Positions 1-64,000 of a stretch of 64,000 nucleotides of DNA are shown here, one piece after another (the stretch's first letter is position 1; every line of letters starts with the position of its first letter). The notes under the pieces were generated by a model that was not told the DNA's origin, ran no database searches, and saw only the letters and a list, made by a program, of their open reading frames with translations. The DNA comes from Bacteroidota bacterium (GTDB lineage: Bacteria > Bacteroidota > Bacteroidia > B-17B0 > Aurantibacillaceae), in contig JAUXZS010000028.1 of NCBI GenBank assembly GCA_030692515.1, positions 1 to 64,000 on the forward strand. The letters run 5' to 3'. The translations under genes and the position numbers were made by a program.

Positions 1-1
1 C

Positions 2-766
2 GCTGTTGGAACAGGTTCTTGGACGGTTATTACCGGAACGGGAACTATTGCAAATCCAACACTAGCAACATCAAATATTACAGCGGTTGGTTTGGGCAAC
101 AATATTTTTCAATGGACAATATCCAATGCTCCTTGTCCAGCATCCACATCAACAATGTCGATTTTTGTTGACCAATTACCAACTACTTCAATTGCCGGCC
201 CTAGTCAAACCTTATGCGCCAGTAATCCAACAACAACATTAAATGGTAATATACCAACCGTTGGAACGGGCTCTTGGACAGTTTTAAGTGGAACAGCTTC
301 AATTTCTAGTCCAACACTGGCAACTTCAAATATTACAGGAATTAGCACAGGAACAACAATTTTACAGTGGAGTATTTCTAATGGAACATGTGCGGTATCT
401 ACATCAACTATGTTTATTCAAGTTGACGCACTTCCAACAACTGCGTTGGCTGGTTCAAATCAAACCTTATGTGCTAGTAATCCCACAACAAATTTAAATG
501 GAAATGTACCAACCGTTGGAACTGGTTTGTGGACAGTATTAAGTGGAACAGCTTCAATTTCTAGTCCAACACTGGCAACTTCAAATATTACAGGAATTAG
601 CACTGGAACAACACAATTACAATGGACTATTTCTAATGGAACTTGTGCAGTTTCTAGTTCTAGTATGGTTATTGAAGTTGATGAAATTCCAACTCTTGCT
701 AACGCGGGAATTAACCAAACAATATGCGCATCAACTTTTACTTTAGCCGGTAATTTACCATTAAAT
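2..766 (+). repeat. In-frame tandem repeat, 255-bp period (85 residues), about three units
   Basis: Units begin at about 2, 257 and 512 with the same G-T-V/A-G-T-G sequence. Units two and three share a perfect 65-base identity (284-348 against 539-603), while the third unit drifts after about 650. The period is an exact multiple of three, so copy-number change keeps the frame. More copies may lie upstream of the window. Confidence 0.9.
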
Positions 767-1699
767 GGTAATGGTTTTTGGACCGTTTTATCAGGCCCTG
801 GGGCTTTGGTAAATCCTAATTTAAATAATTCCTTAGTTAATAATTTAAATGTTGGTATAAATTCTTTTATTTGGACTATATCCAATGGTATCTGCCTACC
901 AAGCCTAGATACTGTTGATGTTTTTGTAGCTAATTTTCCTGACGTTGCGGTTACAATTTCTGATTTTGAAATTTGTGAAACCGATACGATTAATATAAGT
1001 GCTAATAGTCCAATTAATGGTAGCGGCAGTTGGTCAGTAATTCAAGGCGGGGGCAATATAAATAATAACCTCGCAAATACAACTTTTGTCACATCATTTG
1101 TTTTTGGCGATAATATTTTTAGATGGGTTATTACTAACAGTGTTTGTCCGGTTACATTTGATGATTTAAAAATAACTGTATATCAAAAACCGAGCATAGC
1201 AGATGCAGGAATGGATCAACTAGTTTTTTCTGATAAAGCCTCGCTTAATGCAGTTAGCCCTGCAATAGGTATTGGTAAATGGAGTAGCGTTAATACAAAT
1301 TTAATTTTTGGAGATATTAATGCTTTCAATTCTGATATATCTAACCTCGAAAATGGAATTAACACGGTTATTTGGGAAACAACTAACGGTGTTTGCCCTG
1401 TTAGCAGTGATTTTGCTATTATAACAAGAGATAATGTTGTTATTCCAAGCGGATTTAGCCCTAATGGAGATAATATAAATGATTATTTTTTCATTAAGGG
1501 AATTGAGAGTTTAGGCTTGGTACAATTAACTGTTTTTAATAGGTGGGGAAATATTGTATATGAAAATAGAGAATACAAAAATAATTGGAATGGTATGAGT
1601 GTGGATGCTAACGAATTAAGTGATGATACTTATTATTTTGTATTAAAATCTGAATTTGAAAAGGAAATTAAAGGGTACGTATTTATAAAAAGAAAATAA
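2..1699 (+). CDS. T9SS type B (gliding-motility-associated C-terminal) repeat surface protein, 5' partial
   Basis: The reading frame is open from base 2 of the window, so the N-terminus and signal peptide lie outside. What remains is a series of about 85-residue Ig/PKD-like repeats built around a G-S-W-T-V-x-S-G strand and an N-x-F-x-W-x-I-S-N-G-x-C strand. The last ~90 residues start with the IPSGFSPNGD motif and end in KGYVFIKRK, which is the type B sorting domain (CHU_C / gliding motility C-terminal family). Proteins of this kind are exported by the T9SS and held at the surface, often as adhesins or filaments; the adhesin role here is inference. The stop codon directly abuts the TTG start of the PorP/SprF gene, and type B cargo is typically paired with such a partner. 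The ATG at base 92 lies inside a repeat and is not a true start. Confidence 0.9.
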   Translation, partial: AVGTGSWTVITGTGTIANPTLATSNITAVGLGNNIFQWTISNAPCPASTSTMSIFVDQLPTTSIAGPSQTLCASNPTTTLNGNIPTVGTGSWTVLSGTASISSPTLATSNITGISTGTTILQWSISNGTCAVSTSTMFIQVDALPTTALAGSNQTLCASNPTTNLNGNVPTVGTGLWTVLSGTASISSPTLATSNITGISTGTTQLQWTISNGTCAVSSSSMVIEVDEIPTLANAGINQTICASTFTLAGNLPLNGNGFWTVLSGPGALVNPNLNNSLVNNLNVGINSFIWTISNGICLPSLDTVDVFVANFPDVAVTISDFEICETDTINISANSPINGSGSWSVIQGGGNINNNLANTTFVTSFVFGDNIFRWVITNSVCPVTFDDLKITVYQKPSIADAGMDQLVFSDKASLNAVSPAIGIGKWSSVNTNLIFGDINAFNSDISNLENGINTVIWETTNGVCPVSSDFAIITRDNVVIPSGFSPNGDNINDYFFIKGIESLGLVQLTVFNRWGNIVYENREYKNNWNGMSVDANELSDDTYYFVLKSEFEKEIKGYVFIKRK

Positions 1700-2602
1700 T
1701 TGAAATTTATATTTAAAATATTTTTAATAGTCTTATTTTTTCTGTCAAAACAGATTTTTGCACAGCATGAATCTGGTTACTCTCAATATATGTTTAATGG
1801 ATTAATTATTAATCCAGCTTATTGTGGAAGTAGCGGTGTTTTAGATGCTACAATTTCTTACAAAAATCAATGGACAGGTTTTGGTGTGGCTCCTAAAACA
1901 TTAGTGTTAGGTTTAAATAGCCCCTTAAAAAACGAATCCTCCAATGTGGGAATTTTATTATTAAACGATCAATTTGCTATTACTAATAAAAATAGAGTTT
2001 TAGGTTCTTATGCCTATCGAATAAAATTAAACGATAAAATTAATTTACGTTTTGGAATTCAGGCCGGCTTTGAATCTATTAGAAATAATTATAATCAACT
2101 TACAATTATTGAGTCGGGAGATGCTAGTTTTTCTGCATCCAAACAAACCTCTACAAGTTTTATAACCGGAACAGGAGTTTACATACATTCCGAAAAATGG
2201 TTTTCGGGGATTTCTTTACCTGTATTATATTCAACTGTTATCAACGGAAATACAATGTATAAACCCTTATTAATTTATGGAGGAATTAAAAATAAAATCA
2301 ATGATGATTTTTCAATTCAGCCATCTTTACTAATTAAATATATAAAAAACTCGCCACCACAATTAGATATTAATGTTTTGCTTTTATATCAAAATAAATA
2401 TGGGGCTGGCCTATCTTATAGAACCAGTAAAACCATTGTTGGTAATTTATTTTATCAGATAAATCAACAATTTTATGTTGGTTACGCCGTAGATATTAAT
2501 ACAGGTAAATTATCAGGTTTAGCAAGTACTTCACATGAGATTATATTAAAATATCAATTTGGATATTTAAAAAATCTTCAAAACCCTAAAACATTTTACT
2601 AA
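1700..2602 (+). CDS. PorP/SprF family type IX secretion outer-membrane protein
   Basis: A 300-residue protein with a signal peptide (about residues 1-21, ending FLSKQIFA-Q) followed by the family hallmark Q-Y-M-F-N-G-L-x-I-N-P-A-Y-C-G-S near residue 30, then alternating strands of a beta-barrel. Members of PorP/SprF are outer-membrane partners needed for secretion or attachment of specific T9SS type B cargo. The start is TTG immediately after the stop of the upstream gene; no in-frame ATG would keep the signal peptide. The gene sits between a type B surface protein and a PD40/OmpA-like protein, a common arrangement in Bacteroidota, and the next gene starts at the following base. The cargo is presumably the upstream protein (inference). 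Confidence 0.9.
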   Translation: MKFIFKIFLIVLFFLSKQIFAQHESGYSQYMFNGLIINPAYCGSSGVLDATISYKNQWTGFGVAPKTLVLGLNSPLKNESSNVGILLLNDQFAITNKNRVLGSYAYRIKLNDKINLRFGIQAGFESIRNNYNQLTIIESGDASFSASKQTSTSFITGTGVYIHSEKWFSGISLPVLYSTVINGNTMYKPLLIYGGIKNKINDDFSIQPSLLIKYIKNSPPQLDINVLLLYQNKYGAGLSYRTSKTIVGNLFYQINQQFYVGYAVDINTGKLSGLASTSHEIILKYQFGYLKNLQNPKTFY

Positions 2603-4660
2603 ATGCAAAGGTATTTGATAGTTTATATTTTTATTTTGTTTTTTTTAGGAACAAAAGTTTTTTCTCAGTTATCTGAAAATCTTTTTATTGTTAAGAAATT
2701 ACCTTTAAATACAAAAAACGATGAATTTTCATTCAATATTATTGGCGATAAAATTTACTATTTAACAAATGAACAAGTTGAAATAGGAATTAGGAATTTT
2801 GATAAAGAATCAGGTAAATCGTTATTTAGAATTGTATCAAAAAATTTAACTAATGGAAATAATGAAAAACCTAAACAATTATTTCCCGAATTTTTAAAAA
2901 ATGTTCATGAAGGTCCATTTTACATTAATAAATCACAAAATACTGTTTGGTATACAGTTAATGATTCTAAAAAAATAAATGAAAACAAAAAAAGCATTAC
3001 AATTAAAAAAGTAGAACTTGAGAATTCTAAATGGATTCAAAAACCTTGGCAATTCGCCGATACATTAAAAGGGCCAATTGGGCATCCTTATTTATATGAT
3101 AATGAAACAAAAATAATTTTTTCAGCTGAAATTAAAGGGTTATCTTACGGAGGAATGGATTTGTATAAAATGGAATTAATAAATAATCTGTGGGTTAATT
3201 TATCCAATTTAGGACCAATGGTAAATACTGCTGGTAATGAGGCCTTTCCTTATATTGATTCATTAAATAAACTTTATTACTCCACTAATGGTAAAGATTC
3301 TAATAAAAAGGATTATGATATTTATGGGATTGATTTAAATGCACTAAATGTTCCGTCGATTAAATTCTCATATCCTATTAATTCAGATTTTAATGAAAAT
3401 GGTTTCTCATGGAATTCGAAAACAAATTCAGGTTATTTTTCGTCAGATAGATCTGGGAACGATGATATTTATTCTGCTACGCTTCAGTGGCCTAAAACCA
3501 AAAATTGCGATACTTCGTGTTTAAGTAAAAATTGCTATGAATTTTACGAACAATCAAGTGCTGGTTTAGATGATACAACCCAAATGGGTTATCAATGGGA
3601 TTTTGGTGATGGATTTAAAGAAAGAGGTTTAAATGTTACTCATTGTTATCAAAATGAAGGAGTATATGATGTTGCTTTAAATATTATTGATAAAACTACT
3701 GGAGTTTTGTTTTTTAATCAAATTAATTATGCTTTGGAGGTATTAGATTCATTTCCAGTTAGAAACGTGATAAGTGATAATAAATTTAATTGGAGTAAGA
3801 AATATTTTGTTGATTCAGTAAAAACTGCCTATTTGGAAATTGATGGAATTCCTTTTTATTCTGGCATAGATACTAGTATTACTATTATTCCAAATTGGAA
3901 TTCAATAAAAGAAATTTATACAGTATATATTAATAATAAACTTGATACAGTTTCAAGAATAAATAATAATATTAATTTTAAGAAGTGTATTAAACCTGAT
4001 TTTGATACACTTTTTAGGGTTGTTAAAAATCCGGAAATAAGTTATAGAATACATTTAGGCTCTTCCAAATTGTTATATGACAATGTTGGAAATAATTTAG
4101 CATTGAATGACACAATAACCTTTGTAAATGATAGTATCGGACTTATTCACTATTATCTTGGTAATTACGACGATATAGATAGTGCACTTGCCCCAATAAA
4201 AAACATTAGAGATTTAGGTTTTAAAGATGTTACATTGATTGCGTTTGAAAAAAATAAAATAATTAACGGTCAAAAATTACTTGGAAGATTGGAAGATTAT
4301 TTTCACCAAAGTGGTTATAAGCTGTACTACTCTTTATTTTATGATTTTGGAAGTTTTTTAATTAAAAAACAAGATAAATTTAAATTAGATAGTTTGATTG
4401 TTAATGAAAAAAGGCAAAATAATTATAAATTTATAATTACCTCGTTTACTGACCCCTCTGGTTCTAGCGAAATAAATGAACAGTTAGTTCAAAAAAGAAC
4501 TAAATCAGTTGAGAATTTTTTAATCTCTCATCAGATTAAGAAGAAAAATATTCTTCCTAAAAAAATAAAATTTGAAGGTGATGAAATTTCAGAATTAATG
4601 AATTTAAACGATTCAAAAGTTTTAAGACGAACCGATATTTATATAGCATATGAAAAATAA
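2603..4660 (+). CDS. Secreted PD40 / PKD / OmpA-like C-terminal domain protein
   Basis: 685 residues with a signal peptide (about 1-21). Residues ~150-300 hold PD40/WD40-like beta-propeller blades (GGMDLYK, SDRSGNDDIYS), ~310-385 a PKD domain (YQWDFGDGF), and the last ~100 residues resemble the OmpA peptidoglycan-binding fold, with an Asp in TDPSGS (~616) and an Arg in the following helix (VQKRTKSV). The protein could tie the PorP-type barrel to the cell wall, as the related PorE/SprE-like proteins do; that role is inferred. No TPR segment is seen. It starts one base after the porP-like stop and its last codons overlap the next gene by 11 bases, so translation is probably coupled. Confidence 0.8.
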   Translation: MQRYLIVYIFILFFLGTKVFSQLSENLFIVKKLPLNTKNDEFSFNIIGDKIYYLTNEQVEIGIRNFDKESGKSLFRIVSKNLTNGNNEKPKQLFPEFLKNVHEGPFYINKSQNTVWYTVNDSKKINENKKSITIKKVELENSKWIQKPWQFADTLKGPIGHPYLYDNETKIIFSAEIKGLSYGGMDLYKMELINNLWVNLSNLGPMVNTAGNEAFPYIDSLNKLYYSTNGKDSNKKDYDIYGIDLNALNVPSIKFSYPINSDFNENGFSWNSKTNSGYFSSDRSGNDDIYSATLQWPKTKNCDTSCLSKNCYEFYEQSSAGLDDTTQMGYQWDFGDGFKERGLNVTHCYQNEGVYDVALNIIDKTTGVLFFNQINYALEVLDSFPVRNVISDNKFNWSKKYFVDSVKTAYLEIDGIPFYSGIDTSITIIPNWNSIKEIYTVYINNKLDTVSRINNNINFKKCIKPDFDTLFRVVKNPEISYRIHLGSSKLLYDNVGNNLALNDTITFVNDSIGLIHYYLGNYDDIDSALAPIKNIRDLGFKDVTLIAFEKNKIINGQKLLGRLEDYFHQSGYKLYYSLFYDFGSFLIKKQDKFKLDSLIVNEKRQNNYKFIITSFTDPSGSSEINEQLVQKRTKSVENFLISHQIKKKNILPKKIKFEGDEISELMNLNDSKVLRRTDIYIAYEK

Positions 4661-5612
4661 ATTATTTTATTGTTTAATTTTTTTCTTTGGCTTAATTGAT
4701 TTTTGTAAATCTCAACCTGTACCTTCACCTCAAGAAAATATTCCTTTTTTGGTTACGTTTAGTAAGGACGCTGATAAGGCATGGGGCGACGATGACTTTG
4801 TACAAACTTTTTTTGTTAGTATTCCAAAAGAAAGAACCGAATCATTTTACATTAGAGTTTTTGACCCAGAAGTTGGAGGGAAATATGATGAAAGTAAAAC
4901 TGGGTTTAATAGCAGAACAAAATTTTCAGTTTATGGAGGTAAGCTTTGTTTTACAGATAAAGATGCTATTAAGACAGAGCCAACAGGTAACTACAAAAGC
5001 GGCATATTATTAAAAACTAAAACATTTGGTAGCGACCTAGATACAGATGATAAGTGGTATACCTTTGGCCCCTTTAATCCTGCCGAAGGTGAGTTAGTCC
5101 CAGAATTAGGTGGTTTGATATTTAAAATTATTATTGAAGGAATGGAAGGTAACGATGGTAATTTATATAAATTATTTGTTTCATCCCAATCAACTGATAA
5201 TTTAAAAGTCGAAGGGGCAAATTCTTTTACCTACGAATATACCTTTAGAACACATGATAAAGTTGGCTCAGTATCTCATATTTATCCTTTTATAACATCT
5301 GACGTTATTTCAATAAAAATTAATAGTTTTGATTTTGATGATGATGGAAAAATAAGAATAGTGTCAGCAAGTAAAAAAGGCGAAATGGTAAAAACATCTT
5401 ATGATAATAATTGGACTGTAAGCGAACATAAAATTGATAAGGAGGAAATTAATACATCAATAGATGTTCAATTTATTAAAACAGTGAGTAAAATTAATAA
5501 TAACGTGGTAGTTTATATAACCAACCAATATGGTACCGCTATTCCTTTTTTTACTGCACCAATTGGTGGTATTCCCTCGTATAAATATAAAATGATGATT
5601 AAAAAGAAATGA
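4650..5612 (+). CDS. Unrecognised secreted protein in the T9SS/SpoIIE cluster
   Basis: 320 residues, beginning with a signal peptide (KLFYCLIFFFGLIDFCKS-Q). The rest is soluble and acidic, with no transmembrane segment, no recognisable catalytic motif and only three cysteines. Its strand-rich appearance (repeated hydrophobic/charged alternation, FDFDDDGK near residue 230) suggests one or two beta-sandwich domains, and the FDFDDDGK stretch looks calcium-binding-like, but no family is recognised. The start overlaps the upstream gene by 11 bases and the end overlaps the downstream phosphatase gene by 4 bases, so it is almost certainly part of the same transcription unit. A periplasmic or outer-membrane accessory role is inferred from context only. 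Confidence 0.75.
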   Translation: MKNKLFYCLIFFFGLIDFCKSQPVPSPQENIPFLVTFSKDADKAWGDDDFVQTFFVSIPKERTESFYIRVFDPEVGGKYDESKTGFNSRTKFSVYGGKLCFTDKDAIKTEPTGNYKSGILLKTKTFGSDLDTDDKWYTFGPFNPAEGELVPELGGLIFKIIIEGMEGNDGNLYKLFVSSQSTDNLKVEGANSFTYEYTFRTHDKVGSVSHIYPFITSDVISIKINSFDFDDDGKIRIVSASKKGEMVKTSYDNNWTVSEHKIDKEEINTSIDVQFIKTVSKINNNVVVYITNQYGTAIPFFTAPIGGIPSYKYKMMIKKK

Positions 5613-8600
5613 GATTTATTTTAATATTTTTTTTGGGATTTTCTATTACTTCTTTTGCTCAAGTTTTTTCGTTTAAAACTTTTGTCGAAAACGAAGGTGT
5701 TTCACAAACTTATGTTTATAAAATTAATCAAGATTATAAAGGCTTCCTATACTTAGGTACCGGTAAAGGATTATTTACTTTTGGTGGAAAAAAGTTTAAA
5801 AATCTGTCGACGGAAGATGGGTTGTCAAGTAATTTTATTACCACTATTTATAAAGATGATGACAAATCAATGTGGTTAGGTCATTATGAGGGAGGAGTAA
5901 GTCAAATTTTACCTAGCGGTGAAATTATTAAAATCGATACTAAGGGTAAAGCTGTAGCTACAATAACTCAAATACTTAAAATTTCTCCAGATGTTTATTT
6001 ATTTCTCAAACGCAATAATGGGCTATCGACCTATAATAAAAAAAGTAAGAAATTTGAAGATCTTAATAATGAAACTTTTTCTGAAATTCTTGATATACAA
6101 CTAGAAGGTGATAAGTGTTTGTTTTTAAAACAGAACAGTTTAGAGGAAATTAGCGTAAGCGACTTTCTAAGTAAAAAATACGATACAAAATTAAAAATTA
6201 AATTTAAAGACGCTTGTTTGGCCAGATTTAATATTAGTCGGAATTTACTACTTATTTCAGACAATTATTATGGCTTACTGGTTTATAACAACAACACTAA
6301 TTTTACCCCAGTTGATACTTTTAAAATAAATAAGTCTGCTACGTCTGAATACACGGATATTATTTCGGATAATAATAATAATATTTATATCTCAACCTCA
6401 GAAAATGGATATTTTAAATTAAATATAGATTCGAGGGTTTTTAAAAATTATACTACTAAAAATGGACTAAAATCAAATGCTATTCAGTCCTTATTTGTAG
6501 ATAGGGAAAATAATTTATGGGTGGGATTCTACGGGAAAGGAGTTCAATTATTATCAAATGAATTATACAGCTATTATTTATTGAAAGATGAAAATGAATT
6601 GGAATTATCTATCAATTCGATTGCTATTATAAATAATAGAATACTTCTTGCTACAAATAAAGGGCTTGGATATTTAGAGAATAATAAAATCTCATTTGTA
6701 AAAAGCAATCAACTAAAAGCTAATATTAAAAGTCTTTTAGTAATTAATGATCACATCTACTTCTCAACCTTAGATGGACAGCTTTTTAAAACAGATTCAT
6801 TATTTAGAAAAATTGAAAGGATTAATTATCAAAACTCAAAAGAAGAAATGTATCTAAACACTATGGTGAAAAAAGATAATTCACTTTTTATTTGCACAAC
6901 TAGTGGGCTTTTTATTTATAACACTAAAACTAATAGTACTGAATTGTTGAATAATGATAATGGTCTTTTACATAATAATATTAAATACGCATTTTCAGAT
7001 TCAAAAGAAAGACTTTGGATTTGTTCTGCAGGTTCAGTTTTGTATTATTTGGACAAGAATAAAAATCTCAAAAGATTTGATTCAATTCCAAATTTGAAGG
7101 AATTTAATATAAATTCTATTTGTGAAGATGATTTGAATAATATTTGGATATCAACTATTGGGGATGGTGTTTTTCAGTTCAACGGAAAAAAATTTACTAA
7201 TTACAATTTATTTGACGGTTTGTTTTCAAGATATTGTTATGGAATAGTAGGCGATCGTAATAATGGAATTTGGGTCACTCACAATAATGGACTTTCCTAT
7301 AAAAATGCAAATAAGAAAAACTTTAATCATATTGGTGAACAAAATGAATTAATCCCTAATAATTTTATTGAAAATGCAATTACTAATAATAAAGTTAATA
7401 ACAGTATTTATTTCGGAACTACTTCAGGTTTAGTTTTAATTAACGCTTCCAAGCAAAAATATAATTACGTTGAGCCAAAATTAAATATATTATCTATTAG
7501 CTTAAATGGAAAAAGTATTAATCCTAATCTTAAAGACACGATACTTCCATATGGTTCGTATGATTTAACTTTTAATTTTATAGGTACCTGCCTTACAGAA
7601 ACTGAAAAGGTTCAATATAAATTTATGCTGGAAGGTTTACAAGATAAATTTATTTATTCTGCTTTTGATGTTGATAAATCTGAATATCATAAATTACAAG
7701 ATGGCGAATATAAATTTATTTTATATGCCGCAAATAATGATGATTTATGGAATAATAAACCATTAGAAGTAAAATTTATTATTGATAAACCTTTTTGGAA
7801 AAAACCATGGCTTTATCTGTTTGGTTTTATTTTTCTATCTATAGTTATTTATATTATAATAAAAGCAAGAACCAAAATCTTAATTCAACAGAAATTAGAA
7901 CTAGAATCCGTTATTATAGAAAAAACCGATGAAATAAGAAGAGAAAAAGAAATTATTGAGGAATTATTTAAAGATTTAGAACATAGAAATAAAGATATTA
8001 GAGATAGCATTAATTATGCAGAGAGAATTCAGCGTTCTTTACTTGCAAGTAAACAATTATTATCAAGTAATTTAAAAGAGTATTTTGTATTTTTTCAACC
8101 TAAAGATGTTGTAAGTGGTGATTTTTATTGGGCAACAAAACTTAAAAATGATAATTTTGTTTTAGTTACTGCCGATAGTACTGGTCATGGTGTGCCAGGT
8201 GCAATTATGAGTATTTTAAATATTGCATGTTTAAAAGAAGCTGTAACTAAAGGTATTGAAAGCCCGGATTTGATATTAAATGAAACAAGAGACCTAATTA
8301 TAGAAAATCTAAAAAATGATGGCACTGAAGAAGGAGGTAAAGATGGAATGGATTGTAGTCTATTGAGTTTTGATTTTAAAAATGGTAAATTATATTGTGC
8401 CCTTGCTAATAATCCAGTTTGGATAATTAGGGATAATACTATAATTGAAATTAAGTACGATGCAATGGCTATTGGTAGAGGAGAAAGAGATGATGAGCCA
8501 TTTACGTTAAAAACTATCGAAATTTTTAAAGATGATGTTATATATACTGTTACTGATGGTTTCCAAGATCAATTTGGTGGTCCTCGTGGAAGAAAGTTTT

Positions 8601-8746
8601 TATCTAGACCGCTAAAAGAATTATTATTATCAATACATATGATTCCAATGGAACTTCAAAGAAATAAACTAAACGAAATTTTTGATGCTTGGAAAGGGGA
8701 TTTGGATCAGATTGATGATGTTTGCATAGTTGGTATTAGAGTTTAA
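5609..8746 (+). CDS. Propeller / Y_Y_Y sensor with cytoplasmic SpoIIE-type PP2C phosphatase
   Basis: 1045 residues. A signal peptide (1-18) leads into about twelve two-component-regulator propeller blades (repeated NIWISTIGDGV-type strands, ~25-620), a Y_Y_Y domain (~625-730), one membrane helix (~734-755), a coiled-coil linker with a YAERIQRSLL motif (~805), and a PP2C SpoIIE domain (~825-1045). Metal-binding positions look intact: D856 in ADSTGHGVPGA, the D of GMDCSLL, TDGFQDQFGG and DQIDDVCIVG. It should dephosphorylate a serine/threonine phosphoprotein, such as an anti-sigma antagonist, in response to an envelope ligand; substrate and ligand are unknown. It overlaps the upstream secreted protein by 4 bases, tying signalling to the T9SS block. 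Confidence 0.9.
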   Translation: MRFILIFFLGFSITSFAQVFSFKTFVENEGVSQTYVYKINQDYKGFLYLGTGKGLFTFGGKKFKNLSTEDGLSSNFITTIYKDDDKSMWLGHYEGGVSQILPSGEIIKIDTKGKAVATITQILKISPDVYLFLKRNNGLSTYNKKSKKFEDLNNETFSEILDIQLEGDKCLFLKQNSLEEISVSDFLSKKYDTKLKIKFKDACLARFNISRNLLLISDNYYGLLVYNNNTNFTPVDTFKINKSATSEYTDIISDNNNNIYISTSENGYFKLNIDSRVFKNYTTKNGLKSNAIQSLFVDRENNLWVGFYGKGVQLLSNELYSYYLLKDENELELSINSIAIINNRILLATNKGLGYLENNKISFVKSNQLKANIKSLLVINDHIYFSTLDGQLFKTDSLFRKIERINYQNSKEEMYLNTMVKKDNSLFICTTSGLFIYNTKTNSTELLNNDNGLLHNNIKYAFSDSKERLWICSAGSVLYYLDKNKNLKRFDSIPNLKEFNINSICEDDLNNIWISTIGDGVFQFNGKKFTNYNLFDGLFSRYCYGIVGDRNNGIWVTHNNGLSYKNANKKNFNHIGEQNELIPNNFIENAITNNKVNNSIYFGTTSGLVLINASKQKYNYVEPKLNILSISLNGKSINPNLKDTILPYGSYDLTFNFIGTCLTETEKVQYKFMLEGLQDKFIYSAFDVDKSEYHKLQDGEYKFILYAANNDDLWNNKPLEVKFIIDKPFWKKPWLYLFGFIFLSIVIYIIIKARTKILIQQKLELESVIIEKTDEIRREKEIIEELFKDLEHRNKDIRDSINYAERIQRSLLASKQLLSSNLKEYFVFFQPKDVVSGDFYWATKLKNDNFVLVTADSTGHGVPGAIMSILNIACLKEAVTKGIESPDLILNETRDLIIENLKNDGTEEGGKDGMDCSLLSFDFKNGKLYCALANNPVWIIRDNTIIEIKYDAMAIGRGERDDEPFTLKTIEIFKDDVIYTVTDGFQDQFGGPRGRKFLSRPLKELLLSIHMIPMELQRNKLNEIFDAWKGDLDQIDDVCIVGIRV

Positions 8747-8782
8747 AGAATATCGAAAGTTTGATAAGAATAAAATTTATTT

Positions 8783-11700
8783 TTATCTCATCAAAACCAT
8801 TTTCCCAAAATCTTTCACGAAATATTTATCCGCAGAATTGGCGGAACGTTCAATATCATTGCCGTTTAATTTAGTGACTATCTTATATAAATATACACCA
8901 TTGGCTAGTTTGTCTCCAAAGTCATCTTTTCCATCCCAAGCATAATCGGTAATATTTCTACCAATATGAATATGTCCTAATTCGGCCCTTTGAATTTCTC
9001 TTACAATTTTTCCTGTAATAGTCATAATTTGAATTGTAAATACTTCCGGTACTTCGCTACCGGTTAGTGTAAACACAAACTTTGTGCTTGTGCTAAATGG
9101 GTTAGGGTAGTTTAAAACATTGGTTACAGTTGGTTTATTGTTAATTTCAAACTGTATTTTAAAATCTTGTGTGCCGGAGTTATTTTTACTCCTGTCTTTT
9201 GCTTGTACTATTAGCATGTACTTTCCATCTACAACAAAATTTGGATTATAATTAATACTACAACTATTTTTAGGCAAATTGGCTGGAGTAAATTGTAAAC
9301 CTTGCGCGAAATAAATGCGTTGTTGTGTACTCTGATTTGGTGCTTGAATAAAAAGAGAAAACGAACCAGTATCATTTAAAGCTAAAAATCTATTTTCATC
9401 TTTTAAAGTAACAAGTATTGAGGGTTTAGCAGAAATGATATCTCCATTCAAAATTCGAACGCCATCAAAAGTTACATCTAATAAAGGATTGGTAATGTCT
9501 TTAGAAACTTTAAAGGAATACCTTCCAATATTATTAAACTGCGTTTGTTCTTTTTGGTATTTTAAATTGGCGAGTGGATTTACGTAAATCCATAAAGCAT
9601 TATTTCCTACCAATTGAAAACTGTTTATTTTAACGGTATCTATAAAAACTTGTCCCGGAATAAATGGTTTCGATTTCATTTTTTTGGGCAGTGGAGTTTG
9701 GTTACGGTTGTTATCTTCAATCCAATAAGTTACCACCAAACTATCTGTAAAATTTTTAACACCAATGTTTTCAATAGGAAATTTAAAGGTTACTTCATCT
9801 CCTTCTTGTAAAGTATCATTAATACTTTCAAATCCTTTTAATGGATTTATTGCGCATTCAGGTGCCTCCTCATATATTATTTGCCACTTTTTTAATTGGG
9901 GCGATGTAGTGTTAATATTATCCTTCATAAAAGCCACCATTTTTAAATAAGGATAAACTTGCGCATCGGCATAATTATATAGTGCTAAAATATCTGTGCT
10001 ATCTTGTACAAATGTTTGTAAAGTATCTATTTGTCCATTACTTTTTATTCCCACTAATTTTAAAATTGTAGTGTCACCTGCTAATAAGTCAACACTTTGA
10101 ACGCGCCAATGCAAACTGTTCCATTTGTAAGAAGGCCCTATAATTTCTGATGCTATATAACCGCTGTTCCATCTGGTTTTAATGCTATCATTTAAAGTAA
10201 TGATAGATTGTTTATTTGTTCCTTTTACTTCATGACCTTGGCCCGCAAGCATTCCTTTTTTTCCGAATAAAATATATGGCACAGTGTCGGGCGTTGTTCT
10301 AATTGTAACAGCACCAATGCTTTCAAAAGCATTGTATAAATTATTACTGTAGCTTGAAATTTCAGCATAATTAGGATTTATTGCCCCCATCGTATAAGCT
10401 AACACGTAGTTGTTTGCAGGAACAGCATTTAAAAAATTTTCCATCGTCGTTTTCCAATTTCCAAACCCACAATAATTGCTTGCTCCAAAAGAATAAACAT
10501 GTAATACCTGATTGTCTACACAAACACAGTTACTGTAAGTACCTGGGCCAGCCAATGGCCAGTTAACACTAATAACGTCATCAGGATTTCCACTTATTGA
10601 ATCAAATACTGCAAAATTCCAACCATCCGGTGCGCAACCCCAACTTGACAAAGTAATGTTGTTAAAAAAGAAATTTATGCTTGTTGGAAATATGGCCGGT
10701 TGAATTCCATTACGACAGGCAATACTTTGTTTGTTATTTTCAAAAATAAATTTTCGTAGGTTTTTTTTATAACTAACAAATCGGTAGTTATCGTTTTTAA
10801 ATTGATGGAAATGTGCCTGCGCCCAACCACTTTTACCAATAATGGTTTGGAAAGAACTTTCGCGCCAAATAAAAGGTGTTGTTGGTAGGGTACTGTCTCT
10901 GCTTACTCGCCAAAAATAAACTGTGCTATCGGCAAAAGGCAAATTTACGTTCCATTCTAAAACACCACCGCTACTTGTTATTAAAGTTGTTTGTATTGGA
11001 TTTGTAAATTTATCGCAAGTATCTAATTGAAATCTGTATGTGTTTGTTGGTGCAAATGGATCGGTAGTTGAAGCTTTTAATGTGATGGTATTTGTTTTTG
11101 GCACTATGGCATACTTATAAGGGTAAACAGGTACAATATCTCCTCCAGGAATAAAAATATCTACTGTACCAATCGTGCTATTATTTGTTTCTATACTTTC
11201 GCCAACTTCATTAAACTCATCTAATTTTACTTTAAATTTATTTAAGCCAACTCCTCTAACAAAATCAATTGGTGTAAAAAACACAATGCTATCAATAAAC
11301 AAGGGGGCCTTTATTCTTTTAAAAATTATTGAAGAATCTCCATTCGGAAAAAATCGTTCTACTTTTACAAAAATAGAATCACCAACTGCTTTTCCTAAAT
11401 TTTTCATGTTAATTCTTATACCTAACGAATCGGTATATTTTTTAGTATTAAAAATAACATCACTGTTTTTTAGTTGAAAATCTGGCAATGCTCCAACACT
11501 AATTATTAGAGATGGATCGCCATGCAACGTCATATCCAAACTTGTAAACTGTGTTATTTTATCAAATGAAATAGCATTATTAATAGCAGCTTCTTTAATA
11601 ATATCGCCAATTCCTGTATTGTATTTTGTTTTTGAAATTGCTTGATAAAACCAATTGTTATAAGTGTTTAATGCGTGAACAAAACCTAAAGATGTTGCCG

Positions 11701-13798
11701 CTAAAAAACCTATACTTCCTTTTTGATTTGAAAAAACAAATCGTTCACTAACAGAAACTCTTCCAGGTATATGAATGTTTCCGGAGTAACATGAGTTGGC
11801 AATTACGAATGGATATTTTCCTGTGTTATTATATTGTTCAGGATCATCAATGGCTTGATCAAATCCTTGTTCGGAGCCATGTCCGAAAAAATTAATTAAA
11901 GCAGCGCCATTACTTATTATTCCCTTGATACTATCACTAATTGCAATTTGAATTGGTGCTGTTGTATTTTTTTTGAATGTAAAAACTTCTGCTCCAAATA
12001 AAGTATCCTTAATTATTTGTTCGTAGTTAGACATGAAAGAGCTTAATGTGTTTGCAAGAACAATTTCGTCTCCACCCACAAAATGTAATACCCTTTTTTT
12101 CCATTCTGCTGGACCTGAACTTTCGTGCTGTTGAACTTTTGTTAAATAGATATTTACATCGTTATTAGATAGGGCCGCAATTCGGCCAATTGGAATTTCT
12201 GGTGCAAATGTGTTTAGGTTAGTTGGAGATAAAACTGAAGTTAATAGATTGTCGCAACTAGGAATACCCATAGTTGGAATTAAATTTAAACTCTGAGTTG
12301 AAGGAGATAAAGCATCACATCCAACTCCTTTTCCAATTAAAAATATATATTTTGGGGCTGTTGCTAAACTATCCTTTAAAAAATTACAAAAATTCTTTAT
12401 GGCTATTGGATGTTTATTTATTCCGTATCCAAATTGTTCATATAGCTCATCAATATTTGCTGATATGACATTATAAGAGCCACCTGCAATTGTTTGTCTG
12501 TAATTTTTATAAGACGATGCGCCACTTTGCAAACTGTTATGATATATTATAACAAATGGATTTGTTGCAGGTGAATTTTTAAAATTTGTAAAAGTACCAG
12601 TTTGATTTACTTTTATTAATGATGTAATGGCAATTGTTTGAGATTCCGCCGCCATGATACATAATTTTCTTCCTGCGCCATTAGGAATTACAGCTCTAAC
12701 TTGCGGCGTAGCAATTTTTGTTGTAATGCGTTTGTTATTACTAATATCATAAAGTAAAACAGAATTTGAGGCTGCCAAATTAAAACTTGAAAAATTAAAA
12801 AAAGTTTTTGGAAAGCTTAAATCATTATCAATAAATAATTTATAAAATGCTTGATTATTTAAATTAAGATTTTGAGGATGAAAATAATTTATATAATGCA
12901 ACATGGTTGCGTTAGCTGCCAATGAAAATTGAGAAGCGGCAATAGAATTTAAAGTAATGTTAGTGCTGTTATTTGTGTTTTGCGAATTTAATGTGAATGT
13001 TTGACGAACCGGTAAATAACCTTTAAAAGTAGTATCTGCTAATTGTATGCTAACATTATTTTGGTCTGTGTAAACCGTTTTAATTTGATGGTCTTTATTT
13101 ACGGTGTTATCAACGCTCATTCCCGAATAATTTATGCTCAAATAAATCGGTAAATTGGTAGTAGTGTATGTATTTAAATTAGAAAAGGCTGTACTAATAC
13201 TACCGCCTTTATAAAAGGCAGAACCTCTACCCTCAGCTTGTGTGTAACGAGGATCGCTAGCATCAGAGTAATATTCGGTTACCGTGTTATAGTTTGAAAT
13301 AGGAGAGAATATTTTTTCAGAATAAAAATAATTTCCGGCAGGGTAGGCTATTGAATTTGTATCAGTTTCTAAAACGTAACGTTTATTTGTTGTAAGATTA
13401 TTTAAAGTCAAAAAACCATAAATAGTGTCATTAAAAAGTGGCGCGTATTTATTGGGAAGATAATTTATTCCAGTATAAATTAAAGAATCTACGTCTCCCA
13501 TAGCAGGACTTCCATAAAACTCAAGATAGTCACCAATGTTAATTTTATTATCATTTTCCCCATTAATAAAAAGATAATTTTCTTTTCCTTTAATGAATAA
13601 TTGAAAGTTTTTAGGGTTAAGGGTATTTAAATTAAAATAATTAGAAAGTGTGGCTGAATCAATTCTATATATACCTTCTTTAGATATTGGGAATTTAAAG
13701 TACTGTTGAGAATAGTTTATCCACCCATTACCATAAGTTTGAGATTTAGTGGTAAATGCAACAAAACAAAATATGCTTATTGCGAGTAGTTTTCTCAC
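8783..13798 (-). CDS. Very long C25 (gingipain-type) cysteine peptidase, PorU-like T9SS sortase candidate
   Basis: 1671 residues with a signal peptide (1-19). The caspase-like C25 domain covers roughly 410-770, with the catalytic pair visible as His640 (FFGHGSEQG) and Cys670 (ANSCYSG). It is followed by several beta-sandwich regions and a final FlgD/T9SS-like segment starting NYPNPFSTSTKF and containing the typical AWDGKDDFGDKLANGVY. PorU cleaves sorting domains and attaches cargo to A-LPS at the surface. Classical PorU is about 1100-1300 residues, so this looks like the longer PorU2-type paralogue; which of the two cannot be settled by eye. It overlaps the upstream PorV-like gene by 4 bases (13795-13798), indicating co-translation and likely physical partnership. 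Confidence 0.82.
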   Translation of the reverse strand: MRKLLAISIFCFVAFTTKSQTYGNGWINYSQQYFKFPISKEGIYRIDSATLSNYFNLNTLNPKNFQLFIKGKENYLFINGENDNKINIGDYLEFYGSPAMGDVDSLIYTGINYLPNKYAPLFNDTIYGFLTLNNLTTNKRYVLETDTNSIAYPAGNYFYSEKIFSPISNYNTVTEYYSDASDPRYTQAEGRGSAFYKGGSISTAFSNLNTYTTTNLPIYLSINYSGMSVDNTVNKDHQIKTVYTDQNNVSIQLADTTFKGYLPVRQTFTLNSQNTNNSTNITLNSIAASQFSLAANATMLHYINYFHPQNLNLNNQAFYKLFIDNDLSFPKTFFNFSSFNLAASNSVLLYDISNNKRITTKIATPQVRAVIPNGAGRKLCIMAAESQTIAITSLIKVNQTGTFTNFKNSPATNPFVIIYHNSLQSGASSYKNYRQTIAGGSYNVISANIDELYEQFGYGINKHPIAIKNFCNFLKDSLATAPKYIFLIGKGVGCDALSPSTQSLNLIPTMGIPSCDNLLTSVLSPTNLNTFAPEIPIGRIAALSNNDVNIYLTKVQQHESSGPAEWKKRVLHFVGGDEIVLANTLSSFMSNYEQIIKDTLFGAEVFTFKKNTTAPIQIAISDSIKGIISNGAALINFFGHGSEQGFDQAIDDPEQYNNTGKYPFVIANSCYSGNIHIPGRVSVSERFVFSNQKGSIGFLAATSLGFVHALNTYNNWFYQAISKTKYNTGIGDIIKEAAINNAISFDKITQFTSLDMTLHGDPSLIISVGALPDFQLKNSDVIFNTKKYTDSLGIRINMKNLGKAVGDSIFVKVERFFPNGDSSIIFKRIKAPLFIDSIVFFTPIDFVRGVGLNKFKVKLDEFNEVGESIETNNSTIGTVDIFIPGGDIVPVYPYKYAIVPKTNTITLKASTTDPFAPTNTYRFQLDTCDKFTNPIQTTLITSSGGVLEWNVNLPFADSTVYFWRVSRDSTLPTTPFIWRESSFQTIIGKSGWAQAHFHQFKNDNYRFVSYKKNLRKFIFENNKQSIACRNGIQPAIFPTSINFFFNNITLSSWGCAPDGWNFAVFDSISGNPDDVISVNWPLAGPGTYSNCVCVDNQVLHVYSFGASNYCGFGNWKTTMENFLNAVPANNYVLAYTMGAINPNYAEISSYSNNLYNAFESIGAVTIRTTPDTVPYILFGKKGMLAGQGHEVKGTNKQSIITLNDSIKTRWNSGYIASEIIGPSYKWNSLHWRVQSVDLLAGDTTILKLVGIKSNGQIDTLQTFVQDSTDILALYNYADAQVYPYLKMVAFMKDNINTTSPQLKKWQIIYEEAPECAINPLKGFESINDTLQEGDEVTFKFPIENIGVKNFTDSLVVTYWIEDNNRNQTPLPKKMKSKPFIPGQVFIDTVKINSFQLVGNNALWIYVNPLANLKYQKEQTQFNNIGRYSFKVSKDITNPLLDVTFDGVRILNGDIISAKPSILVTLKDENRFLALNDTGSFSLFIQAPNQSTQQRIYFAQGLQFTPANLPKNSCSINYNPNFVVDGKYMLIVQAKDRSKNNSGTQDFKIQFEINNKPTVTNVLNYPNPFSTSTKFVFTLTGSEVPEVFTIQIMTITGKIVREIQRAELGHIHIGRNITDYAWDGKDDFGDKLANGVYLYKIVTKLNGNDIERSANSADKYFVKDFGKMVLMR

Positions 13799-14877
13799 TT
13801 GTTCATCTTTTTATTAATATCAATTTTTAATGAAAATATGTTTGAATATAAAGCTATTGATCTGTCTCCAATATCAGTTAATGCATAATCTAAAGTAAAA
13901 ATCTTGTACTTTACACCAACACCAAAATTAGGTTGATAGGTAGTAATAAATTTTGTAGCGTCATCGCTTAATTGCTTTTGAATATTTCCAACGCCACATC
14001 TTAGATAAACAAATCCTTTATAACCTACTTCTGTTCCTAAAGCAGGTTCTAAGCTCCATAAATTAGTTTTTATAACTGTATTTCTTTTTCCATCAAAGGT
14101 GTTTATTAAATTTAATTCTCCCAATACGGAAATTTTGTCTTTCCAGAATAAAAACGTTCTTGCTCCACCTAATATTAATTTTGGTGCGGTTATCTCAATC
14201 GAGGAAGATGGAACTTCGTTTCCGGTTTGTTGAAATGTTGCAATGTCTTTATCACTTAAATTATAACTCCAAGCATTAAAGGTACCGGTAATATCTCTTC
14301 CCATCACAGCAAATTTCCAATCTTTGTAATTGTATTTTGCGCCTGCATCTAAACCAAAACCCCATGCTCCACCAAACTGACCAAATTTTCTGCGGATGAT
14401 TTTAAAATTCCCTCCTAATTCAACTCCTTTTAATTGAGGAATGTTGCGGGCATAGCTTAATAATGCCGCAAAATCTACAGCATTAAAGGTAGTTATTCTG
14501 TTATAATCAACATTACCATTTGCATCTACAAGATCTAGCGTGTTCGGAATATTATCAACACCAAATCGTAAAATTGAGATTCCGGCAACACTATTACTAT
14601 CAATTCTTTTTGAAACGCCAATGTAATCGTACTTAGCAATACCGGCAAAGTACTCAGCATGCATTAAGCTAACTTCTATATCGCTTTTTTGTTTTAATAA
14701 ACCTGCAGGATTCCAATAGCCCGAATTAACTCCTTCAACACTTGTAATATTGGCATTTCCCATTCCTAAAGCACGGGCACCAACGCCAATGTTTAAAAAC
14801 TCGTTACTGTATTTACGGAATTGCGCCTTTACGCTAAGTGAAAAAACGATTAAAAGAGAAAAAAGAAATTTTTGCAT
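13795..14877 (-). CDS. PorV/PorQ family outer-membrane beta-barrel
   Basis: 360 residues: a signal peptide (1-18, ending VKA-Q), then the family signature F-L-N-I-G-V-G-A-R-A-L-G-M-G-N-A with S-G-Y-W-N-P-A-G-L, and a barrel of alternating strands. PorV is the outer-membrane shuttle that carries T9SS cargo to the PorU sortase, and PorQ pairs with PorZ; this protein is of the general family and cannot be assigned to one of the two. Its 4-base overlap with the PorU-like gene makes a PorV-PorU type pair the most natural reading. The order here (porV-like first, then porU-like) is the reverse of the usual porU-porV. The start is the first ATG with a signal peptide. Confidence 0.85.
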   Translation of the reverse strand: MQKFLFSLLIVFSLSVKAQFRKYSNEFLNIGVGARALGMGNANITSVEGVNSGYWNPAGLLKQKSDIEVSLMHAEYFAGIAKYDYIGVSKRIDSNSVAGISILRFGVDNIPNTLDLVDANGNVDYNRITTFNAVDFAALLSYARNIPQLKGVELGGNFKIIRRKFGQFGGAWGFGLDAGAKYNYKDWKFAVMGRDITGTFNAWSYNLSDKDIATFQQTGNEVPSSSIEITAPKLILGGARTFLFWKDKISVLGELNLINTFDGKRNTVIKTNLWSLEPALGTEVGYKGFVYLRCGVGNIQKQLSDDATKFITTYQPNFGVGVKYKIFTLDYALTDIGDRSIALYSNIFSLKIDINKKMNK

Positions 14878-14917
14878 ATCGATAACTAAAATTAAGCTAA
14901 AATAATGAAATTACACA

Positions 14918-15862
14918 CTATTTTAACGAACGCTGAGCTATTTTATTGTTGAAAAACTCACTAAAATAAAGCGAAAATTTATTGGCTCCCAAGTAATTCA
15001 TATGGTAATGGTCAATAAACAAATTTCTTTGGTTGCAAAAGGGAAGCGAAGAAAGGTCGAAATACTGTATTTTATTAATTTTAGCAATGTTCTTTAATTG
15101 AAGGATTATTTGTTTTTTGTTCTTTAAATCAACCATACCACCGGCAAAAATGGGCGAACTTATTAATGTTAAATTTATTTTATTTTGTTTGCATGTGGTA
15201 ATAATAGAGTCTAAATAATTACGACTATTTGCATTAAAATAGGTGTAATAAGCGTCGATATGAGAAAACTTTAAACTGGGTCTTAATGATTCTTTAAAGT
15301 ATCCTTTATAGTACAAACTATCTTTTTGATTAGGGATATTTAACCAGCCATGTAAACTTGTGCTAATATTTTTTATACCCGTGTAAGGCCAAGAATAATA
15401 AGGGTTTAGGTAAAAACAATTCATTCTACCATCAATTTTTGAAAACTCATTTAATAAAGTTTTATTACTCAAATAAGGAAAGTAATTATTGAAGTTTTTT
15501 ATTTCATTATTATCAAATTTTAAGAAATGGTAATCAATTTCGTAAACCAAATATTTGGGAGCTTTACTGTTTTGTAAATACGCTTTTAAGGCTGCAAAAG
15601 CTACATTAGGGGTAGCACCGGCTAAACTTAAATTAAAAGAGTTTGAGTTTGTTATGCTATCAAATAGGCGTGTATTATAGTGCATTTCTGCACGTGATGA
15701 TCCTAAAAAAAGCACATCAAAATTATTTTTTTTAATAAATGCGGTAGTGTATTTATCATAATAACCATTAGTCTGTTTTAATAAACCTTTATATTGAATA
15801 TAGCGTAATCCATATAAAACTAACGTGATAATAATAAAATATGTAACTGCTTTTTTTATCAA
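14918..15862 (-). CDS. Membrane-anchored SGNH/DltD-like hydrolase, partner of MBOAT
   Basis: 314 residues with one N-terminal membrane anchor (about 5-22). An SGNH-type nucleophile motif FLGSSRAEMHYN lies near residue 52, and a late D-x-x-H block (FIDHYHMNYLGANKF, ~285-298) can supply the Asp/His of the triad, as in DltD and AlgX-like proteins. The gene overlaps the MBOAT gene by 4 bases. MBOAT/SGNH pairs move acyl (usually acetyl) groups from cytoplasmic donors to extracytoplasmic glycans; the SGNH partner performs the final transfer. The glycan acted on here is not shown by the sequence, although envelope polysaccharide or lipopolysaccharide are the obvious options. Confidence 0.75.
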   Translation of the reverse strand: MIKKAVTYFIIITLVLYGLRYIQYKGLLKQTNGYYDKYTTAFIKKNNFDVLFLGSSRAEMHYNTRLFDSITNSNSFNLSLAGATPNVAFAALKAYLQNSKAPKYLVYEIDYHFLKFDNNEIKNFNNYFPYLSNKTLLNEFSKIDGRMNCFYLNPYYSWPYTGIKNISTSLHGWLNIPNQKDSLYYKGYFKESLRPSLKFSHIDAYYTYFNANSRNYLDSIITTCKQNKINLTLISSPIFAGGMVDLKNKKQIILQLKNIAKINKIQYFDLSSLPFCNQRNLFIDHYHMNYLGANKFSLYFSEFFNNKIAQRSLK

Positions 15863-17265
15863 AACTGAAAATAAATAAAGGTGTTAGCAGAAAAATTCCC
15901 CAAAATAAATATTAATACAATAAAAGAGATAAAGGCCATTGGTTTTAAAATAGAATAAGCAGTTTTATGCTTATTAATAATGGCATATTCTTCATTAATT
16001 TCTTTGAAAAATAAAATAACTATCATCAAAAAAATCATCAAAAAATAAAGTCTATCTTGATAATTTAGCAATGTTTTAAGCGAAAAATAATCTGAATTAA
16101 AACTAAAAATTCTTTTATAAATAAATCTTAAATCCATTACATCAATTGCTCTAAAAGCAATCAATGAAATGGTATGAAAAAGTAGTAAATAAAGCCTCCC
16201 GAGAAATGCGGGGACTTTTACATTTGGAAATTTTTTCATTAATAAAATCTCAATAATATAAAACAAACCATGCATTGTGCCCCAAATTATAAAGGTAATG
16301 TTAGCACCATGCCAAAATCCGCTTATTACAAATACTAAAAATATGTTTAATAGCCAGCGATTGTATTTTACTCTGTTTCCGCCTAAACCAATGTATAAAT
16401 AATCTCTAAACCAAGTTGTAATGCTGATGTGATTGCGCTTCCAAAATTCATGTAAGGATTTTGATAATAAAGGGCGGCGCCAATTTAAACTTAGGTTGAT
16501 GTTAAAAAGTTTGGCTATTCCAGTTGCAATATCGCTATATCCGCTAAAATCGCAATACACTTGTATCACAAATAAAAACCCTGCGAGTAGTAATTCAATT
16601 CCAGTAAAGGCTGTTACATCATTAAAGACGGGGGTAACTATTAAATTTAAATTATCGGCAATAACCAGCTTTTTAAAATAACCCCAAATTACAAGTGTAG
16701 CAAACTGTTGCCAGTTTATATTTTTAAAATAAGTTGTAATTTTAAATTGAGGCATTAAATCGTTATAACGCACAATAGGGCCGGCAACCATATGTGGAAA
16801 GAAAGAGACATAAAGTAAAAAATCACTCAGGGTATCATCTGGTTTATATTTTCCTCGGTAAACATCAATAGTGTAGCTAATAGATTGAAAGGTATAAAAA
16901 GATAAACCTGCCGGAATGATAATATTATTTAAAATAGAATAGGGAAGGTTAAAGGTTGTAACCGTTGTGTTATAACAGAAAACAAAATATTTAAAAATGA
17001 ACAAAACCCCAATATTACTAACAAGGCTAAATATTAAAAGCAGTTTTTTTTTATAGTTATTATTTGAAACAGAAATTAGTTTTGCCAAATAAAAATCTAA
17101 ACTAGAAGTACCAATTAATAAAAACAAAAACCAGGGATTATAGCTATAATAAAAATAGTAGGAGGCCAATAACAAAAAATAATTACGAAATTTTGAAGGC
17201 GTTAACCAATAAATTGTAAAAACAATAGGTAAAAAAATTGTAAATATAAGAGAGTTAAATAACAA
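15859..17265 (-). CDS. MBOAT family membrane-bound O-acyltransferase (AlgI/DltB-like)
   Basis: 468 residues with about ten to twelve membrane helices. The AlgI-type core is clear: YCDFSGYSDIATGIAKLF, then NWRRPLLSKSLHEFWKRNH, DYLYIGLGGNR, and the catalytic histidine H319 in SGFWHGAN with a second histidine, H332, in GTMHGLFY. The enzyme takes an acyl group from a cytoplasmic donor and passes it across the membrane. Its start lies one base from the arfB stop and its end overlaps the SGNH gene by 4 bases, so arfB, MBOAT, SGNH and probably the PorV-like/PorU-like pair form a minus-strand run. A function in glycan O-acetylation is inferred from the family. Confidence 0.9.
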   Translation of the reverse strand: MLFNSLIFTIFLPIVFTIYWLTPSKFRNYFLLLASYYFYYSYNPWFLFLLIGTSSLDFYLAKLISVSNNNYKKKLLLIFSLVSNIGVLFIFKYFVFCYNTTVTTFNLPYSILNNIIIPAGLSFYTFQSISYTIDVYRGKYKPDDTLSDFLLYVSFFPHMVAGPIVRYNDLMPQFKITTYFKNINWQQFATLVIWGYFKKLVIADNLNLIVTPVFNDVTAFTGIELLLAGFLFVIQVYCDFSGYSDIATGIAKLFNINLSLNWRRPLLSKSLHEFWKRNHISITTWFRDYLYIGLGGNRVKYNRWLLNIFLVFVISGFWHGANITFIIWGTMHGLFYIIEILLMKKFPNVKVPAFLGRLYLLLFHTISLIAFRAIDVMDLRFIYKRIFSFNSDYFSLKTLLNYQDRLYFLMIFLMIVILFFKEINEEYAIINKHKTAYSILKPMAFISFIVLIFILGNFSANTFIYFQF

Positions 17266-17266
17266 A

Positions 17267-17677
17267 TTAAATTGGTTTTTTTCTGAGTTTTTTTAATTCG
17301 CTTGTACGTTTTTTAGTCTCTACTTTTCTTATTTTACTGGCTTTTGAAGGTTTTGTGGCTATTCTTTTTTTAACCGGTTTTAAAAGTTTATTTAAAAGAA
17401 GTATTAATTTTTTTGTCGCATATTCCTTATTTTCTAGTTGAGAGCGATGTATGTTTCCAACTATTCTTATTAATGTTTCATCTATAAAATCGGGATATTT
17501 TTTAAAGATTATCTTTTTTTGTGAATCAGAAAGCGCCTTAGATGTGCTTAAGTTAAATTCAAGTTCTACCTTTGTTTCAACTTTATTAACGTTCTGTCCG
17601 CCCTTACCGCCAGAGCGGGAAGTTTTAAAGCTAATTTCTTTGGTAACAATAGTATTTATTTGAGCGTCTGTTAACAT
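17267..17677 (-). CDS. arfB: ArfB-type alternative ribosome-rescue peptidyl-tRNA hydrolase
   Basis: 136 residues from the ATG at 17677 (MLTDAQ). The longer frame to 17707 adds ten residues that do not look like the family, so it was not used. The GGQ motif is at residues 26-28 in SRSGGKGGQNVNKVET, matching class I release-factor-like domains, and the C-terminal tail (about 105-136) is rich in Lys and Arg, as needed to enter the empty mRNA channel of stalled ribosomes. ArfB hydrolyses peptidyl-tRNA on non-stop ribosomes. It is the first gene of the minus-strand run; its relation to the MBOAT gene one base downstream is probably incidental. Confidence 0.93.
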   Translation of the reverse strand: MLTDAQINTIVTKEISFKTSRSGGKGGQNVNKVETKVELEFNLSTSKALSDSQKKIIFKKYPDFIDETLIRIVGNIHRSQLENKEYATKKLILLLNKLLKPVKKRIATKPSKASKIRKVETKKRTSELKKLRKKPI

Positions 17678-17742
17678 AATAGATTTGATAACAATTTGAA
17701 AGTACAAAAAATACTTATGCGAATAATTTTAATTTTATAAAT

Positions 17743-19023
17743 ATGACAAAATTGTTTTTTGTTTTTTGTTTTATTGTTAATTTTTGCTTTGCTCAAACCA
17801 TAACGCAATGTAAATACCGATTTGATAATTATCTAAACTTTAAAGGTTCCTTAAATAATAGAGTTCAATTTCAAAACGATGTTATTTATTTATTAAATGC
17901 TAAAGGCAAAAAAGAAACTGCTATTTATGCCAATGAAATAGATGTTTTAGCAAGGTTTTTGACTCATAATTCATTTGTTAATCAACAAAAATTGCTTCAG
18001 AACAAGGGCTTAAAAAAATTCACAAAGTTGCAACGCGATAGCCTTTCGGCAAAGATTATTGATAAACGAAAAGTTGTTTCTCAGGATAAAAATTTACCAT
18101 TAAAAGGATTTCGTGTAGCAATTGACCCTGGACATACTGCCGTTAATTTAACAGACGCTCAAATTGAACAAAAGTTTTTATATTTTGTAAAGGACAGCAT
18201 TCTTAATCCATATGATACTATAAAACTATTTGAGAGTGTATTAACATATAATACTGCACAATTGGTTCAAAAAATGTTGGAAGAACAAGGCGCACAGGTT
18301 TTAATTACAAGAAATAAGCATAGTAATAATTCTTTTAATTGTCACTATTCTGCTTGGTTAGCCAACAATAAAAAAAGAGTTTTAGATAGTTTAAAAACAG
18401 CAAAAGTTTTACCAAATTCTAAATACAACAGCTTATGTAAAATGAGTGATAGGGACTTATTTTGGGAATTTTTTAGAGATTTTGATTTAAATAATAGAGC
18501 AAAAATTATGAATGATTTTAATCCTCATGTTAGTTTAATTATTCATTATAATGTTGACGAAAAAAATGAACCATGGAAACAAGTTTCTAAGAAAAATTAT
18601 ACCATGGCTTTTATTGGTGGCGCCTTTACCAGCGCTAATTTGGATAAACCCGAAAATAGAATACATTTTTTACGATTATTGTTAACCGACCAGCTCGATC
18701 AATCTGAAAAATTAGCAGCTAATTCTGTTAATTGCAGTAGTAAAAATTTAAATATTCCAGTAGCATCTCAATTTGATGCCGGGTATTTAAAGGATAATTG
18801 TTTGTTTTCTGGGAGCGCAGGTGTTTTTTGTCGTAATTTAAATATGTGTCGATTAATTAATTCGCCTCTGGTTTATGGCGAGAGTTTGTATCAGGATAAC
18901 GAATTTGAGTGCGTGGCTTTGATGAAAACAGACGTTAATTATAAAAACATAATAACTAACGATCGCACATTATTGGTAGCCAAAAGTTATTATCAGGCAG
19001 TATTTGATTTCTTGAAGAAATAG
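17743..19023 (+). CDS. Secreted N-acetylmuramoyl-L-alanine amidase (Amidase_3)
   Basis: 426 residues with a signal peptide (1-17, FCFA-Q). The amidase fold begins near residue 122 with VAIDPGHTAV, whose H131 is the first zinc ligand; a glutamate follows in FESVLTYNTAQLV (~164), and H268 in SLIIHYNVDE is the last ligand. It should cleave the amide between N-acetylmuramic acid and the stem peptide in the periplasm. It is longer than plain AmiC-type domains because of an N-terminal region of about 100 residues and insertions after the second ligand and near the end, a form seen in Bacteroidota. It stands alone on the + strand between arfB (divergent) and queE (convergent). Confidence 0.85.
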   Translation: MTKLFFVFCFIVNFCFAQTITQCKYRFDNYLNFKGSLNNRVQFQNDVIYLLNAKGKKETAIYANEIDVLARFLTHNSFVNQQKLLQNKGLKKFTKLQRDSLSAKIIDKRKVVSQDKNLPLKGFRVAIDPGHTAVNLTDAQIEQKFLYFVKDSILNPYDTIKLFESVLTYNTAQLVQKMLEEQGAQVLITRNKHSNNSFNCHYSAWLANNKKRVLDSLKTAKVLPNSKYNSLCKMSDRDLFWEFFRDFDLNNRAKIMNDFNPHVSLIIHYNVDEKNEPWKQVSKKNYTMAFIGGAFTSANLDKPENRIHFLRLLLTDQLDQSEKLAANSVNCSSKNLNIPVASQFDAGYLKDNCLFSGSAGVFCRNLNMCRLINSPLVYGESLYQDNEFECVALMKTDVNYKNIITNDRTLLVAKSYYQAVFDFLKK

Positions 19024-19054
19024 ACTTTTTATATTCATCTATAAACAAAATCAA

Positions 19055-19717
19055 CTAAGGAATATTCATGTATTTATGAGTTTGCAAACTAATCATCCAT
19101 TTTGGATTATTTTTCACATAGTCAATAATTTCAGGAACTAATTCTTGATGTTTGCTCCATTCAGGTTGCAAATACAAATAACAATCTTTCCCCACCTTTT
19201 TAGCTTGCTCTTCTGCCCAAATAAAATCATGTTTATTAAAAACTATTATTTTTAATTCGTTCGATTTTTTATAAACTTCAGGTAGTGGGGCCATTGTTTT
19301 TTTTGGACTTAAACAAATCCAATCCCAATGACCGCTCAGTTTATAGGCTCCCGAAGTTTCAATAAACGTTTCAATATTATTTGCTTTTAGCAGCTTAGTT
19401 AATTCATCTAAATTATATATTAACGGTTCGCCACCTGTTACAACAACACTTTTTGCTTTCCATTCTAAAACATTTGTAATAATATTTTTTATTGGTGTTA
19501 AGGCATGTAAATTGGCGTCCCAACTTTCTTTTACATCACACCAATGGCAACCAACATCGCAGCCACCAATCCTAATAAAGTAAGCGGCCTTTCCTGTATT
19601 AAAACCTTCGCCTTGTATAGTATAAAACTCTTCCATTAACGGAAGTAATTTCCCTTCGTTTAATAAAATTTCGTCTGCAGGAGTTAAACTATGTAATTTG
19701 TAATTCACAGGCGGCAA
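19055..19717 (-). CDS. queE: 7-carboxy-7-deazaguanine synthase (radical SAM)
   Basis: 220 residues. The N-terminal block EEFYTIQGEGFNTGKAAYF is typical of QueE, followed by the radical SAM cluster motif C53-x3-C57-x2-C60 (GGCDVGCHWCD) and VVTGGEPL. The enzyme converts carboxytetrahydropterin to 7-carboxy-7-deazaguanine, the third step of the queuosine (and other 7-deazapurine) pathway. No queC, queD or queF is seen in the window, so it stands alone. The product is usually made for tRNA; a DNA-modification use has no support here. Confidence 0.92.
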   Translation of the reverse strand: MPPVNYKLHSLTPADEILLNEGKLLPLMEEFYTIQGEGFNTGKAAYFIRIGGCDVGCHWCDVKESWDANLHALTPIKNIITNVLEWKAKSVVVTGGEPLIYNLDELTKLLKANNIETFIETSGAYKLSGHWDWICLSPKKTMAPLPEVYKKSNELKIIVFNKHDFIWAEEQAKKVGKDCYLYLQPEWSKHQELVPEIIDYVKNNPKWMISLQTHKYMNIP

Positions 19718-19750
19718 AGATAGTTACAAATTTTTGAAAGCTATATTGAT

Positions 19751-19845
19751 ATAGCCACGAATTTCATTAATTAATACTAATCATTGTATAAAATGGGCCA
19801 CTAATTACTCTTATTGCACGAAACTGTATTTCAAAATTGTTTAAG
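19751..19845. repeat. Two-unit degenerate intergenic repeat (GCCAC[G/T]AATT type)
   Basis: In the 226-base gap between queE and bshA, GCCACGAATT at 19754 and GCCACTAATT at 19797 are 43 bases apart, followed by TTGCACGAAAC. The wording and period match the degenerate repeat around 32950-33110, so these look like scattered members of the same non-coding family. Confidence 0.5.
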
Positions 19846-19893
19846 TATTAGTTTGTATTTGTAATAAGTATTATTTAACCAACTTATCTTAAC

Positions 19894-19923
19894 ATTGTTC
19901 CATTTTAATTATTCGTAAATTTG
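19894..19923 (+). promoter_or_regulatory. Bacteroidota-type promoter upstream of bshA
   Basis: ATTG at 19894-19897 and TAAATTTG at 19916-19923 are separated by 18 bases, close to the Bacteroidota sigma-A consensus (TTTG, about 19, TAnnTTTG). The start codon follows 20 bases downstream. Confidence 0.55.
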
Positions 19924-19943
19924 TAATGTAAATAGTTTGTTTT

Positions 19944-21083
19944 ATGAATATAGGAATGGTTTGTTTCCCAACATATGGTGGAAGCGGTGTAGTAGCAACA
20001 GAATTAGGTAAAGCTTTGGCAAAAAAAGGGCATAAAGTACATTTCATGTCGTACAGCCAACCTTTTCGTTTAAACCTTTTTGATGAAAATTTATTTTATC
20101 ATGAGTTTAACGTAAATGACTATCCTTTATTTGAATTTCAACCTTACGAAAGTGTTTTGGCGAGTAAAATTGTAGATGTTGCAATTTACGAACAGTTAGA
20201 TGTGTTACACGTTCATTATGCTATTCCACATGCTTCGGTTGCTTATATGGCACAACAAATTTTAAAATCAAAAAAGATTTATTTACCATATGTTACAACT
20301 TTACATGGTACAGATATTACTTTGGTTGGTCGCGACCCTGCATTTGAACCTGTAATTCGTTTTTCATTAAATCACAGCAATGCTTTAACATCTGTTTCAG
20401 AAAGTCTAAAAAAAGATACCTTAAGCACTTTTAAAATTGATAATAAAATTTCTGTTATACCTAATTTCATTAACCTATCGGAGTACGAAACGCCTTTGCA
20501 AAACTGCAACAAACGTGTTTATGCACCAAACGACGAAAGAATTTTAGTGCATATAAGTAATTTTAGAAAAGTTAAAAGAGTTGAAGATGTTATAGCCATT
20601 TTTGAGCGAGTTAAAAAGGAAGTTCCATGTAAATTGTTATTAGTGGGCGATGGACCGGAAAAGGCAGCTATTGATCAGCTTTGCAGGCAATTAAATATCA
20701 GCCATGATGTTATTAATTTAGGCAAAATAGCCGACCCAAAAGAAATTTTAAGTGTGGCTGATTTATTTATTTTACCCTCGGAAACTGAAAGTTTTGGTTT
20801 ATCGGCGTTAGAGGCGATGGCAATGAAGGTACCGGTAATTTCCACAAACAGCGGTGGATTACCCGAAGTAAATATAAATGGCAAAACTGGTTATTTAAGT
20901 GAAGTTGGTAATGTAGAAGAAATGGCAAATAATGCTTTGAAATTATTAACAGATGAAAAATTATTTAATCAGTTTAGAGAAAATGCATTTGCTCAAGCAA
21001 AAAAATTTGATATTGTAAACATACTCCCAATGTATGAAAAGCTTTATCATCAGTTAGTTTCAGAGCACGCAGTATCGGCTTAA
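19944..21083 (+). CDS. bshA: N-acetyl-alpha-D-glucosaminyl L-malate synthase (bacillithiol biosynthesis)
   Basis: 379 residues, a GT4 glycosyltransferase. The N-terminus MNIGMVCFPTYGGSGVVATEL is the BshA hallmark, with LHVHYAIPHA near residue 92 and TLHGTDITLVGRDP near 128 also diagnostic. The C-terminal donor-binding domain has PSETESFGLSALEAMA (the E-x7-E pair). It joins UDP-GlcNAc and L-malate, the first step of bacillithiol synthesis, giving the cell a low-molecular-weight thiol for redox and metal buffering. bshB and bshC are not in the window. The gene has its own promoter-like sequence upstream. Confidence 0.95.
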   Translation: MNIGMVCFPTYGGSGVVATELGKALAKKGHKVHFMSYSQPFRLNLFDENLFYHEFNVNDYPLFEFQPYESVLASKIVDVAIYEQLDVLHVHYAIPHASVAYMAQQILKSKKIYLPYVTTLHGTDITLVGRDPAFEPVIRFSLNHSNALTSVSESLKKDTLSTFKIDNKISVIPNFINLSEYETPLQNCNKRVYAPNDERILVHISNFRKVKRVEDVIAIFERVKKEVPCKLLLVGDGPEKAAIDQLCRQLNISHDVINLGKIADPKEILSVADLFILPSETESFGLSALEAMAMKVPVISTNSGGLPEVNINGKTGYLSEVGNVEEMANNALKLLTDEKLFNQFRENAFAQAKKFDIVNILPMYEKLYHQLVSEHAVSA

Positions 21084-21148
21084 ATTTGTTAAATTTTGTA
21101 TAAATATTATTTTTACAAAGAAAAACGTTTTAATATTGTAAAATCAAA

Positions 21149-21535
21149 ATGGTAAAAACAACTACATATAACATTGAAATTTCTGTAGAAGTTAGATATT
21201 TGGCAGAGCAGAGTTTGCCGAGAGAAAACCATTATTTCTTTATTTATTTTATTACAATTCAAAATAAGAGTGATTTTTCTGTTCAGTTATTAAAAAGACA
21301 TTGGGACATTTTTGATAGTGTTGGCGAGAGACGAGATGTTGATGGAGAAGGAGTAGTGGGAGAAACCCCAATAATTGAGCCCGGTCAAAAATTTGAATAT
21401 AACAGTGGTTGTAATTTAATGAGCGAAATAGGTTATATGGAAGGTTATTACTCAATGATTCGACTAATTGACGGAACCGAGTTTAATGTTCAAATTCCAA
21501 GATTTGAAATGGTTGTTCCCTCTAAATTGAACTAG
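21149..21535 (+). CDS. apaG: ApaG domain protein
   Basis: 128 residues covering one complete ApaG/DUF525 beta-sandwich: TYNIEISVEVRYL at the start, YFIYFI-type strand, RHWDIFDSVGE, then G-E-G-V-V-G-E-T-P-I-I-E-P-G and the MEGYYSM motif near residue 98. ApaG proteins are linked to Co2+/Mg2+ resistance and Ap4A levels in enterobacteria, but their biochemical role is not settled. It starts 65 bases after bshA on the same strand and may be transcribed with it. Confidence 0.93.
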   Translation: MVKTTTYNIEISVEVRYLAEQSLPRENHYFFIYFITIQNKSDFSVQLLKRHWDIFDSVGERRDVDGEGVVGETPIIEPGQKFEYNSGCNLMSEIGYMEGYYSMIRLIDGTEFNVQIPRFEMVVPSKLN

Positions 21536-21543
21536 TATTATAT

Positions 21544-21690
21544 TTAACCACATAGATTTTTCATTTAGAAATTACGATAAACTTTGTATCAAGTATTCAT
21601 AGAGATTTTCTTCATCAAAGATGAAGAAACTATGTAAGCTCAAAAAAACTTTTACTCCCTATTATTAAACCTATGTTTCTATGTGGTTAA
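21544..21690. repeat. Palindrome-bounded intergenic element, 147 bp (MITE-like)
   Basis: TTAACCACATAGA (21544-21556) recurs as its exact reverse complement at 21678-21690. Inside, 21607-21616 and 21620-21629 form a perfect 10-bp hairpin (TTTCTTCATC with a 3-base loop). The element has no ORF and fills the gap between convergent apaG and the TPR gene, so its RNA may also act as a bidirectional terminator. Confidence 0.7.
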
Positions 21691-21699
21691 TTCTTAGCA

Positions 21700-22770
21700 T
21701 TATTTACAATATTTTTCAATGATTTGAGCAGCATGAACATTTCCCAAGCCATCTGCTTTATTTAAATCTTCACAAGCGCCAAATTTATCTTTTATTGCCA
21801 TTTTAGTAGCCGCTCTATTATAAAAGGCATCTGCATAGTCAAATTTAAGTTTTAACGACATATCGTAATCTTTTAACGCTTCTTGAAACGCTTTATTCTC
21901 AGATTTTGCAACAGCTCTATAACAATAACTCACAGGGTTTTTAGCGTTTTTTTTAATTGCTTCATCTAAATCAACAATTGCCCCGGTATAATCTTTGGTA
22001 TTAATTTTGGCGGCTGCTCTTGAAATAAGCGCTTCCTCTTCACCCGGAAAACCGTCTAAATATACATTCCAATCTGTTATAGCATCTTTAAAATCTTTAT
22101 TCTCAAATCTTGCTTTAGCTCTCAGTTTATAAGCTTTATAATCGGGTGTTTCTAAAGGCATTTTTTTTATGGCCTCATTTAATTCTTTTATTGCGTAGTT
22201 ATATTCTTTTCTTAGAAATCTTATTTCAGCTTTTAATACAATTGCTTCAATACAGTTTGGATTTAAGTCGGTTACAGATTCAAGGGCTTCTAGTGCAGTT
22301 TTGTATGCTTTACCTTTATACATAAGTAAAGCGCGGTAATAAAAAAGTTCCCAATCATCTATTTTTTCATCTATCGAAATTTCAATGGCAGAATCTATGG
22401 CACCTTTACTTTCGCTAAATTTATTAAACAAATAAAAATTAATTCCTTTTAATTTAGTTGTTTCAAAATTAATGGGCATTATTAATTCTGCTTTTTTCAG
22501 ATCTTTTTCAGCTCCTTTATAATCTTTTAGTTTTATTTTGCAATAAGCCATTTTGTTATAGGCTTGCCAAAAATCTTTTTTCTGTTTTATTGCAGTTTTT
22601 AATAGAGGAATAGCCTCTTGATATTTTGCCGAATCTATTAATTCTACGGCTTTGGTAAATATTTTTTGTTCCTCTGGAATACTGTCCAACAATACTTCTT
22701 GGCATTTTATACCAATGGGAATCAGCCAAATAAACATAAAAAAAAGCCACTTATACGTATTTTTTACCAC
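21700..22770 (-). CDS. Secreted or membrane-attached TPR-repeat protein
   Basis: 356 residues, read from GTG at 22770; the internal ATG eleven codons in would cut the signal sequence short. The N-terminus (about 5-23, LFFMFIWLIPIGIKC-Q) is a signal peptide; the cysteine is not in a classical lipobox. The rest is about eight tetratricopeptide repeats (34-residue spacing; e.g. AYNKMAYCKIKLKDYKGAE, YYRALLMYKGKAYKTALEA, AFYNRAATKMAIKDKFGACE). TPR proteins scaffold other proteins; a periplasmic scaffold is the likely role, with no partner shown. It is convergent with apaG and divergent from the SPFH gene. Confidence 0.8.
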   Translation of the reverse strand: MVKNTYKWLFFMFIWLIPIGIKCQEVLLDSIPEEQKIFTKAVELIDSAKYQEAIPLLKTAIKQKKDFWQAYNKMAYCKIKLKDYKGAEKDLKKAELIMPINFETTKLKGINFYLFNKFSESKGAIDSAIEISIDEKIDDWELFYYRALLMYKGKAYKTALEALESVTDLNPNCIEAIVLKAEIRFLRKEYNYAIKELNEAIKKMPLETPDYKAYKLRAKARFENKDFKDAITDWNVYLDGFPGEEEALISRAAAKINTKDYTGAIVDLDEAIKKNAKNPVSYCYRAVAKSENKAFQEALKDYDMSLKLKFDYADAFYNRAATKMAIKDKFGACEDLNKADGLGNVHAAQIIEKYCK

Positions 22771-22832
22771 CTCTAAATTTTGGTTTTAAAATTGACAGAA
22801 AATTTCATATATTTATACAAATATAAATTATT

Positions 22833-23759
22833 ATGTCGCCAATTGCTTTAATTATCATCCTTGTTTTTATTGTATTAACATTTTTACTGTCATTTGTTTC
22901 TGTTCAACAAGGAACAATTGCTATAACTACAATTTTCGGAAAATTTAGTAGAATATTAAGACCTGGATTAAACCTTAAAATACCTTTTATTGAAAAGGTA
23001 TTTAAAAAAATATCAGTTCAAAACAGGAGTTCTGAGCTTGGATTTCAGGCCGTTACAATAGATCAGGCAAATGTAAACTTTACCGCTATGTTACTTTATT
23101 CTGTAATTAACAGTGATGAAGAAACAATAAAGAATGTAGCCTTTAAATTTATTGATGAACGTAACTTTATGCAAGCATTAGTGCGTTCGGTAGAGGGTTC
23201 TGTTCGCGCATTCGTTGCAACAAAAAAACAATCTGAAGTATTAATTTTAAGAAGAGAAATTGTTGATGCAGTTAAAGATCAATTAGACCAAATTCTTGAA
23301 AATTGGGGATATCATTTGATAGATCTTCAGCTTAACGACATTACTTTTGATGAAGAGGTTATGCGCTCAATGGCGAAAGTTGTTGCCAGTAACAATTTAA
23401 AATCCGCAGCAGAAAATGAAGGTCAAGCTTTATTAATTACCAGAACAAAAGCTGCTGAAGCTGAAGGTAATTTTATAAAAATTTCTGCGCAAGCCGAAAA
23501 AGATGCTTCGCAATTAAAAGGAGAAGGTATTGCTTTATTCAGACAAGAAGTAGCTAAAGGTATGGCAGGCGCCGCAAAAGAAATGAGCGAGGCTAATTTA
23601 GATTCATCATTAATACTTTTTAGTATGTGGACAGAAGCTGTTAAAAACTTTGCTCAAGAAGGAAAAGGAAACGTTATTTTCTTAGATGGAAGTGTAGAAG
23701 GTATGCAAAAAACCATGAAGGACATGATGGCAATAAATCAGTTAAATCAAAAAAAATAA
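22833..23759 (+). CDS. SPFH/Band 7 (stomatin-like) membrane protein
   Basis: 308 residues: one N-terminal membrane helix (about 4-24), then an SPFH domain (QGTIAITTIFGKFSRILRPG, ~30; ITFDEEVMRSMAKVVASNN near 170) and an Ala/Glu-rich helical tail (AAENEGQALLITRTKAAEAEG, ~190-240). Band 7 proteins oligomerise in the inner membrane and organise proteases or membrane microdomains. No NfeD-like membrane partner is adjacent, so the partner is unknown. Confidence 0.9.
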   Translation: MSPIALIIILVFIVLTFLLSFVSVQQGTIAITTIFGKFSRILRPGLNLKIPFIEKVFKKISVQNRSSELGFQAVTIDQANVNFTAMLLYSVINSDEETIKNVAFKFIDERNFMQALVRSVEGSVRAFVATKKQSEVLILRREIVDAVKDQLDQILENWGYHLIDLQLNDITFDEEVMRSMAKVVASNNLKSAAENEGQALLITRTKAAEAEGNFIKISAQAEKDASQLKGEGIALFRQEVAKGMAGAAKEMSEANLDSSLILFSMWTEAVKNFAQEGKGNVIFLDGSVEGMQKTMKDMMAINQLNQKK

Positions 23760-23783
23760 ATAAACACACAAAATAAATATAGC

Positions 23784-25958
23784 ATGAAAACAAAACTATC
23801 TAAACTAGCACTTGGCTTTGCAATTTTATCTGCAGTTACCGGGTTTTCTCAAAGTAATAAAATTCAACCATGCGTTACAATAGACGCAATGGAAGAGTAT
23901 TTCAAGTTGAATCCAGATGCTCTAAAAAATTATGAGCTAAATCAAGCTGCTTTTCAAAAACAATATTTAGAAGATATTCAAAACCAAAGTACCAATAAAA
24001 GTGCGGCAGTTCAGTACACCATACCTGTAGTTTTTCATATATTACATTTAGGTGGAGCCGAAAACATAAGTGATGCAGCTGTTAATGCAGCTCTTGCTCA
24101 GGTTAATAGCGATTTTGCTGCTGCTGGATCTGATGCTAATACTATTTTTGCACCATTTCAAGCATTGTATATAAACTCTGATATGAAATTTATGCTTGCA
24201 AAAAAAGATCCAAGTGGCAACTGTACAAGTGGTATAGTTCATCGTTATGATTCAAGAACTAATTGGGATCGTAATCCTCCTTCTTCAGCTTTTAATCCTG
24301 CATTATTTGCCGGTATTACTTGGGATGCCACTAAATATTTAAATATTATTATTGTTAAAAATATTGTTGCAGCTCCAAACCAAAATGGAACTGTTGTTGG
24401 TTATACAACTTTGCCGGGTAATTTGCCTACAGGCGCAAGTCAAGATGCAATTATATATAACTATAGTTTTTTAAGTGGTTTAAATGCTCGTTCATTATCT
24501 CATGAAATTGGACACTGGTTTAATCTTACACATACTTTTGGAAATACAAATAATCCTGGTGTAGTTTGTGGTTCAACCGCAGGTGGAGATGGTGTATCCG
24601 ATACACCTGATACGAAAGGAAATTTCAGCACTTGTCCTGCAAGTTCTACTAACACAGCTTTTACCTGTACTTCGCCCAATCCATCAAATCCTGCTAATTA
24701 CTATCAAAATGTAGAAAACATCATGGATTATTCTTCTTGTCCAAAAAACTTTACATCTGGCCAAACTACTAGAATGAGAAATGCAGCTGCTTCTTCGACT
24801 TCAGGAAGAAATAATTTATGGTCATCAGGAAATTTATCTTTTACTGATGTTAACTCTACCGGATTTTGCGCTCCTATTGCTGAATTTCTTTCAACAACGG
24901 GTTACACTGTTTGTTCTGGAGGCTCTTTATTCATGAAAGATTTTTCATACAATGGGGTTATTACAAATTATGCATGGTCTGTAGATAATGGAGCTATAGT
25001 TGCTTCTCCAACAGCATCTAACACTTCAATAACTTTTCCTAATCAGGGAGTAACGACTGTAACCTTATTAACATCCAATTCTCAAGGTAGTAGTTTTAAG
25101 GTTAGAACAGTTAATGTTTTAAATGGCACTCCTTATATTAATGGAAATTATGTTGAAAGCTTTGAAAACCCTGGTGTACCAAGTAATTGGAATGTAACTA
25201 ATTTAAGTACTTTAGCTTGGAATCAAACAAATATTGCTGCAAAAGATGGCACTGGTTCTTTTTATGTTGATGGAAGTAATAGTTCTCCTGGTGATAAAGT
25301 AATTTTAGATATGCCAGTTATGGATGTACTTAATAATCCTAGTAATCTTTTAAAATTCTCGTATGCTTATGCAAGACAGACGGCAACTCAAAATGATAAA
25401 TTAGTTTTACAAGGCTCAACAGATTGTGGTGGAAGTTGGGTAGATGTAGTAGGTAATCTTTCTGCACAAACTATGCAATCTGGTTCAGGTGGGGTAACAG
25501 CAACACCTTTTGTACCAACTGCTGCGCAATGGAAAGAAGTTGATGTTACAACTTATCCTTTTTGGTTTAATTTTTTAAATTCGCAAAGTGCTTCCTTCCG
25601 TTTTGTGTTTACAGAAGACCCTGCAGCCGGCGGTGGTAACCGTTTGTTTTTAGATGCTGTTAGTTTTGAAGACCCAAATGGTATAAACGAATTAACTAAA
25701 AAGTACAAATTAAATTTATTTCCAAATCCATCTAATGCTGAATCTACACTTAAATTTAATTTAAGCGATGCCGCTACAGTTAACGTTAGTGTTATTGATG
25801 TATTAGGAAAAGATGTTTTGACTCCGGTAACAAACAATTATGGAGTAGGTGAGCAATCTATTACAATTAATAATAACAACACTTTAGCTAAAGGAATTTA
25901 CTTTGTAAATATTTCTATTAACGGAGCTAAAATGTCAAAAAAGTTAGTGATCAATTAA
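23784..25958 (+). CDS. Secreted M43 (pappalysin/ulilysin-type) metalloprotease with PKD-like domain and T9SS type A tail
   Basis: 724 residues with a signal peptide (1-22, VTGFS-Q). A propeptide-like region precedes the catalytic domain; the zinc site is H240-E241-x2-H244-x5-H250 in SHEIGHWFNLTHTF, and the Met-turn is NIMDYSSCP near 312. A PKD-like segment (~360-445) and a jelly-roll/MAM-like region (~455-625) follow. The C-terminal ~75 residues (LFPNPSNAESTLKFNLS to KGIYFVNI...KKLVIN) form a type A sorting domain, so it is exported by the T9SS and anchored or released. It should cleave extracellular proteins. A rho-independent terminator follows at 25980. Confidence 0.92.
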   Translation: MKTKLSKLALGFAILSAVTGFSQSNKIQPCVTIDAMEEYFKLNPDALKNYELNQAAFQKQYLEDIQNQSTNKSAAVQYTIPVVFHILHLGGAENISDAAVNAALAQVNSDFAAAGSDANTIFAPFQALYINSDMKFMLAKKDPSGNCTSGIVHRYDSRTNWDRNPPSSAFNPALFAGITWDATKYLNIIIVKNIVAAPNQNGTVVGYTTLPGNLPTGASQDAIIYNYSFLSGLNARSLSHEIGHWFNLTHTFGNTNNPGVVCGSTAGGDGVSDTPDTKGNFSTCPASSTNTAFTCTSPNPSNPANYYQNVENIMDYSSCPKNFTSGQTTRMRNAAASSTSGRNNLWSSGNLSFTDVNSTGFCAPIAEFLSTTGYTVCSGGSLFMKDFSYNGVITNYAWSVDNGAIVASPTASNTSITFPNQGVTTVTLLTSNSQGSSFKVRTVNVLNGTPYINGNYVESFENPGVPSNWNVTNLSTLAWNQTNIAAKDGTGSFYVDGSNSSPGDKVILDMPVMDVLNNPSNLLKFSYAYARQTATQNDKLVLQGSTDCGGSWVDVVGNLSAQTMQSGSGGVTATPFVPTAAQWKEVDVTTYPFWFNFLNSQSASFRFVFTEDPAAGGGNRLFLDAVSFEDPNGINELTKKYKLNLFPNPSNAESTLKFNLSDAATVNVSVIDVLGKDVLTPVTNNYGVGEQSITINNNNTLAKGIYFVNISINGAKMSKKLVIN

Positions 25959-25979
25959 TTAAAACTTCTTTATAATTAG

Positions 25980-26013
25980 TCCCGTCTTGGTTAATCCTCG
26001 ACGGGATTTTTTT
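25980..26013 (+). terminator. Rho-independent terminator after the M43 protease gene
   Basis: Stem TCCCGTC (25980-25986) pairs with GACGGGA (26000-26006), 13-base loop, followed by TTTTTTT to 26013. It also shows that the TTG at 25987, inside the hairpin, is not the start of comEC. Confidence 0.9.
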
Positions 26014-26031
26014 ATAGTTTTAAATTCCTGC

Positions 26032-28068
26032 ATGACCAACATCTTTAAAAATATTCCTTTTTTTAGGTTAATGATTCCCTTTGTGGTTGGCATTTTATTG
26101 GGAATAGCTTTTGATTTATCTGCAATAAATATTTTTGTTTTTATTGGACTATTTATTCTAGCAGCCGGTTTAAAATTAATAAAGAAACAATCTTTTTATA
26201 CTAAGCGTTTATTTTTAATCTGTTTAGATATTTTCTTTTTATTATTTGCAATTAATTTGGTGAATAAATCAAATCTTATAAAGCAAAGCAGTTATTATGG
26301 TAATTATTTAAAGTTAGATTCTATAAACTATATAATAGCAACCATTAATGATATTCCAACCGAAAAAGAAAACTTTATTAAATGCCAATTATCAATTAAT
26401 GCGGTAAAAACTAATTTAGGATACCAACAAGTTGAAGGAAATGTTATTGGCTATTTTAGAAAACCAATTTCAAAGGATGTAATAAAAGTTGGATCAACTT
26501 ATATTTTAAAAACAAATTTGATGGATGTTTCTCCTCCTCAAAATCCTTATGAGTTTAATTACAAAAACTACTTATTCAATAAACAAATTTACCACATGGC
26601 TTTTATTGAAAATGGTTCATTTGATTTGCTTGACATACCTTTACAAATAAATAAAATTTGGTATTATGGTTTAATTATTAAGCAATATGTTTTAGATAAA
26701 TTAAAAAACAGTGAGCTATCACAAAATGCTTATGGTATTTGCGCAGCTTTATTAACGGGCTACGATGATGATATTGATAAACAAATTGTAGATTCTTTTT
26801 CTCATTCTGGCACACTGCATGTTTTGTCTGTTTCTGGTTTGCATACAGGCTTAATATATTTAGTGCTTAGTTTTTTATTTGATTTGGTTGATAGGAAACG
26901 AAAATATAAACTACTTAAATTTTTATTGATTACTTTCTTGTTATGGGGTTTTGCTTTAATGACTGGCTTTTCGGCCCCAGTATTACGAGCCGTAATCATG
27001 TTTAATTTATTAGGCTTTGGAAAAATATTTTTTAGATCTGATAGTCGAAATCAAATAAATATTCTGTTAGTCTCTGCTTTTATTTTACTTTGTTATAATC
27101 CTTTCTTTATTACAGAAGTTGGTTTTTTATTGAGTTATTTTGCTGTTTTTGGTTTACTTTATTTTCAACCAAAATTAGTTTCCATCTGGCAACCTACTAA
27201 TTCTATTATGAATTGGTTATGGCAAGGCGCAAGTGTTTCCTTAGCAGCAACAATAAGTACTTTACCGCTTACCTTATTTTATTTTAAGCAATTTCCACTT
27301 TGGTTTTTCGTTTGTAATATTTTAGTAGTACCGGCTAGTTTTGCAATTTTATTATTAGCATTACTCATTGTATTTAAGTTTGGCATTGCCGCTATACTGG
27401 TAAATTATATTACCAACTGGTTAATTGCTTTTATTACCTTTTTTAATTCTTCAAAATTTGGATTTATAGATAGCATTGATTTTAGTTTTACCGACGCTAT
27501 TTTCTTATCACTATTCCTTATTTTACTTTCTACTGCAATTCAGACTAAATCATATCGGCAAATATCCTTTAGTGTCTTATTATTGATTTTTTGGCAGATT
27601 TCATCACTTATGCAATCTTATAATTCCAAAACCGATAATCTTTTGGCAGTTTATCAAATTAATAAAGACCACACACTCGTAGTTAAAAATAAAACTAATT
27701 CAATCATCAATAATTTAGATTCTTCTCAATTTGCTTATCATGTTAAACCCCATATTATTTCCTTCAATAATTCTCGTCTTCAAGTAAAAGATTTTAATTA
27801 TATCAAAAATGAGGATAAGAACATTTTAATATTGAATAAGAAACACTTTTGGCCCAATATTTCACAAAATAAAATTGATGTTTTAATTCTGGCAAATAAT
27901 TTTAAAATCACTCAATCCGACTTAGAAACCTTTAATAATGTAAAAACTATCATTTTAGATGGTTCAAATAATCATTATTCTACTAAAAAAACCGAAGAAT
28001 TATGTCGTAAATTTGGTATTGAATTATTTAAAACAAAAGAAAAGGGTGCTTACATCCTAAATTTATAA
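26032..28068 (+). CDS. comEC: ComEC/Rec2 family DNA-uptake channel
   Basis: 678 residues from the ATG at 26032 (MTNIFKNIPF). It has about ten membrane helices, a DUF4131/OB-like N-terminal region (~20-200) and the ComEC competence domain with LHVLSVSGLHTGLIYLVLSF near residue 260 and GFSAPVLRAVIMF near 310. ComEC conducts single-stranded DNA across the inner membrane. The C-terminal region (~540-678) lacks the H-x-H-x-D-H metallo-beta-lactamase nuclease motif found in many ComEC proteins; shorter forms without it are common in Bacteroidota. The stop overlaps the next start by one base (TAATG). Confidence 0.9.
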   Translation: MTNIFKNIPFFRLMIPFVVGILLGIAFDLSAINIFVFIGLFILAAGLKLIKKQSFYTKRLFLICLDIFFLLFAINLVNKSNLIKQSSYYGNYLKLDSINYIIATINDIPTEKENFIKCQLSINAVKTNLGYQQVEGNVIGYFRKPISKDVIKVGSTYILKTNLMDVSPPQNPYEFNYKNYLFNKQIYHMAFIENGSFDLLDIPLQINKIWYYGLIIKQYVLDKLKNSELSQNAYGICAALLTGYDDDIDKQIVDSFSHSGTLHVLSVSGLHTGLIYLVLSFLFDLVDRKRKYKLLKFLLITFLLWGFALMTGFSAPVLRAVIMFNLLGFGKIFFRSDSRNQINILLVSAFILLCYNPFFITEVGFLLSYFAVFGLLYFQPKLVSIWQPTNSIMNWLWQGASVSLAATISTLPLTLFYFKQFPLWFFVCNILVVPASFAILLLALLIVFKFGIAAILVNYITNWLIAFITFFNSSKFGFIDSIDFSFTDAIFLSLFLILLSTAIQTKSYRQISFSVLLLIFWQISSLMQSYNSKTDNLLAVYQINKDHTLVVKNKTNSIINNLDSSQFAYHVKPHIISFNNSRLQVKDFNYIKNEDKNILILNKKHFWPNISQNKIDVLILANNFKITQSDLETFNNVKTIILDGSNNHYSTKKTEELCRKFGIELFKTKEKGAYILNL

Positions 28069-29060
28069 TGAAACTGCGAATTGGAGATAAAGTTAGGTTC
28101 TTAAATGAAACAGGCGAAGGCATAGTTTCTCGTATTATAGATAAACTAAATGTGTATGTTGAAATGCCCGACGGTTTTGAAATTCCTTATTTAGCAACTC
28201 AATTGGTGCCTATTCATACAGAGTTAATACTAGATAAAGATGCCGCGAATATTGAACTTAATCCCGAAGCTCATATTAATGATTCAATCTATTTAATTAT
28301 TGAGCCCGATCATGAATTAAGTACTTTAGTAAACGATTATAAAATATATTTATTTAATTCTTCCTCTTTTAATGTTTTATTTTCTTATTCAATAAAGGAC
28401 GAAGAGTACTTTCAAACCCTTAAGCATGGCGAATTAGGGGCCTATCAAAAAATATTATTAAAGCAAGTTAAAATTCAATTTTTTAAAGAGTATAACTATC
28501 ATAAAATTGAATGTTTGTTTTATAAAAACACACATTTTAAAACTCAACTACCAATTGTTGAAATTTTAAACATTACTCCGAAAACTCTTGCTGAATCAAA
28601 GCCCATAAGGCATGATGAGTTTAGATTTCCGGTTCATGGTTTTTTGTTGAAAGATGAATTTCTGACTCAAACCAATGTTGAACAGGAGTTGAGTTTAATT
28701 GATATTGAAAAATTAAAAAGCGTAAAAGAATTTAATTCAAAGTTAAAAGTTTCTAAATCTAATAAAGAGTATCTTAAATCTTTAGAAAAAGAGGTTGACC
28801 TGCATATTACAGAATTGATAGATAATCCTGAAGCTTTAAGTAATTTTGAAATGTTAAACATTCAACTCGAAAAATTTGAAAATGAATTAGATGATGCTAT
28901 TTTTAAAAACATGAAAAAAATAGTGTTTATTCATGGGGTTGGTAATGGTAGGCTAAAGCAAGAAATTATTTCAAGATTAAAAAATACAAAAGGTATAACG
29001 TTTCAAGACGGATCCTACAAAGATTACGGTATTGGAGCAACACAAGTAAACATATTATAA
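28068..29060 (+). CDS. DUF2027 and Smr (MutS2 C-terminal) domain protein
   Basis: 330 residues. The N-terminus (MKLRIGDKVRFLNETGEG) and middle resemble the DUF2027 family, known in Bacteroidota. The last ~85 residues are a Smr domain with VDLHITELI (H246) and IVFIHGVGNGRLKQEI (~284-299), a fold that nicks or binds nucleic acid in MutS2 and stand-alone Smr proteins. An RNA-linked function would be consistent with Smr proteins that act at collided ribosomes; this is inference. The start codon shares one base with the comEC stop, and the next gene begins one base after the end. Confidence 0.88.
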   Translation: MKLRIGDKVRFLNETGEGIVSRIIDKLNVYVEMPDGFEIPYLATQLVPIHTELILDKDAANIELNPEAHINDSIYLIIEPDHELSTLVNDYKIYLFNSSSFNVLFSYSIKDEEYFQTLKHGELGAYQKILLKQVKIQFFKEYNYHKIECLFYKNTHFKTQLPIVEILNITPKTLAESKPIRHDEFRFPVHGFLLKDEFLTQTNVEQELSLIDIEKLKSVKEFNSKLKVSKSNKEYLKSLEKEVDLHITELIDNPEALSNFEMLNIQLEKFENELDDAIFKNMKKIVFIHGVGNGRLKQEIISRLKNTKGITFQDGSYKDYGIGATQVNIL

Positions 29061-29061
29061 A

Positions 29062-30273
29062 ATGATTCCATTTTCGCCCCCAAGAATTGACGATAAAATT
29101 TGTAACGAAGTTGTTGCCGCCTTAAAAAGCGGTTGGATAACAACTGGCCCTCGAACAAAATTATTCGAAAAAAAAATAACAGACTATTGCGGTAATAAAA
29201 ACACCTTGTGTTTAAATTCTGCTACGGCAGGACTAGAAGTTATGCTGCGCTGGTATGGTGTAAAAGAAGGAGATGAAGTTATTTTACCTGCTTATACGTA
29301 TTCTGCAACTGCTAATGTTATTATACATTGTGGTGCAAAACCTATTTTTGTGGATGTAAATGCCAATGATTTTAATATTGCTGTTAGCGAAATTGAAAAA
29401 GCAATTACTTCAAAAACAAAAGTAATTATGCCAGTAGATTTTGGTGGATTACCTTGCGATTATGATGAAATAAACGCATTGGTTTTAAAACACAAAAATA
29501 AATTTGTGGCCTCAGAAAATACAAGTCAACAAAAGTTAAATAGAATTTTAGTTTTGAGCGATTCTGCTCATTCTTTTGGTGCCAGATACAATGGCAAAGC
29601 TGCGGGTTCATTAACTGACGTAAGCGTATTTTCTTTTCATGCGGTTAAAAATTTAAGTACTGCAGAGGGCGGCGCAATTACACTTAATTTACCTGAGCCT
29701 TTTAATAACGAAGATATTTACAAACAACTTTGTATCTCTACACTTCATGGTCAAAATAAAGATGCGCTCGCTAAAACTCAAAAAGGTAATTGGCGATACG
29801 ATATTGTTGAAGCTGGTTATAAGTGTAACATGACAGATTTAACTGCTGCAATTGGACTTATAGAGTTAGAACGCTACGATAACGATACTTTAGTAAAGCG
29901 AAAACATATTGCTGATAGATATTTGAATTTATTAAGTAATAATCCACATTTGGAGTTGCCAATATTTATAACCGATAAAAAAATAAGTTCTTACCATTTA
30001 TTTCCATTAAGAATAAAAAATATTTCGGAGCAGCAGCGTGATGCCATTATTCAAAAAATATTTGATGAAGATGTAAGTGTAAACGTCCATTTTTTACCGG
30101 TGCCGGGCATGAGTTTTTATAAAAATTTAGGTTATAGGGTAACAGATTATAAAACTACTTGCGATATTTCGAGTCGTGAAATTAGTTTGCCAGTATTTTA
30201 TGATTTAACGGATGAACAGATTACAACGGTTGTTAATGCGGTCGTTAAAGCAGTAAATTCTGTTCTTAAATAA
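29062..30273 (+). CDS. DegT/DnrJ/EryC1/StrS family PLP-dependent sugar aminotransferase
   Basis: 403 residues of the sugar aminotransferase fold. Motifs include SGWITTGP near 30, the PLP-phosphate site LNSATAGLE, YTYSATANVI, the aspartate in LSDSAHSFGA, and the PLP lysine K196 in SFHAVKNLSTAEGGA. Such enzymes convert a keto-sugar nucleotide to an amino sugar (PglE and similar). It is followed two bases later by a polyprenyl-phosphate sugar transferase, so together they may make and load an amino sugar onto lipid for O-antigen, capsule or protein glycosylation; the substrate is not shown by sequence. Confidence 0.92.
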   Translation: MIPFSPPRIDDKICNEVVAALKSGWITTGPRTKLFEKKITDYCGNKNTLCLNSATAGLEVMLRWYGVKEGDEVILPAYTYSATANVIIHCGAKPIFVDVNANDFNIAVSEIEKAITSKTKVIMPVDFGGLPCDYDEINALVLKHKNKFVASENTSQQKLNRILVLSDSAHSFGARYNGKAAGSLTDVSVFSFHAVKNLSTAEGGAITLNLPEPFNNEDIYKQLCISTLHGQNKDALAKTQKGNWRYDIVEAGYKCNMTDLTAAIGLIELERYDNDTLVKRKHIADRYLNLLSNNPHLELPIFITDKKISSYHLFPLRIKNISEQQRDAIIQKIFDEDVSVNVHFLPVPGMSFYKNLGYRVTDYKTTCDISSREISLPVFYDLTDEQITTVVNAVVKAVNSVLK

Positions 30274-30275
30274 GT

Positions 30276-30929
30276 ATGTTGGATGAAATAGTTTCAGAAA
30301 CAACAGGAATAGCTTTTGATATAATGATACATTCAAAACCAAAACGCATAATTGATTTTTTGTTTTCCTTAATTGGTTTGATTTTGTTATTGCCTTTTTT
30401 TATTGTCATATCTTTTTTAATTATTCTTAACAGTGGCTTCCCGGTTTTTTATACTCAAAAAAGAGTAGGGCGAGGAAATAAAGATTTTGGTCTTTTAAAA
30501 TTTAGAACCATGAAAAAAAACGCTGATAAGTTGGGTTTACTAACCGTTGGTGGTAGAGACCCTCGCATTACCAACATTGGTTATTATTTACGCAAATATA
30601 AATTAGATGAGTTGCCGCAATTAATTAATGTTTTAATTGGAGATATGAGTTTGGTAGGTCCTCGTCCTGAAGTGCGTAAATATGTTGATTTATACAACGA
30701 TGAACAAAAAAAAGTATTATTAGTTAAACCCGGCATTACAGATTACGCGTCATTAGAATATTTTAGTGAAAATGATTTATTGGCGAAGTCTTCCAACCCT
30801 GAAGAAACTTACATAAAGGAAATTATGCCGGCTAAATTAGAATTAAATAAAAAATATATTTTCGAGATGAGTATTAAAACGGATATGAAGATTATATTAG
30901 GAACCTTTAAGCGGATTATTTCTTTGTAA
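30276..30929 (+). CDS. Initiating polyprenyl-phosphate sugar phosphotransferase (PglC/WcaJ-type)
   Basis: 217 residues: one N-terminal membrane segment (about 27-50) and the bacterial sugar transferase domain with RVGRGNKDFGLLKFRTM, DELPQLINVLIGDMSLVGPRPE and KPGITDYASLEYF, all hallmark sequences. It transfers a sugar-1-phosphate from a nucleotide sugar to undecaprenyl phosphate, the first membrane step of glycan assembly. It lacks the additional helices of full-length WcaJ, so it is PglC-like. The ATG chosen is two bases from the aminotransferase stop; a later ATG (residue 17, MIHSKPKRII) is also possible. Confidence 0.92.
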   Translation: MLDEIVSETTGIAFDIMIHSKPKRIIDFLFSLIGLILLLPFFIVISFLIILNSGFPVFYTQKRVGRGNKDFGLLKFRTMKKNADKLGLLTVGGRDPRITNIGYYLRKYKLDELPQLINVLIGDMSLVGPRPEVRKYVDLYNDEQKKVLLVKPGITDYASLEYFSENDLLAKSSNPEETYIKEIMPAKLELNKKYIFEMSIKTDMKIILGTFKRIISL

Positions 30930-31058
30930 TTTATATAATAATATTATATTTTTTTGAGTGATTTTCACCAAAACAATTGGTCTAATTTTTATTGCTAAAC
31001 AAATCTTAGCTTAACGTCCATTTGGATTATAAAATATAGCCAAATTAAAAATAAAAAA

Positions 31059-31087
31059 AGCCAGATGAATTTATCTGGCTTTTTTTA
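31059..31087. terminator. Bidirectional terminator between the sugar transferase and a T9SS cargo gene
   Basis: AGCCAGAT (31059-31066) pairs with ATCTGGCT (31073-31080) across a 6-base loop, flanked by A and T runs, so it can end transcription from either convergent gene. Confidence 0.88.
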
Positions 31088-31098
31088 TTTCATTGGTA

Positions 31099-32103
31099 TT
31101 AATGAGTAACAGCAATGGTTTTGCGTGCACTGATATTATCTCCGGTTACATGTAAAATATAAATTCCCTTTTCGATCTTCGAAACATCTATCTTATTAGT
31201 ATTTACACTTTCGATGATCTTTTTGCCTGTTAGGTCAGTCAAAACTACAGAATAGTTTTTTATGGTATTGTTAAGATCAATATTCAATTCTGTATTTGCC
31301 GGATTAGGAAATACATTGACTTGATTACTTAATTTGTCGTTTTCGTTTACACCTAAAGGTATTACCGATGCGTTTAAATCAAATCTAGCATCTTTACTGA
31401 CTAAAGTTCCTGTTGTTGCAGTTTCATAACTTGCTGTTATAAGTGGGAACTTTAATCCTGCACTCCAAAATTCATAGTCAACCATATACAATTGAGTTGT
31501 AGATGTAGCACTAGCCATGGTAAGACTAATAACGCGTTTTAACATTAAACAATTGTTGTATACACCGCCACCAGGCATTGTTACAGTGCCAGTTCCTAAA
31601 GCAGTATAAGTAATAGAACCGCTCCAGGTATTTGTATTCGGTCCACTTGTTTCGGAGGCAGTAAAGGCATCTGTATTGGTGCTTCCATAAGATATTGGCC
31701 AACTATAAGCAGTCCCTAAATTTGAGAACACAGCATAACTATTTTGACCAAAATACATGCCGGCGTAATCGTATGTACTTGTATTAGATTTATATAAATT
31801 CCATTCGGTTCCATTTTTGCTCATTGCCAAAGATGCATTTGAAAACAGTGCGGGACTGGGTGTTGCAGCAACGCTAGTATAGGTGTTAACTTCAATTGGA
31901 TTTCCTGAGGGTATCATATTTGAGAAGTTCCAAGACTGACCAACCCCTGTGCTCTTTGGGAAAACGGCAACAGTGTCAAAGTCTTTTGTAGAATTAACAT
32001 CTCCAATAACAGGTTCATTAGCCACTTTTGTTAATGTTAATTGTGCATTACTACTAAGGTTAAATCCTAATGCAAGCGAAAATAAAATGTAAATTTTTTT
32101 CAT
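31099..32103 (-). CDS. Secreted protein with T9SS type A sorting domain
   Basis: 334 residues. Signal peptide 1-20 (LGFNLSSNA-Q), then a ~230-residue unrecognised beta-rich region with a Ser/Thr/Gly-rich centre (~130-175), then a typical T9SS type A tail: VNVFPNPANTELNIDL near 264 and KGIYILHVTG near 311. Exported by the T9SS and probably exposed at the surface. No catalytic motif is visible. It faces the sugar transferase gene with a shared terminator and stands alone on the - strand. Confidence 0.87.
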   Translation of the reverse strand: MKKIYILFSLALGFNLSSNAQLTLTKVANEPVIGDVNSTKDFDTVAVFPKSTGVGQSWNFSNMIPSGNPIEVNTYTSVAATPSPALFSNASLAMSKNGTEWNLYKSNTSTYDYAGMYFGQNSYAVFSNLGTAYSWPISYGSTNTDAFTASETSGPNTNTWSGSITYTALGTGTVTMPGGGVYNNCLMLKRVISLTMASATSTTQLYMVDYEFWSAGLKFPLITASYETATTGTLVSKDARFDLNASVIPLGVNENDKLSNQVNVFPNPANTELNIDLNNTIKNYSVVLTDLTGKKIIESVNTNKIDVSKIEKGIYILHVTGDNISARKTIAVTH

Positions 32104-32264
32104 AATTATTTTTTAAATTGTTTGGTCAAAGTTCGGATTATTCATTATCCTAATTTTGACAATAATCAGTTTTTATGATGATCGTTATCATAAAATTGAA
32201 ATAATTCATTAAAAATAAAAGCAAGAATCACTAACAGGAATAAAAAGTTTAATAAAAAGGGATG

Positions 32265-32903
32265 TTATTTTAGGATTCCCTCTATTTTCTCTTTAGATTC
32301 AATACTCACTGGACAATTGTTGCGAATTATCCATTCGTTTATGGCAAACAAAAATTTATCTTTTTCGGCAATATGCGATAACTTAATTTGAAATACTTTT
32401 TTATCCTTTTTTACAAAATAAAAAATCTCATGCCTAAATTCAATAATTGAAATTTCTGATGCAAATATTTTCTTCAAACTGCTTTCTGCAAACAATAAGT
32501 AGTTGGCATATATGCTTACAAAACAAAGATCTTTTTTGTATTTAATAAATAAAACTACAATTTCTGTAAATGCTATAATTAAACAAATAACATATAAATA
32601 TTTTGCTCGGCTACCAGATGTATAAAGCATCAACGCGAAGGTGATAAATATACTTGCCTTTAAAACCCTAAGCGTAACTAATCTAAATGTAAAATAGGAA
32701 TATCTCTGAACCGGTAAACTTGCTTTGTAGCTTGCATTTAATATTTCATAACAACTTAAAAAAACATATAGTAAACCAATTATTAGTTGAATGCCTAATA
32801 ACTCCTTCCAATTAAACCAACCATAAAAAAAATTTAAACTTGATAAGGCTAAAATACCTAATAACAGTATATTTTTACCAATGGAAGCGAGTGCTGAGTT
32901 CAT
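32265..32903 (-). CDS. Small multi-pass membrane protein of unknown function
   Basis: 212 residues with about four hydrophobic segments in the first 130 residues (roughly 8-27, 36-52, 83-97, 101-121) and a soluble C-terminal part of about 90 residues. No recognisable family. The arrangement is similar to PH-domain/YcxB-like proteins with two to four helices before a cytosolic domain, but the similarity is only general. No neighbour on the same strand shows its role. Confidence 0.6.
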   Translation of the reverse strand: MNSALASIGKNILLLGILALSSLNFFYGWFNWKELLGIQLIIGLLYVFLSCYEILNASYKASLPVQRYSYFTFRLVTLRVLKASIFITFALMLYTSGSRAKYLYVICLIIAFTEIVVLFIKYKKDLCFVSIYANYLLFAESSLKKIFASEISIIEFRHEIFYFVKKDKKVFQIKLSHIAEKDKFLFAINEWIIRNNCPVSIESKEKIEGILK

Positions 32904-33255
32904 AGTGCAAACTTAACGAAAAGGCGCGGATAATTAAAGCTAGTAATTAACAAAATCTGTGTGCCTAAAAAGAGCCACTAATGGCACTAATTTTCACTAA
33001 ACTTTGTGCCTATAGAGAACCACTAGTTGCACGAATTAACAAAATCTGTATGCCTAAATATAGCAACAGATTCCATAGATAACACTAATCTGTGTACCTA
33101 TAAAAGGCGCTGATTTCTCAGATATCACAGATTATGTTTAATTATACTCAGCTCTATTAAAGTAAATATCTGTGAAAATCACTGTAATCTGTGGCAAAAA
33201 TAAATGAGCATTAACTCTAAAACATTAGTGTAATTGGTGTAATTAGTGGAAAAAA
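32904..33255. repeat. Intergenic tract with four degenerate 44-45 bp repeats
   Basis: The 419-base gap before the BatA-like gene has no coding frame. [G/A]T[G/A]CCTA recurs at 32961, 33006, 33050 and 33094 within copies of AAAATCTGTGTGCCTA (spacing 45, 44 and 44 bases). The units are well diverged. 33165-33255 continues with ATCTGTG and ATTAGTG-type text (33165-33200, 33226-33250). No hairpin array or cas genes. Confidence 0.7.
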
Positions 33256-33285
33256 TCATTGTTTACAAAAAAACCTACTTTCCCG

Positions 33286-33316
33286 TTTGTAAAACCGTTC
33301 TCTTTTTGTATTTTTA
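33286..33316 (+). promoter_or_regulatory. Bacteroidota-type promoter upstream of the BatA-like gene
   Basis: TTTG at 33286-33289, a 19-base spacer and TATTTTTA at 33309-33316, near the TTTG/TAnnTTTG consensus; the ATG follows seven bases later, so either the leader is very short or transcription starts within the first codons. Confidence 0.5.
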
Positions 33317-33322
33317 TAGTCT

Positions 33323-35374
33323 ATGATGTTTGTTTATCCCGCATTTTTATGGGCTTTAGCGGCGGTTACCATTCCAATTATTATTCATTTATTTAATTTT
33401 AGACGTTATAAAAAAGTATATTTTACAAACGTTAAATTTTTAAAGGAATTACAGCATCAGAGCAAATCTAAATCACGTTTAAGAGAAATTCTTGTTTTAA
33501 TTGCTCGCTGTTTAGCCATAGCATGTTTGGTTTTAGCTTTTTGTCAACCAATATTAAGCGATAAAAATACAGTTGTTACTAATAGCGGAGCAAAGGCCAT
33601 AAGTATTTATATTGATAACTCCTTTAGTATGGAGAATGTTAATAAGCAGGGTCCGCTATTGGAAATAGCAAAAGCCAAAGCAAAAGAAATTGTTAAAGCT
33701 TTTGGAAATGGTGATAAATTTCAAATTATTACTAATGATTTTGAAGGGAAACATCAGCGCTTTAATTCTAAAGAAGATGCCATTAATGTTATTGACGAAG
33801 TAAAATCTTCCTCTGCTATTAGACTTTTGAGTGACGTATTGAAGCGACAATATGAATTTTTATCTTCTGCTTCTTTAACAACAAAAAAGATTTATGCATT
33901 AAGCGATGCACAACAAACAACATTTAATTTATCTGAAATTAAAAATGACACAGCAATTAAAGTTACTCTGGTAACCTTAAAAGCAAATGAAATCAATAAT
34001 GCATATATTGATTCGTGTTGGTTTGAAACACCTTTGCAACAAAAAGGATTTATACAAAAGCTTCATGCTACCGTTGTTAATTTCGGGAATACAAATATTG
34101 AAATTGGTTCTGCTAAATTATTTTTAAATCAGCAACAAATTGCCATTGCTTCGTTTTCTGTTGAAGCAAATTCAAAAAAGGAAATACAATTTACCTTCGA
34201 GTGTAAACAAGAAGGTGTAAATTATGGCTCTATTAAAATTGAGGATTTTCCTATAACTTTTGATGACGAATTTTACTTCGCTTTTAATTCTAAAATAAAT
34301 GTTGCTGTTTGTTTAATTAATGGTAAAGACCAGCCATTAGATAATTCATTTACTAGTCTTTACAAGACAGATAGTTTATTTAAACTAAGTTCATATTCCG
34401 AATTAGCAATTGATTATAGCTCCTTTAAAACGGCCGATGTTTTAATATTAAACCAATTGCAAGAATTAAGCAGCGGTTTAATGGCAGAAGTTTTAAAGTT
34501 TAGCGATAGAGGCGGTTCTATTGTTATTATACCTTCTCAAAATTCAAATTTGGTAGCTTATAACCAAGCTTTTTCAATGTTACAATTGCCTAACCTAATA
34601 AGTTTAGATAGTAGTACTTTAAAAATTGATAAAATAGAATTAGCCTCTAAATTTTATGCTGGTGTATTTGAAAAAGTGACTGATAGAATTAACCTGCCTA
34701 TGGTTACAAAACATTTTAAATTATTAAAAACAACAAATGTAGATTTTGAATCAATTTTATTGCTTCAAAACGCAGACATATTTTTTGGTGTAAGTAAAAG
34801 AAACTTATCTAATGTCTATTTGTTTTCAACACCCTTAAATGAAAAATGTACAAATTTTACAAAGCACGCTTTATTTGTCCCAACCTTTTATCAAATTTGT
34901 TTCAGTAGTTTAAAATCTGTTCCGTTATCTTACTACGTAAGTTCAAATGTTGTTATCTCCATAAAAAACAATGCGACTTTGGCTGATGTGCCACCACATA
35001 TTAAACAAGTTAACGGGTTACTCGATGTTATTCCGGAATCTCGTGTCATAAATAATGCGCTTAGTTTATATACTCAACATCAAATAAATTTACCGGGTTT
35101 TTATAAAGTTATTCGTAACGATTCATTATTACTTCCATTGGCATTTAATTATTCAAGAATGGAATCTAATTTAGTGTGTTATGATAATAGTCAGTTAAAA
35201 ACAATTATTGAAGATAAAAACTTTAAAAATATTGATTTGATTGAGGATTTAAGTGGCGACATCACTAGTCAAATCCTACTAGGAGCAGAAGGTAAAAAAC
35301 TTTGGAAATTATTTATTATCTTAACCTTATTGTTTATAGGAATAGAAATAGCATTATTACGATTTTTAAAATAA
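33323..35374 (+). CDS. BatA-like protein with vWA-type domain
   Basis: 683 residues. The first 80 residues are the BatA N-terminal domain: FVYPAFLWALAAVTIPIIIH, HLFNFRRYKKVYFTNVKFL and a second helix (~58-75). A vWA-like domain follows with ISIYIDNSFSMEN (~97) in place of a D-x-S-x-S MIDAS, so metal binding may be modified (D-N-S-F-S retained). A long periplasmic section and a last membrane helix (~663-680) end the protein. BatA-type proteins serve in aerotolerance or envelope complexes with MoxR ATPases; none is adjacent here. The 6-base gap to the dihydroorotase homologue suggests one transcript. The start is one of two consecutive ATG codons. Confidence 0.85.
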   Translation: MMFVYPAFLWALAAVTIPIIIHLFNFRRYKKVYFTNVKFLKELQHQSKSKSRLREILVLIARCLAIACLVLAFCQPILSDKNTVVTNSGAKAISIYIDNSFSMENVNKQGPLLEIAKAKAKEIVKAFGNGDKFQIITNDFEGKHQRFNSKEDAINVIDEVKSSSAIRLLSDVLKRQYEFLSSASLTTKKIYALSDAQQTTFNLSEIKNDTAIKVTLVTLKANEINNAYIDSCWFETPLQQKGFIQKLHATVVNFGNTNIEIGSAKLFLNQQQIAIASFSVEANSKKEIQFTFECKQEGVNYGSIKIEDFPITFDDEFYFAFNSKINVAVCLINGKDQPLDNSFTSLYKTDSLFKLSSYSELAIDYSSFKTADVLILNQLQELSSGLMAEVLKFSDRGGSIVIIPSQNSNLVAYNQAFSMLQLPNLISLDSSTLKIDKIELASKFYAGVFEKVTDRINLPMVTKHFKLLKTTNVDFESILLLQNADIFFGVSKRNLSNVYLFSTPLNEKCTNFTKHALFVPTFYQICFSSLKSVPLSYYVSSNVVISIKNNATLADVPPHIKQVNGLLDVIPESRVINNALSLYTQHQINLPGFYKVIRNDSLLLPLAFNYSRMESNLVCYDNSQLKTIIEDKNFKNIDLIEDLSGDITSQILLGAEGKKLWKLFIILTLLFIGIEIALLRFLK

Positions 35375-35380
35375 CAGAAT

Positions 35381-36646
35381 ATGAACCTACTAATTAAACA
35401 GGCAAAAATTTTAGCAACTAACAGTCCGTTTTACAATAAAGTAATGGATATTTTAATTGAAGGAGGCGTTATTGTAGAAATTAAAAAATCAATTACACCT
35501 AAAGGAAACATTAAAATTATTGAAGGTGAGGAATTAAATATATCCAATGGTTGGGTTGATATGCAAGCCGTAGCTTGTGACCCCGGCTTTGAATACAAAG
35601 AAACTCTAGAAACTTTAATAAAAGGAGCTGCTGCTGGAGGATTTACATCTGTTTGTATACATAATTATAATAATCCTGCCTTACATAATAAATCACAGAT
35701 TGAATATGTTTTAAATAAAACTGAAAATAAATTGGTTAAGGTTTTACCGTTTGGAACAATTTCAATTAATGGAAAAGGTAAAGATCTTGCCGAAATGCAT
35801 GACATGAAAAAGTCTGGGGCAATTGGCTTTAGCGATTACAAACACCCAATACAAGATGCAGGAATGGTAATGCGTGCTTTACAATATTCAGAAAACGTTA
35901 ACTCATTTATTGTAACACATTGCGATGACGAAAGTATTTCAAATGGTGGACAAATAAATGAAGGCGAGGTTTCTACCGCATTGGGCTTAAAAGGTATTCC
36001 GGTATTGGCAGAAGAATTAAACTTGCAACGCAACTTAGCAATTTTAGAATACACAGGAGGAAAATTACATATACCAACTGTTAGTACAAAGGGTAGCGTT
36101 GAATTATTAAAGAAAGCTAAGGCTAGTGGATTGAATGTAACTTGTGGTGTAGCAGCAATAAATTTATTTTTAGATGATACAAATTTAACCGAGTTTGATA
36201 CAAATTATAAAATTAATCCACCGCTTCGTTCTAAAAAAGATGTTCAGGCCTTAAGGAGCGGTATTACTTCGGGAATAATTGATGTAATTGTGAGCGATCA
36301 TTTTCCGCAAGATGTTGAAAGTAAAGATTTAGAATTTGATTTGGCAGATTTTGGAATGATAAATATCCAAACAGCGTTTTCATGCGCGTTAGAAGCTTTA
36401 AAAGATAAAAATATTGATTCAATAATAAAGTCTTTGACAGATAACGCATATTCAATTTTAGGAATAAAAACACCGATAATAGAAGAGGGGAGCGAGGCAA
36501 ATCTAACTTTATTCTCAATTAAAGATTCAACAACATTAACCGAAAAAACCAATTACTCAAAATCGAAAAACTCTCCGTTTTTTAATAAACCTTTAACAGG
36601 AAAAGTAATTGGTATTGTAAACGGAACAAAAAGTTTTTTTAATTAA
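35381..36646 (+). CDS. Dihydroorotase homologue with degenerate metal site (probably non-catalytic PyrC')
   Basis: 421 residues with the class I dihydroorotase fold. Catalytic members carry D-x-H-x-H-x-R-E-P-G at the first strand; here the text is VDMQAVACDPGFEYKE, so both histidines and the substrate arginine are gone. The HVSTK site reads HIPTVSTKG, so its metal-ligand histidine is threonine. The VTHCDD histidine and the catalytic-type aspartate in SDHFPQ remain. Similar inactive versions act as structural partners of aspartate transcarbamoylase in some bacteria, and Bacteroidota often carry this diverged form besides a true pyrC. The metabolic step is therefore not assigned. Confidence 0.85.
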   Translation: MNLLIKQAKILATNSPFYNKVMDILIEGGVIVEIKKSITPKGNIKIIEGEELNISNGWVDMQAVACDPGFEYKETLETLIKGAAAGGFTSVCIHNYNNPALHNKSQIEYVLNKTENKLVKVLPFGTISINGKGKDLAEMHDMKKSGAIGFSDYKHPIQDAGMVMRALQYSENVNSFIVTHCDDESISNGGQINEGEVSTALGLKGIPVLAEELNLQRNLAILEYTGGKLHIPTVSTKGSVELLKKAKASGLNVTCGVAAINLFLDDTNLTEFDTNYKINPPLRSKKDVQALRSGITSGIIDVIVSDHFPQDVESKDLEFDLADFGMINIQTAFSCALEALKDKNIDSIIKSLTDNAYSILGIKTPIIEEGSEANLTLFSIKDSTTLTEKTNYSKSKNSPFFNKPLTGKVIGIVNGTKSFFN

Positions 36647-36677
36647 ACTTCGGTTAAGTATATAAAAACCCATATAA

Positions 36678-38276
36678 ATGAAAAAAAATATTGTTTTTAT
36701 ATTCTCTGTCTTTTATTTCAATTTTTTTATTTCTCAAAATAAATCTGTTGATTCTTTATTAGCAGTTTTTAAAGTAACTAGTGACGATACAACTAAGTGT
36801 AATATTCTTGATAAATTGATAGAATTAGAAGAAGACGATAATGTTTGGCCTAAATATAATCTTCAATTAAAAAAAATTATTGATGAAAATTTAGCAAAAG
36901 AAGACCTTTCTCCAAAATTAAAACAAACTTTCCTAAAACATCTTAGTTCGTCTTATAACCATTTTGCATATGTTGCTAAACAACAGGGTAAAACTTTAGA
37001 AGCATTGGATTATTACGAAAAAGCTTTAGAAATAAACAAAAAAATTGGTGATAAAATAGGAGTAGCCTTATTTTATAATAATAAAGCTGCTATATTTTTA
37101 GTAAGAGGTGATTTATCTCTAGCAATTGAAAATTTCGAGAATAGTTTAATTATTAGTGAAGAATTAAAAGACGAAAACGCTATTGCAACACTATTAAACA
37201 ATATAGGTGTAATGTATGAAAGGCAGGGGAATATTAAAACAGCCTTAGATTATCATTTAAGAAGTTTAAAAATCAGGGAAAAAATAAACGATGAACACGG
37301 TATAGCATCTGCCTTAAATAATATCGGGGTTATTTATTTAAAACAAAAAGAGTTTAGTAAGGCATTAAATATTTACCAAAGGAGTTTAAATTTAAATGTA
37401 AAATCTCATAATAAAACCGGAATTGCGACCTCATTAAATAGTATTGGCAACGTATTTAGGTTGAAGAATAATATGGATAAAGCGCGTTATTATTACAATC
37501 AAGGCATTGCAATTTGTTTGGAGATAAATAGCATTCCTCAACTCGGACAGTTATATACTAGCATGGGATTATCTTATAAAAAGGATGATGAAATAGAAGT
37601 TGCTTTAAACTATTTTGAGAAAGGCTTTAAGATTAATGAAGAGATTGGTGATAAATCTGCCATGGCGAATTCTTTATTTTATTTAGGAGATTTATATTTT
37701 AGAAAAGAAAATTACGACAAAGCACTTACTTATGGTTTACAGTCATTAAAATACAGTAGAGAATTAGGTTACCCAGAAAATATTGTAAACGCATCAAACC
37801 TTCTTTACAATATTTATAAGAAGAAAAATCAAGGCATGTTAGCACTAGAAATGCACGAGTTAAAAGCTTTTTATAAAGATAGTTTAGAGCACATGGATAA
37901 CAGAAAGGAATTATTAAAAAAGCAGTATCAGTTTGAATATGATATTAAAAGCACAGCCGATAGCATAAAAGTGGCCGAAGAAAAAAAGATAACTGAAGTA
38001 AGGTTTAAACAAGAAAAAACACAGCGCTATGCTTTATATGGTGGTTTAACTATGATAGGTTTATTTTCAATATTTATGGTTAATCGTTTTAGAGTCATTA
38101 GAAATCAAAAAAGGCTAATTGAAATAAAGGAAAAAGAAACTAAAAAGCAAAAAGATTTATTAGATGAAAAACAGCAAGAGATTTTAGCCAGTATTCGGTA
38201 TGCTAAAAGAATTCAGGATTCTTTATTGCCTTCAGAAAAATATATAGATAGAAATTTTAAGGAATTAAAAAATTAA
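36678..38276 (+). CDS. TPR sensor with membrane helix, ending before its expected SpoIIE domain
   Basis: 532 residues. Signal peptide (1-19), about seven to eight TPR units (~60-400; e.g. SYNHFAYVAKQQGKTLEALDY, ALNNIGVIYLKQKEFSKAL), a coiled region (~410-440), one membrane helix (~450-468) and a cytoplasmic coiled-coil linker ending with YAKRIQDSLLPSEKY. That linker is the same one that precedes the phosphatase domain in the 5609-8746 protein (YAERIQRSLL), but here a stop follows within 20 residues. Convergent genes begin at the stop, so no SpoIIE remnant is left. It may be a true short receptor or a truncated one; the reading frame itself is undamaged. Confidence 0.82.
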   Translation: MKKNIVFIFSVFYFNFFISQNKSVDSLLAVFKVTSDDTTKCNILDKLIELEEDDNVWPKYNLQLKKIIDENLAKEDLSPKLKQTFLKHLSSSYNHFAYVAKQQGKTLEALDYYEKALEINKKIGDKIGVALFYNNKAAIFLVRGDLSLAIENFENSLIISEELKDENAIATLLNNIGVMYERQGNIKTALDYHLRSLKIREKINDEHGIASALNNIGVIYLKQKEFSKALNIYQRSLNLNVKSHNKTGIATSLNSIGNVFRLKNNMDKARYYYNQGIAICLEINSIPQLGQLYTSMGLSYKKDDEIEVALNYFEKGFKINEEIGDKSAMANSLFYLGDLYFRKENYDKALTYGLQSLKYSRELGYPENIVNASNLLYNIYKKKNQGMLALEMHELKAFYKDSLEHMDNRKELLKKQYQFEYDIKSTADSIKVAEEKKITEVRFKQEKTQRYALYGGLTMIGLFSIFMVNRFRVIRNQKRLIEIKEKETKKQKDLLDEKQQEILASIRYAKRIQDSLLPSEKYIDRNFKELKN

Positions 38277-38683
38277 TTTTGCTTTTTTAAAATCTCCAGC
38301 TTATAATGAACATTCATATCAAATTCGTTATCTGTATGATTGTTTTGAATATGTTGGTAAAGCTTAAAACATTTTGTTTTTAGAGATAGATATTTTTCTT
38401 CCTCATTTTTCTCGGCATAAAAATTAAGTTTTTCGAAAAGCAGATCGGCCAAAATTTTCTTTTGATCTTGAATTAGATTAGGGTGATTTAAAATTTGTTT
38501 TTCAAAATCAGGTTCATTTAGATTCTCTACGGTGTTAATTTCAAGGCTTGTAAATTTTACGGCAGCATTTTTAATTTCTTTTTCAAAGTTGGTCCAATCG
38601 TTTTGTTTTTTGAAACCTAAAATCACCGCCATTACTTTTCCAAACTCTTCAAGTTGCCTAAGTATATAGTCTTTTCTAAGCAT
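38273..38683 (-). CDS. Conserved-looking small cytoplasmic protein of unknown function
   Basis: 136 residues, helical and highly charged (many Lys, Glu), no signal peptide or membrane segment and no recognised motif. Its start overlaps the coaE gene by 8 bases (38676-38683), so it is transcribed and probably translated with it. Its stop overlaps the stop of the TPR gene on the other strand by 3 bases. The amphipathic helical pattern, including FDMNVHYKLEIL at the end, may indicate a helical-repeat fold. Confidence 0.65.
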   Translation of the reverse strand: MLRKDYILRQLEEFGKVMAVILGFKKQNDWTNFEKEIKNAAVKFTSLEINTVENLNEPDFEKQILNHPNLIQDQKKILADLLFEKLNFYAEKNEEEKYLSLKTKCFKLYQHIQNNHTDNEFDMNVHYKLEILKKQN

Positions 38684-39254
38684 TTGTTAGTTTTCTATAA
38701 ATCTCTAAAACCTGAGTAATTAAAAAATCTTTTTCATCATTATAAATTACAAAGTCAGACTTTAATATTTTTTCTTCTTGGGGTAATTGCGCTTTTATTT
38801 TACTAGTTACATCCTCTTTACTTAGATTATCACGTTGCATAACCCTTTTAATTCGCAATTCATCATTTGCGGCAACTAAAATTATTTTATCAACTTCGTT
38901 TTCTAATTTCGCTTCAAACAATAAGGCGGTTTCTTTAATAATTAGTTTATTTTTATGTAATTCTTTAAATTGTACAAATTTTTCTATTACAGCAGGATGA
39001 ATAATAGCATTTAATTGATGTAATAAATTAGTATCAGAAAATATTTTAGAGCTAATATATTTTTTATCAATTTTAGTTGATGAAACGTAAGCTTCTTTAC
39101 CTAACAAATTAATTATTTTCGGTTTTATAGTTTCATTAAAATATATCTCTTTAGCAACCACGTCGCTATAGAAAACAGGACAGCCAATAATTTCAAATAA
39201 GTTGGCTACCGTTGTTTTACCACTACCTATACCTCCCGTTAAACCTACTACCAT
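38676..39254 (-). CDS. coaE: Dephospho-CoA kinase
   Basis: 192 residues. The P-loop VGLTGGIGSGKTTVANLFE is at residues 3-21, followed by the CoaE motif CPVFYSDVVAKEIY and a typical lid and R-x-x-Q-R-D sequence (KRVMQRDNL, ~135). It phosphorylates dephospho-CoA at the 3' hydroxyl, the last step of CoA synthesis. It starts at the last base of the YbbR gene stop and overlaps the downstream gene by 8 bases. The preceding pathway enzyme, CoaD, is found 5 kb away as a fusion. Confidence 0.95.
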   Translation of the reverse strand: MVVGLTGGIGSGKTTVANLFEIIGCPVFYSDVVAKEIYFNETIKPKIINLLGKEAYVSSTKIDKKYISSKIFSDTNLLHQLNAIIHPAVIEKFVQFKELHKNKLIIKETALLFEAKLENEVDKIILVAANDELRIKRVMQRDNLSKEDVTSKIKAQLPQEEKILKSDFVIYNDEKDFLITQVLEIYRKLTNA

Positions 39255-40213
39255 TATTTTTTAATGATTAAAATTTCTACTTCTTTGGGTTCTAGACCTA
39301 TTATATTAACGTTACCGGGTACTGTACTTAAAACAACAGAACATTTGTTATTGGAATTAATTTTTAAAGGATTAATATTTGCTCTAAAGAGAGATGTATC
39401 TGAAATACTAAATTGATTTTGCATGCTGGTAAACTTCACATTTACTTTTGAAGGGAAAATAGTAATTTGTTTAAAATTATCGCTATTCAACGCGGTTATT
39501 GGCAATTGTATAGTATGTTCAATTAATTTATTTACTTCAATAGTAATTAATACTTCGGCGGCAGATGTGCTCACAAACGAATTAGGTTTAATAATAACTA
39601 AGTTGCCTTTATAGCTTTGATTTATATTAATTAAATTAAGTGGTTGAGTATACATCGTATCAATTTTATTGATTACAGATTTGTCGCCATAAATGGTTAT
39701 AAAGGATGGAGAAATTTCGGGGTGATTAAATGCAAAGCCCTGAGTACATTTTAAATAAAGAGGTACTTTAACCGGAACATTTTTCTGATAACCATTTTTT
39801 TCGGAAAAGTAGAGTGTATCTGGGCTAATACGTTTTATTTGGGTTTCAAATTTAAAACTGCCTTTAAAATTTAGGCCACTACCCGTTAAAATATAGTTTT
39901 GCTGTTTATTAGTTAATTTTAAAGTATTAAAATCAATTTCAACAGGTTTAAAAGGTTTATTTGCTAAAACTAAAAGTAATTTTAATCCCGAAGCTTTTAC
40001 GTCAACACTAATTTTATCAGGTAATTGTGTTAAAGCAATTTTGTTTTGAGGTAAATTTTTAAACGTAACCGGAACTATTAAGTTGTAATTATATACAGTA
40101 TTAAGCGCTTGTAAAATCCAAAGTAAACAGGCAATTGCTACACAAATAAAAAAAGCCGTGGCTTTGCCAGGCTTTCTTTTTTTTTCTGAATATGATGTGT
40201 TTGAATTATTCAA
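39254..40213 (-). CDS. YbbR-like (CdaR-type) membrane-anchored protein
   Basis: 319 residues with one N-terminal membrane helix (about 18-40) and repeated YbbR-like domains of about 80-90 residues each, marked by VPVTFKNLPQNKIAL and similar strands (residues ~48-315). In Firmicutes YbbR proteins regulate the diadenylate cyclase; in Bacteroidota the gene is widespread beside yajC and coaE, as here. A role in controlling an envelope or nucleotide signal is inferred. Gap to yajC is 10 bases. Confidence 0.85.
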   Translation of the reverse strand: MNNSNTSYSEKKRKPGKATAFFICVAIACLLWILQALNTVYNYNLIVPVTFKNLPQNKIALTQLPDKISVDVKASGLKLLLVLANKPFKPVEIDFNTLKLTNKQQNYILTGSGLNFKGSFKFETQIKRISPDTLYFSEKNGYQKNVPVKVPLYLKCTQGFAFNHPEISPSFITIYGDKSVINKIDTMYTQPLNLININQSYKGNLVIIKPNSFVSTSAAEVLITIEVNKLIEHTIQLPITALNSDNFKQITIFPSKVNVKFTSMQNQFSISDTSLFRANINPLKINSNNKCSVVLSTVPGNVNIIGLEPKEVEILIIKK

Positions 40214-40223
40214 ACGTTTAGTG

Positions 40224-40544
40224 TTAAGGTTGGTTTAAAGTTGCAGTTGCATCCTGAGAAATAGAATTCTTAGATATTTTCATTTTGCTACCATCTTCAA
40301 CTTCCATAATGATAGTACCATCGTCTTTCATATCCGCAATTTTTCCATAAATACCACCAATGGTTAAAATCTTATCTCCTTTTTTTAATGCTTCAAGATA
40401 TTTTTTTTGATCTTTTGCTTTTTTCATTTGAGGACGAATCATGAAAAAATAAAATACTACGATGATTGCTACTAAAGGTAAAAATTGCATTATTGGGCTT
40501 TGTCCTGCAGCGGGCGCCCCCATTAAAATTACTAGTTGGTTCAT
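40224..40544 (-). CDS. yajC: Preprotein translocase subunit YajC
   Basis: 106 residues: a membrane helix (about 20-40, FLPLVAIIVVFYFFMIRPQ), then the small cytoplasmic domain with KKYLEALKKGDKILTIGGIYG and V-E-D-G-S-K-M-K-I. The FMIRPQMK junction is the family hallmark. YajC joins SecDF beside the Sec channel. It follows the DUF1573 gene by 36 bases. Confidence 0.95.
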   Translation of the reverse strand: MNQLVILMGAPAAGQSPIMQFLPLVAIIVVFYFFMIRPQMKKAKDQKKYLEALKKGDKILTIGGIYGKIADMKDDGTIIMEVEDGSKMKISKNSISQDATATLNQP

Positions 40545-40580
40545 GTTTTGTTTGTGTTTTTATTTATTGATTAATTATTT

Positions 40581-41036
40581 TTATTTAGCAGTTTCTGCTA
40601 CTATTATTTCTGTTTTAATTCTTAATATTCTTGTTGCAGGTTCGCAATTAGTAACAATGGTAATTGTTTTTTCTTGAATTCCGCTCTTACCTTCGCTGCT
40701 AAAAACAACATTAATTTTATTTTCTTCGCCTGCTTTAATTGGTTCTTTAGGCCAATGCGGCACAGTACAACCGCAACTTCCACTTGCGCCACTAATTATT
40801 AAATTTTGCTTTCCTATGTTTTTAAAAGAAAAAGCATGGCTAACAATTTCACCTTGTGTTATTTTTCCAAAATCAAACTCTTCTTCTTCAAATTTTATTT
40901 CAGGAAGTTTCGAATCGTTTTTTCCATTTGCGCTTGACGAGTTGTTTACAATATCTGTATTGATAGCGTTATCATTTTCATTATTGCTACATGCGCAAAG
41001 AGAAAAAATAAAAACTGCAAATAATGTTTTTTTCAT
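40581..41036 (-). CDS. DUF1573 domain lipoprotein
   Basis: 151 residues from the ATG at 41036; the TTG four codons upstream was rejected because MKKTLFAVFIFSLCAC is a proper lipoprotein signal with lipobox L-C-A-C (Cys at residue 16). The DUF1573 domain covers the rest: FDFGKITQGEIVSHAFSF and the SGSCGCTVPHWP motif near residue 87. It is a typical Bacteroidota periplasmic or surface lipoprotein of unknown role, next to yajC in many genomes. nusB, the usual upstream neighbour, is replaced here by a DUF6089 gene across a terminator. Confidence 0.92.
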   Translation of the reverse strand: MKKTLFAVFIFSLCACSNNENDNAINTDIVNNSSSANGKNDSKLPEIKFEEEEFDFGKITQGEIVSHAFSFKNIGKQNLIISGASGSCGCTVPHWPKEPIKAGEENKINVVFSSEGKSGIQEKTITIVTNCEPATRILRIKTEIIVAETAK

Positions 41037-41080
41037 AATAAGTCGCAAATATAAGGAGATTAAAGAGGTTTTAAAACAAA

Positions 41081-41106
41081 AAAAATCCCAATTGCTTGGG
41101 ATTTTT
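41081..41106 (-). terminator. Rho-independent terminator after the DUF6089 gene
   Basis: AAAAATCCCAA (41081-41091) pairs with TTGGGATTTTT (41096-41106) with a TTGC loop; on the minus strand the hairpin is followed by a run of T, closing the DUF6089 transcript. Confidence 0.88.
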
Positions 41107-41122
41107 ATTTAAATATTTTTGT

Positions 41123-42037
41123 TTAGAACTTAGCTCTAATCTTTCTCATCTTTCTCTTTTTACCTTTTCCAAAGAAGCCGTGTCTAGCTCTGTAAAAACT
41201 ACTTTTCCCTCTTATAACATAACTATAACTTACACTCATAGTCATGTATGCATCTTTGTGCGTTGGATCACCTCTTTTTTGCCCCCAACCATGAGAGTTG
41301 TATGCACCAACATTATCCGACAAACCTTGAGCACCAAGTTCCGTTGTTCTTAATACTAAACCTTGAGTGTATCCATCTGTTGGTTTTTCTGTTGGGTAGT
41401 TACCACTAATATCATCTAAATAATCTGTAAAAGTTTTTCTGTAATTCATTTCAAAACCAAGACGATGTTTTTTATCAAACGTAAAATAAAAACCTAAACC
41501 CATAGGGATATTTAAAACAAAAGCTTTATACTCATACCCTTCAGAAGCGTATGGTCTCATTTTAACCCATTCTCCTTGATAAAGACTTTTAGGACTGGTA
41601 TAAAAACCTCCAACTCCCGCAAATGCATACGCTCTAAATCCATTTCTGTATCTGTAAGTATTACCTAAGTCATTATTCTCATAAAAAAACCATTCTCCGG
41701 TAAAACCTAAATCAAAAACGTCATTTTTAAAATTAAAATTTCTGTATTTACGACCAGGATTAGTTGATAATTTATCATCTCCTTCAATTCTAATATAATC
41801 AAAAGCTAATTTTAAAGATAGCTTTGGTCTCCATTTATATCTCACAAAAGCACCACCATTCCAACGTGTTTTGGCTAGTTTCATGTCGGCAACAAAATCT
41901 TTCCTTGTTTTTTCTTTACCTCCAATATCTCCTAAGTAATTGGATGCTCCAACAGCTCCACCATATTCCCAAAGCCATTGCGACTTTAATGAAAAAGTAC
42001 AAGAAATTATAAAGATGGATAATATAAGTTTTTTCAT
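41123..42037 (-). CDS. DUF6089 family outer-membrane beta-barrel (PorG-like)
   Basis: 304 residues. Signal peptide 1-19 (TFSLKS-Q), then the family start WLWEYGGAVGASNYLGDIGG, an eight- to ten-stranded barrel (RYKWRPKLSLKLAFDYIRIEGD, FLGFEMNYRKTFTDYLDDISG), and an unusual basic tail (KKRKMRKIRAKF). This family includes PorG, which binds the T9SS PorKN ring complex; PorG assignment is plausible but cannot be confirmed here. The gene has its own terminator. Confidence 0.85.
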   Translation of the reverse strand: MKKLILSIFIISCTFSLKSQWLWEYGGAVGASNYLGDIGGKEKTRKDFVADMKLAKTRWNGGAFVRYKWRPKLSLKLAFDYIRIEGDDKLSTNPGRKYRNFNFKNDVFDLGFTGEWFFYENNDLGNTYRYRNGFRAYAFAGVGGFYTSPKSLYQGEWVKMRPYASEGYEYKAFVLNIPMGLGFYFTFDKKHRLGFEMNYRKTFTDYLDDISGNYPTEKPTDGYTQGLVLRTTELGAQGLSDNVGAYNSHGWGQKRGDPTHKDAYMTMSVSYSYVIRGKSSFYRARHGFFGKGKKRKMRKIRAKF

Positions 42038-42165
42038 AATTTTAAAATACCTCCAAATATAGAAAAAAAAATGTTAAAAAGCGCAATAAATTTAATGATT
42101 AAGTTTGTTAGCTATTTTTTGCCTAAAAAACATAAATTTATGCCAGATTTGTTAAAATACTATCA

Positions 42166-43116
42166 ATGAAAAACAACAGAATTTGTGAATTATTTAATAT
42201 AGAAAAACCAATTATTCAAGCAGGGATGATTTGGTGTAGTGGATGGGAATTAGCAAGTGCAGTAAGTAATGCAGGTGGCTTGGGTTTGTTGGGTTCGGGA
42301 AGTATGTATCCTGATGTTTTAAGAGAGCAAATTCAAAAATGTAAAAAGGCAACTAATAAACCTTTTGGTGTTAATGTTCCCTTATTATATCCAAATATCG
42401 AAGACCATATAAAAATTATTATTGAGGAAGGTGTAAAAATTGTATTTACTAGCGCAGGAAATCCAAAAACATGGACCAAACATTTAAAAGAGCATGGAAT
42501 AACAGTAGTACATGTTGTAAGCGCTTTAAAATTCGCCTTAAAATGTGAGGAAGCGGGAGTAGATGCTATCGTGGCAGAAGGTTTTGAAGCCGGTGGCCAT
42601 AATGGAAGAGAAGAAACTACAACCTTAGTTTTAATACCACAAATTAAAAAAGCCATTTCAATTCCCTTAATTGCTGCCGGTGGCATAGGCTTTGGGTCAC
42701 AAATGGCAGCTGCTTTCGCCTTAGGAGCTGAGGCTGTTCAAGTTGGAAGCAGATTTGTTGCAAGCCCAGAAAGCAGCGCACATTTAAATTTTAAAGAGGC
42801 CGTTGTTAGAGCTAAGGAAGGCGATACTGTTTTAACTTTAAAGCAACTTACACCAGTAAGATTAATAAAAAATGAGTTTTATTTAGAGGTTGAAAAGGCT
42901 GAAAAGGAATGTGTATCAACTGAGGAATTGGCAACACTTTTGGGGCGAGGCAGGGCCAAAAAAGGTATGTTCGAAGGCAATTTAATTGAAGGAGAATTAG
43001 AGATTGGTCAGGTAAGCGCCTCTATTGATGAAATAAAATCAGCTGCACAAATTGTAGACGAATTAATGAACGATTTTAAGAATGTAATTGAGAAAATGAA
43101 GACGTTAGTATTATAG
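42166..43116 (+). CDS. FMN-dependent NAD(P)H oxidoreductase (nitronate monooxygenase / FabK-like)
   Basis: 316 residues of the 2-nitropropane dioxygenase/FabK TIM-barrel family: PIIQAGMIWCSGWELASAVS near residue 14, SNAGGLGLLGSGS, EGFEAGGHNGR (~138-148), LIAAGGIGFGSQMAAAFALG and VQVGSRF, which bind FMN. Nitronate monooxygenases oxidise alkyl nitronates; FabK reduces enoyl-ACP. The short length and the GHNGR motif resemble both; substrate is not assigned. It stands between two unrelated clusters. Confidence 0.9.
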   Translation: MKNNRICELFNIEKPIIQAGMIWCSGWELASAVSNAGGLGLLGSGSMYPDVLREQIQKCKKATNKPFGVNVPLLYPNIEDHIKIIIEEGVKIVFTSAGNPKTWTKHLKEHGITVVHVVSALKFALKCEEAGVDAIVAEGFEAGGHNGREETTTLVLIPQIKKAISIPLIAAGGIGFGSQMAAAFALGAEAVQVGSRFVASPESSAHLNFKEAVVRAKEGDTVLTLKQLTPVRLIKNEFYLEVEKAEKECVSTEELATLLGRGRAKKGMFEGNLIEGELEIGQVSASIDEIKSAAQIVDELMNDFKNVIEKMKTLVL

Positions 43117-43170
43117 TGTTTTTAGGATTAATTTTGATACTAATAGATAAACCCAGATTTTAAGTAGGAT

Positions 43171-44415
43171 ATGATAGAGTTTACAAAATTTACATTGGAA
43201 AATAATTTACGCGTTATTGTACATGTTGATAAAAGCACACCTTTAGCGTGTTTAAATATTTTATACGATGTTGGTGCAAGGGATGAAGATGAAAACAAAA
43301 CAGGTTTTGCGCATTTATTTGAGCATTTAATGTTTGGTGGTAGCGTAAATATTCCAAGTTTTGATGAGCCTTTGCAAATGGTGGGCGGAGAAAATAACGC
43401 TTTTACTACAAATGATATAACAAATTATTATTCCACAGTTCCAGCAGAAAATATTGAAACCATGTTTTGGTTAGAAAGTGATCGTTTGTTAAGCCTTGCT
43501 TTTACGGATAAAAGTTTAGATGTTCAGCGAAGTGTTGTTATTGAAGAGTTTAAACAACGTTATTTAAATCAACCATATGGCGATGTGTGGTTAATTTTAC
43601 GTCCCCTTGTTTATGAAATACATCCCTATAAATGGGCCACTATTGGTAAAGAAATTTCGCATATCGAAAATGCTAATATGGAAGATGTAAAGGCATTTTT
43701 TAAAAAGCACTATAATCCCAGCAATGCAATAATGGTAATTGCTGGTGATGTTGATGTTGACCAAGTAAAATTATTAGCTAAGAAATGGTTTGAACCAATT
43801 CCCATAGCAGAAAAACACCATAGAAACCTACCAATTGAACCTAAACAAACTAAACCTAAGCGATTAACGGTAGAGAGGGATGTGCCCGCCAGCGCTATCT
43901 ATAAAGTATATCATATGTGTGCAAGGGGTGATGAAGAATATCACACGGTTGATATTATTTCTGATATTTTAAGTAGAGGAAATTCTTCTCGTTTATATAA
44001 AAATTTAATAAAAGATAAACAATTATTCAGCGATTTAAACGCTTACGTTATGGGCGATTTAGATAAAGGTATTTTTGTTATCAGCGGCAAAATTCCCGAT
44101 AACGTAATAATGGAAGATGCTGAAAAAGCAATTATTGAAGAGGTTGAAAAATTAAGAACTGAATTAGTTGGTGAAATAGAATTACAAAAATGTAAAAACA
44201 AAATCGAATCGAGTTTAACCTTTAGCGAAACAGATGTGTTAACTAAAGCTACAAACCTAGCTATATCAGAGTTGTTAGGAAGTGCTGATTTGATAAACGA
44301 GGAAATTACTCGGTACAATAAAGTAACCGCCGAACAAATAAAAGAACAGGCAAACTTAATTATAGATGAAAATAATTGTACGACTTTATATTATTTAGCT
44401 AAAAATAAATGTTAG
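43171..44415 (+). CDS. M16 family zinc peptidase, catalytic subunit
   Basis: 414 residues, a PqqL/YmxG-like M16B protease. The inverted zinc motif is H48-x2-E51-H52 in AHLFEHLMFGG, with the third ligand glutamate about 75 residues on (VVIEEFKQRY). The N- and C-halves both have the M16 fold. It should degrade peptides in the periplasm or cytoplasm; no signal peptide is visible. A second M16 protein lacking the motif is encoded at 47237, separated by two genes. Its last seven bases overlap the next gene. Confidence 0.93.
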   Translation: MIEFTKFTLENNLRVIVHVDKSTPLACLNILYDVGARDEDENKTGFAHLFEHLMFGGSVNIPSFDEPLQMVGGENNAFTTNDITNYYSTVPAENIETMFWLESDRLLSLAFTDKSLDVQRSVVIEEFKQRYLNQPYGDVWLILRPLVYEIHPYKWATIGKEISHIENANMEDVKAFFKKHYNPSNAIMVIAGDVDVDQVKLLAKKWFEPIPIAEKHHRNLPIEPKQTKPKRLTVERDVPASAIYKVYHMCARGDEEYHTVDIISDILSRGNSSRLYKNLIKDKQLFSDLNAYVMGDLDKGIFVISGKIPDNVIMEDAEKAIIEEVEKLRTELVGEIELQKCKNKIESSLTFSETDVLTKATNLAISELLGSADLINEEITRYNKVTAEQIKEQANLIIDENNCTTLYYLAKNKC

Positions 44416-45362
44416 ACATAAATTATATTTCAAATAGATTAACCCAATTAGGTTTTTCAACTTCTGTCTTAAAAAGGTATGATGAAACTCATCGTTATTA
44501 TCATACAACAGAACATTTATTGGATATAGTTTCACAATTATCAAAATTAGATTCTTTTGATGATGAATTATTTTTAGCGGCTGTTTATCATGATGCCATT
44601 TATAATCCTCAAGCCTCTGATAACGAAGAAAAATCAGCTAATTTATTTTTGGAAGAAGCAAAAAGTAGCGCACTCTCAAAACCTCAAAAGGATGCCATTT
44701 ACCAATTAATTATTGATACAAAAACGCATCAAGCCTCGAGTGATAAATCAAAATTATTTGTAAAAGCCGACCTTAATATTTTAAATCAACCTTTAAGTAA
44801 ATTAATTGAATACGAACATCAAATTTTTAAAGAATTTCAATTTGTAGATTATAAAGTTTACCAACCTAAACGTATTGAGGTTTTAAAAGGATTAAATTCA
44901 AATGGAAAGTTGGATGCATTAATTGAATATGTAGCTTCAAGAAAACCTCTTATTGGCGTTTTTTGTGGAAGTTTTAATCCCTTTCATAAAGGACATTATA
45001 ATATTCTTACAAAAGCAGAACGTATTTTTGATAAAGTCATTATTTCATTTGGAAAAAATCCAGATAAACCCGGCAGAACTTGGGACATTCCTAACTCTAT
45101 AAAAAACCGGCAGCTTACAGAATATAGCGGTTTAATAACAGATTTTGTTGAGTCGTTGGGCTACGATGTTGTTGTTGTTAAAGGTTTGCGTAATTCTACC
45201 GATTTTCAATTCGAACAAAATCAATACCGTTATATCCAAGAATTAATGCCAAAGATTAAAATCATTAATATTTTTTGCGATAAAGAATTCGAACACATTA
45301 GTTCTTCCGGAATTAGAACACTAGAAAAATTTGATAAACATAAATCTTATTTATTGGATTAA
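44409..45362 (+). CDS. HD-domain phosphohydrolase fused to pantetheine-phosphate adenylyltransferase (CoaD)
   Basis: 317 residues. Residues 1-~175 are a HD-superfamily phosphohydrolase (HTTEHL ~30; YHDAIYNP with the H-D pair ~62; VKADLNIL as the last aspartate ~118). Residues ~180-317 are CoaD: GVFCGSFNPFHKGHYNIL (nucleotidyltransferase motif), FDKVIISFGKNP, VVVKGLRNSTDFQFE and FEHISSSGIRTLEK. CoaD makes dephospho-CoA from ATP and phosphopantetheine. Both halves look complete, and no frameshift is needed, so this is a true fusion. The role of the HD half is unknown. It overlaps the M16 gene by seven bases. Confidence 0.88.
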   Translation: MLDINYISNRLTQLGFSTSVLKRYDETHRYYHTTEHLLDIVSQLSKLDSFDDELFLAAVYHDAIYNPQASDNEEKSANLFLEEAKSSALSKPQKDAIYQLIIDTKTHQASSDKSKLFVKADLNILNQPLSKLIEYEHQIFKEFQFVDYKVYQPKRIEVLKGLNSNGKLDALIEYVASRKPLIGVFCGSFNPFHKGHYNILTKAERIFDKVIISFGKNPDKPGRTWDIPNSIKNRQLTEYSGLITDFVESLGYDVVVVKGLRNSTDFQFEQNQYRYIQELMPKIKIINIFCDKEFEHISSSGIRTLEKFDKHKSYLLD

Positions 45363-45366
45363 TCGG

Positions 45367-47235
45367 ATGCAGTTACTAGAAAAACACTTTAATAATTTTT
45401 TTTGGTTACTGAGTTCCGTTATTTTTGTCATTATTTCACTTCGAGCTTTTTTTATTCCTTTTAGTCATGATGAAGCAGCCACATTTTTCTTTTACGTTCA
45501 AAGCGACAATTATTTGCCTTATAGCGCCCACGTTTATACAAATAACCATGTTTTAAACAGTGCCTTAACAAATATATTTTATCACGTTTTAGGCTCTCAT
45601 CGTTTTGTTCTAAGAATTCCAAATCTTTTGGCATTTTTAGTGATGTGTTTTGGTGTTTTTAAATTGTTTAAACATTTAAATATTATTTCTTCTAAATTAA
45701 TTTTAATTTCTTTTTTGATATTGACGTTTAATTTTCTCGATTTCTTTGAAGTATGTCGTGGTTATGGACTTTCTTTCGGTTTTATGACTTTGGGTCTTTC
45801 TTATTTAGTCGACTATTTTTCATCCAAAAAAATTAAACATCTCGTTTTGTTTTCGCTATGCTGGCAATTAGCACTTGCTGCAAATCTAATACTGGTGGTA
45901 ATTTTAAGTGCTTTACTTTTTTTCATCTTTATTTTTCAAATTCGCGAAAAACTATTTTTTAATATTAAAAATATAATTCTTCAAATCGTAAACATTTCAA
46001 TTCTTATTTTTTGGGTTAAGTTTTCTTTTTTTTATAAGGAACAAGGAATGCTTGATTATGGTGTGGGCGATAATTACTGGAACGTTACATTTAAAACATT
46101 AATTTTAATTTTATTCGGAAACGACTATTTAGGGATACAAATAGTTTCTTTAATCTTATTCGCAGTAATAATCATTTCATCATCTTATTATTTTTTTCAA
46201 AAACCTTTTTCTGTATTTACTATTTTTAATAAAACGTTATTTTTTCCTGTAATTTTAATCACCTGCATCATTGCTTTTTATTTACAGAAAATAATATTGG
46301 ATGTTAATTTTCCTGAAGATAGAACCGGTCTGTTTTTCTATTTATTTTTTGTTTTAAGTCTTGCTTTCTTAATAGATAAATTCTCTAAATCTATTGCCAT
46401 AATTGTGGCAGCTGGTGTTTTAATTCCTTCTTGTTTTCATTTCATCAACAAGCTTAATTTTAGCAATTATACTTCGTTATATTATCATACTATGCCAAAA
46501 GCTTTGTTTGATACATTAACCGAAGAATATAAAAAAACTGACCAAATTTTTACGATTGGTGGTCACCGTGTGCGTGAATTAAATTATGCATTTTTAAATT
46601 ACAGAGGAGGTTCTGTTTTAAATCACATGGATGTATCTGAACAAATGGTGATGAATTGCGATTATTATTTTGCTATGAAACGCGAAAAACCTTACTATAA
46701 TTATTTTTATGATGAAATAGGTTATGATACAGAGTGGGATAGGGTATTATTAAAACGTAAGGAAAAAATAAAAAAAGAAGAGTTATTTACAATTAGTCAT
46801 TTACCAAAAATATATACCGGTAATCAAGAATATTTTGAGTTTTTGCGTTTTGGCGATACCCTCTCAAGCTCTGGTAATTGCCTTGAGGCAGAAGTCGCTA
46901 TTCATTTTAATAAGACTCCAACTCCATTTAATGCTTTTTTAGTTTTTAGTATTGATAATAATGAAAATGAAATGGTCTATTTTAAACGTGTACCTTTAAA
47001 TTGGTTAGCAGATGATTTAAGTGGAGAAACAAAACATTTTAAAATAACAACCGGCATTGTTCCTCAAAAAGGTTTAACAGGAGTTGTTTTTTTATGGAAC
47101 ATTGATAAACAGGAAGTAGATTTTACATTAAATAACTTAAAAATAAATGAACTAAAGGGTAAAGGCGTTAATTTTACAATTCCGAAAAACTTTTATCCTT
47201 TAATAGAAACAATCACTAAAAAATCTCTTTTATAA
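45367..47235 (+). CDS. ArnT/PMT-like multi-pass membrane glycosyltransferase
   Basis: 622 residues from ATG 45367; an earlier TTG reading would start inside the previous gene. About ten to eleven membrane helices precede a ~180-residue soluble C-terminal region. The first periplasmic loop carries the FSHDEAATFFF motif with the catalytic-type Asp-Glu of GT-C enzymes (GT39/GT83 type), and NNHVLNSALTNIFYH follows. These enzymes use a polyprenyl-phosphate sugar to glycosylate lipids or proteins in the periplasm. The gene follows the HD-CoaD stop by 4 bases and precedes the M16 partner by one. Confidence 0.8.
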   Translation: MQLLEKHFNNFFWLLSSVIFVIISLRAFFIPFSHDEAATFFFYVQSDNYLPYSAHVYTNNHVLNSALTNIFYHVLGSHRFVLRIPNLLAFLVMCFGVFKLFKHLNIISSKLILISFLILTFNFLDFFEVCRGYGLSFGFMTLGLSYLVDYFSSKKIKHLVLFSLCWQLALAANLILVVILSALLFFIFIFQIREKLFFNIKNIILQIVNISILIFWVKFSFFYKEQGMLDYGVGDNYWNVTFKTLILILFGNDYLGIQIVSLILFAVIIISSSYYFFQKPFSVFTIFNKTLFFPVILITCIIAFYLQKIILDVNFPEDRTGLFFYLFFVLSLAFLIDKFSKSIAIIVAAGVLIPSCFHFINKLNFSNYTSLYYHTMPKALFDTLTEEYKKTDQIFTIGGHRVRELNYAFLNYRGGSVLNHMDVSEQMVMNCDYYFAMKREKPYYNYFYDEIGYDTEWDRVLLKRKEKIKKEELFTISHLPKIYTGNQEYFEFLRFGDTLSSSGNCLEAEVAIHFNKTPTPFNAFLVFSIDNNENEMVYFKRVPLNWLADDLSGETKHFKITTGIVPQKGLTGVVFLWNIDKQEVDFTLNNLKINELKGKGVNFTIPKNFYPLIETITKKSLL

Positions 47236-47236
47236 T

Positions 47237-48520
47237 ATGATAAATAGACTACAAGCTCCAGCCTTTAAAACCATTGATAAGATAAATATCATGAGAGCGA
47301 ATAAGGAAAAACTTAAGAATGGAATAGATTTTTATTCTATTAATGCAGGTAGCCAGGAAATAACAAAAATAGAATTTGTTTTTAAAGCAGGTATGTATTA
47401 TCAATCTGCTGCTTTAATTGCGTCAAATGCAAATACTTTAATTGAAAGCGGAACAAAATCATATACAGCTAATCAAATTAGTGATGGCATAGATTTTTTC
47501 GGGTCTTTTTTAGAATTAGAAGTTGGACAAGATTTTGCAACTGTTACATTATATTCTTTAAATAAATATTTAGATAAGAGTTTAAAATTTATTGAAGAAA
47601 TATTAAAATTCCCAACCTTTCCTGAAGATGAATTTAAAATTCATGTATCTAATAAAAAACAAAAACATCAAATAAATTCGCAAAAAGTTGATATTTTAGC
47701 TCGCAGAAAATTTTCTGAATTAATTTTCGGAAGTAATCACCCTTATGGGGTACAAGTTATTGATGGTGATTATGAGCGTGTAAATGTTAACGAAATAAAA
47801 ACATTTTTTAATAATCATTATCATTCCAATAACTGTACTATCATTGCTTCTGGTTGTTTGCCTAATAACATCACCGATACATTAAATGAGTTTTTTGGAA
47901 ATTCAGATTGGGGAAATAATAAAGCAATAATTGGTTCAGCTACCAATATAATTCAAACCACTAAACAAGCTAAACATTTTATTGAAAGACCAGATGCTAT
48001 TCAAACAGCTGTAAAAGTTGGAAGGTTGTTATTTAATAAAACACATCAAGATTATTTTAAATTCCAAGTGCTAAATACAATTTTAGGTGGGTATTTTGGC
48101 TCACGTTTAATGGCTAACATTAGAGAGGACAAAGGCTATACTTATGGTATAGGTAGTGGTCTGGCTTCATTTGTTAATGGTGGTTATTTTGCAATTTCTA
48201 CCGAAGTGGGCTCTGATGTTACTAAAGATACTTTAAAAGAAATTTATCATGAAATTGCTCTTTTAAGAAAAACACTTGTCTCCGAAAATGAACTAGAGGT
48301 AGTAAGAAATTATGTTTTAGGACATTTTTTAAGAAGTGTAGATGGTCCTTTTGCCTTAGCGGATAAATTAAAAGGTATTTGGGAATTTGGCTTAGATTAT
48401 ACTTATTTTGATAATTATTTTGCGGCTGTAAAATCGGTAACTCCAAAAGAATTACGCGACCTAGCAAATAAGTATTTAAATGAAGAGGACTTGATAGAAT
48501 GTGTAGTTGGAAAAATGTAA
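47237..48520 (+). CDS. M16 family peptidase, non-catalytic partner subunit
   Basis: 427 residues with the M16 fold. Where active members have H-x-x-E-H, this one reads SNANTLIESGTKS, so no zinc site is formed. The conserved R-x-x-x-x-x-Y motif near the end (NIREDKGYTYGIGSG, ~294-308) is kept; in paired M16B proteases this half binds substrate while the other subunit provides the zinc. Its partner is very likely the 43171 gene, four genes upstream in the same run. It starts one base after the glycosyltransferase stop. Confidence 0.9.
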   Translation: MINRLQAPAFKTIDKINIMRANKEKLKNGIDFYSINAGSQEITKIEFVFKAGMYYQSAALIASNANTLIESGTKSYTANQISDGIDFFGSFLELEVGQDFATVTLYSLNKYLDKSLKFIEEILKFPTFPEDEFKIHVSNKKQKHQINSQKVDILARRKFSELIFGSNHPYGVQVIDGDYERVNVNEIKTFFNNHYHSNNCTIIASGCLPNNITDTLNEFFGNSDWGNNKAIIGSATNIIQTTKQAKHFIERPDAIQTAVKVGRLLFNKTHQDYFKFQVLNTILGGYFGSRLMANIREDKGYTYGIGSGLASFVNGGYFAISTEVGSDVTKDTLKEIYHEIALLRKTLVSENELEVVRNYVLGHFLRSVDGPFALADKLKGIWEFGLDYTYFDNYFAAVKSVTPKELRDLANKYLNEEDLIECVVGKM

Positions 48521-48559
48521 TTTTTTATTCTTATTTTTGAACTTGATACAAAATACACT

Positions 48560-49543
48560 ATGAGATTAATTGAATTTAGAGAAGCACTTAGAGAAGCCAT
48601 GTCTGAAGAAATGAGACGTGATGAAAAAATATTTTTATTAGGTGAAGAGGTGGCTGAATACAACGGTGCCTATAAAGTTAGTAAAGGTATGTTAGCAGAG
48701 TTTGGCGAGAAAAGAGTTATTGATACGCCTATTGCCGAACTTGGTTTTACTGGTATTGCTGTAGGCGCTGCATCTAACGGCTTACGTCCAATAGTTGAGT
48801 TTATGACCTTCAACTTTAGTTTAGTTGCTATTGATCAAATAATTAACAGTGCCGCTAAAATGTATAGTATGAGCGGCGGACAATATAACGTACCAATTGT
48901 TTTCCGTGGCCCAACTGCAAGTGCGGGCATGTTGAGCTCTCAACATTCTCAAGCTTTTGAAAATTGGTTTGCTAATTGCCCAGGCTTAAAGGTGGTTGTG
49001 CCCAGCAATCCTTACGATGCTAAAGGTTTATTAAAAAGTGCTATTCGCGATAACGACCCCGTAATTTTTATGGAGAGTGAGCAAATGTATGGAGATAAAG
49101 GAGAAGTTCCAGAAGAAGAATATATTATACCAATTGGTGTTGCAGATATTAAGAGAGCGGGTACAGATGTTACAATAGTTTCTTTTGGAAAAATCATTAA
49201 AGTAGCGCTTGCTGCAGCTAAAGAGTTAGAAAACGAAGGAATTAGTGTTGAAATTATAGATTTAAGAACTGTTAGACCAATTGATTATGATACCGTTATT
49301 GAATCGGTTAAAAAAACAAACCGTTTAGTAATAGTTGAAGAGGCTTGGCCTTTGGCGAGTATTTCATCAGAAATTGCATTTAAAGTACAAAAAGATGCTT
49401 TCGATTATTTAGATGCACCAATTTTAAGAATTACAACTGCCGATACCCCATTACCTTATGCTCCAACATTAATTGAAGCAAGCTTACCAAATGTTGCAAA
49501 GGTTATTAAGTCAGTAAAAGAAGTTTTGTACGTAAATAAATAA
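48560..49543 (+). CDS. pdhB: Pyruvate dehydrogenase E1 component, beta subunit
   Basis: 327 residues with the whole transketolase-type Pyr and C-terminal domains: MRLIEFREALREAMSEEM, E-K-I-F-L-L-G-E-E-V-A-E-Y-N-G-A-Y-K-V-S-K, the ThDP-contact VDTPIAELGFTGIAVGAA near residue 55, and VEEAWPLASISSEIAF near 262. With the alpha subunit it decarboxylates pyruvate for acetyl-CoA. The alpha gene is not in the window, so it is encoded elsewhere, as is frequent in Bacteroidota. Could also be a branched-chain 2-oxoacid subunit, less likely. Confidence 0.9.
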   Translation: MRLIEFREALREAMSEEMRRDEKIFLLGEEVAEYNGAYKVSKGMLAEFGEKRVIDTPIAELGFTGIAVGAASNGLRPIVEFMTFNFSLVAIDQIINSAAKMYSMSGGQYNVPIVFRGPTASAGMLSSQHSQAFENWFANCPGLKVVVPSNPYDAKGLLKSAIRDNDPVIFMESEQMYGDKGEVPEEEYIIPIGVADIKRAGTDVTIVSFGKIIKVALAAAKELENEGISVEIIDLRTVRPIDYDTVIESVKKTNRLVIVEEAWPLASISSEIAFKVQKDAFDYLDAPILRITTADTPLPYAPTLIEASLPNVAKVIKSVKEVLYVNK

Positions 49544-49551
49544 GCATTCTT

Positions 49552-50136
49552 ATGCAATACCGTTTGCCAGTTGTTAAACCCTCAAACCCAAAATGGATTG
49601 AGACAGTGATGGCAAATTTTTCTTTCTTTTTACAGGATCATGCCGGTTGCGAGCGAAAAGCTTCGGCTTCTGCTATGAGTTTAGTTGCAAAATATCCAAA
49701 CAGAGTAGAAATAATTCCTGAGCTAATAGATACTGCTCTTGAAGAAATGGAACATTTTAGAGATGTGTATAAAGTAATGCAATCTCAAGGTCTGCAATTA
49801 ATTCATGAAATTACCGAAGATATTTATGTAAAAGAATTACTAAAACTTTGTAGAAACGGTAGAGAAGAACATTTTATGGACAGATTACTTTTGGTTTCTG
49901 TGATAGAGAATAGGGCAGCAGAACGATTTAAATTAATATATGAACATTTACCAGAAGGTGAGTTAAAAGTTTTCTATCATCAATTATGGGCCTGCGAAGC
50001 AAAGCATGGCGATATATTTGTGAAGATGGCCTTAAATTATTTTGACGAAGAATCAGTTTATAAAAGATTACACGAATTAAATAATGCCGAAGGCGAAATA
50101 TTAGATGCCATGCCAATTACCGGCAAGCTTCATTAA
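49552..50136 (+). CDS. miaE: MiaE-like tRNA hydroxylase (non-haem di-iron)
   Basis: 194 residues of the ferritin-like tRNA-(ms2io6A) hydroxylase family. Iron-ligand helices show E-E-M-E-H (EEMEHFRDVYKV, ~62-66), E-x-x-x-A-E-R (SVIENRAAERFKLI) and CEAKHGDIFVKMAL (~145-158), together with DHAGCERKASASAM. The enzyme hydroxylates the isopentenyl side chain at tRNA position 37. It lies 8 bases after pdhB and 3 bases before a glycosyltransferase, in a packed + strand run. Confidence 0.9.
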   Translation: MQYRLPVVKPSNPKWIETVMANFSFFLQDHAGCERKASASAMSLVAKYPNRVEIIPELIDTALEEMEHFRDVYKVMQSQGLQLIHEITEDIYVKELLKLCRNGREEHFMDRLLLVSVIENRAAERFKLIYEHLPEGELKVFYHQLWACEAKHGDIFVKMALNYFDEESVYKRLHELNNAEGEILDAMPITGKLH

Positions 50137-50139
50137 TAA

Positions 50140-51291
50140 ATGCGAATAGCTTTAATTACAGATGGAATTTGGCCTTATGTTTTAGGTGGTATGCAAAAGC
50201 ATTCTTATTATCTCTGTAAATATTTAGCACAAAAAAAAGTTTACGTAGATCTTTATCATTTTAATCAAAGTAATTACGATATTTCAAAACTCGAATTTTT
50301 TACTGAAGCGGAAAAAGCTTTTATAACATCAACTGTTATTGATTTCCCTAAAAGCCTACCATTTCCGGGTCATTATATTTACAATTCGTACAAACATTCA
50401 AAATTAATATTTAATAGTGTTAAGGAAAAATTGCCTTCTTACGATTTTATTTACTCCAAAGGTTTTACAGGATGGTACTTAATCAATCAAAAAAGTGAAA
50501 ATAAAATTAAATGTGCGCCAATTGGAGTTAAGTTTCATGGTTACGAAATGTTTCAAAAACCACCAAATTTTAAAATTAAATTACAGCACATTTTTTTATT
50601 AAGAAACCCGGTTAAATCAATTTCTAATAAAGCTGATGTTGTTTTTTCTTATGGTGGAAAAATTACAGAAATAATAAAATCTATAGGCGTCGCTTCAAAT
50701 AAAATTGTAGAATTACCTTCTGGTGTTGAACGGGATAGTGTTGTTGCAGACATAAAACCAGTAACTGATACAATAAAATTTTTATTTTTAGGTAGATATG
50801 AGCGTAGAAAAGGTATTGAGGAATTAATTATAGCAATTTCTGATGTTTTATTAATAGAACAAAAGCGTAAAGTTGAATTTCATTTTATTGGACCAATACC
50901 AAGCGATAAACATTTACAAAATAAATCTGTTATTTATCATGGAGAAATAAGAGATAAAGGTAAATTGAATGGTTTAATTAAAAATTGTGATGTGTTAATT
51001 TGTCCAAGTTGGAGTGAGGGCATGCCAAATGTTATTTTAGAAGCAATGGCAAATGGATTAACGGTTTTAGCTACAGATGTTGGTGCTGTTAATGTTTTGG
51101 TAAATAAAAACACAGGTTATTTAATTGATAATTCAAATTCAGTTGAAATAAAAAATTGTATCTTGCAAATAATTAATTCTTCAAAAGAAGAAATAAATAC
51201 AAAAAAACAAAATGCTTTAAATTCAATTAAAGAAAATTTTGTTTGGGAAAAATTAATCGAAATATTTTTAAAATTAATATCTAAAAATTAA
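50140..51291 (+). CDS. GT4 family glycosyltransferase
   Basis: 383 residues with GT-B fold: the N-terminal Rossmann start MRIALITDGIWPYVLGGMQK and the C-terminal donor site FLGRYERRKGIEELI, then CPSWSEGMPNVILEAMANG with the E-x7-E pair. The acceptor is not identifiable. Neighbours (MiaE-like, P460-like lipoprotein) give no clue. It probably builds a lipid- or polysaccharide-linked glycan on the cytoplasmic face of the membrane. Confidence 0.9.
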   Translation: MRIALITDGIWPYVLGGMQKHSYYLCKYLAQKKVYVDLYHFNQSNYDISKLEFFTEAEKAFITSTVIDFPKSLPFPGHYIYNSYKHSKLIFNSVKEKLPSYDFIYSKGFTGWYLINQKSENKIKCAPIGVKFHGYEMFQKPPNFKIKLQHIFLLRNPVKSISNKADVVFSYGGKITEIIKSIGVASNKIVELPSGVERDSVVADIKPVTDTIKFLFLGRYERRKGIEELIIAISDVLLIEQKRKVEFHFIGPIPSDKHLQNKSVIYHGEIRDKGKLNGLIKNCDVLICPSWSEGMPNVILEAMANGLTVLATDVGAVNVLVNKNTGYLIDNSNSVEIKNCILQIINSSKEEINTKKQNALNSIKENFVWEKLIEIFLKLISKN

Positions 51292-51294
51292 AAC

Positions 51295-51771
51295 ATGAAA
51301 ATTTCTTTTTTATTTATCTTTACATTGTTAGTTTTGCTTAGCTGTACAAAAAAAACTGGAAGAGATCCTCTTTTAGCTTATTCAGATTATGCAATGCTTG
51401 ATAGTATTAATGCCCCTGGTACAATTTATTACAAAAACAATCCAGCAATTCTTTCTCCTGCAGGTAATAGTCCACATGGTAATTTTCAATTGCGCTTTAA
51501 TGCAATTGGGTTTAATGCTTTAACTGATGGTGGCAAATTACCTGTTGGTGGTAAAATGCCAGATGGCTCGTTAGTTATTAAAGATATTTACGAGGGAAAT
51601 GCTCTTTCGCTTCATGCCTTTATGTATAAAAAATCTGGCGCTTGGATTTGGGGAGAAATTAGACCAAACCGTGAAGTGTATTATAGTGTTGATAAAAATC
51701 CATCTGTATGTACTGGCTGCCATTCTCAACCAGGAAATAGAGATTTGGTAACATCATTTTCTCTTCATTAA
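51295..51771 (+). CDS. P460-like haem-binding lipoprotein
   Basis: 158 residues. Lipoprotein signal with the lipobox LLSC (Cys at residue 17). The domain has the cytochrome P460 features KMPDGSLVIKDIYEG (~87) and a single c-type haem attachment motif C139-T-G-C142-H143 near the C-terminus. In P460 proteins such haems oxidise hydroxylamine or bind nitric oxide; for this protein only covalent haem attachment can be inferred. The gene starts three bases after the GT4 gene, but function is probably unrelated. Confidence 0.85.
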   Translation: MKISFLFIFTLLVLLSCTKKTGRDPLLAYSDYAMLDSINAPGTIYYKNNPAILSPAGNSPHGNFQLRFNAIGFNALTDGGKLPVGGKMPDGSLVIKDIYEGNALSLHAFMYKKSGAWIWGEIRPNREVYYSVDKNPSVCTGCHSQPGNRDLVTSFSLH

Positions 51772-51774
51772 AAT

Positions 51775-52812
51775 TTAATCAAGCCAATCTGCAATAAACA
51801 AATTAGTGTCTCTGGTATTACCATTATTTCTGTTTGAAGAAAAAATTAATTTTTTGCCGTTTGGTGAAAACATTGGGAAAGCATTAAACATACTTTGATT
51901 CGTAATTTGTTCTAAACCCGTTCCATCTTCATTTATCATAAATAATTGAAAATCGTAGCCTTTTTTGCTATGGTGATTGCTAGAGAAAATTATTTTTTTT
52001 CCGCTTGGGTGATAAAATGGTGCCCAGTTTGCTTTGCTTAAATGTGTTATTTGTTTTAAATCGCTTCCATCCACATTACAAGTGTATATTTCCATAGTGG
52101 TTGGCGCTACAAGGCCTTTTAATAATAGGTCTTTGTATTCTTTAACTTCTGCTTCTTCAGTTGGACGAGAAGCTCTAAAAACTAATTTTTTACCGTCTGG
52201 AGAAAAGAAAGCGCCACCATCATAACCTAAACCAAAAGTAATTTGTTTTTGATTTTTTCCATCAATGTCCATAGTCCATAATTCTAAATCGCCACTTCTA
52301 TCACTAGTAAAAACTATTTTGTCTCCTTTTGGAGATACTGTAGCTTCTGCATCATAACCATCTGTAGTAGTTAATTGTTTTGTGATATTACCTTTTAAAT
52401 CTGCAATAAAAATGTCAAATGAATTATAAACAGCCCATAAATATTTCCCTTTTATTTCTACCACCGGCGGACAATCATCAGCAACTTTATGAGTAGAAGC
52501 ATATAAAATGTGTTTGTTGTCTTTTAAGAAATAACTACAGGTGGTTCTTCCTTTACCTGTACTTATCATATTGGGTTTATAAGTTGAATCTTTGGCAGCT
52601 TTTTCAATATCTAAATTAAATATTTGATCACATTTTAAGCCCCATTTAGCATTGTTACTTTGAAAAGAAGCAAACTTACCGTTATAACTAAAGTAAGCCT
52701 CAGCATTATCACCGCCGTGCGTAAGCATTGTTAAATTCTTTAAATGGTTTTCGTCTTGAGAAAAGAAAGTATAAAAATTGAGAATTAAAACAATTAGAAA
52801 GTTAAATTTCAT
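51775..52812 (-). CDS. TolB-like PD40 beta-propeller protein
   Basis: 345 residues with a signal peptide (1-18, FYTFFS-Q). It contains about six PD40 blades, each with the pattern SPDGKKLVFRAS or FSPNGKKLIFSSNR and variants (TVSPKGDKIVFTSDRSGDLELW at 155-176). The last blade is complete. TolB-type propellers act in envelope protein interaction or peptide handling; stand-alone versions in Bacteroidota often accompany peptidases, but none is adjacent. It is convergent with the P460-like gene. Confidence 0.88.
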   Translation of the reverse strand: MKFNFLIVLILNFYTFFSQDENHLKNLTMLTHGGDNAEAYFSYNGKFASFQSNNAKWGLKCDQIFNLDIEKAAKDSTYKPNMISTGKGRTTCSYFLKDNKHILYASTHKVADDCPPVVEIKGKYLWAVYNSFDIFIADLKGNITKQLTTTDGYDAEATVSPKGDKIVFTSDRSGDLELWTMDIDGKNQKQITFGLGYDGGAFFSPDGKKLVFRASRPTEEAEVKEYKDLLLKGLVAPTTMEIYTCNVDGSDLKQITHLSKANWAPFYHPSGKKIIFSSNHHSKKGYDFQLFMINEDGTGLEQITNQSMFNAFPMFSPNGKKLIFSSNRNNGNTRDTNLFIADWLD

Positions 52813-52845
52813 ATATAAATAATTTGTTTTTTTTTGATGGAGAAA

Positions 52846-53553
52846 TTATTTTGCGAAACGCATTTGAATAACTCCTAAAAATGCTTCTTTAAAAATTTTT
52901 GTGCTCATTTTACTTTCACCTAAAATTCTATCTGTAAACACAATAGGAACTTCAACAATCTTAAAACCTTTTTTATATGCTCTGTATTTCATTTCAATTT
53001 GAAATGCATAACCCATAAAACGTATGGCATCAAGATCAATAGTTTCTAGCACTTTGCGTTTATAGCATTTAAAACCAGCTGTAGTATCTTTTATTGGAAT
53101 CCATAAAACAATACGAACATAAACAGAAGCGAAATAGCTCATTAAAATTCTTCCTAATGGCCAATTACTTATTTTACCTCCTTTACAATATCTCGAACCC
53201 ACTGCAACATCTGCACCGCTTTCACAAGTTTCTAAGAGTCGTACAAGGTCGTTTGGGTTATGGCTAAAATCACAATCCATTTCAAAAATATAATCATAAT
53301 CTCTAGCTAAGGCCCATTTAAAACCATGAATATATGCAGTACCTAATCCAAGTTTTCCTATTCGCTCTTCGATGTGTAATTTATTTGGAAATTGTTTTTG
53401 AAGTTCTTTAACTGTATTTGCAGTACCATCAGGAGAACCATCGTCAACTATTAGCAATTCAAAATTGCGTTGCAATGAGAAAACAGTGCGCACCATTTTT
53501 TCAATGTTTTCTATTTCATTGTATGTAGGAATTATGACTAAATTCTTGCCCAT
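52846..53553 (-). CDS. DPM1-like GT2 polyprenol-phosphate mannosyl/glycosyltransferase
   Basis: 235 residues from ATG 53553 (MGKNLVIIPTYNE); the upstream frame extension adds only hydrophobic residues without family match. GT2 features: LVIIPTYNEIENI, VDDGSPDGTA (D-D-x-S donor site), FEMDCDFSHNP (D-x-D), GSRYCKGG and the family's GYAFQIEMKYRAYKKG near 190. It transfers mannose or a related sugar from GDP-sugar to polyprenyl phosphate, which can feed GT-C enzymes such as the one at 45367 (inference). No C-terminal membrane domain is present. Confidence 0.9.
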   Translation of the reverse strand: MGKNLVIIPTYNEIENIEKMVRTVFSLQRNFELLIVDDGSPDGTANTVKELQKQFPNKLHIEERIGKLGLGTAYIHGFKWALARDYDYIFEMDCDFSHNPNDLVRLLETCESGADVAVGSRYCKGGKISNWPLGRILMSYFASVYVRIVLWIPIKDTTAGFKCYKRKVLETIDLDAIRFMGYAFQIEMKYRAYKKGFKIVEVPIVFTDRILGESKMSTKIFKEAFLGVIQMRFAK

Positions 53554-53655
53554 TAACGCCACTAATATAACTATAATGCTTTTAAGTAGTAACAAAAAAA
53601 AGTCAATTATATTGTTCTTTTAAATAATTTTGCAAATTGTAAGTGTTTCCTAAAA

Positions 53656-54780
53656 ATGCACTTCAAAAAATGTTTAACAATGCACTTTTTAAGAATTTAT
53701 AGAAAACATTTATTTCTGTTACTTTTAGTAATATGCTTCTTTAATTTTATTATTGCACAAAATGATTCTTTTAAAATAAAAAAACGTCGTACTATCTCAG
53801 GTTTTCCGGTATTATTTTATACTCCAGAAACTCGTTTTGGTTTTGGAGCCGCGGGTATTTGCACCTTTAATTTTAAAAAAGACAGCATCAACGCGCCGCG
53901 TTCAAGTTTTAGTTTGGTGTTTGCCTATACTCAAAACAAACAAATAATATTTAATTTACCCTATTTTCTATTCTTAAAAAATCGTGAGTATTTAGTTTAT
54001 GGTGAGATTGGTTATAATAAATATTTCTATAATTTTTATGGTGTTGGCAATAATCAAGCAAAAGATTATGTTGAAATATATGGGGTTGAATTTCCACGCT
54101 TAAGGGTTACTGGACTAAAAAAATTAGCAAAACATTTTTATGGTGGTTTAAGATATGCATTTGATAAATATACTTTGTCGGACTTAGATTCCACCGGCCA
54201 ATTAATAAAAAAAGATATTTTAGGGTCCAAAGGGGGAATAGTTTCAGGAGTTGGGGTTGTTGCGGTATATGATAACCGTGATTTTATTTTTTATCCTTCA
54301 AAAGGTGTTTATGGAGAAATTGTTGTTTATCGCGATGATAAAATGACAGGTAGCTCTTTTAATTATACAAGAATTGCTTTAGATATTGCAAAATATTTTA
54401 GTTACAAAGAAAATATTTTAGCTCTAAATCTATATTCTATTTATTCAGATTCTGACCTACCATTTTTTCAAATGGGAAATTTAGGTGGTTTAAAAAAAAT
54501 GCGAGGTTTTTATGAGGGTAGGTACCGTGATAACAATTTATTGGTTTTTCAAGTAGAATATAGAAGGCACTTGATTGGGTTGTTGGGCTTTACACTGTTT
54601 GGAGATGTTGGGCAAGTTGCCAACAGATATGATTCTTTTAACGACAAAAATTGGCGTTATACTTATGGTGGCGGATTAAGGTTAATGCTTGATAAAGCTC
54701 AAAAAATTAATTTAAGAATTGATGTTGCCGTTGGCGACAATAAAATTCTCCCTTATTTTACCATCGGAGAAGCGTTTTAG
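53656..54780 (+). CDS. Omp85/BamA-type (D15) outer-membrane beta-barrel without POTRA
   Basis: 374 residues. After a signal segment (about 15-35, LLLLVICFFNFIIA-Q) comes only a barrel: PVLFYTPETRFGFGAAGICTF, FYGVGNNQ, and VRDNRDFIFYPSKGV-like VYDNRDFIFYPSKGVYGEIV (~213), with FQVEYRRHLIGLLGFTLFGDVGQV near 300 and a final Phe typical of outer-membrane insertion. Patatin/Omp85-like barrels lacking POTRA domains are known in Bacteroidota (D15-type). Two ATGs (53656 and 53680) are possible; the first is used. Function is uncertain; a protein- or lipid-transport role is inferred. Confidence 0.85.
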   Translation: MHFKKCLTMHFLRIYRKHLFLLLLVICFFNFIIAQNDSFKIKKRRTISGFPVLFYTPETRFGFGAAGICTFNFKKDSINAPRSSFSLVFAYTQNKQIIFNLPYFLFLKNREYLVYGEIGYNKYFYNFYGVGNNQAKDYVEIYGVEFPRLRVTGLKKLAKHFYGGLRYAFDKYTLSDLDSTGQLIKKDILGSKGGIVSGVGVVAVYDNRDFIFYPSKGVYGEIVVYRDDKMTGSSFNYTRIALDIAKYFSYKENILALNLYSIYSDSDLPFFQMGNLGGLKKMRGFYEGRYRDNNLLVFQVEYRRHLIGLLGFTLFGDVGQVANRYDSFNDKNWRYTYGGGLRLMLDKAQKINLRIDVAVGDNKILPYFTIGEAF

Positions 54781-54897
54781 GCTTTCTTTTACGATTTTAA
54801 AAGACAATTTAGAGTGTTTTATCTATTTTTTGGATATTGTTATTAATCAATTTCAAAAGCCCTTTTTATTAATTGGCTTTATGCCTAATTTTACAAG

Positions 54898-55344
54898 GTG
54901 GTAAAGAAATTGAATGTAAGAGTGTATGGAATATTAAGTCAAAACAATTCGGTTTTGGTTTCAGATGAGTACATTAAAGGCAATAAAATTACCAAATTTC
55001 CGGGTGGTGGCTTAGAGTTTGGCGAAGGCACTAAGGATTGTTTAGTTAGGGAATTTAAAGAAGAACTCGATTTGGAGATAGAAGTTTTAGACCATTTATA
55101 TACAACCGATTTTTTTGTTTCTTCATCCTTTCACACTAATAGTCAAGTAATTAGCATATATTACTTTGTTAAAGCCAAAAGTAAACTCAATTTTAAAATA
55201 AGTCTTACAGAGCATAATTACGATAAAAAAGAAGGTGCACAATCTTTGAGGTGGATAGATTTTAACCAACTAAAAGATTCAGATCTTACTTTGATTATTG
55301 ATAAAAGAGTGGGAGAGCTTTTAATCAAAAAATTCTGCAAGTAA
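54898..55344 (+). CDS. Nudix hydrolase
   Basis: 148 residues from GTG (54898). The Nudix box is G37-x5-E43-x7-R51-E52-x2-E55-E56 in GGGLEFGEGTKDCLVREFKEEL. The family hydrolyses nucleoside diphosphates linked to another moiety; no substrate can be given. No ATG lies upstream in frame that would suit, so the GTG is the best start but uncertain. It converges with pbpC two bases away. Confidence 0.88.
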   Translation: MVKKLNVRVYGILSQNNSVLVSDEYIKGNKITKFPGGGLEFGEGTKDCLVREFKEELDLEIEVLDHLYTTDFFVSSSFHTNSQVISIYYFVKAKSKLNFKISLTEHNYDKKEGAQSLRWIDFNQLKDSDLTLIIDKRVGELLIKKFCK

Positions 55345-55345
55345 T

Positions 55346-57706
55346 TTATTTATCAATTACTTCAAATTTACACTTTACACTTTCTCCAAAATCATCAGTT
55401 ATTTCTAATAAGTGATTTCCTTTATCAGGTAAAATTGATAATTGATGAAATTTTTGTGTGCTGCCAATATAATTCCCATCTAAATGCCAAAATAATGTTA
55501 CACCGTTTATTTTATGGGTAGCTTTAAAAATACACTTACTTCTTGCCCCACTTTGGTCAATTGGCACGTAAATTTTAAAGCCTTCTCTTGGATAAATTAT
55601 ATCTAATTGATGAAGACTTTTATCATTGTAGCATTCGGGTAAGTAATTTGGCAATGGTTTGTAAAACAAACTATGTTGTTTAAAAAAATATTCTTGGGTA
55701 GGCGAAACAACAAACCATGGCACATGTTTCATTTTATCAATAGAATAACAATTACTGTTTACCCGATAGGTTTCGGTTTCATCTAAATGTATCAATTTAT
55801 GATAAGGACATTGTTTTGTTTTATTACAGCCCTTTTGAAAATATTTAATTTCAACATCATTACAAATTTCAGACGCTTTAAATCCACTTTGTTTGCATAC
55901 AGTAATTTTTTCCACGTCGCTTGTTGGTTTATTAAACCAAATTTTATTTGGTAATATATTAAAAACGGAAAACAATAATGGTGCGGCGGCCGCCGTTCCT
56001 GTTAATTCTGGTCTACCTTCTCCATCCGCATTTCCAACCCAAACGGCAACGGTGTATTTGGAATTTAATCCAACAGCCCAAGCATCTCTAAAGCCAAAAC
56101 TTGTTCCGGTTTTCCAGGCTATTTTATTTTTTGATAAAAATTGCATCCAGCCAATATAGTCCTGAGGTCTTAACAATTCTGTCATAGCACTAAAAGTATA
56201 CCATAAGCTTGAAGCGTTTAATAAATCTGTATTTTGAGTTGCAGCGTTATTATCTCTATTTTTTACATTTAAATAATGTAACGACCGATAATTATTTGAA
56301 CTGTATTTGTTTCTTGTATTAGAATAATTTTTTAAAGCTCTTCCCATGGATGAATAGGCCGATGCTATATCCCACAGTGTAGCTTCTCCGCCACCTAATA
56401 TAAGTGATAAACCATAATGAGATGTAGGTTTATTAAATGTTTTAAATCCTAATTGTTTTAACCGATAATGAAATTTTACCGCGCTATAATCTTGTAACAT
56501 TTTAATTGCAGGAACATTTAACGAACGTGCAATAGCTTTATTAGCCGGCACTAATCCATCATAGGTTAAGTTAAAGTTTTTTGGTCCGTAAGAACCAATT
56601 TGCGTAGGCACATCTTCCAAAAAACTTGCAGGTAATATTTTATTTTCGTTTAACATAAAAGCATATAAAAAAGGTTTTAAAATACTTCCTGTACTACGCG
56701 GTGATTTAATAATATCAACGTAATTCTCGTGTTCGTTTTTAGAAGAACTACTATTACCAACATATGCTAAGACCTTTCCTGTTTGAGTTTCTGCTACAAT
56801 TAAACAGGCATTGTGTATTTGGTTAGCAGATAAATTTTGTACTTGTTTGTTTAATAAATCATTTGCTTGAACTTGTAAACTTTTAATAATAGTTGAATGA
56901 TATATTTTTGAACCTCCTTGCTCGGCTATACAATTCATAAGCAAATGCGAGGCCAGTTGCGGAATAGGGTAGGGTTTATTTGGCAGGGGTTCTTGAACAG
57001 ATAATTGATAAGTTGATTTATCGATAATATTTTTATCTGATAATTTTTTTAATAACCGATTGCGTTTTTTAATCAAAGCATCGTGATTTTTACCAGGATA
57101 AATTAAAGACGGAGAATTTGGAAGTACTGCTAACAGGGCGCTCTCAGCCCAACTTAATTTCTCCGGACTTCTACCATAATACCGCCACGAGGCAGCTGAT
57201 AATCCAACAACATTACTTCCAAAAGGTGCATTACTACAATAGAGATTTAAAATGGATGATTTTTTGTAAGACAATTCTATACGTACAGCCAATAAAATTT
57301 CAACTATTTTTTGATAATAATTTCTATTTTGATGATTACGCATCATTCTTGCAATTTGCATGGTAATTGTGCTTCCGCCACTTTTTATTTTTCCTGATCC
57401 AAAATTTCGTTTTATGGATTTTAAAATAGAAATTGGATTAATTCCTGGATGACTATAAAAGTATTCATCTTCAAAAACGGTAATGCATTTTGCAAATTTT
57501 ACCGGTATGCTATCGCCTTGAGGAAATCGCCATTGTCCATCAGCGGCTATTTGAGCAGCTAATAATTCATTATTTGCATCTAATAAAACGGTGCTATTTG
57601 ATGTAGTGAAAAGTTTATTTGGTAGCCATAACCAATACGTTAAACTCAAAATAAAAATGAGAATAAATTTTATTTTGTTTTTTTTTATGTAGCTAAGAAA
57701 TTTCAA
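55346..57706 (-). CDS. pbpC: Penicillin-binding protein 1C (glycosyltransferase/transpeptidase)
   Basis: 786 residues. An N-terminal membrane helix (about 13-30), the GT51 domain (VFEDEYFYSHPGINPISIL, GGSTITMQIARMM), the transpeptidase with STGSILKPF (S-x-x-K), S-L-N in ARSLNVPAIKM and KTG in WKTGTSFGF, and the C-terminal BiPBP_C domain (~690-786). It polymerises and crosslinks peptidoglycan in the periplasm. In many Bacteria pbpC lies next to an alpha-2-macroglobulin gene; here that gene (from 62578) is 4.9 kb away. The catalytic residues appear intact. Confidence 0.93.
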   Translation of the reverse strand: MKFLSYIKKNKIKFILIFILSLTYWLWLPNKLFTTSNSTVLLDANNELLAAQIAADGQWRFPQGDSIPVKFAKCITVFEDEYFYSHPGINPISILKSIKRNFGSGKIKSGGSTITMQIARMMRNHQNRNYYQKIVEILLAVRIELSYKKSSILNLYCSNAPFGSNVVGLSAASWRYYGRSPEKLSWAESALLAVLPNSPSLIYPGKNHDALIKKRNRLLKKLSDKNIIDKSTYQLSVQEPLPNKPYPIPQLASHLLMNCIAEQGGSKIYHSTIIKSLQVQANDLLNKQVQNLSANQIHNACLIVAETQTGKVLAYVGNSSSSKNEHENYVDIIKSPRSTGSILKPFLYAFMLNENKILPASFLEDVPTQIGSYGPKNFNLTYDGLVPANKAIARSLNVPAIKMLQDYSAVKFHYRLKQLGFKTFNKPTSHYGLSLILGGGEATLWDIASAYSSMGRALKNYSNTRNKYSSNNYRSLHYLNVKNRDNNAATQNTDLLNASSLWYTFSAMTELLRPQDYIGWMQFLSKNKIAWKTGTSFGFRDAWAVGLNSKYTVAVWVGNADGEGRPELTGTAAAAPLLFSVFNILPNKIWFNKPTSDVEKITVCKQSGFKASEICNDVEIKYFQKGCNKTKQCPYHKLIHLDETETYRVNSNCYSIDKMKHVPWFVVSPTQEYFFKQHSLFYKPLPNYLPECYNDKSLHQLDIIYPREGFKIYVPIDQSGARSKCIFKATHKINGVTLFWHLDGNYIGSTQKFHQLSILPDKGNHLLEITDDFGESVKCKFEVIDK

Positions 57707-57803
57707 TAGTATAATATTGAGTAAATTAATTTGTCAATCAAAGTTATGTACTTCTTATATTAATTAATGATTTTTTTATATCTTTAAAAAACAAAAATAT
57801 ATT

Positions 57804-59141
57804 ATGAGAAAAAATTTACAAAAAATTACTAAACAATTAATTTTGTTTGTTTTACTGTTATCTACAGTTGAGATAACAAACGCACAGTGTGTTTCATCGT
57901 TTTATGATGATTTTGAAACCGGACTTTTTAATCCGCCGTGGCTTATTGGAACGGGGTATACAGTCTCAGTAAATAATACCGCACCGGCAGAAGGAATTTA
58001 TTCGATGGATATGACAGGAAGTGGTAGTTTTTATGCGGGACCAAATGTGCAGTTTACTTCGGCTCAGCCAACAGCAATAGAGTGGTGGGCAAAAACGAAC
58101 AATGTTTCGGTAGCTAATGGTTATTTTGTAGTAGGTGATGCTAATATTGCTACGAATAATGGAATTGTTTTTTGTTACTTTAATTCTACCAGTGGCTTAC
58201 GCTTTTTTAATACTGCAGGTTACAATTATCCTATTACCGTTAATACATGGTATCATATAGAGTTAAAAAACATAAACTGGACAGCCAAAAATTTTGACAT
58301 TTACATTAATAATGTTTTATGGCAAACTGCTTTTGCATTTAGAACACCGGCTTCAACTGATATGACGCAACTCCAAGTGTTTAATCTTAGTGCAGCAACT
58401 GCTTCTTATGACAAAATTGTTATTGGAGCTGCTCCGCCAACAGTTTCTGTTACAAATAGTTCTTCAACGCTTTGTGCAGGTTCAAGTGTTACTTTAACAG
58501 CAACTGGCAATGCAACTACTTATGCCTGGAGCAGCAGTGTAACTAATGGGGTAGGTTTTACACCAACCGCTACAGCAATTTATACAGTAGTTGGAACTGG
58601 GTCTAATAGCTGTCAAACTTCTGCTACAACGGCCGTAAATGTTAATCAAAGTCCAACGGTAACCGCAGTTTCAAATACCAGTATTTTATGTACTGGTCAA
58701 ACAGCAACGTTAACTGCAAATGGAGCTATAACTTATACATGGAACACAGCATCAACCAATACAACAATTGCGGTTACGCCTTCAATTACGTCTAATTACA
58801 CCGTTACAGGTACAGATATAAATGGTTGTTTAAATGCTTTTGTAATAACACAATCAGTTTCTGCATGTACGGGCTTGGATAAATTAAGTAAATCAGACGT
58901 TTCTTTAAATATCTACCCTAACCCAGCAGTAGATTTTGTTATTATTGAAGCACCAGAATTGCAATACGAATCAAATTGTGAATTGAAAATTACTGATGTG
59001 CTTGGTAGAGAAGTTTTAGCATTGCCTTTAACTGACGGAAAAACTGAAATTAACATTCAGAATTTTAATAAAGGTTTATATACCATTCAACTGTTTAATA
59101 GAAATTCTTTGTTAAGTACAAATAAGTTAATTGTGAATTAA
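57804..59141 (+). CDS. Secreted LamG-like / Ig-repeat protein with T9SS type A sorting domain
   Basis: 445 residues. Signal peptide 1-27 (EITNA-Q). An N-terminal concanavalin/LamG-like jelly roll (~30-210; SFYDDFETGLFNPPWLIGT, NTWYHIELKNINW) is followed by two Ig-like repeats (~210-350; LCAGSSVTLTATGNATTYAW and LCTGQTATLTANGAITYTW) and the T9SS type A tail (LNIYPNPAVDFVIIEAPEL near 370, NKGLYTIQLFNRNS). Such a protein may bind carbohydrate on the surface; ligand is not known. It stands inside the gap between pbpC and the alpha-2-macroglobulin gene. Confidence 0.92.
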   Translation: MRKNLQKITKQLILFVLLLSTVEITNAQCVSSFYDDFETGLFNPPWLIGTGYTVSVNNTAPAEGIYSMDMTGSGSFYAGPNVQFTSAQPTAIEWWAKTNNVSVANGYFVVGDANIATNNGIVFCYFNSTSGLRFFNTAGYNYPITVNTWYHIELKNINWTAKNFDIYINNVLWQTAFAFRTPASTDMTQLQVFNLSAATASYDKIVIGAAPPTVSVTNSSSTLCAGSSVTLTATGNATTYAWSSSVTNGVGFTPTATAIYTVVGTGSNSCQTSATTAVNVNQSPTVTAVSNTSILCTGQTATLTANGAITYTWNTASTNTTIAVTPSITSNYTVTGTDINGCLNAFVITQSVSACTGLDKLSKSDVSLNIYPNPAVDFVIIEAPELQYESNCELKITDVLGREVLALPLTDGKTEINIQNFNKGLYTIQLFNRNSLLSTNKLIVN

Positions 59142-59157
59142 TAATTTATTTTCTGAA

Positions 59158-59192
59158 AAGCCCTTAGTTTATATAGCTAAGGGCTTTTTTTT
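59158..59192 (+). terminator. Rho-independent terminator after the T9SS cargo gene
   Basis: AAGCCCTTAG (59158-59167) pairs exactly with CTAAGGGCTT (59177-59186), followed by a T run of about six bases. Confidence 0.92.
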
Positions 59193-59304
59193 GCTTTCGT
59201 CGATAATATATAAGGTTCATCTATTACTTTTAAAATACAATAAGCCATATGCAACTTTTTACTTTTTAATCCGTAACCATGTTAGAACTAAACCCACCTT
59301 TATC

Positions 59305-59796
59305 ATGGCAACAAAACAACAACACTACAAACTCACCGTAAAGTGGACCGGCAACACTGGTAGCGGTACGACTAGCCAAGGCTCTTATGAAAGAAGTCAC
59401 GAAGTAATTGTTAAAGGGAAACAAAAATTGCGATGTTCTTCAGATTCTAATTATAAGGGCGATAAAACTAAGAATAATCCTGAAGATCTTTTGCTTGCAT
59501 CCCTTTCTGCATGCCACATGCTTTGGTTTTTACATTTTTGTGCGCTTGAGGGTGTTGTGGTTATTGATTATTTAGATAATGCCGAAGGAAAAATGATTCA
59601 AACATCTAATGGTGCAGGTTATTTTACAGAGGTTATATTAAATCCCAGTGTAATGGTACAACATGCTTCAATGATTAATAAAGCAAATGAGTTACATAAA
59701 AAAGCAAGTGAATTTTGTTTTATTGCTAATTCTGTTAGATTTCCTGTTTATCATAGAGCCACAACTGTTGAATTAAAATCAGCGGCGGCAGCGTAA
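59305..59796 (+). CDS. OsmC family peroxiredoxin-like protein
   Basis: 163 residues from ATG 59305 (MATKQQHYKLTVKW); the longer frame to 59191 begins at the terminator and lacks family sequence. OsmC motifs: NPEDLLLASLSACHMLWFL with a Cys in SAC (peroxidatic type) and EFCFIANSVRFPV with the second Cys. These proteins detoxify organic hydroperoxides using thiols, perhaps bacillithiol (BshA is also encoded here). It starts 119 bases after the terminator, so it is independently transcribed. Confidence 0.92.
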   Translation: MATKQQHYKLTVKWTGNTGSGTTSQGSYERSHEVIVKGKQKLRCSSDSNYKGDKTKNNPEDLLLASLSACHMLWFLHFCALEGVVVIDYLDNAEGKMIQTSNGAGYFTEVILNPSVMVQHASMINKANELHKKASEFCFIANSVRFPVYHRATTVELKSAAAA

Positions 59797-59797
59797 G

Positions 59798-60430
59798 TTA
59801 TTTTATTTTTAATAAAGTTAATCCACCACCATTATCCACACAATAATCGGCGGACCACTTTTTACGGCGAGAATTATAAGACCTGTATTTTTGTCTGCTG
59901 TAAGTCCATTGCATTTTCAGTTTTTTTCCATTAGGCTTTTTTATTACTAGCGTGTAATAGAAGTGCTTCATAAATAATGGATGCCCACCAAGTGCGGAGA
60001 GACCATGTAGATAAGGAAAAAACGCTAATTGAGAAGTAAAAGATATTTTATCTTCCTTATAAAATAAGGCCTTACAACTATAGTTGCAGTAGTTTTCAGT
60101 GCTATCGGTAAAAGCGAGAACAAATTCATTTCCATTTTTATCGGATAAAATAATGGCGTTGTTTTTTCGCGCCATTTTTATTATTACTGGTTCATTTAAG
60201 GGGCTGTAACTATCAAATTTTTTAGTAATTGGAATTGAAGTGTCTGTAGCAGTAACATGAATCTCTATTGCGCCCTGATTATTTTTTTCAGGGTAATTAT
60301 TTCCGCCTAAAAGACTCACATTTATTTTTTCGATAGGTAAAATGTTTTTGTATGTTTTGCATGAAAATAATACAATAACAAAAATAATAATCGGGAATTT
60401 CTTTTTTAGGTATGAAGATCGGGATTTCAA
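59798..60430 (-). CDS. Lipoprotein of unknown function
   Basis: 210 residues with a lipoprotein signal peptide (KKFPIIIFVIVLFSC; Cys at residue 24 in LFSC). The rest is basic and beta-rich, with a conserved-looking SPLNEPVIIKM strand, a Ser/Lys-rich part and an unusual RSYNSRRKKWSADYCVDNGGG end (~185-205). No recognisable family or catalytic motif. It follows the GNAT gene on the - strand with a short gap and may be co-transcribed. Confidence 0.7.
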   Translation of the reverse strand: MKSRSSYLKKKFPIIIFVIVLFSCKTYKNILPIEKINVSLLGGNNYPEKNNQGAIEIHVTATDTSIPITKKFDSYSPLNEPVIIKMARKNNAIILSDKNGNEFVLAFTDSTENYCNYSCKALFYKEDKISFTSQLAFFPYLHGLSALGGHPLFMKHFYYTLVIKKPNGKKLKMQWTYSRQKYRSYNSRRKKWSADYCVDNGGGLTLLKIK

Positions 60431-60438
60431 ATAAATAA

Positions 60439-60960
60439 TTATTTTTTGGTTATTTTAAACCAATCGCTTTCATCACCCATAAAGTCAAATTTTTCAATAA
60501 AATTAAAGCCTAATTTTTTTAAAACTTTATTGGAGTTTAAATTTCTACTATCGGTCATAGCATAAATTTCATTTAATTTCATGGTTTCAAACCCATAGTT
60601 TAACCAAGCTTTTGATGCTTCAGTTGCGTAACCTTGATTCCAATATTTTGGTATTAATCTATAACCTAAATCATAAAAATCGGTATGATTATTTACGGTT
60701 TCTTTAAATAATTTTAAGCCGCACCAACCAATAAATTTATTTGAACTTTTCTCGATAATTGCGAAGCGTCCGATACCATTGTTAGTGTATTGTTGTCTAA
60801 TAAACTGAATAACCTCTCGCACTTGCTCAATATCTTTAACAGGAGTATTTCCCAGAAATCTGTGAACTTCTGGGTTTTTGTCCAATTCAAACATTCCGTC
60901 TTTATCAGCCGGAAGAATTTCTCTTAATAGTAATCGTTCTGTTTCTAAAATTGATATCAT
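60439..60960 (-). CDS. GNAT family N-acetyltransferase (RimJ/RimL type)
   Basis: 173 residues: ETERLLLREILPADKDGMFEL at the start and the acetyl-CoA site with WNQGYATEASKAWLNYGF and NSNKVLKKLGFNFIEKF near the end, the RimJ/RimL (Acetyltransf_3) pattern. It probably acetylates a protein N-terminus, amine or small molecule; substrate unknown. Downstream is a lipoprotein gene 8 bases away. Confidence 0.92.
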   Translation of the reverse strand: MISILETERLLLREILPADKDGMFELDKNPEVHRFLGNTPVKDIEQVREVIQFIRQQYTNNGIGRFAIIEKSSNKFIGWCGLKLFKETVNNHTDFYDLGYRLIPKYWNQGYATEASKAWLNYGFETMKLNEIYAMTDSRNLNSNKVLKKLGFNFIEKFDFMGDESDWFKITKK

Positions 60961-61058
60961 ATTTTTAATAAAAAGTAAATTTACTTAATTTTTATTTGTT
61001 TAATATGAATTAGAAATGAAAGCTATACCAAGCTAATCATAAAAAAATATTGATTTAA

Positions 61059-61247
61059 TTATGATTTTGGATATGGGTCAACTTCGGCATCGCCTTTTCC
61101 GGTTAAAACTTTCCAATCGCCATTATGACATTTTCCGCAAGGAGGTAATGAAGAAATGGATTGAACTTTAATTACGTTACCGCATTTTGTACATTCAAAT
61201 GTACCTGCCGAAACATCGCTACCCGAGGGAACATGGTCTTTTTTCAT
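61059..61247 (-). CDS. Small zinc-ribbon protein
   Basis: 62 residues with two C-x2-C pairs (ECTKCGN near 19 and PPCGKCHN near 37), spacing that fits a zinc ribbon or rubredoxin-like knuckle. The ends (HVPSGSDVSAGTF, GDAEVDPYPKS) are hydrophilic. This resembles the short zinc-ribbon proteins common in Bacteria; no function is known. It begins 98 bases upstream of the GNAT gene. Confidence 0.8.
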   Translation of the reverse strand: MKKDHVPSGSDVSAGTFECTKCGNVIKVQSISSLPPCGKCHNGDWKVLTGKGDAEVDPYPKS

Positions 61248-61438
61248 AGTTTTTAAATTTAGAGGTTAAATGATAGCACTATAAATTTAGATTAACTACA
61301 CACACATATATTGTTTGTTTAATAACTTTAAATCAATATAGAACTATCAACTTCAAGCTACAATATATTTAAGTATTAAACAATGACGGATGTCAATAAA
61401 CAAAAAAGTTTACGAACTATTATAATTTCGTTACAGAA

Positions 61439-61807
61439 TTAAATGTCCTTTGGATTAAAATAGACCGTTATATTAATGTTTTCCTTTTTACCGCACTTTA
61501 ATTTTTCGATGGTTGCTTCGTACCAATAAGGCACTTCAAATTTTAATTTATAGGAGCCTTCCGGTAAATGGTCGGTATAAATTCCTTTTTCATTTATCTC
61601 GGGAAAGATAGTGTCTCTATCAACTATCATTTTAACGCCTCTTTTAACAGGTTGTTTTGTAGGCCCAACAAATTTTATGGTCAAATTTTCGTGGTTACCA
61701 ATTCCTGTACTTACTTCTTTTGTAATTTGAACCGTGCTTTTTTTTACTTGAGCATGAATACTTAGTGAGGATATTATTAGCGCAGTTAGAAGGTAAAGGT
61801 GTTTCAT
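61439..61807 (-). CDS. Small secreted protein, unrecognised
   Basis: 122 residues with a signal peptide (1-19, SSLSIHA-Q). The mature part is a single beta-sandwich-like unit with E-G-S-Y-K-L-K-F-E near residue 85, resembling the carboxypeptidase-regulatory-like (CarboxypepD_reg) fold, but no firm family is assigned. One cysteine (KLKCGKK). It stands between the zinc-ribbon gene and the GIY-YIG region. Confidence 0.7.
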   Translation of the reverse strand: MKHLYLLTALIISSLSIHAQVKKSTVQITKEVSTGIGNHENLTIKFVGPTKQPVKRGVKMIVDRDTIFPEINEKGIYTDHLPEGSYKLKFEVPYWYEATIEKLKCGKKENINITVYFNPKDI

Positions 61808-61955
61808 GGGTTTGAAATTTTCAGTAATTTATTCAATAATTATGAGATCACAATAATTATAGGCAAAAATAATTGTACGGAGTTAATTTAAGCAAAATTG
61901 GTAGAATTTGATTATTCTATGGCCGGATTACAAATCCGGGCAAACTCGTTACCTG

Positions 61956-62066
61956 GTCATTGCGAGGCACGAAGCAATCACACACACAGTTTGTTCATTG
62001 TTAAATTCGTTGTTTAAGATTGCTTCTTACCTTTTGCTTAAACGCAAAACTCTTCGCAATGAAGGT
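61956..62066. repeat. GTCATTGCGAGG palindrome, copy A
   Basis: GTCATTGCGAGGCACGAAG continues through CAATC and CACACACAGTTTGT, and matches copy B (62483) over about 68 bases with ~84% identity. Its right arm (GATTGCTTC at 62018 to TTCGCAATGAAGG at 62066) is an imperfect reverse complement, giving a hairpin. The ORF across this region codes for repeat sequence only. Confidence 0.8.
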
Positions 62067-62070
62067 ATAT

Positions 62071-62370
62071 TTATTCCGCACCAACTTCATTTGATAAATC
62101 ATACCAATTAGGGCTTATTGATAAAATTAGATTCTCTTTTTTTAATCTGCTACCACCCTTAATTTGTTTTTCCCTTGCAATAGCATCTTCTATATTTAAA
62201 AATACTTCGTAATAAACTAATTTAGTAAGCCCATATTTACTGGTAAAACTTTTTTTATATAGCACATTTTTATGGTCATATAACCTTTTAACAATATTAG
62301 ACGTAACTCCAGTATATAAAGTTGTATTGTTTTTATTAGTCAATATATAAATAGCACGACCTTTTGTCAT
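62071..62370 (-). CDS. GIY-YIG nuclease family protein (UPF0213/UvrC-like domain)
   Basis: 99 residues holding one GIY-YIG domain: AIYILTNKNNTTLYTGVTSN (the GIY and YIG positions read IYILT and YTGVT), VKRLYDHK, YYEVF and AIAREKQIKGGSR with the catalytic-type glutamate. These small stand-alone proteins are abundant in Bacteroidota genomes, often in many copies, and are not established as classical homing endonucleases. Here it is set between repeated palindromes (61956 and 62413-62550), which suggests it belongs to the repeat element. Neighbours have no related function. Confidence 0.9.
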   Translation of the reverse strand: MTKGRAIYILTNKNNTTLYTGVTSNIVKRLYDHKNVLYKKSFTSKYGLTKLVYYEVFLNIEDAIAREKQIKGGSRLKKENLILSISPNWYDLSNEVGAE

Positions 62371-62412
62371 CGAAAATTAAACTACTATTATTTTTGTTTT
62401 AAACCTAAGTTT

Positions 62413-62575
62413 GAGATTGCTTCGTCGTTCCTCCTCGCAATGACGGTTTATGGTTTCTTTGTTTTACCAATTTATCCAACCCGTCATTGCGAGGAACGAA
62501 GCAATCTCACACACAGTTTGTCTATTGCTCAATTCTATGTTAGAGATTACGTCGTTATTCCTAATTGCAATTACG
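62413..62575. repeat. GTCATTGCGAGG palindromes, copies C (inverted) and B
   Basis: 62413-62446 and 62481-62508 are inverted copies of GTCATTGCGAGGAACGAAG continuing into CAATCTC, separated by 34 bases; the left arm has two 3-base duplications. Copy B, starting 62483, matches copy A (61956) over ~68 bases with ~84% identity. A decayed right arm (62543-62575) follows. The 207-base gap before the alpha-2-macroglobulin stop holds nothing else. Confidence 0.85.
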
Positions 62576-62577
62576 AA

Positions 62578-64000
62578 TTATTTCCCGGCTACGCCATCTG
62601 ATTTTTGCTTCACCACTTTTATCCACTGGCCTTTAGTGCGTGCAAAAATGCTATTATCATACATTGCTTCGATGTTAAGGGCCGGTAAATAATACTTTCC
62701 CTCGTAACTTGCGTTAAGCATTAAGTTAAAGGTTTTACTTTCATTAGTATTTAAATCAAAATAAGTAAGTACTTTATCATCCTTAATATCTTGATAAGTA
62801 TAACTTGAGTTTTTTAATACCGCCTCATTATCATCCATACGAGCATTGTGTATTTCCCAACCTGATGGTATATAATTTATGATGGCAATATTTTTTATCT
62901 CGCCAACCATGCCTAAGTTTTTTACGTTAACCGTTAACATAAAATTAGTGCCTTGTACTAATTCTTCAGGGTTGATGATATTTCCAGCCATGTCTTTATA
63001 ACTTACACTTGTACTAATATTTTCGTTAGCCGCTACTTCCTCACCAATTGGTGGTTTACCACGATTTATTAAACGCACATAAAGCATACCTTTGCCATTA
63101 TTAATGATGTTGAAATTGCCCGCAGCATTCCCTTTAAAATCAATTGGTATTTGTGCAATCACCGATTTACCTTTTAAGCTAACCGCTTTACCGTTTACAG
63201 TTATTTGAGCTTGCATAGCAGAAGAACCACCAAACTTTTTAATAAAGCTACTCACTGCTACCAAACCGTAAGCCGTTGTTTGTGTACTTAACCAACTTTT
63301 GGATGATAAAATATCAGCAACCTTTTTTAATTGTGTAAAAGCTTGTTGTTTTTTATTAATAAGACATAACACATCTAAAATAATAGCCATATCTCTATCG
63401 GAAGAACCGTAAGTGTAGTAATTTACTCGGTATGGACTAACATCAGTTGTGGCTTTAGAAATTAATTTTTCTGCTTCGTCTGTTTGTCCAATTTGTGCAT
63501 AAGCACCCGCTAATAACCAGCGCGCTTGATTAGAAAGCATGGCATATTCACGTAAACGATTCATAGCGCTTAATACAGGTTGATTAGCCAATGCTAAAAC
63601 AAATAGTCGGTAAGCTTGTTGCTCATCGTTATTATAATATTTGTTTTTGTTTACTTCAAAATTCTGAGCCAAATTAGTTTGGTATTTTACCCAAGCGCTT
63701 TTAAAACCGCTTGGTAACTCAAAGCCTTTTTTCTCGGCAGAAATCATAAAATGTCCTGCGTAAGTTGTTCCCCATTCATCAGGTTGATTCATACCTTGCC
63801 AATAAGATAAGCCGCCGCTATTTAATTGAAACTTACGTAACTCGTTAATACCGTGTTTAATATTGGCTTCAATTGAAGATTTACTATCAGCTGATAATTC
63901 CATAATATCTGTCAAATACAATTGCGCAAATGTTTGAGAAGTAGTTTGTTCAACACAGCCATGCGGGTAAGTAATTAAATATTTTAAGCGTTCCTCTAAA
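62578..64000 (-). CDS. Bacterial alpha-2-macroglobulin, C-terminal part (5' end outside window)
   Basis: The reading frame stays open to the end of the window; the ATG at 63921 is internal. Codons 63946-63960 give G-C-V-E-Q in the context YPHGCVEQTTSQTF, the thioester motif of alpha-2-macroglobulins. The following helical thioester domain (ELRKFQLNSGGLSYWQGMNQ, ARWLLAGAYAQIGQTDEAEKL) and final MG/receptor-like beta domains run to the stop (62578). These proteins trap proteases in the periplasm, usually together with PbpC. Their pairing is kept in this genome region but the genes are 4.9 kb apart. Confidence 0.9.
   Translation of the reverse strand, partial: LEERLKYLITYPHGCVEQTTSQTFAQLYLTDIMELSADSKSSIEANIKHGINELRKFQLNSGGLSYWQGMNQPDEWGTTYAGHFMISAEKKGFELPSGFKSAWVKYQTNLAQNFEVNKNKYYNNDEQQAYRLFVLALANQPVLSAMNRLREYAMLSNQARWLLAGAYAQIGQTDEAEKLISKATTDVSPYRVNYYTYGSSDRDMAIILDVLCLINKKQQAFTQLKKVADILSSKSWLSTQTTAYGLVAVSSFIKKFGGSSAMQAQITVNGKAVSLKGKSVIAQIPIDFKGNAAGNFNIINNGKGMLYVRLINRGKPPIGEEVAANENISTSVSYKDMAGNIINPEELVQGTNFMLTVNVKNLGMVGEIKNIAIINYIPSGWEIHNARMDDNEAVLKNSSYTYQDIKDDKVLTYFDLNTNESKTFNLMLNASYEGKYYLPALNIEAMYDNSIFARTKGQWIKVVKQKSDGVAGK

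Follow-up and report, generated by a model that had tools for sequence, protein, structure and literature searches.

Why should an enzyme of coenzyme A synthesis share one polypeptide with an HD-type phosphohydrolase? The question is raised by a gene in the window, by which we mean the whole stretch of 64,000 nucleotides analysed here (contig JAUXZS010000028.1, from a Bacteroidota bacterium). The first-pass annotation had read this gene as an HD phosphohydrolase and CoaD (phosphopantetheine adenylyltransferase, PPAT) in one uninterrupted frame. This is confirmed: the frame has an ATG start, 317 codons and no internal stop, the active-site residues of both halves are kept, and its first 7 bases are shared with the 3' end of the M16 peptidase gene at 43171-44415. 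We give about an even chance to the whole explanation proposed below, namely a divergent CoaD and an active, dispensable clean-up HD hydrolase in one chain. The features are the following:

44409..45362, + strand: HD-CoaD fusion gene, an open frame of 317 aa; relatives have the same full-length fusion
44409..44783, + strand: predicted HD phosphohydrolase catalytic part, residues 1-125, with H32, H36, H61-D62, E73, H107 and D121
44784..44948, + strand: residues 126-180, the helices that end the HD half and that short forms retain at their N-terminus
44949..45359, + strand: predicted CoaD half, residues 181-317, with S188, H196, K220, R261, E269 and S298-S299
43171..44415, + strand: M16 peptidase gene, context only; directly upstream of the fusion, it marks the shared locus
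38676..39254, - strand: CoaE, dephospho-CoA kinase, context only (PF01121, E 1e-42)

An assembly or sequencing artefact merging two open reading frames, which the first-pass annotation had named as a danger, is excluded because other genomes show the same fused frame. Dozens of them do, including named Mucilaginibacter and Thermonema strains, and since nothing was found in favour of an artefact, its probability is negligible. The AlphaFold2 model of the whole fusion is confident (pLDDT 94.2, pTM 0.89). The reading of the fusion as a defence system was dropped, a PADLOC search having given zero matches at E 0.1. In the literature searched, whose coverage leaves out most subscription papers, nothing was found on an HD-CoaD fusion.

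The search across Bacteroidota proposed in the first-pass annotation located the fusion in the host's family, in a second family (f24), in Thermonema and in some Mucilaginibacter. In a phylum-wide sample of 392 genomes, with at most five candidates scored per genome, at least six carry a fusion-type CoaD among the matches listed, HD-bearing in G000, G023 and G168 and HD-less in G204, G220 and G316. The other matches listed are ordinary CoaD or stand-alone HD frames, and four genomes have no match. Within the host's own order (83 genomes, all of family f1), 33 full fusions are found, that of the host included; the one in G413 is interrupted by an in-frame stop, and 31 other genomes of the family hold an intact fusion. 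A short form is present in 36 of the 83 genomes (G465 has both forms), so that 68 carry a fusion or a short form, 7 have ordinary CoaD only and 8 have no match. The short form, of about 200-220 aa, consists of CoaD preceded by what remains of the HD half, roughly its final 55 residues: its match begins at about residue 105-130 of the fusion, H32 and H61-D62 are missing, and D121 usually is too. The 14 genomes of f24 divide into 4 with the full form, 6 with the short form, 2 with ordinary CoaD and 2 with no match. Thermonema rossianum has the fusion alone, without ordinary CoaD. Among 120 genomes of Mucilaginibacter, the fusion occurs in 16, in one of them interrupted by an in-frame stop, and fragments occur in two; there the fusion looks like a decaying accessory gene. 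Another copy, L035, is broken near residue 25, and V replaces H32.

The C-terminal half is very probably a PPAT, judging from its sequence relationships. PF01467 matches residues 184-303 of the fusion (E 4e-10, 40.3 bits for a cut-off of 21). The coaD model TIGR01510 matches residues 183-310 with 79.8 bits, under its cut-off of 103.3 bits, which is the NCBI equivalog annotation threshold; the G168 member exceeds it (107.4 bits), the only one to do so among the fusions and short forms of ten genomes tested. Of 36 solved chains matched by the CoaD half, 34 are named phosphopantetheine adenylyltransferase, and the remaining two are MJ0541 and an NMN adenylyltransferase. The predicted structure of this half superposes on E. 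coli CoaD (6ccq) with a VIA-align Z of 18.4 and an rmsd of 1.9 over 136 residues. No variation is seen at H196, K220, R261, E269, S298 or S299 among 42 full rows and 40 short ones; some of these rows are identical proteins, and two of the short rows are pieces of split long genes. S188 is present in 41 of the 42 full and 39 of the 40 short rows, with T in the rest. These positions correspond to the active-site residues of CoaD (T/S, HxGH, K, GLR, E, ISSS).

Ordinary bacterial CoaD (TIGR01510, about 160 aa) has the same fold, the same active-site motifs and presumably the same reaction. The fusion type differs from it in having conserved N-terminal helices and the motif GSFNPFHKGH at the position where the ordinary consensus is G[ST]FDPxTxGH, and, when superposed on E. 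coli CoaD, its CoaD half stops near residue 148 of the latter. It also forms a separate clade: in a tree of 99 rows on few columns, a long branch with a support of 100/100 separates it from ordinary CoaD.

A stand-alone coaD, for which the first-pass annotation had suggested looking, was not found in the host genome (4.33 Mb, 68 contigs, rated 100% complete) with TIGR01510; the next best match, at 24.7 bits, is a 194-aa frame with a NadD-like start by eye. The other four frames of this genome above the PF01467 cut-off have starts that resemble, again by eye, those of NadD, RfaE-type proteins, TagD-type proteins and RibF. Of the ten genomes tested with TIGR01510, Mucilaginibacter G474 alone has an ordinary CoaD; the other nine show no CoaD beyond the fusion or the short form. 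These nine include G394 (one contig) and G395 (two contigs), where the second match has just 23-26 bits. CoaBC was found in all ten. In the order, 67 of the 68 fusion or short-form carriers have no ordinary CoaD-like match (the exception, on a 10-kb contig, is G413), and neither form occurs in the 7 genomes that have ordinary CoaD. The divergent CoaD half is thus most likely a working PPAT, since nine of the ten tested genomes have CoaBC and no other CoaD, and across much of an uncultured Bacteroidota family it is presumed to be the only CoaD. The finding closes a gap in annotation, because the sole CoaD of this family mostly scores under the standard cut-off.

The same data bear on another possibility, that the C-terminal half is a different adenylyltransferase and that CoA is produced another way. 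Its score below the TIGR01510 cut-off would fit, and so would the ordinary CoaD that accompanies the fusion in all 16 carriers of Mucilaginibacter, the genus of G474. However, near-complete genomes having CoaBC contain no other CoaD-like protein, fusion-type and ordinary CoaD are mutually exclusive in the order, bar G413, and the fold, the solved relatives and the G168 score all point to CoaD. This possibility is therefore very unlikely.

The N-terminal half is probably a catalytically active, metal-dependent HD phosphohydrolase. H32/H36, H61-D62 and D121 make up the H...HD...D metal motif and align with stand-alone HD proteins. An alignment of 26 fusion rows with 19 stand-alone ones shows no change at R29, Y31, H32, H36, H61, D62, E73, S76, T104, D121 and E142, and almost none at H107; in the larger set of full rows, H61, D62 and D121 are found in 42 of 42 and H32 in 41. 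With a mean column identity of 0.65, against 0.87 for CoaD, the HD part is the faster-evolving one, and its dN/dS has a median of about 0.13 in the three close pairs, out of 105, that satisfied the limits. The invariance of the metal and catalytic residues and the purifying selection indicate that this half is probably a working enzyme.

Its family is less easily named. No Pfam HD model matches the whole fusion protein at E 1 or the HD half at E 0.1, and no Pfam or NCBIfam family covers residues 1-180 at the limits applied. Relatives on plasmids are annotated as 'N-methyl-D-aspartate receptor NMDAR2C subunit' and metal-dependent hydrolase, among others, and the identity to two listed plasmid genes with the NMDAR2C annotation is about 31% (tblastn). 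These stand-alone proteins, which we take to be COG4339, share the invariant HD residues with the fusion; they end in further helices that the fusion lacks, CoaD being joined on at that point. COG4339 is not mentioned in the literature searched, again with most subscription papers outside its coverage. Stand-alone HD proteins of this type are found in many of the genomes sampled across the phylum, among the matches listed. The NMDAR2C-annotated family thereby gains a partner enzyme, and hence a testable set of substrates. Alone, the HD half is predicted with a pLDDT of 97.1, and its closest folds are the cores of class I cyclic-nucleotide phosphodiesterases (Z about 13, rmsd about 4, 177 residues), values that helical folds can reach without kinship. 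The YqeK model TIGR00488 is absent among the NCBIfam matches of the fusion at E <= 1. According to the available text of PMC8177086, YqeK has two additional histidines between the HD pair and the final D; in the fusion, H107 alone is conserved between D62 and D121.

Other fusions of this kind are known. NadD-YqeK from mycoplasmas (PRK07152/NF005519) likewise combines an HD phosphohydrolase with a nucleotidylyltransferase that serves a cofactor pathway. The window protein differs from it by having CoaD instead of NadD, an HD half of a different family, and HD first and not last; we take HD to be last in the mycoplasma protein, as the residue number H230 also implies. NF005519 scores 22 bits on the fusion, far below its cut-off of 315. 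The archaeal PPAT/NTP phosphatase fusion (PRK01170/NF002250) also joins a CoaD-type enzyme to a hydrolase, both presumably of other types than here, and NF002250 gives 17 bits for a cut-off of 489. CoaD is again part of a two-enzyme chain in the CoaD-CoaE fusion (COASY-like, seen in L162), but its partner there is CoaE and the CoaD part is ordinary (145 bits with TIGR01510), unlike that of the window fusion.

What might an HD hydrolase do beside CoaD? The first-pass annotation had proposed the hydrolysis of a nucleotide or a dephospho-CoA intermediate, or the sensing of a regulatory nucleotide, and all of these are candidates. In the explanation that we prefer, the CoaD half would join 4'-phosphopantetheine and ATP into dephospho-CoA, and the HD half would perform a local clean-up, cutting wrong or surplus phosphoanhydride products of CoaD, such as dinucleoside polyphosphates and CoA analogues built from ATP analogues or from phosphopantetheine that is damaged. 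This activity would be useful yet dispensable, as many relatives carry a short helical stub instead, the stub being the portion of the HD half apparently needed by CoaD itself. By analogy with NadD-YqeK, we tentatively propose that clean-up is the main role of the HD half, with somewhat less than an even chance. It is ranked first, and the hydrolysis of a signal nucleotide second, because of the NadD-YqeK precedent and the tolerance of E. coli PPAT.

According to the available text of PMC9426524, the YqeK domain of the NadD fusion breaks down wrong NaAD analogues, which a nonspecific NadD can make, as well as 8-oxo-GTP. The same text reports that a NadD-YqeK strain whose HD site is inactivated has no growth defect, and that transposon data from JCVI-Syn3A suggest that the NadD part is essential and the YqeK part quasi-essential. 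As for E. coli PPAT, the available text of PMC10761072 states that it uses phosphopantetheine analogues and, slowly, pppA-RNA (likely about 280-fold less efficiently than ATP), and that pppG-RNA is not used. The acceptance of analogues implies that CoaD may leave something to clean up, and the rejection of pppG-RNA that a CoaD need not be sloppy towards a wrong base.

Several observations speak against clean-up. The HD half does not belong to YqeK, and the two domains stand in the opposite order to those of NadD-YqeK. The phosphodiesterase-like fold (a Z of about 13 is weak for helical folds) would fit a signal phosphodiesterase equally well. Mucilaginibacter keeps the fusion alongside ordinary CoaD in 16 of 16 carriers, and the short-form genomes survive without the HD catalytic part. 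The short forms (36 of 83) and the ordinary CoaD of Mucilaginibacter indicate that the HD activity is not essential to CoA synthesis in general. Since this type of HD protein stands alone in many genomes, its basic reaction need not concern CoA.

The HD half might then cleave a signal or unrelated nucleotide (a cyclic nucleotide, an alarmone or a dinucleoside polyphosphate), CoA synthesis answering to the signal or the two activities being merely co-expressed. The stand-alone occurrence agrees with this, as do the match to class I cyclic-nucleotide phosphodiesterase cores, which spans the whole length of the HD half, and the presence of small alarmone hydrolases in weak rows of the Foldseek search. 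In addition, neither YqeK above cut-off (one weak match of 20 bits) nor ApaH was found in any of 65 genomes of the order, so the post of Ap4A hydrolase may be vacant. However, both are missing from the short-form genomes too, where a separate HD protein is only weakly matched, in 2 of 36 (G422 with 36.5 bits, G443 with 30 bits); the post is therefore not visibly refilled when HD is lost. A vacant post was rejected as the reason for keeping HD, the absence being the same in long-form and short-form genomes. Foldseek gave zero HD matches under 1e-3 for the HD half (best E 0.023), and the sequence searches returned E. coli YedJ (E 0.006-0.008) and a designed protein (E 1.1), and neither a phosphodiesterase nor an alarmone hydrolase. 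We regard signal cleavage as rather unlikely.

It is also unlikely that the HD half dephosphorylates 4'-phosphopantetheine or its damaged forms ahead of CoaD, as a flux valve comparable to the phosphatase half of PANK4. The fusion partner is indeed the enzyme that uses phosphopantetheine, and HD monophosphatases with one metal bound by H...HD...D are known (available text of PMC8177086), but a phosphatase acting on the normal substrate beside the sole CoaD would waste it.

Finally, the HD half could be a structural or allosteric module in which catalysis is incidental. The 55-residue tail is conserved in both forms, so some of the HD half probably has a structural function for CoaD. Yet the short forms retain the tail alone, and the catalytic part keeps its metal residues wherever it is present, which makes a structural or allosteric module with incidental catalysis quite improbable. 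Six positions of the tail, E136, F140, Q144, Y151, R155 and P180, never vary among the 32 full and 34 short rows compared in f1 (L148 and L149 left out). E142 is found in 32 of 32 full rows, whereas the commonest residues of the 34 short rows at this position are L (15), Q (5) and T (3); L132, I139 and K141 are fixed or nearly fixed in the long rows only. Because E136, F140, Q144, Y151 and R155 hold in the short forms while residues on the HD side relax, we infer that one face of the kept helices may serve CoaD and the opposite face the HD site.

How did the two forms arise? They are interleaved on the CoaD tree, with 11 changes, at least 5 of which are forced by starred branches. On the strength of these 11 changes, we first thought that the HD part had been deleted many times independently; an exchange of modules has replaced this view. 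A firm case of exchange of the N-terminus beside the GSFNP motif is provided by L121 (short) and L104 (long): their CoaD halves are 99% identical (135/137) and their N-terminal tails 31% (17/55), while the tail of L121 is 82% identical to that of another short form, L136. At the DNA level, the M16 genes of this pair are 86% identical, the N-terminal module has no blastn match, and the alignment resumes ten bases before the GSFNP codons; through most of the CoaD part, stretches of 60 bases are then 92-100% identical.

Seventy-three rows were compared further, after exclusion of 9 of 82 (2 split frames, L149, L035 and 5 rows of f24). The tail tree brings all the short forms together (1 change), with a support of only 58 on 55 columns. 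The CoaD tree of the same rows needs 7 changes, of which starred branches force just 1, and a single short-form clade is rejected (p-AU 0.0028). Relaxed tails of short forms could cluster by convergence. The simplest reading of these alignments would be an old loss of the HD catalytic part, after which N-termini recombined between lineages. The ancestor was probably the long form, since the stub is homologous to the end of the HD half and Thermonema has the fusion.

A bolder proposal, which we consider doubtful, is that the N-terminus of this CoaD lineage works as a cartridge that species swap by recombination at the conserved GSFNP motif. The cartridge would be a bare helical stub or else an HD hydrolase with an editing function, which destroys miscoupled CoA or dephospho-CoA, possibly also CoA-capped RNA ends. 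If it were true, coenzyme A proofreading would be gained and lost as a module. The fusion of an HD hydrolase to a cofactor adenylyltransferase is a known theme; new are the HD-CoaD version and the optional, exchangeable HD module. A second case after NadD-YqeK would suggest that such fusions are a recurrent editing design. The natural pairs with and without HD (G467/L104 and G456/L121, whose CoaD are 99% identical) allow the effect of the fused HD on CoA synthesis to be measured.

The neighbourhood of the gene was also considered. The first-pass annotation had noted that CoaE lies 5 kb away, and thus that the last two CoA steps are both in the window. The position stands (5.2 kb, on opposite strands), but a functional link does not. 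CoaE is beside the gene in all 4 genomes examined from the host's own genus (G394, G395, G396, G405), and is found in the flanks (mostly about 9 kb a side) of none of 6 genomes from four other genera of the family and none of 4 outside the family (G023, G204, Thermonema and Mucilaginibacter G474). CoaE and the fusion as a functional cluster were therefore rejected: among these 14 genomes, the arrangement is synteny of the own genus only.

The short form mostly occupies the same locus as the full fusion. An M16 peptidase is encoded within the 900 upstream bases of 32 of 39 short forms; the gap between M16 and the stub is 2-189 bases in 29 of these 32 and about 500 in the other 3. Weak tblastn matches to HD occur upstream in 13 of the 39 (best E 0.002-0.01, the best query always being L103), and they are read as chance and not as HD remnants, because their positions fall inside the M16 gene. 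In ten genomes of f1 with wider flanks, M16a adjoins the gene in nine and M16b follows in eight, both forms alike.

The same codon is interrupted by an in-frame TAA in two unrelated copies of the HD-CoaD fusion, one from the genome G413 (L107) and the other from an uncultured Mucilaginibacter (L029). It is the codon of E136, a residue of the C-terminal helices of the HD half which is conserved in the other copies. That the position is shared could be a coincidence, an error, or a sign that the gene is preferentially split there. In the Mucilaginibacter genome (G478), an ordinary CoaD is also present. The only further CoaD match in G413 sits on a 10-kb contig (C67), which may be a contaminant. 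This contig carries a fusion that resembles a bacterial CoA synthase:

L162:1360-2619 (G413, contig C67), CoaD-CoaE fusion of 420 aa, an ordinary CoaD followed by CoaE

In the window itself, CoaE is adjoined by a small frame:

38273-38683, minus strand, frame of 136 aa with a match to DUF6483 near the cut-off (23.3 vs 24.1 bits)

One stand-alone HD frame and one ordinary CoaD are found about 10 kb apart in G212 (contig C18, 35783-47161), a possible loose association of the unfused genes.

The long form and the short form, which retains only the last ~55 residues of the HD half, occur together in G465 (L099 and L115), on separate contigs; their CoaD halves are 93% identical, compared to 31% for the tails. 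Another short form (L149), from the small genome of G398 (2.3 Mb), lies on a very long branch (length 2.05), and its CoaD is only 52% identical to the nearest rows.
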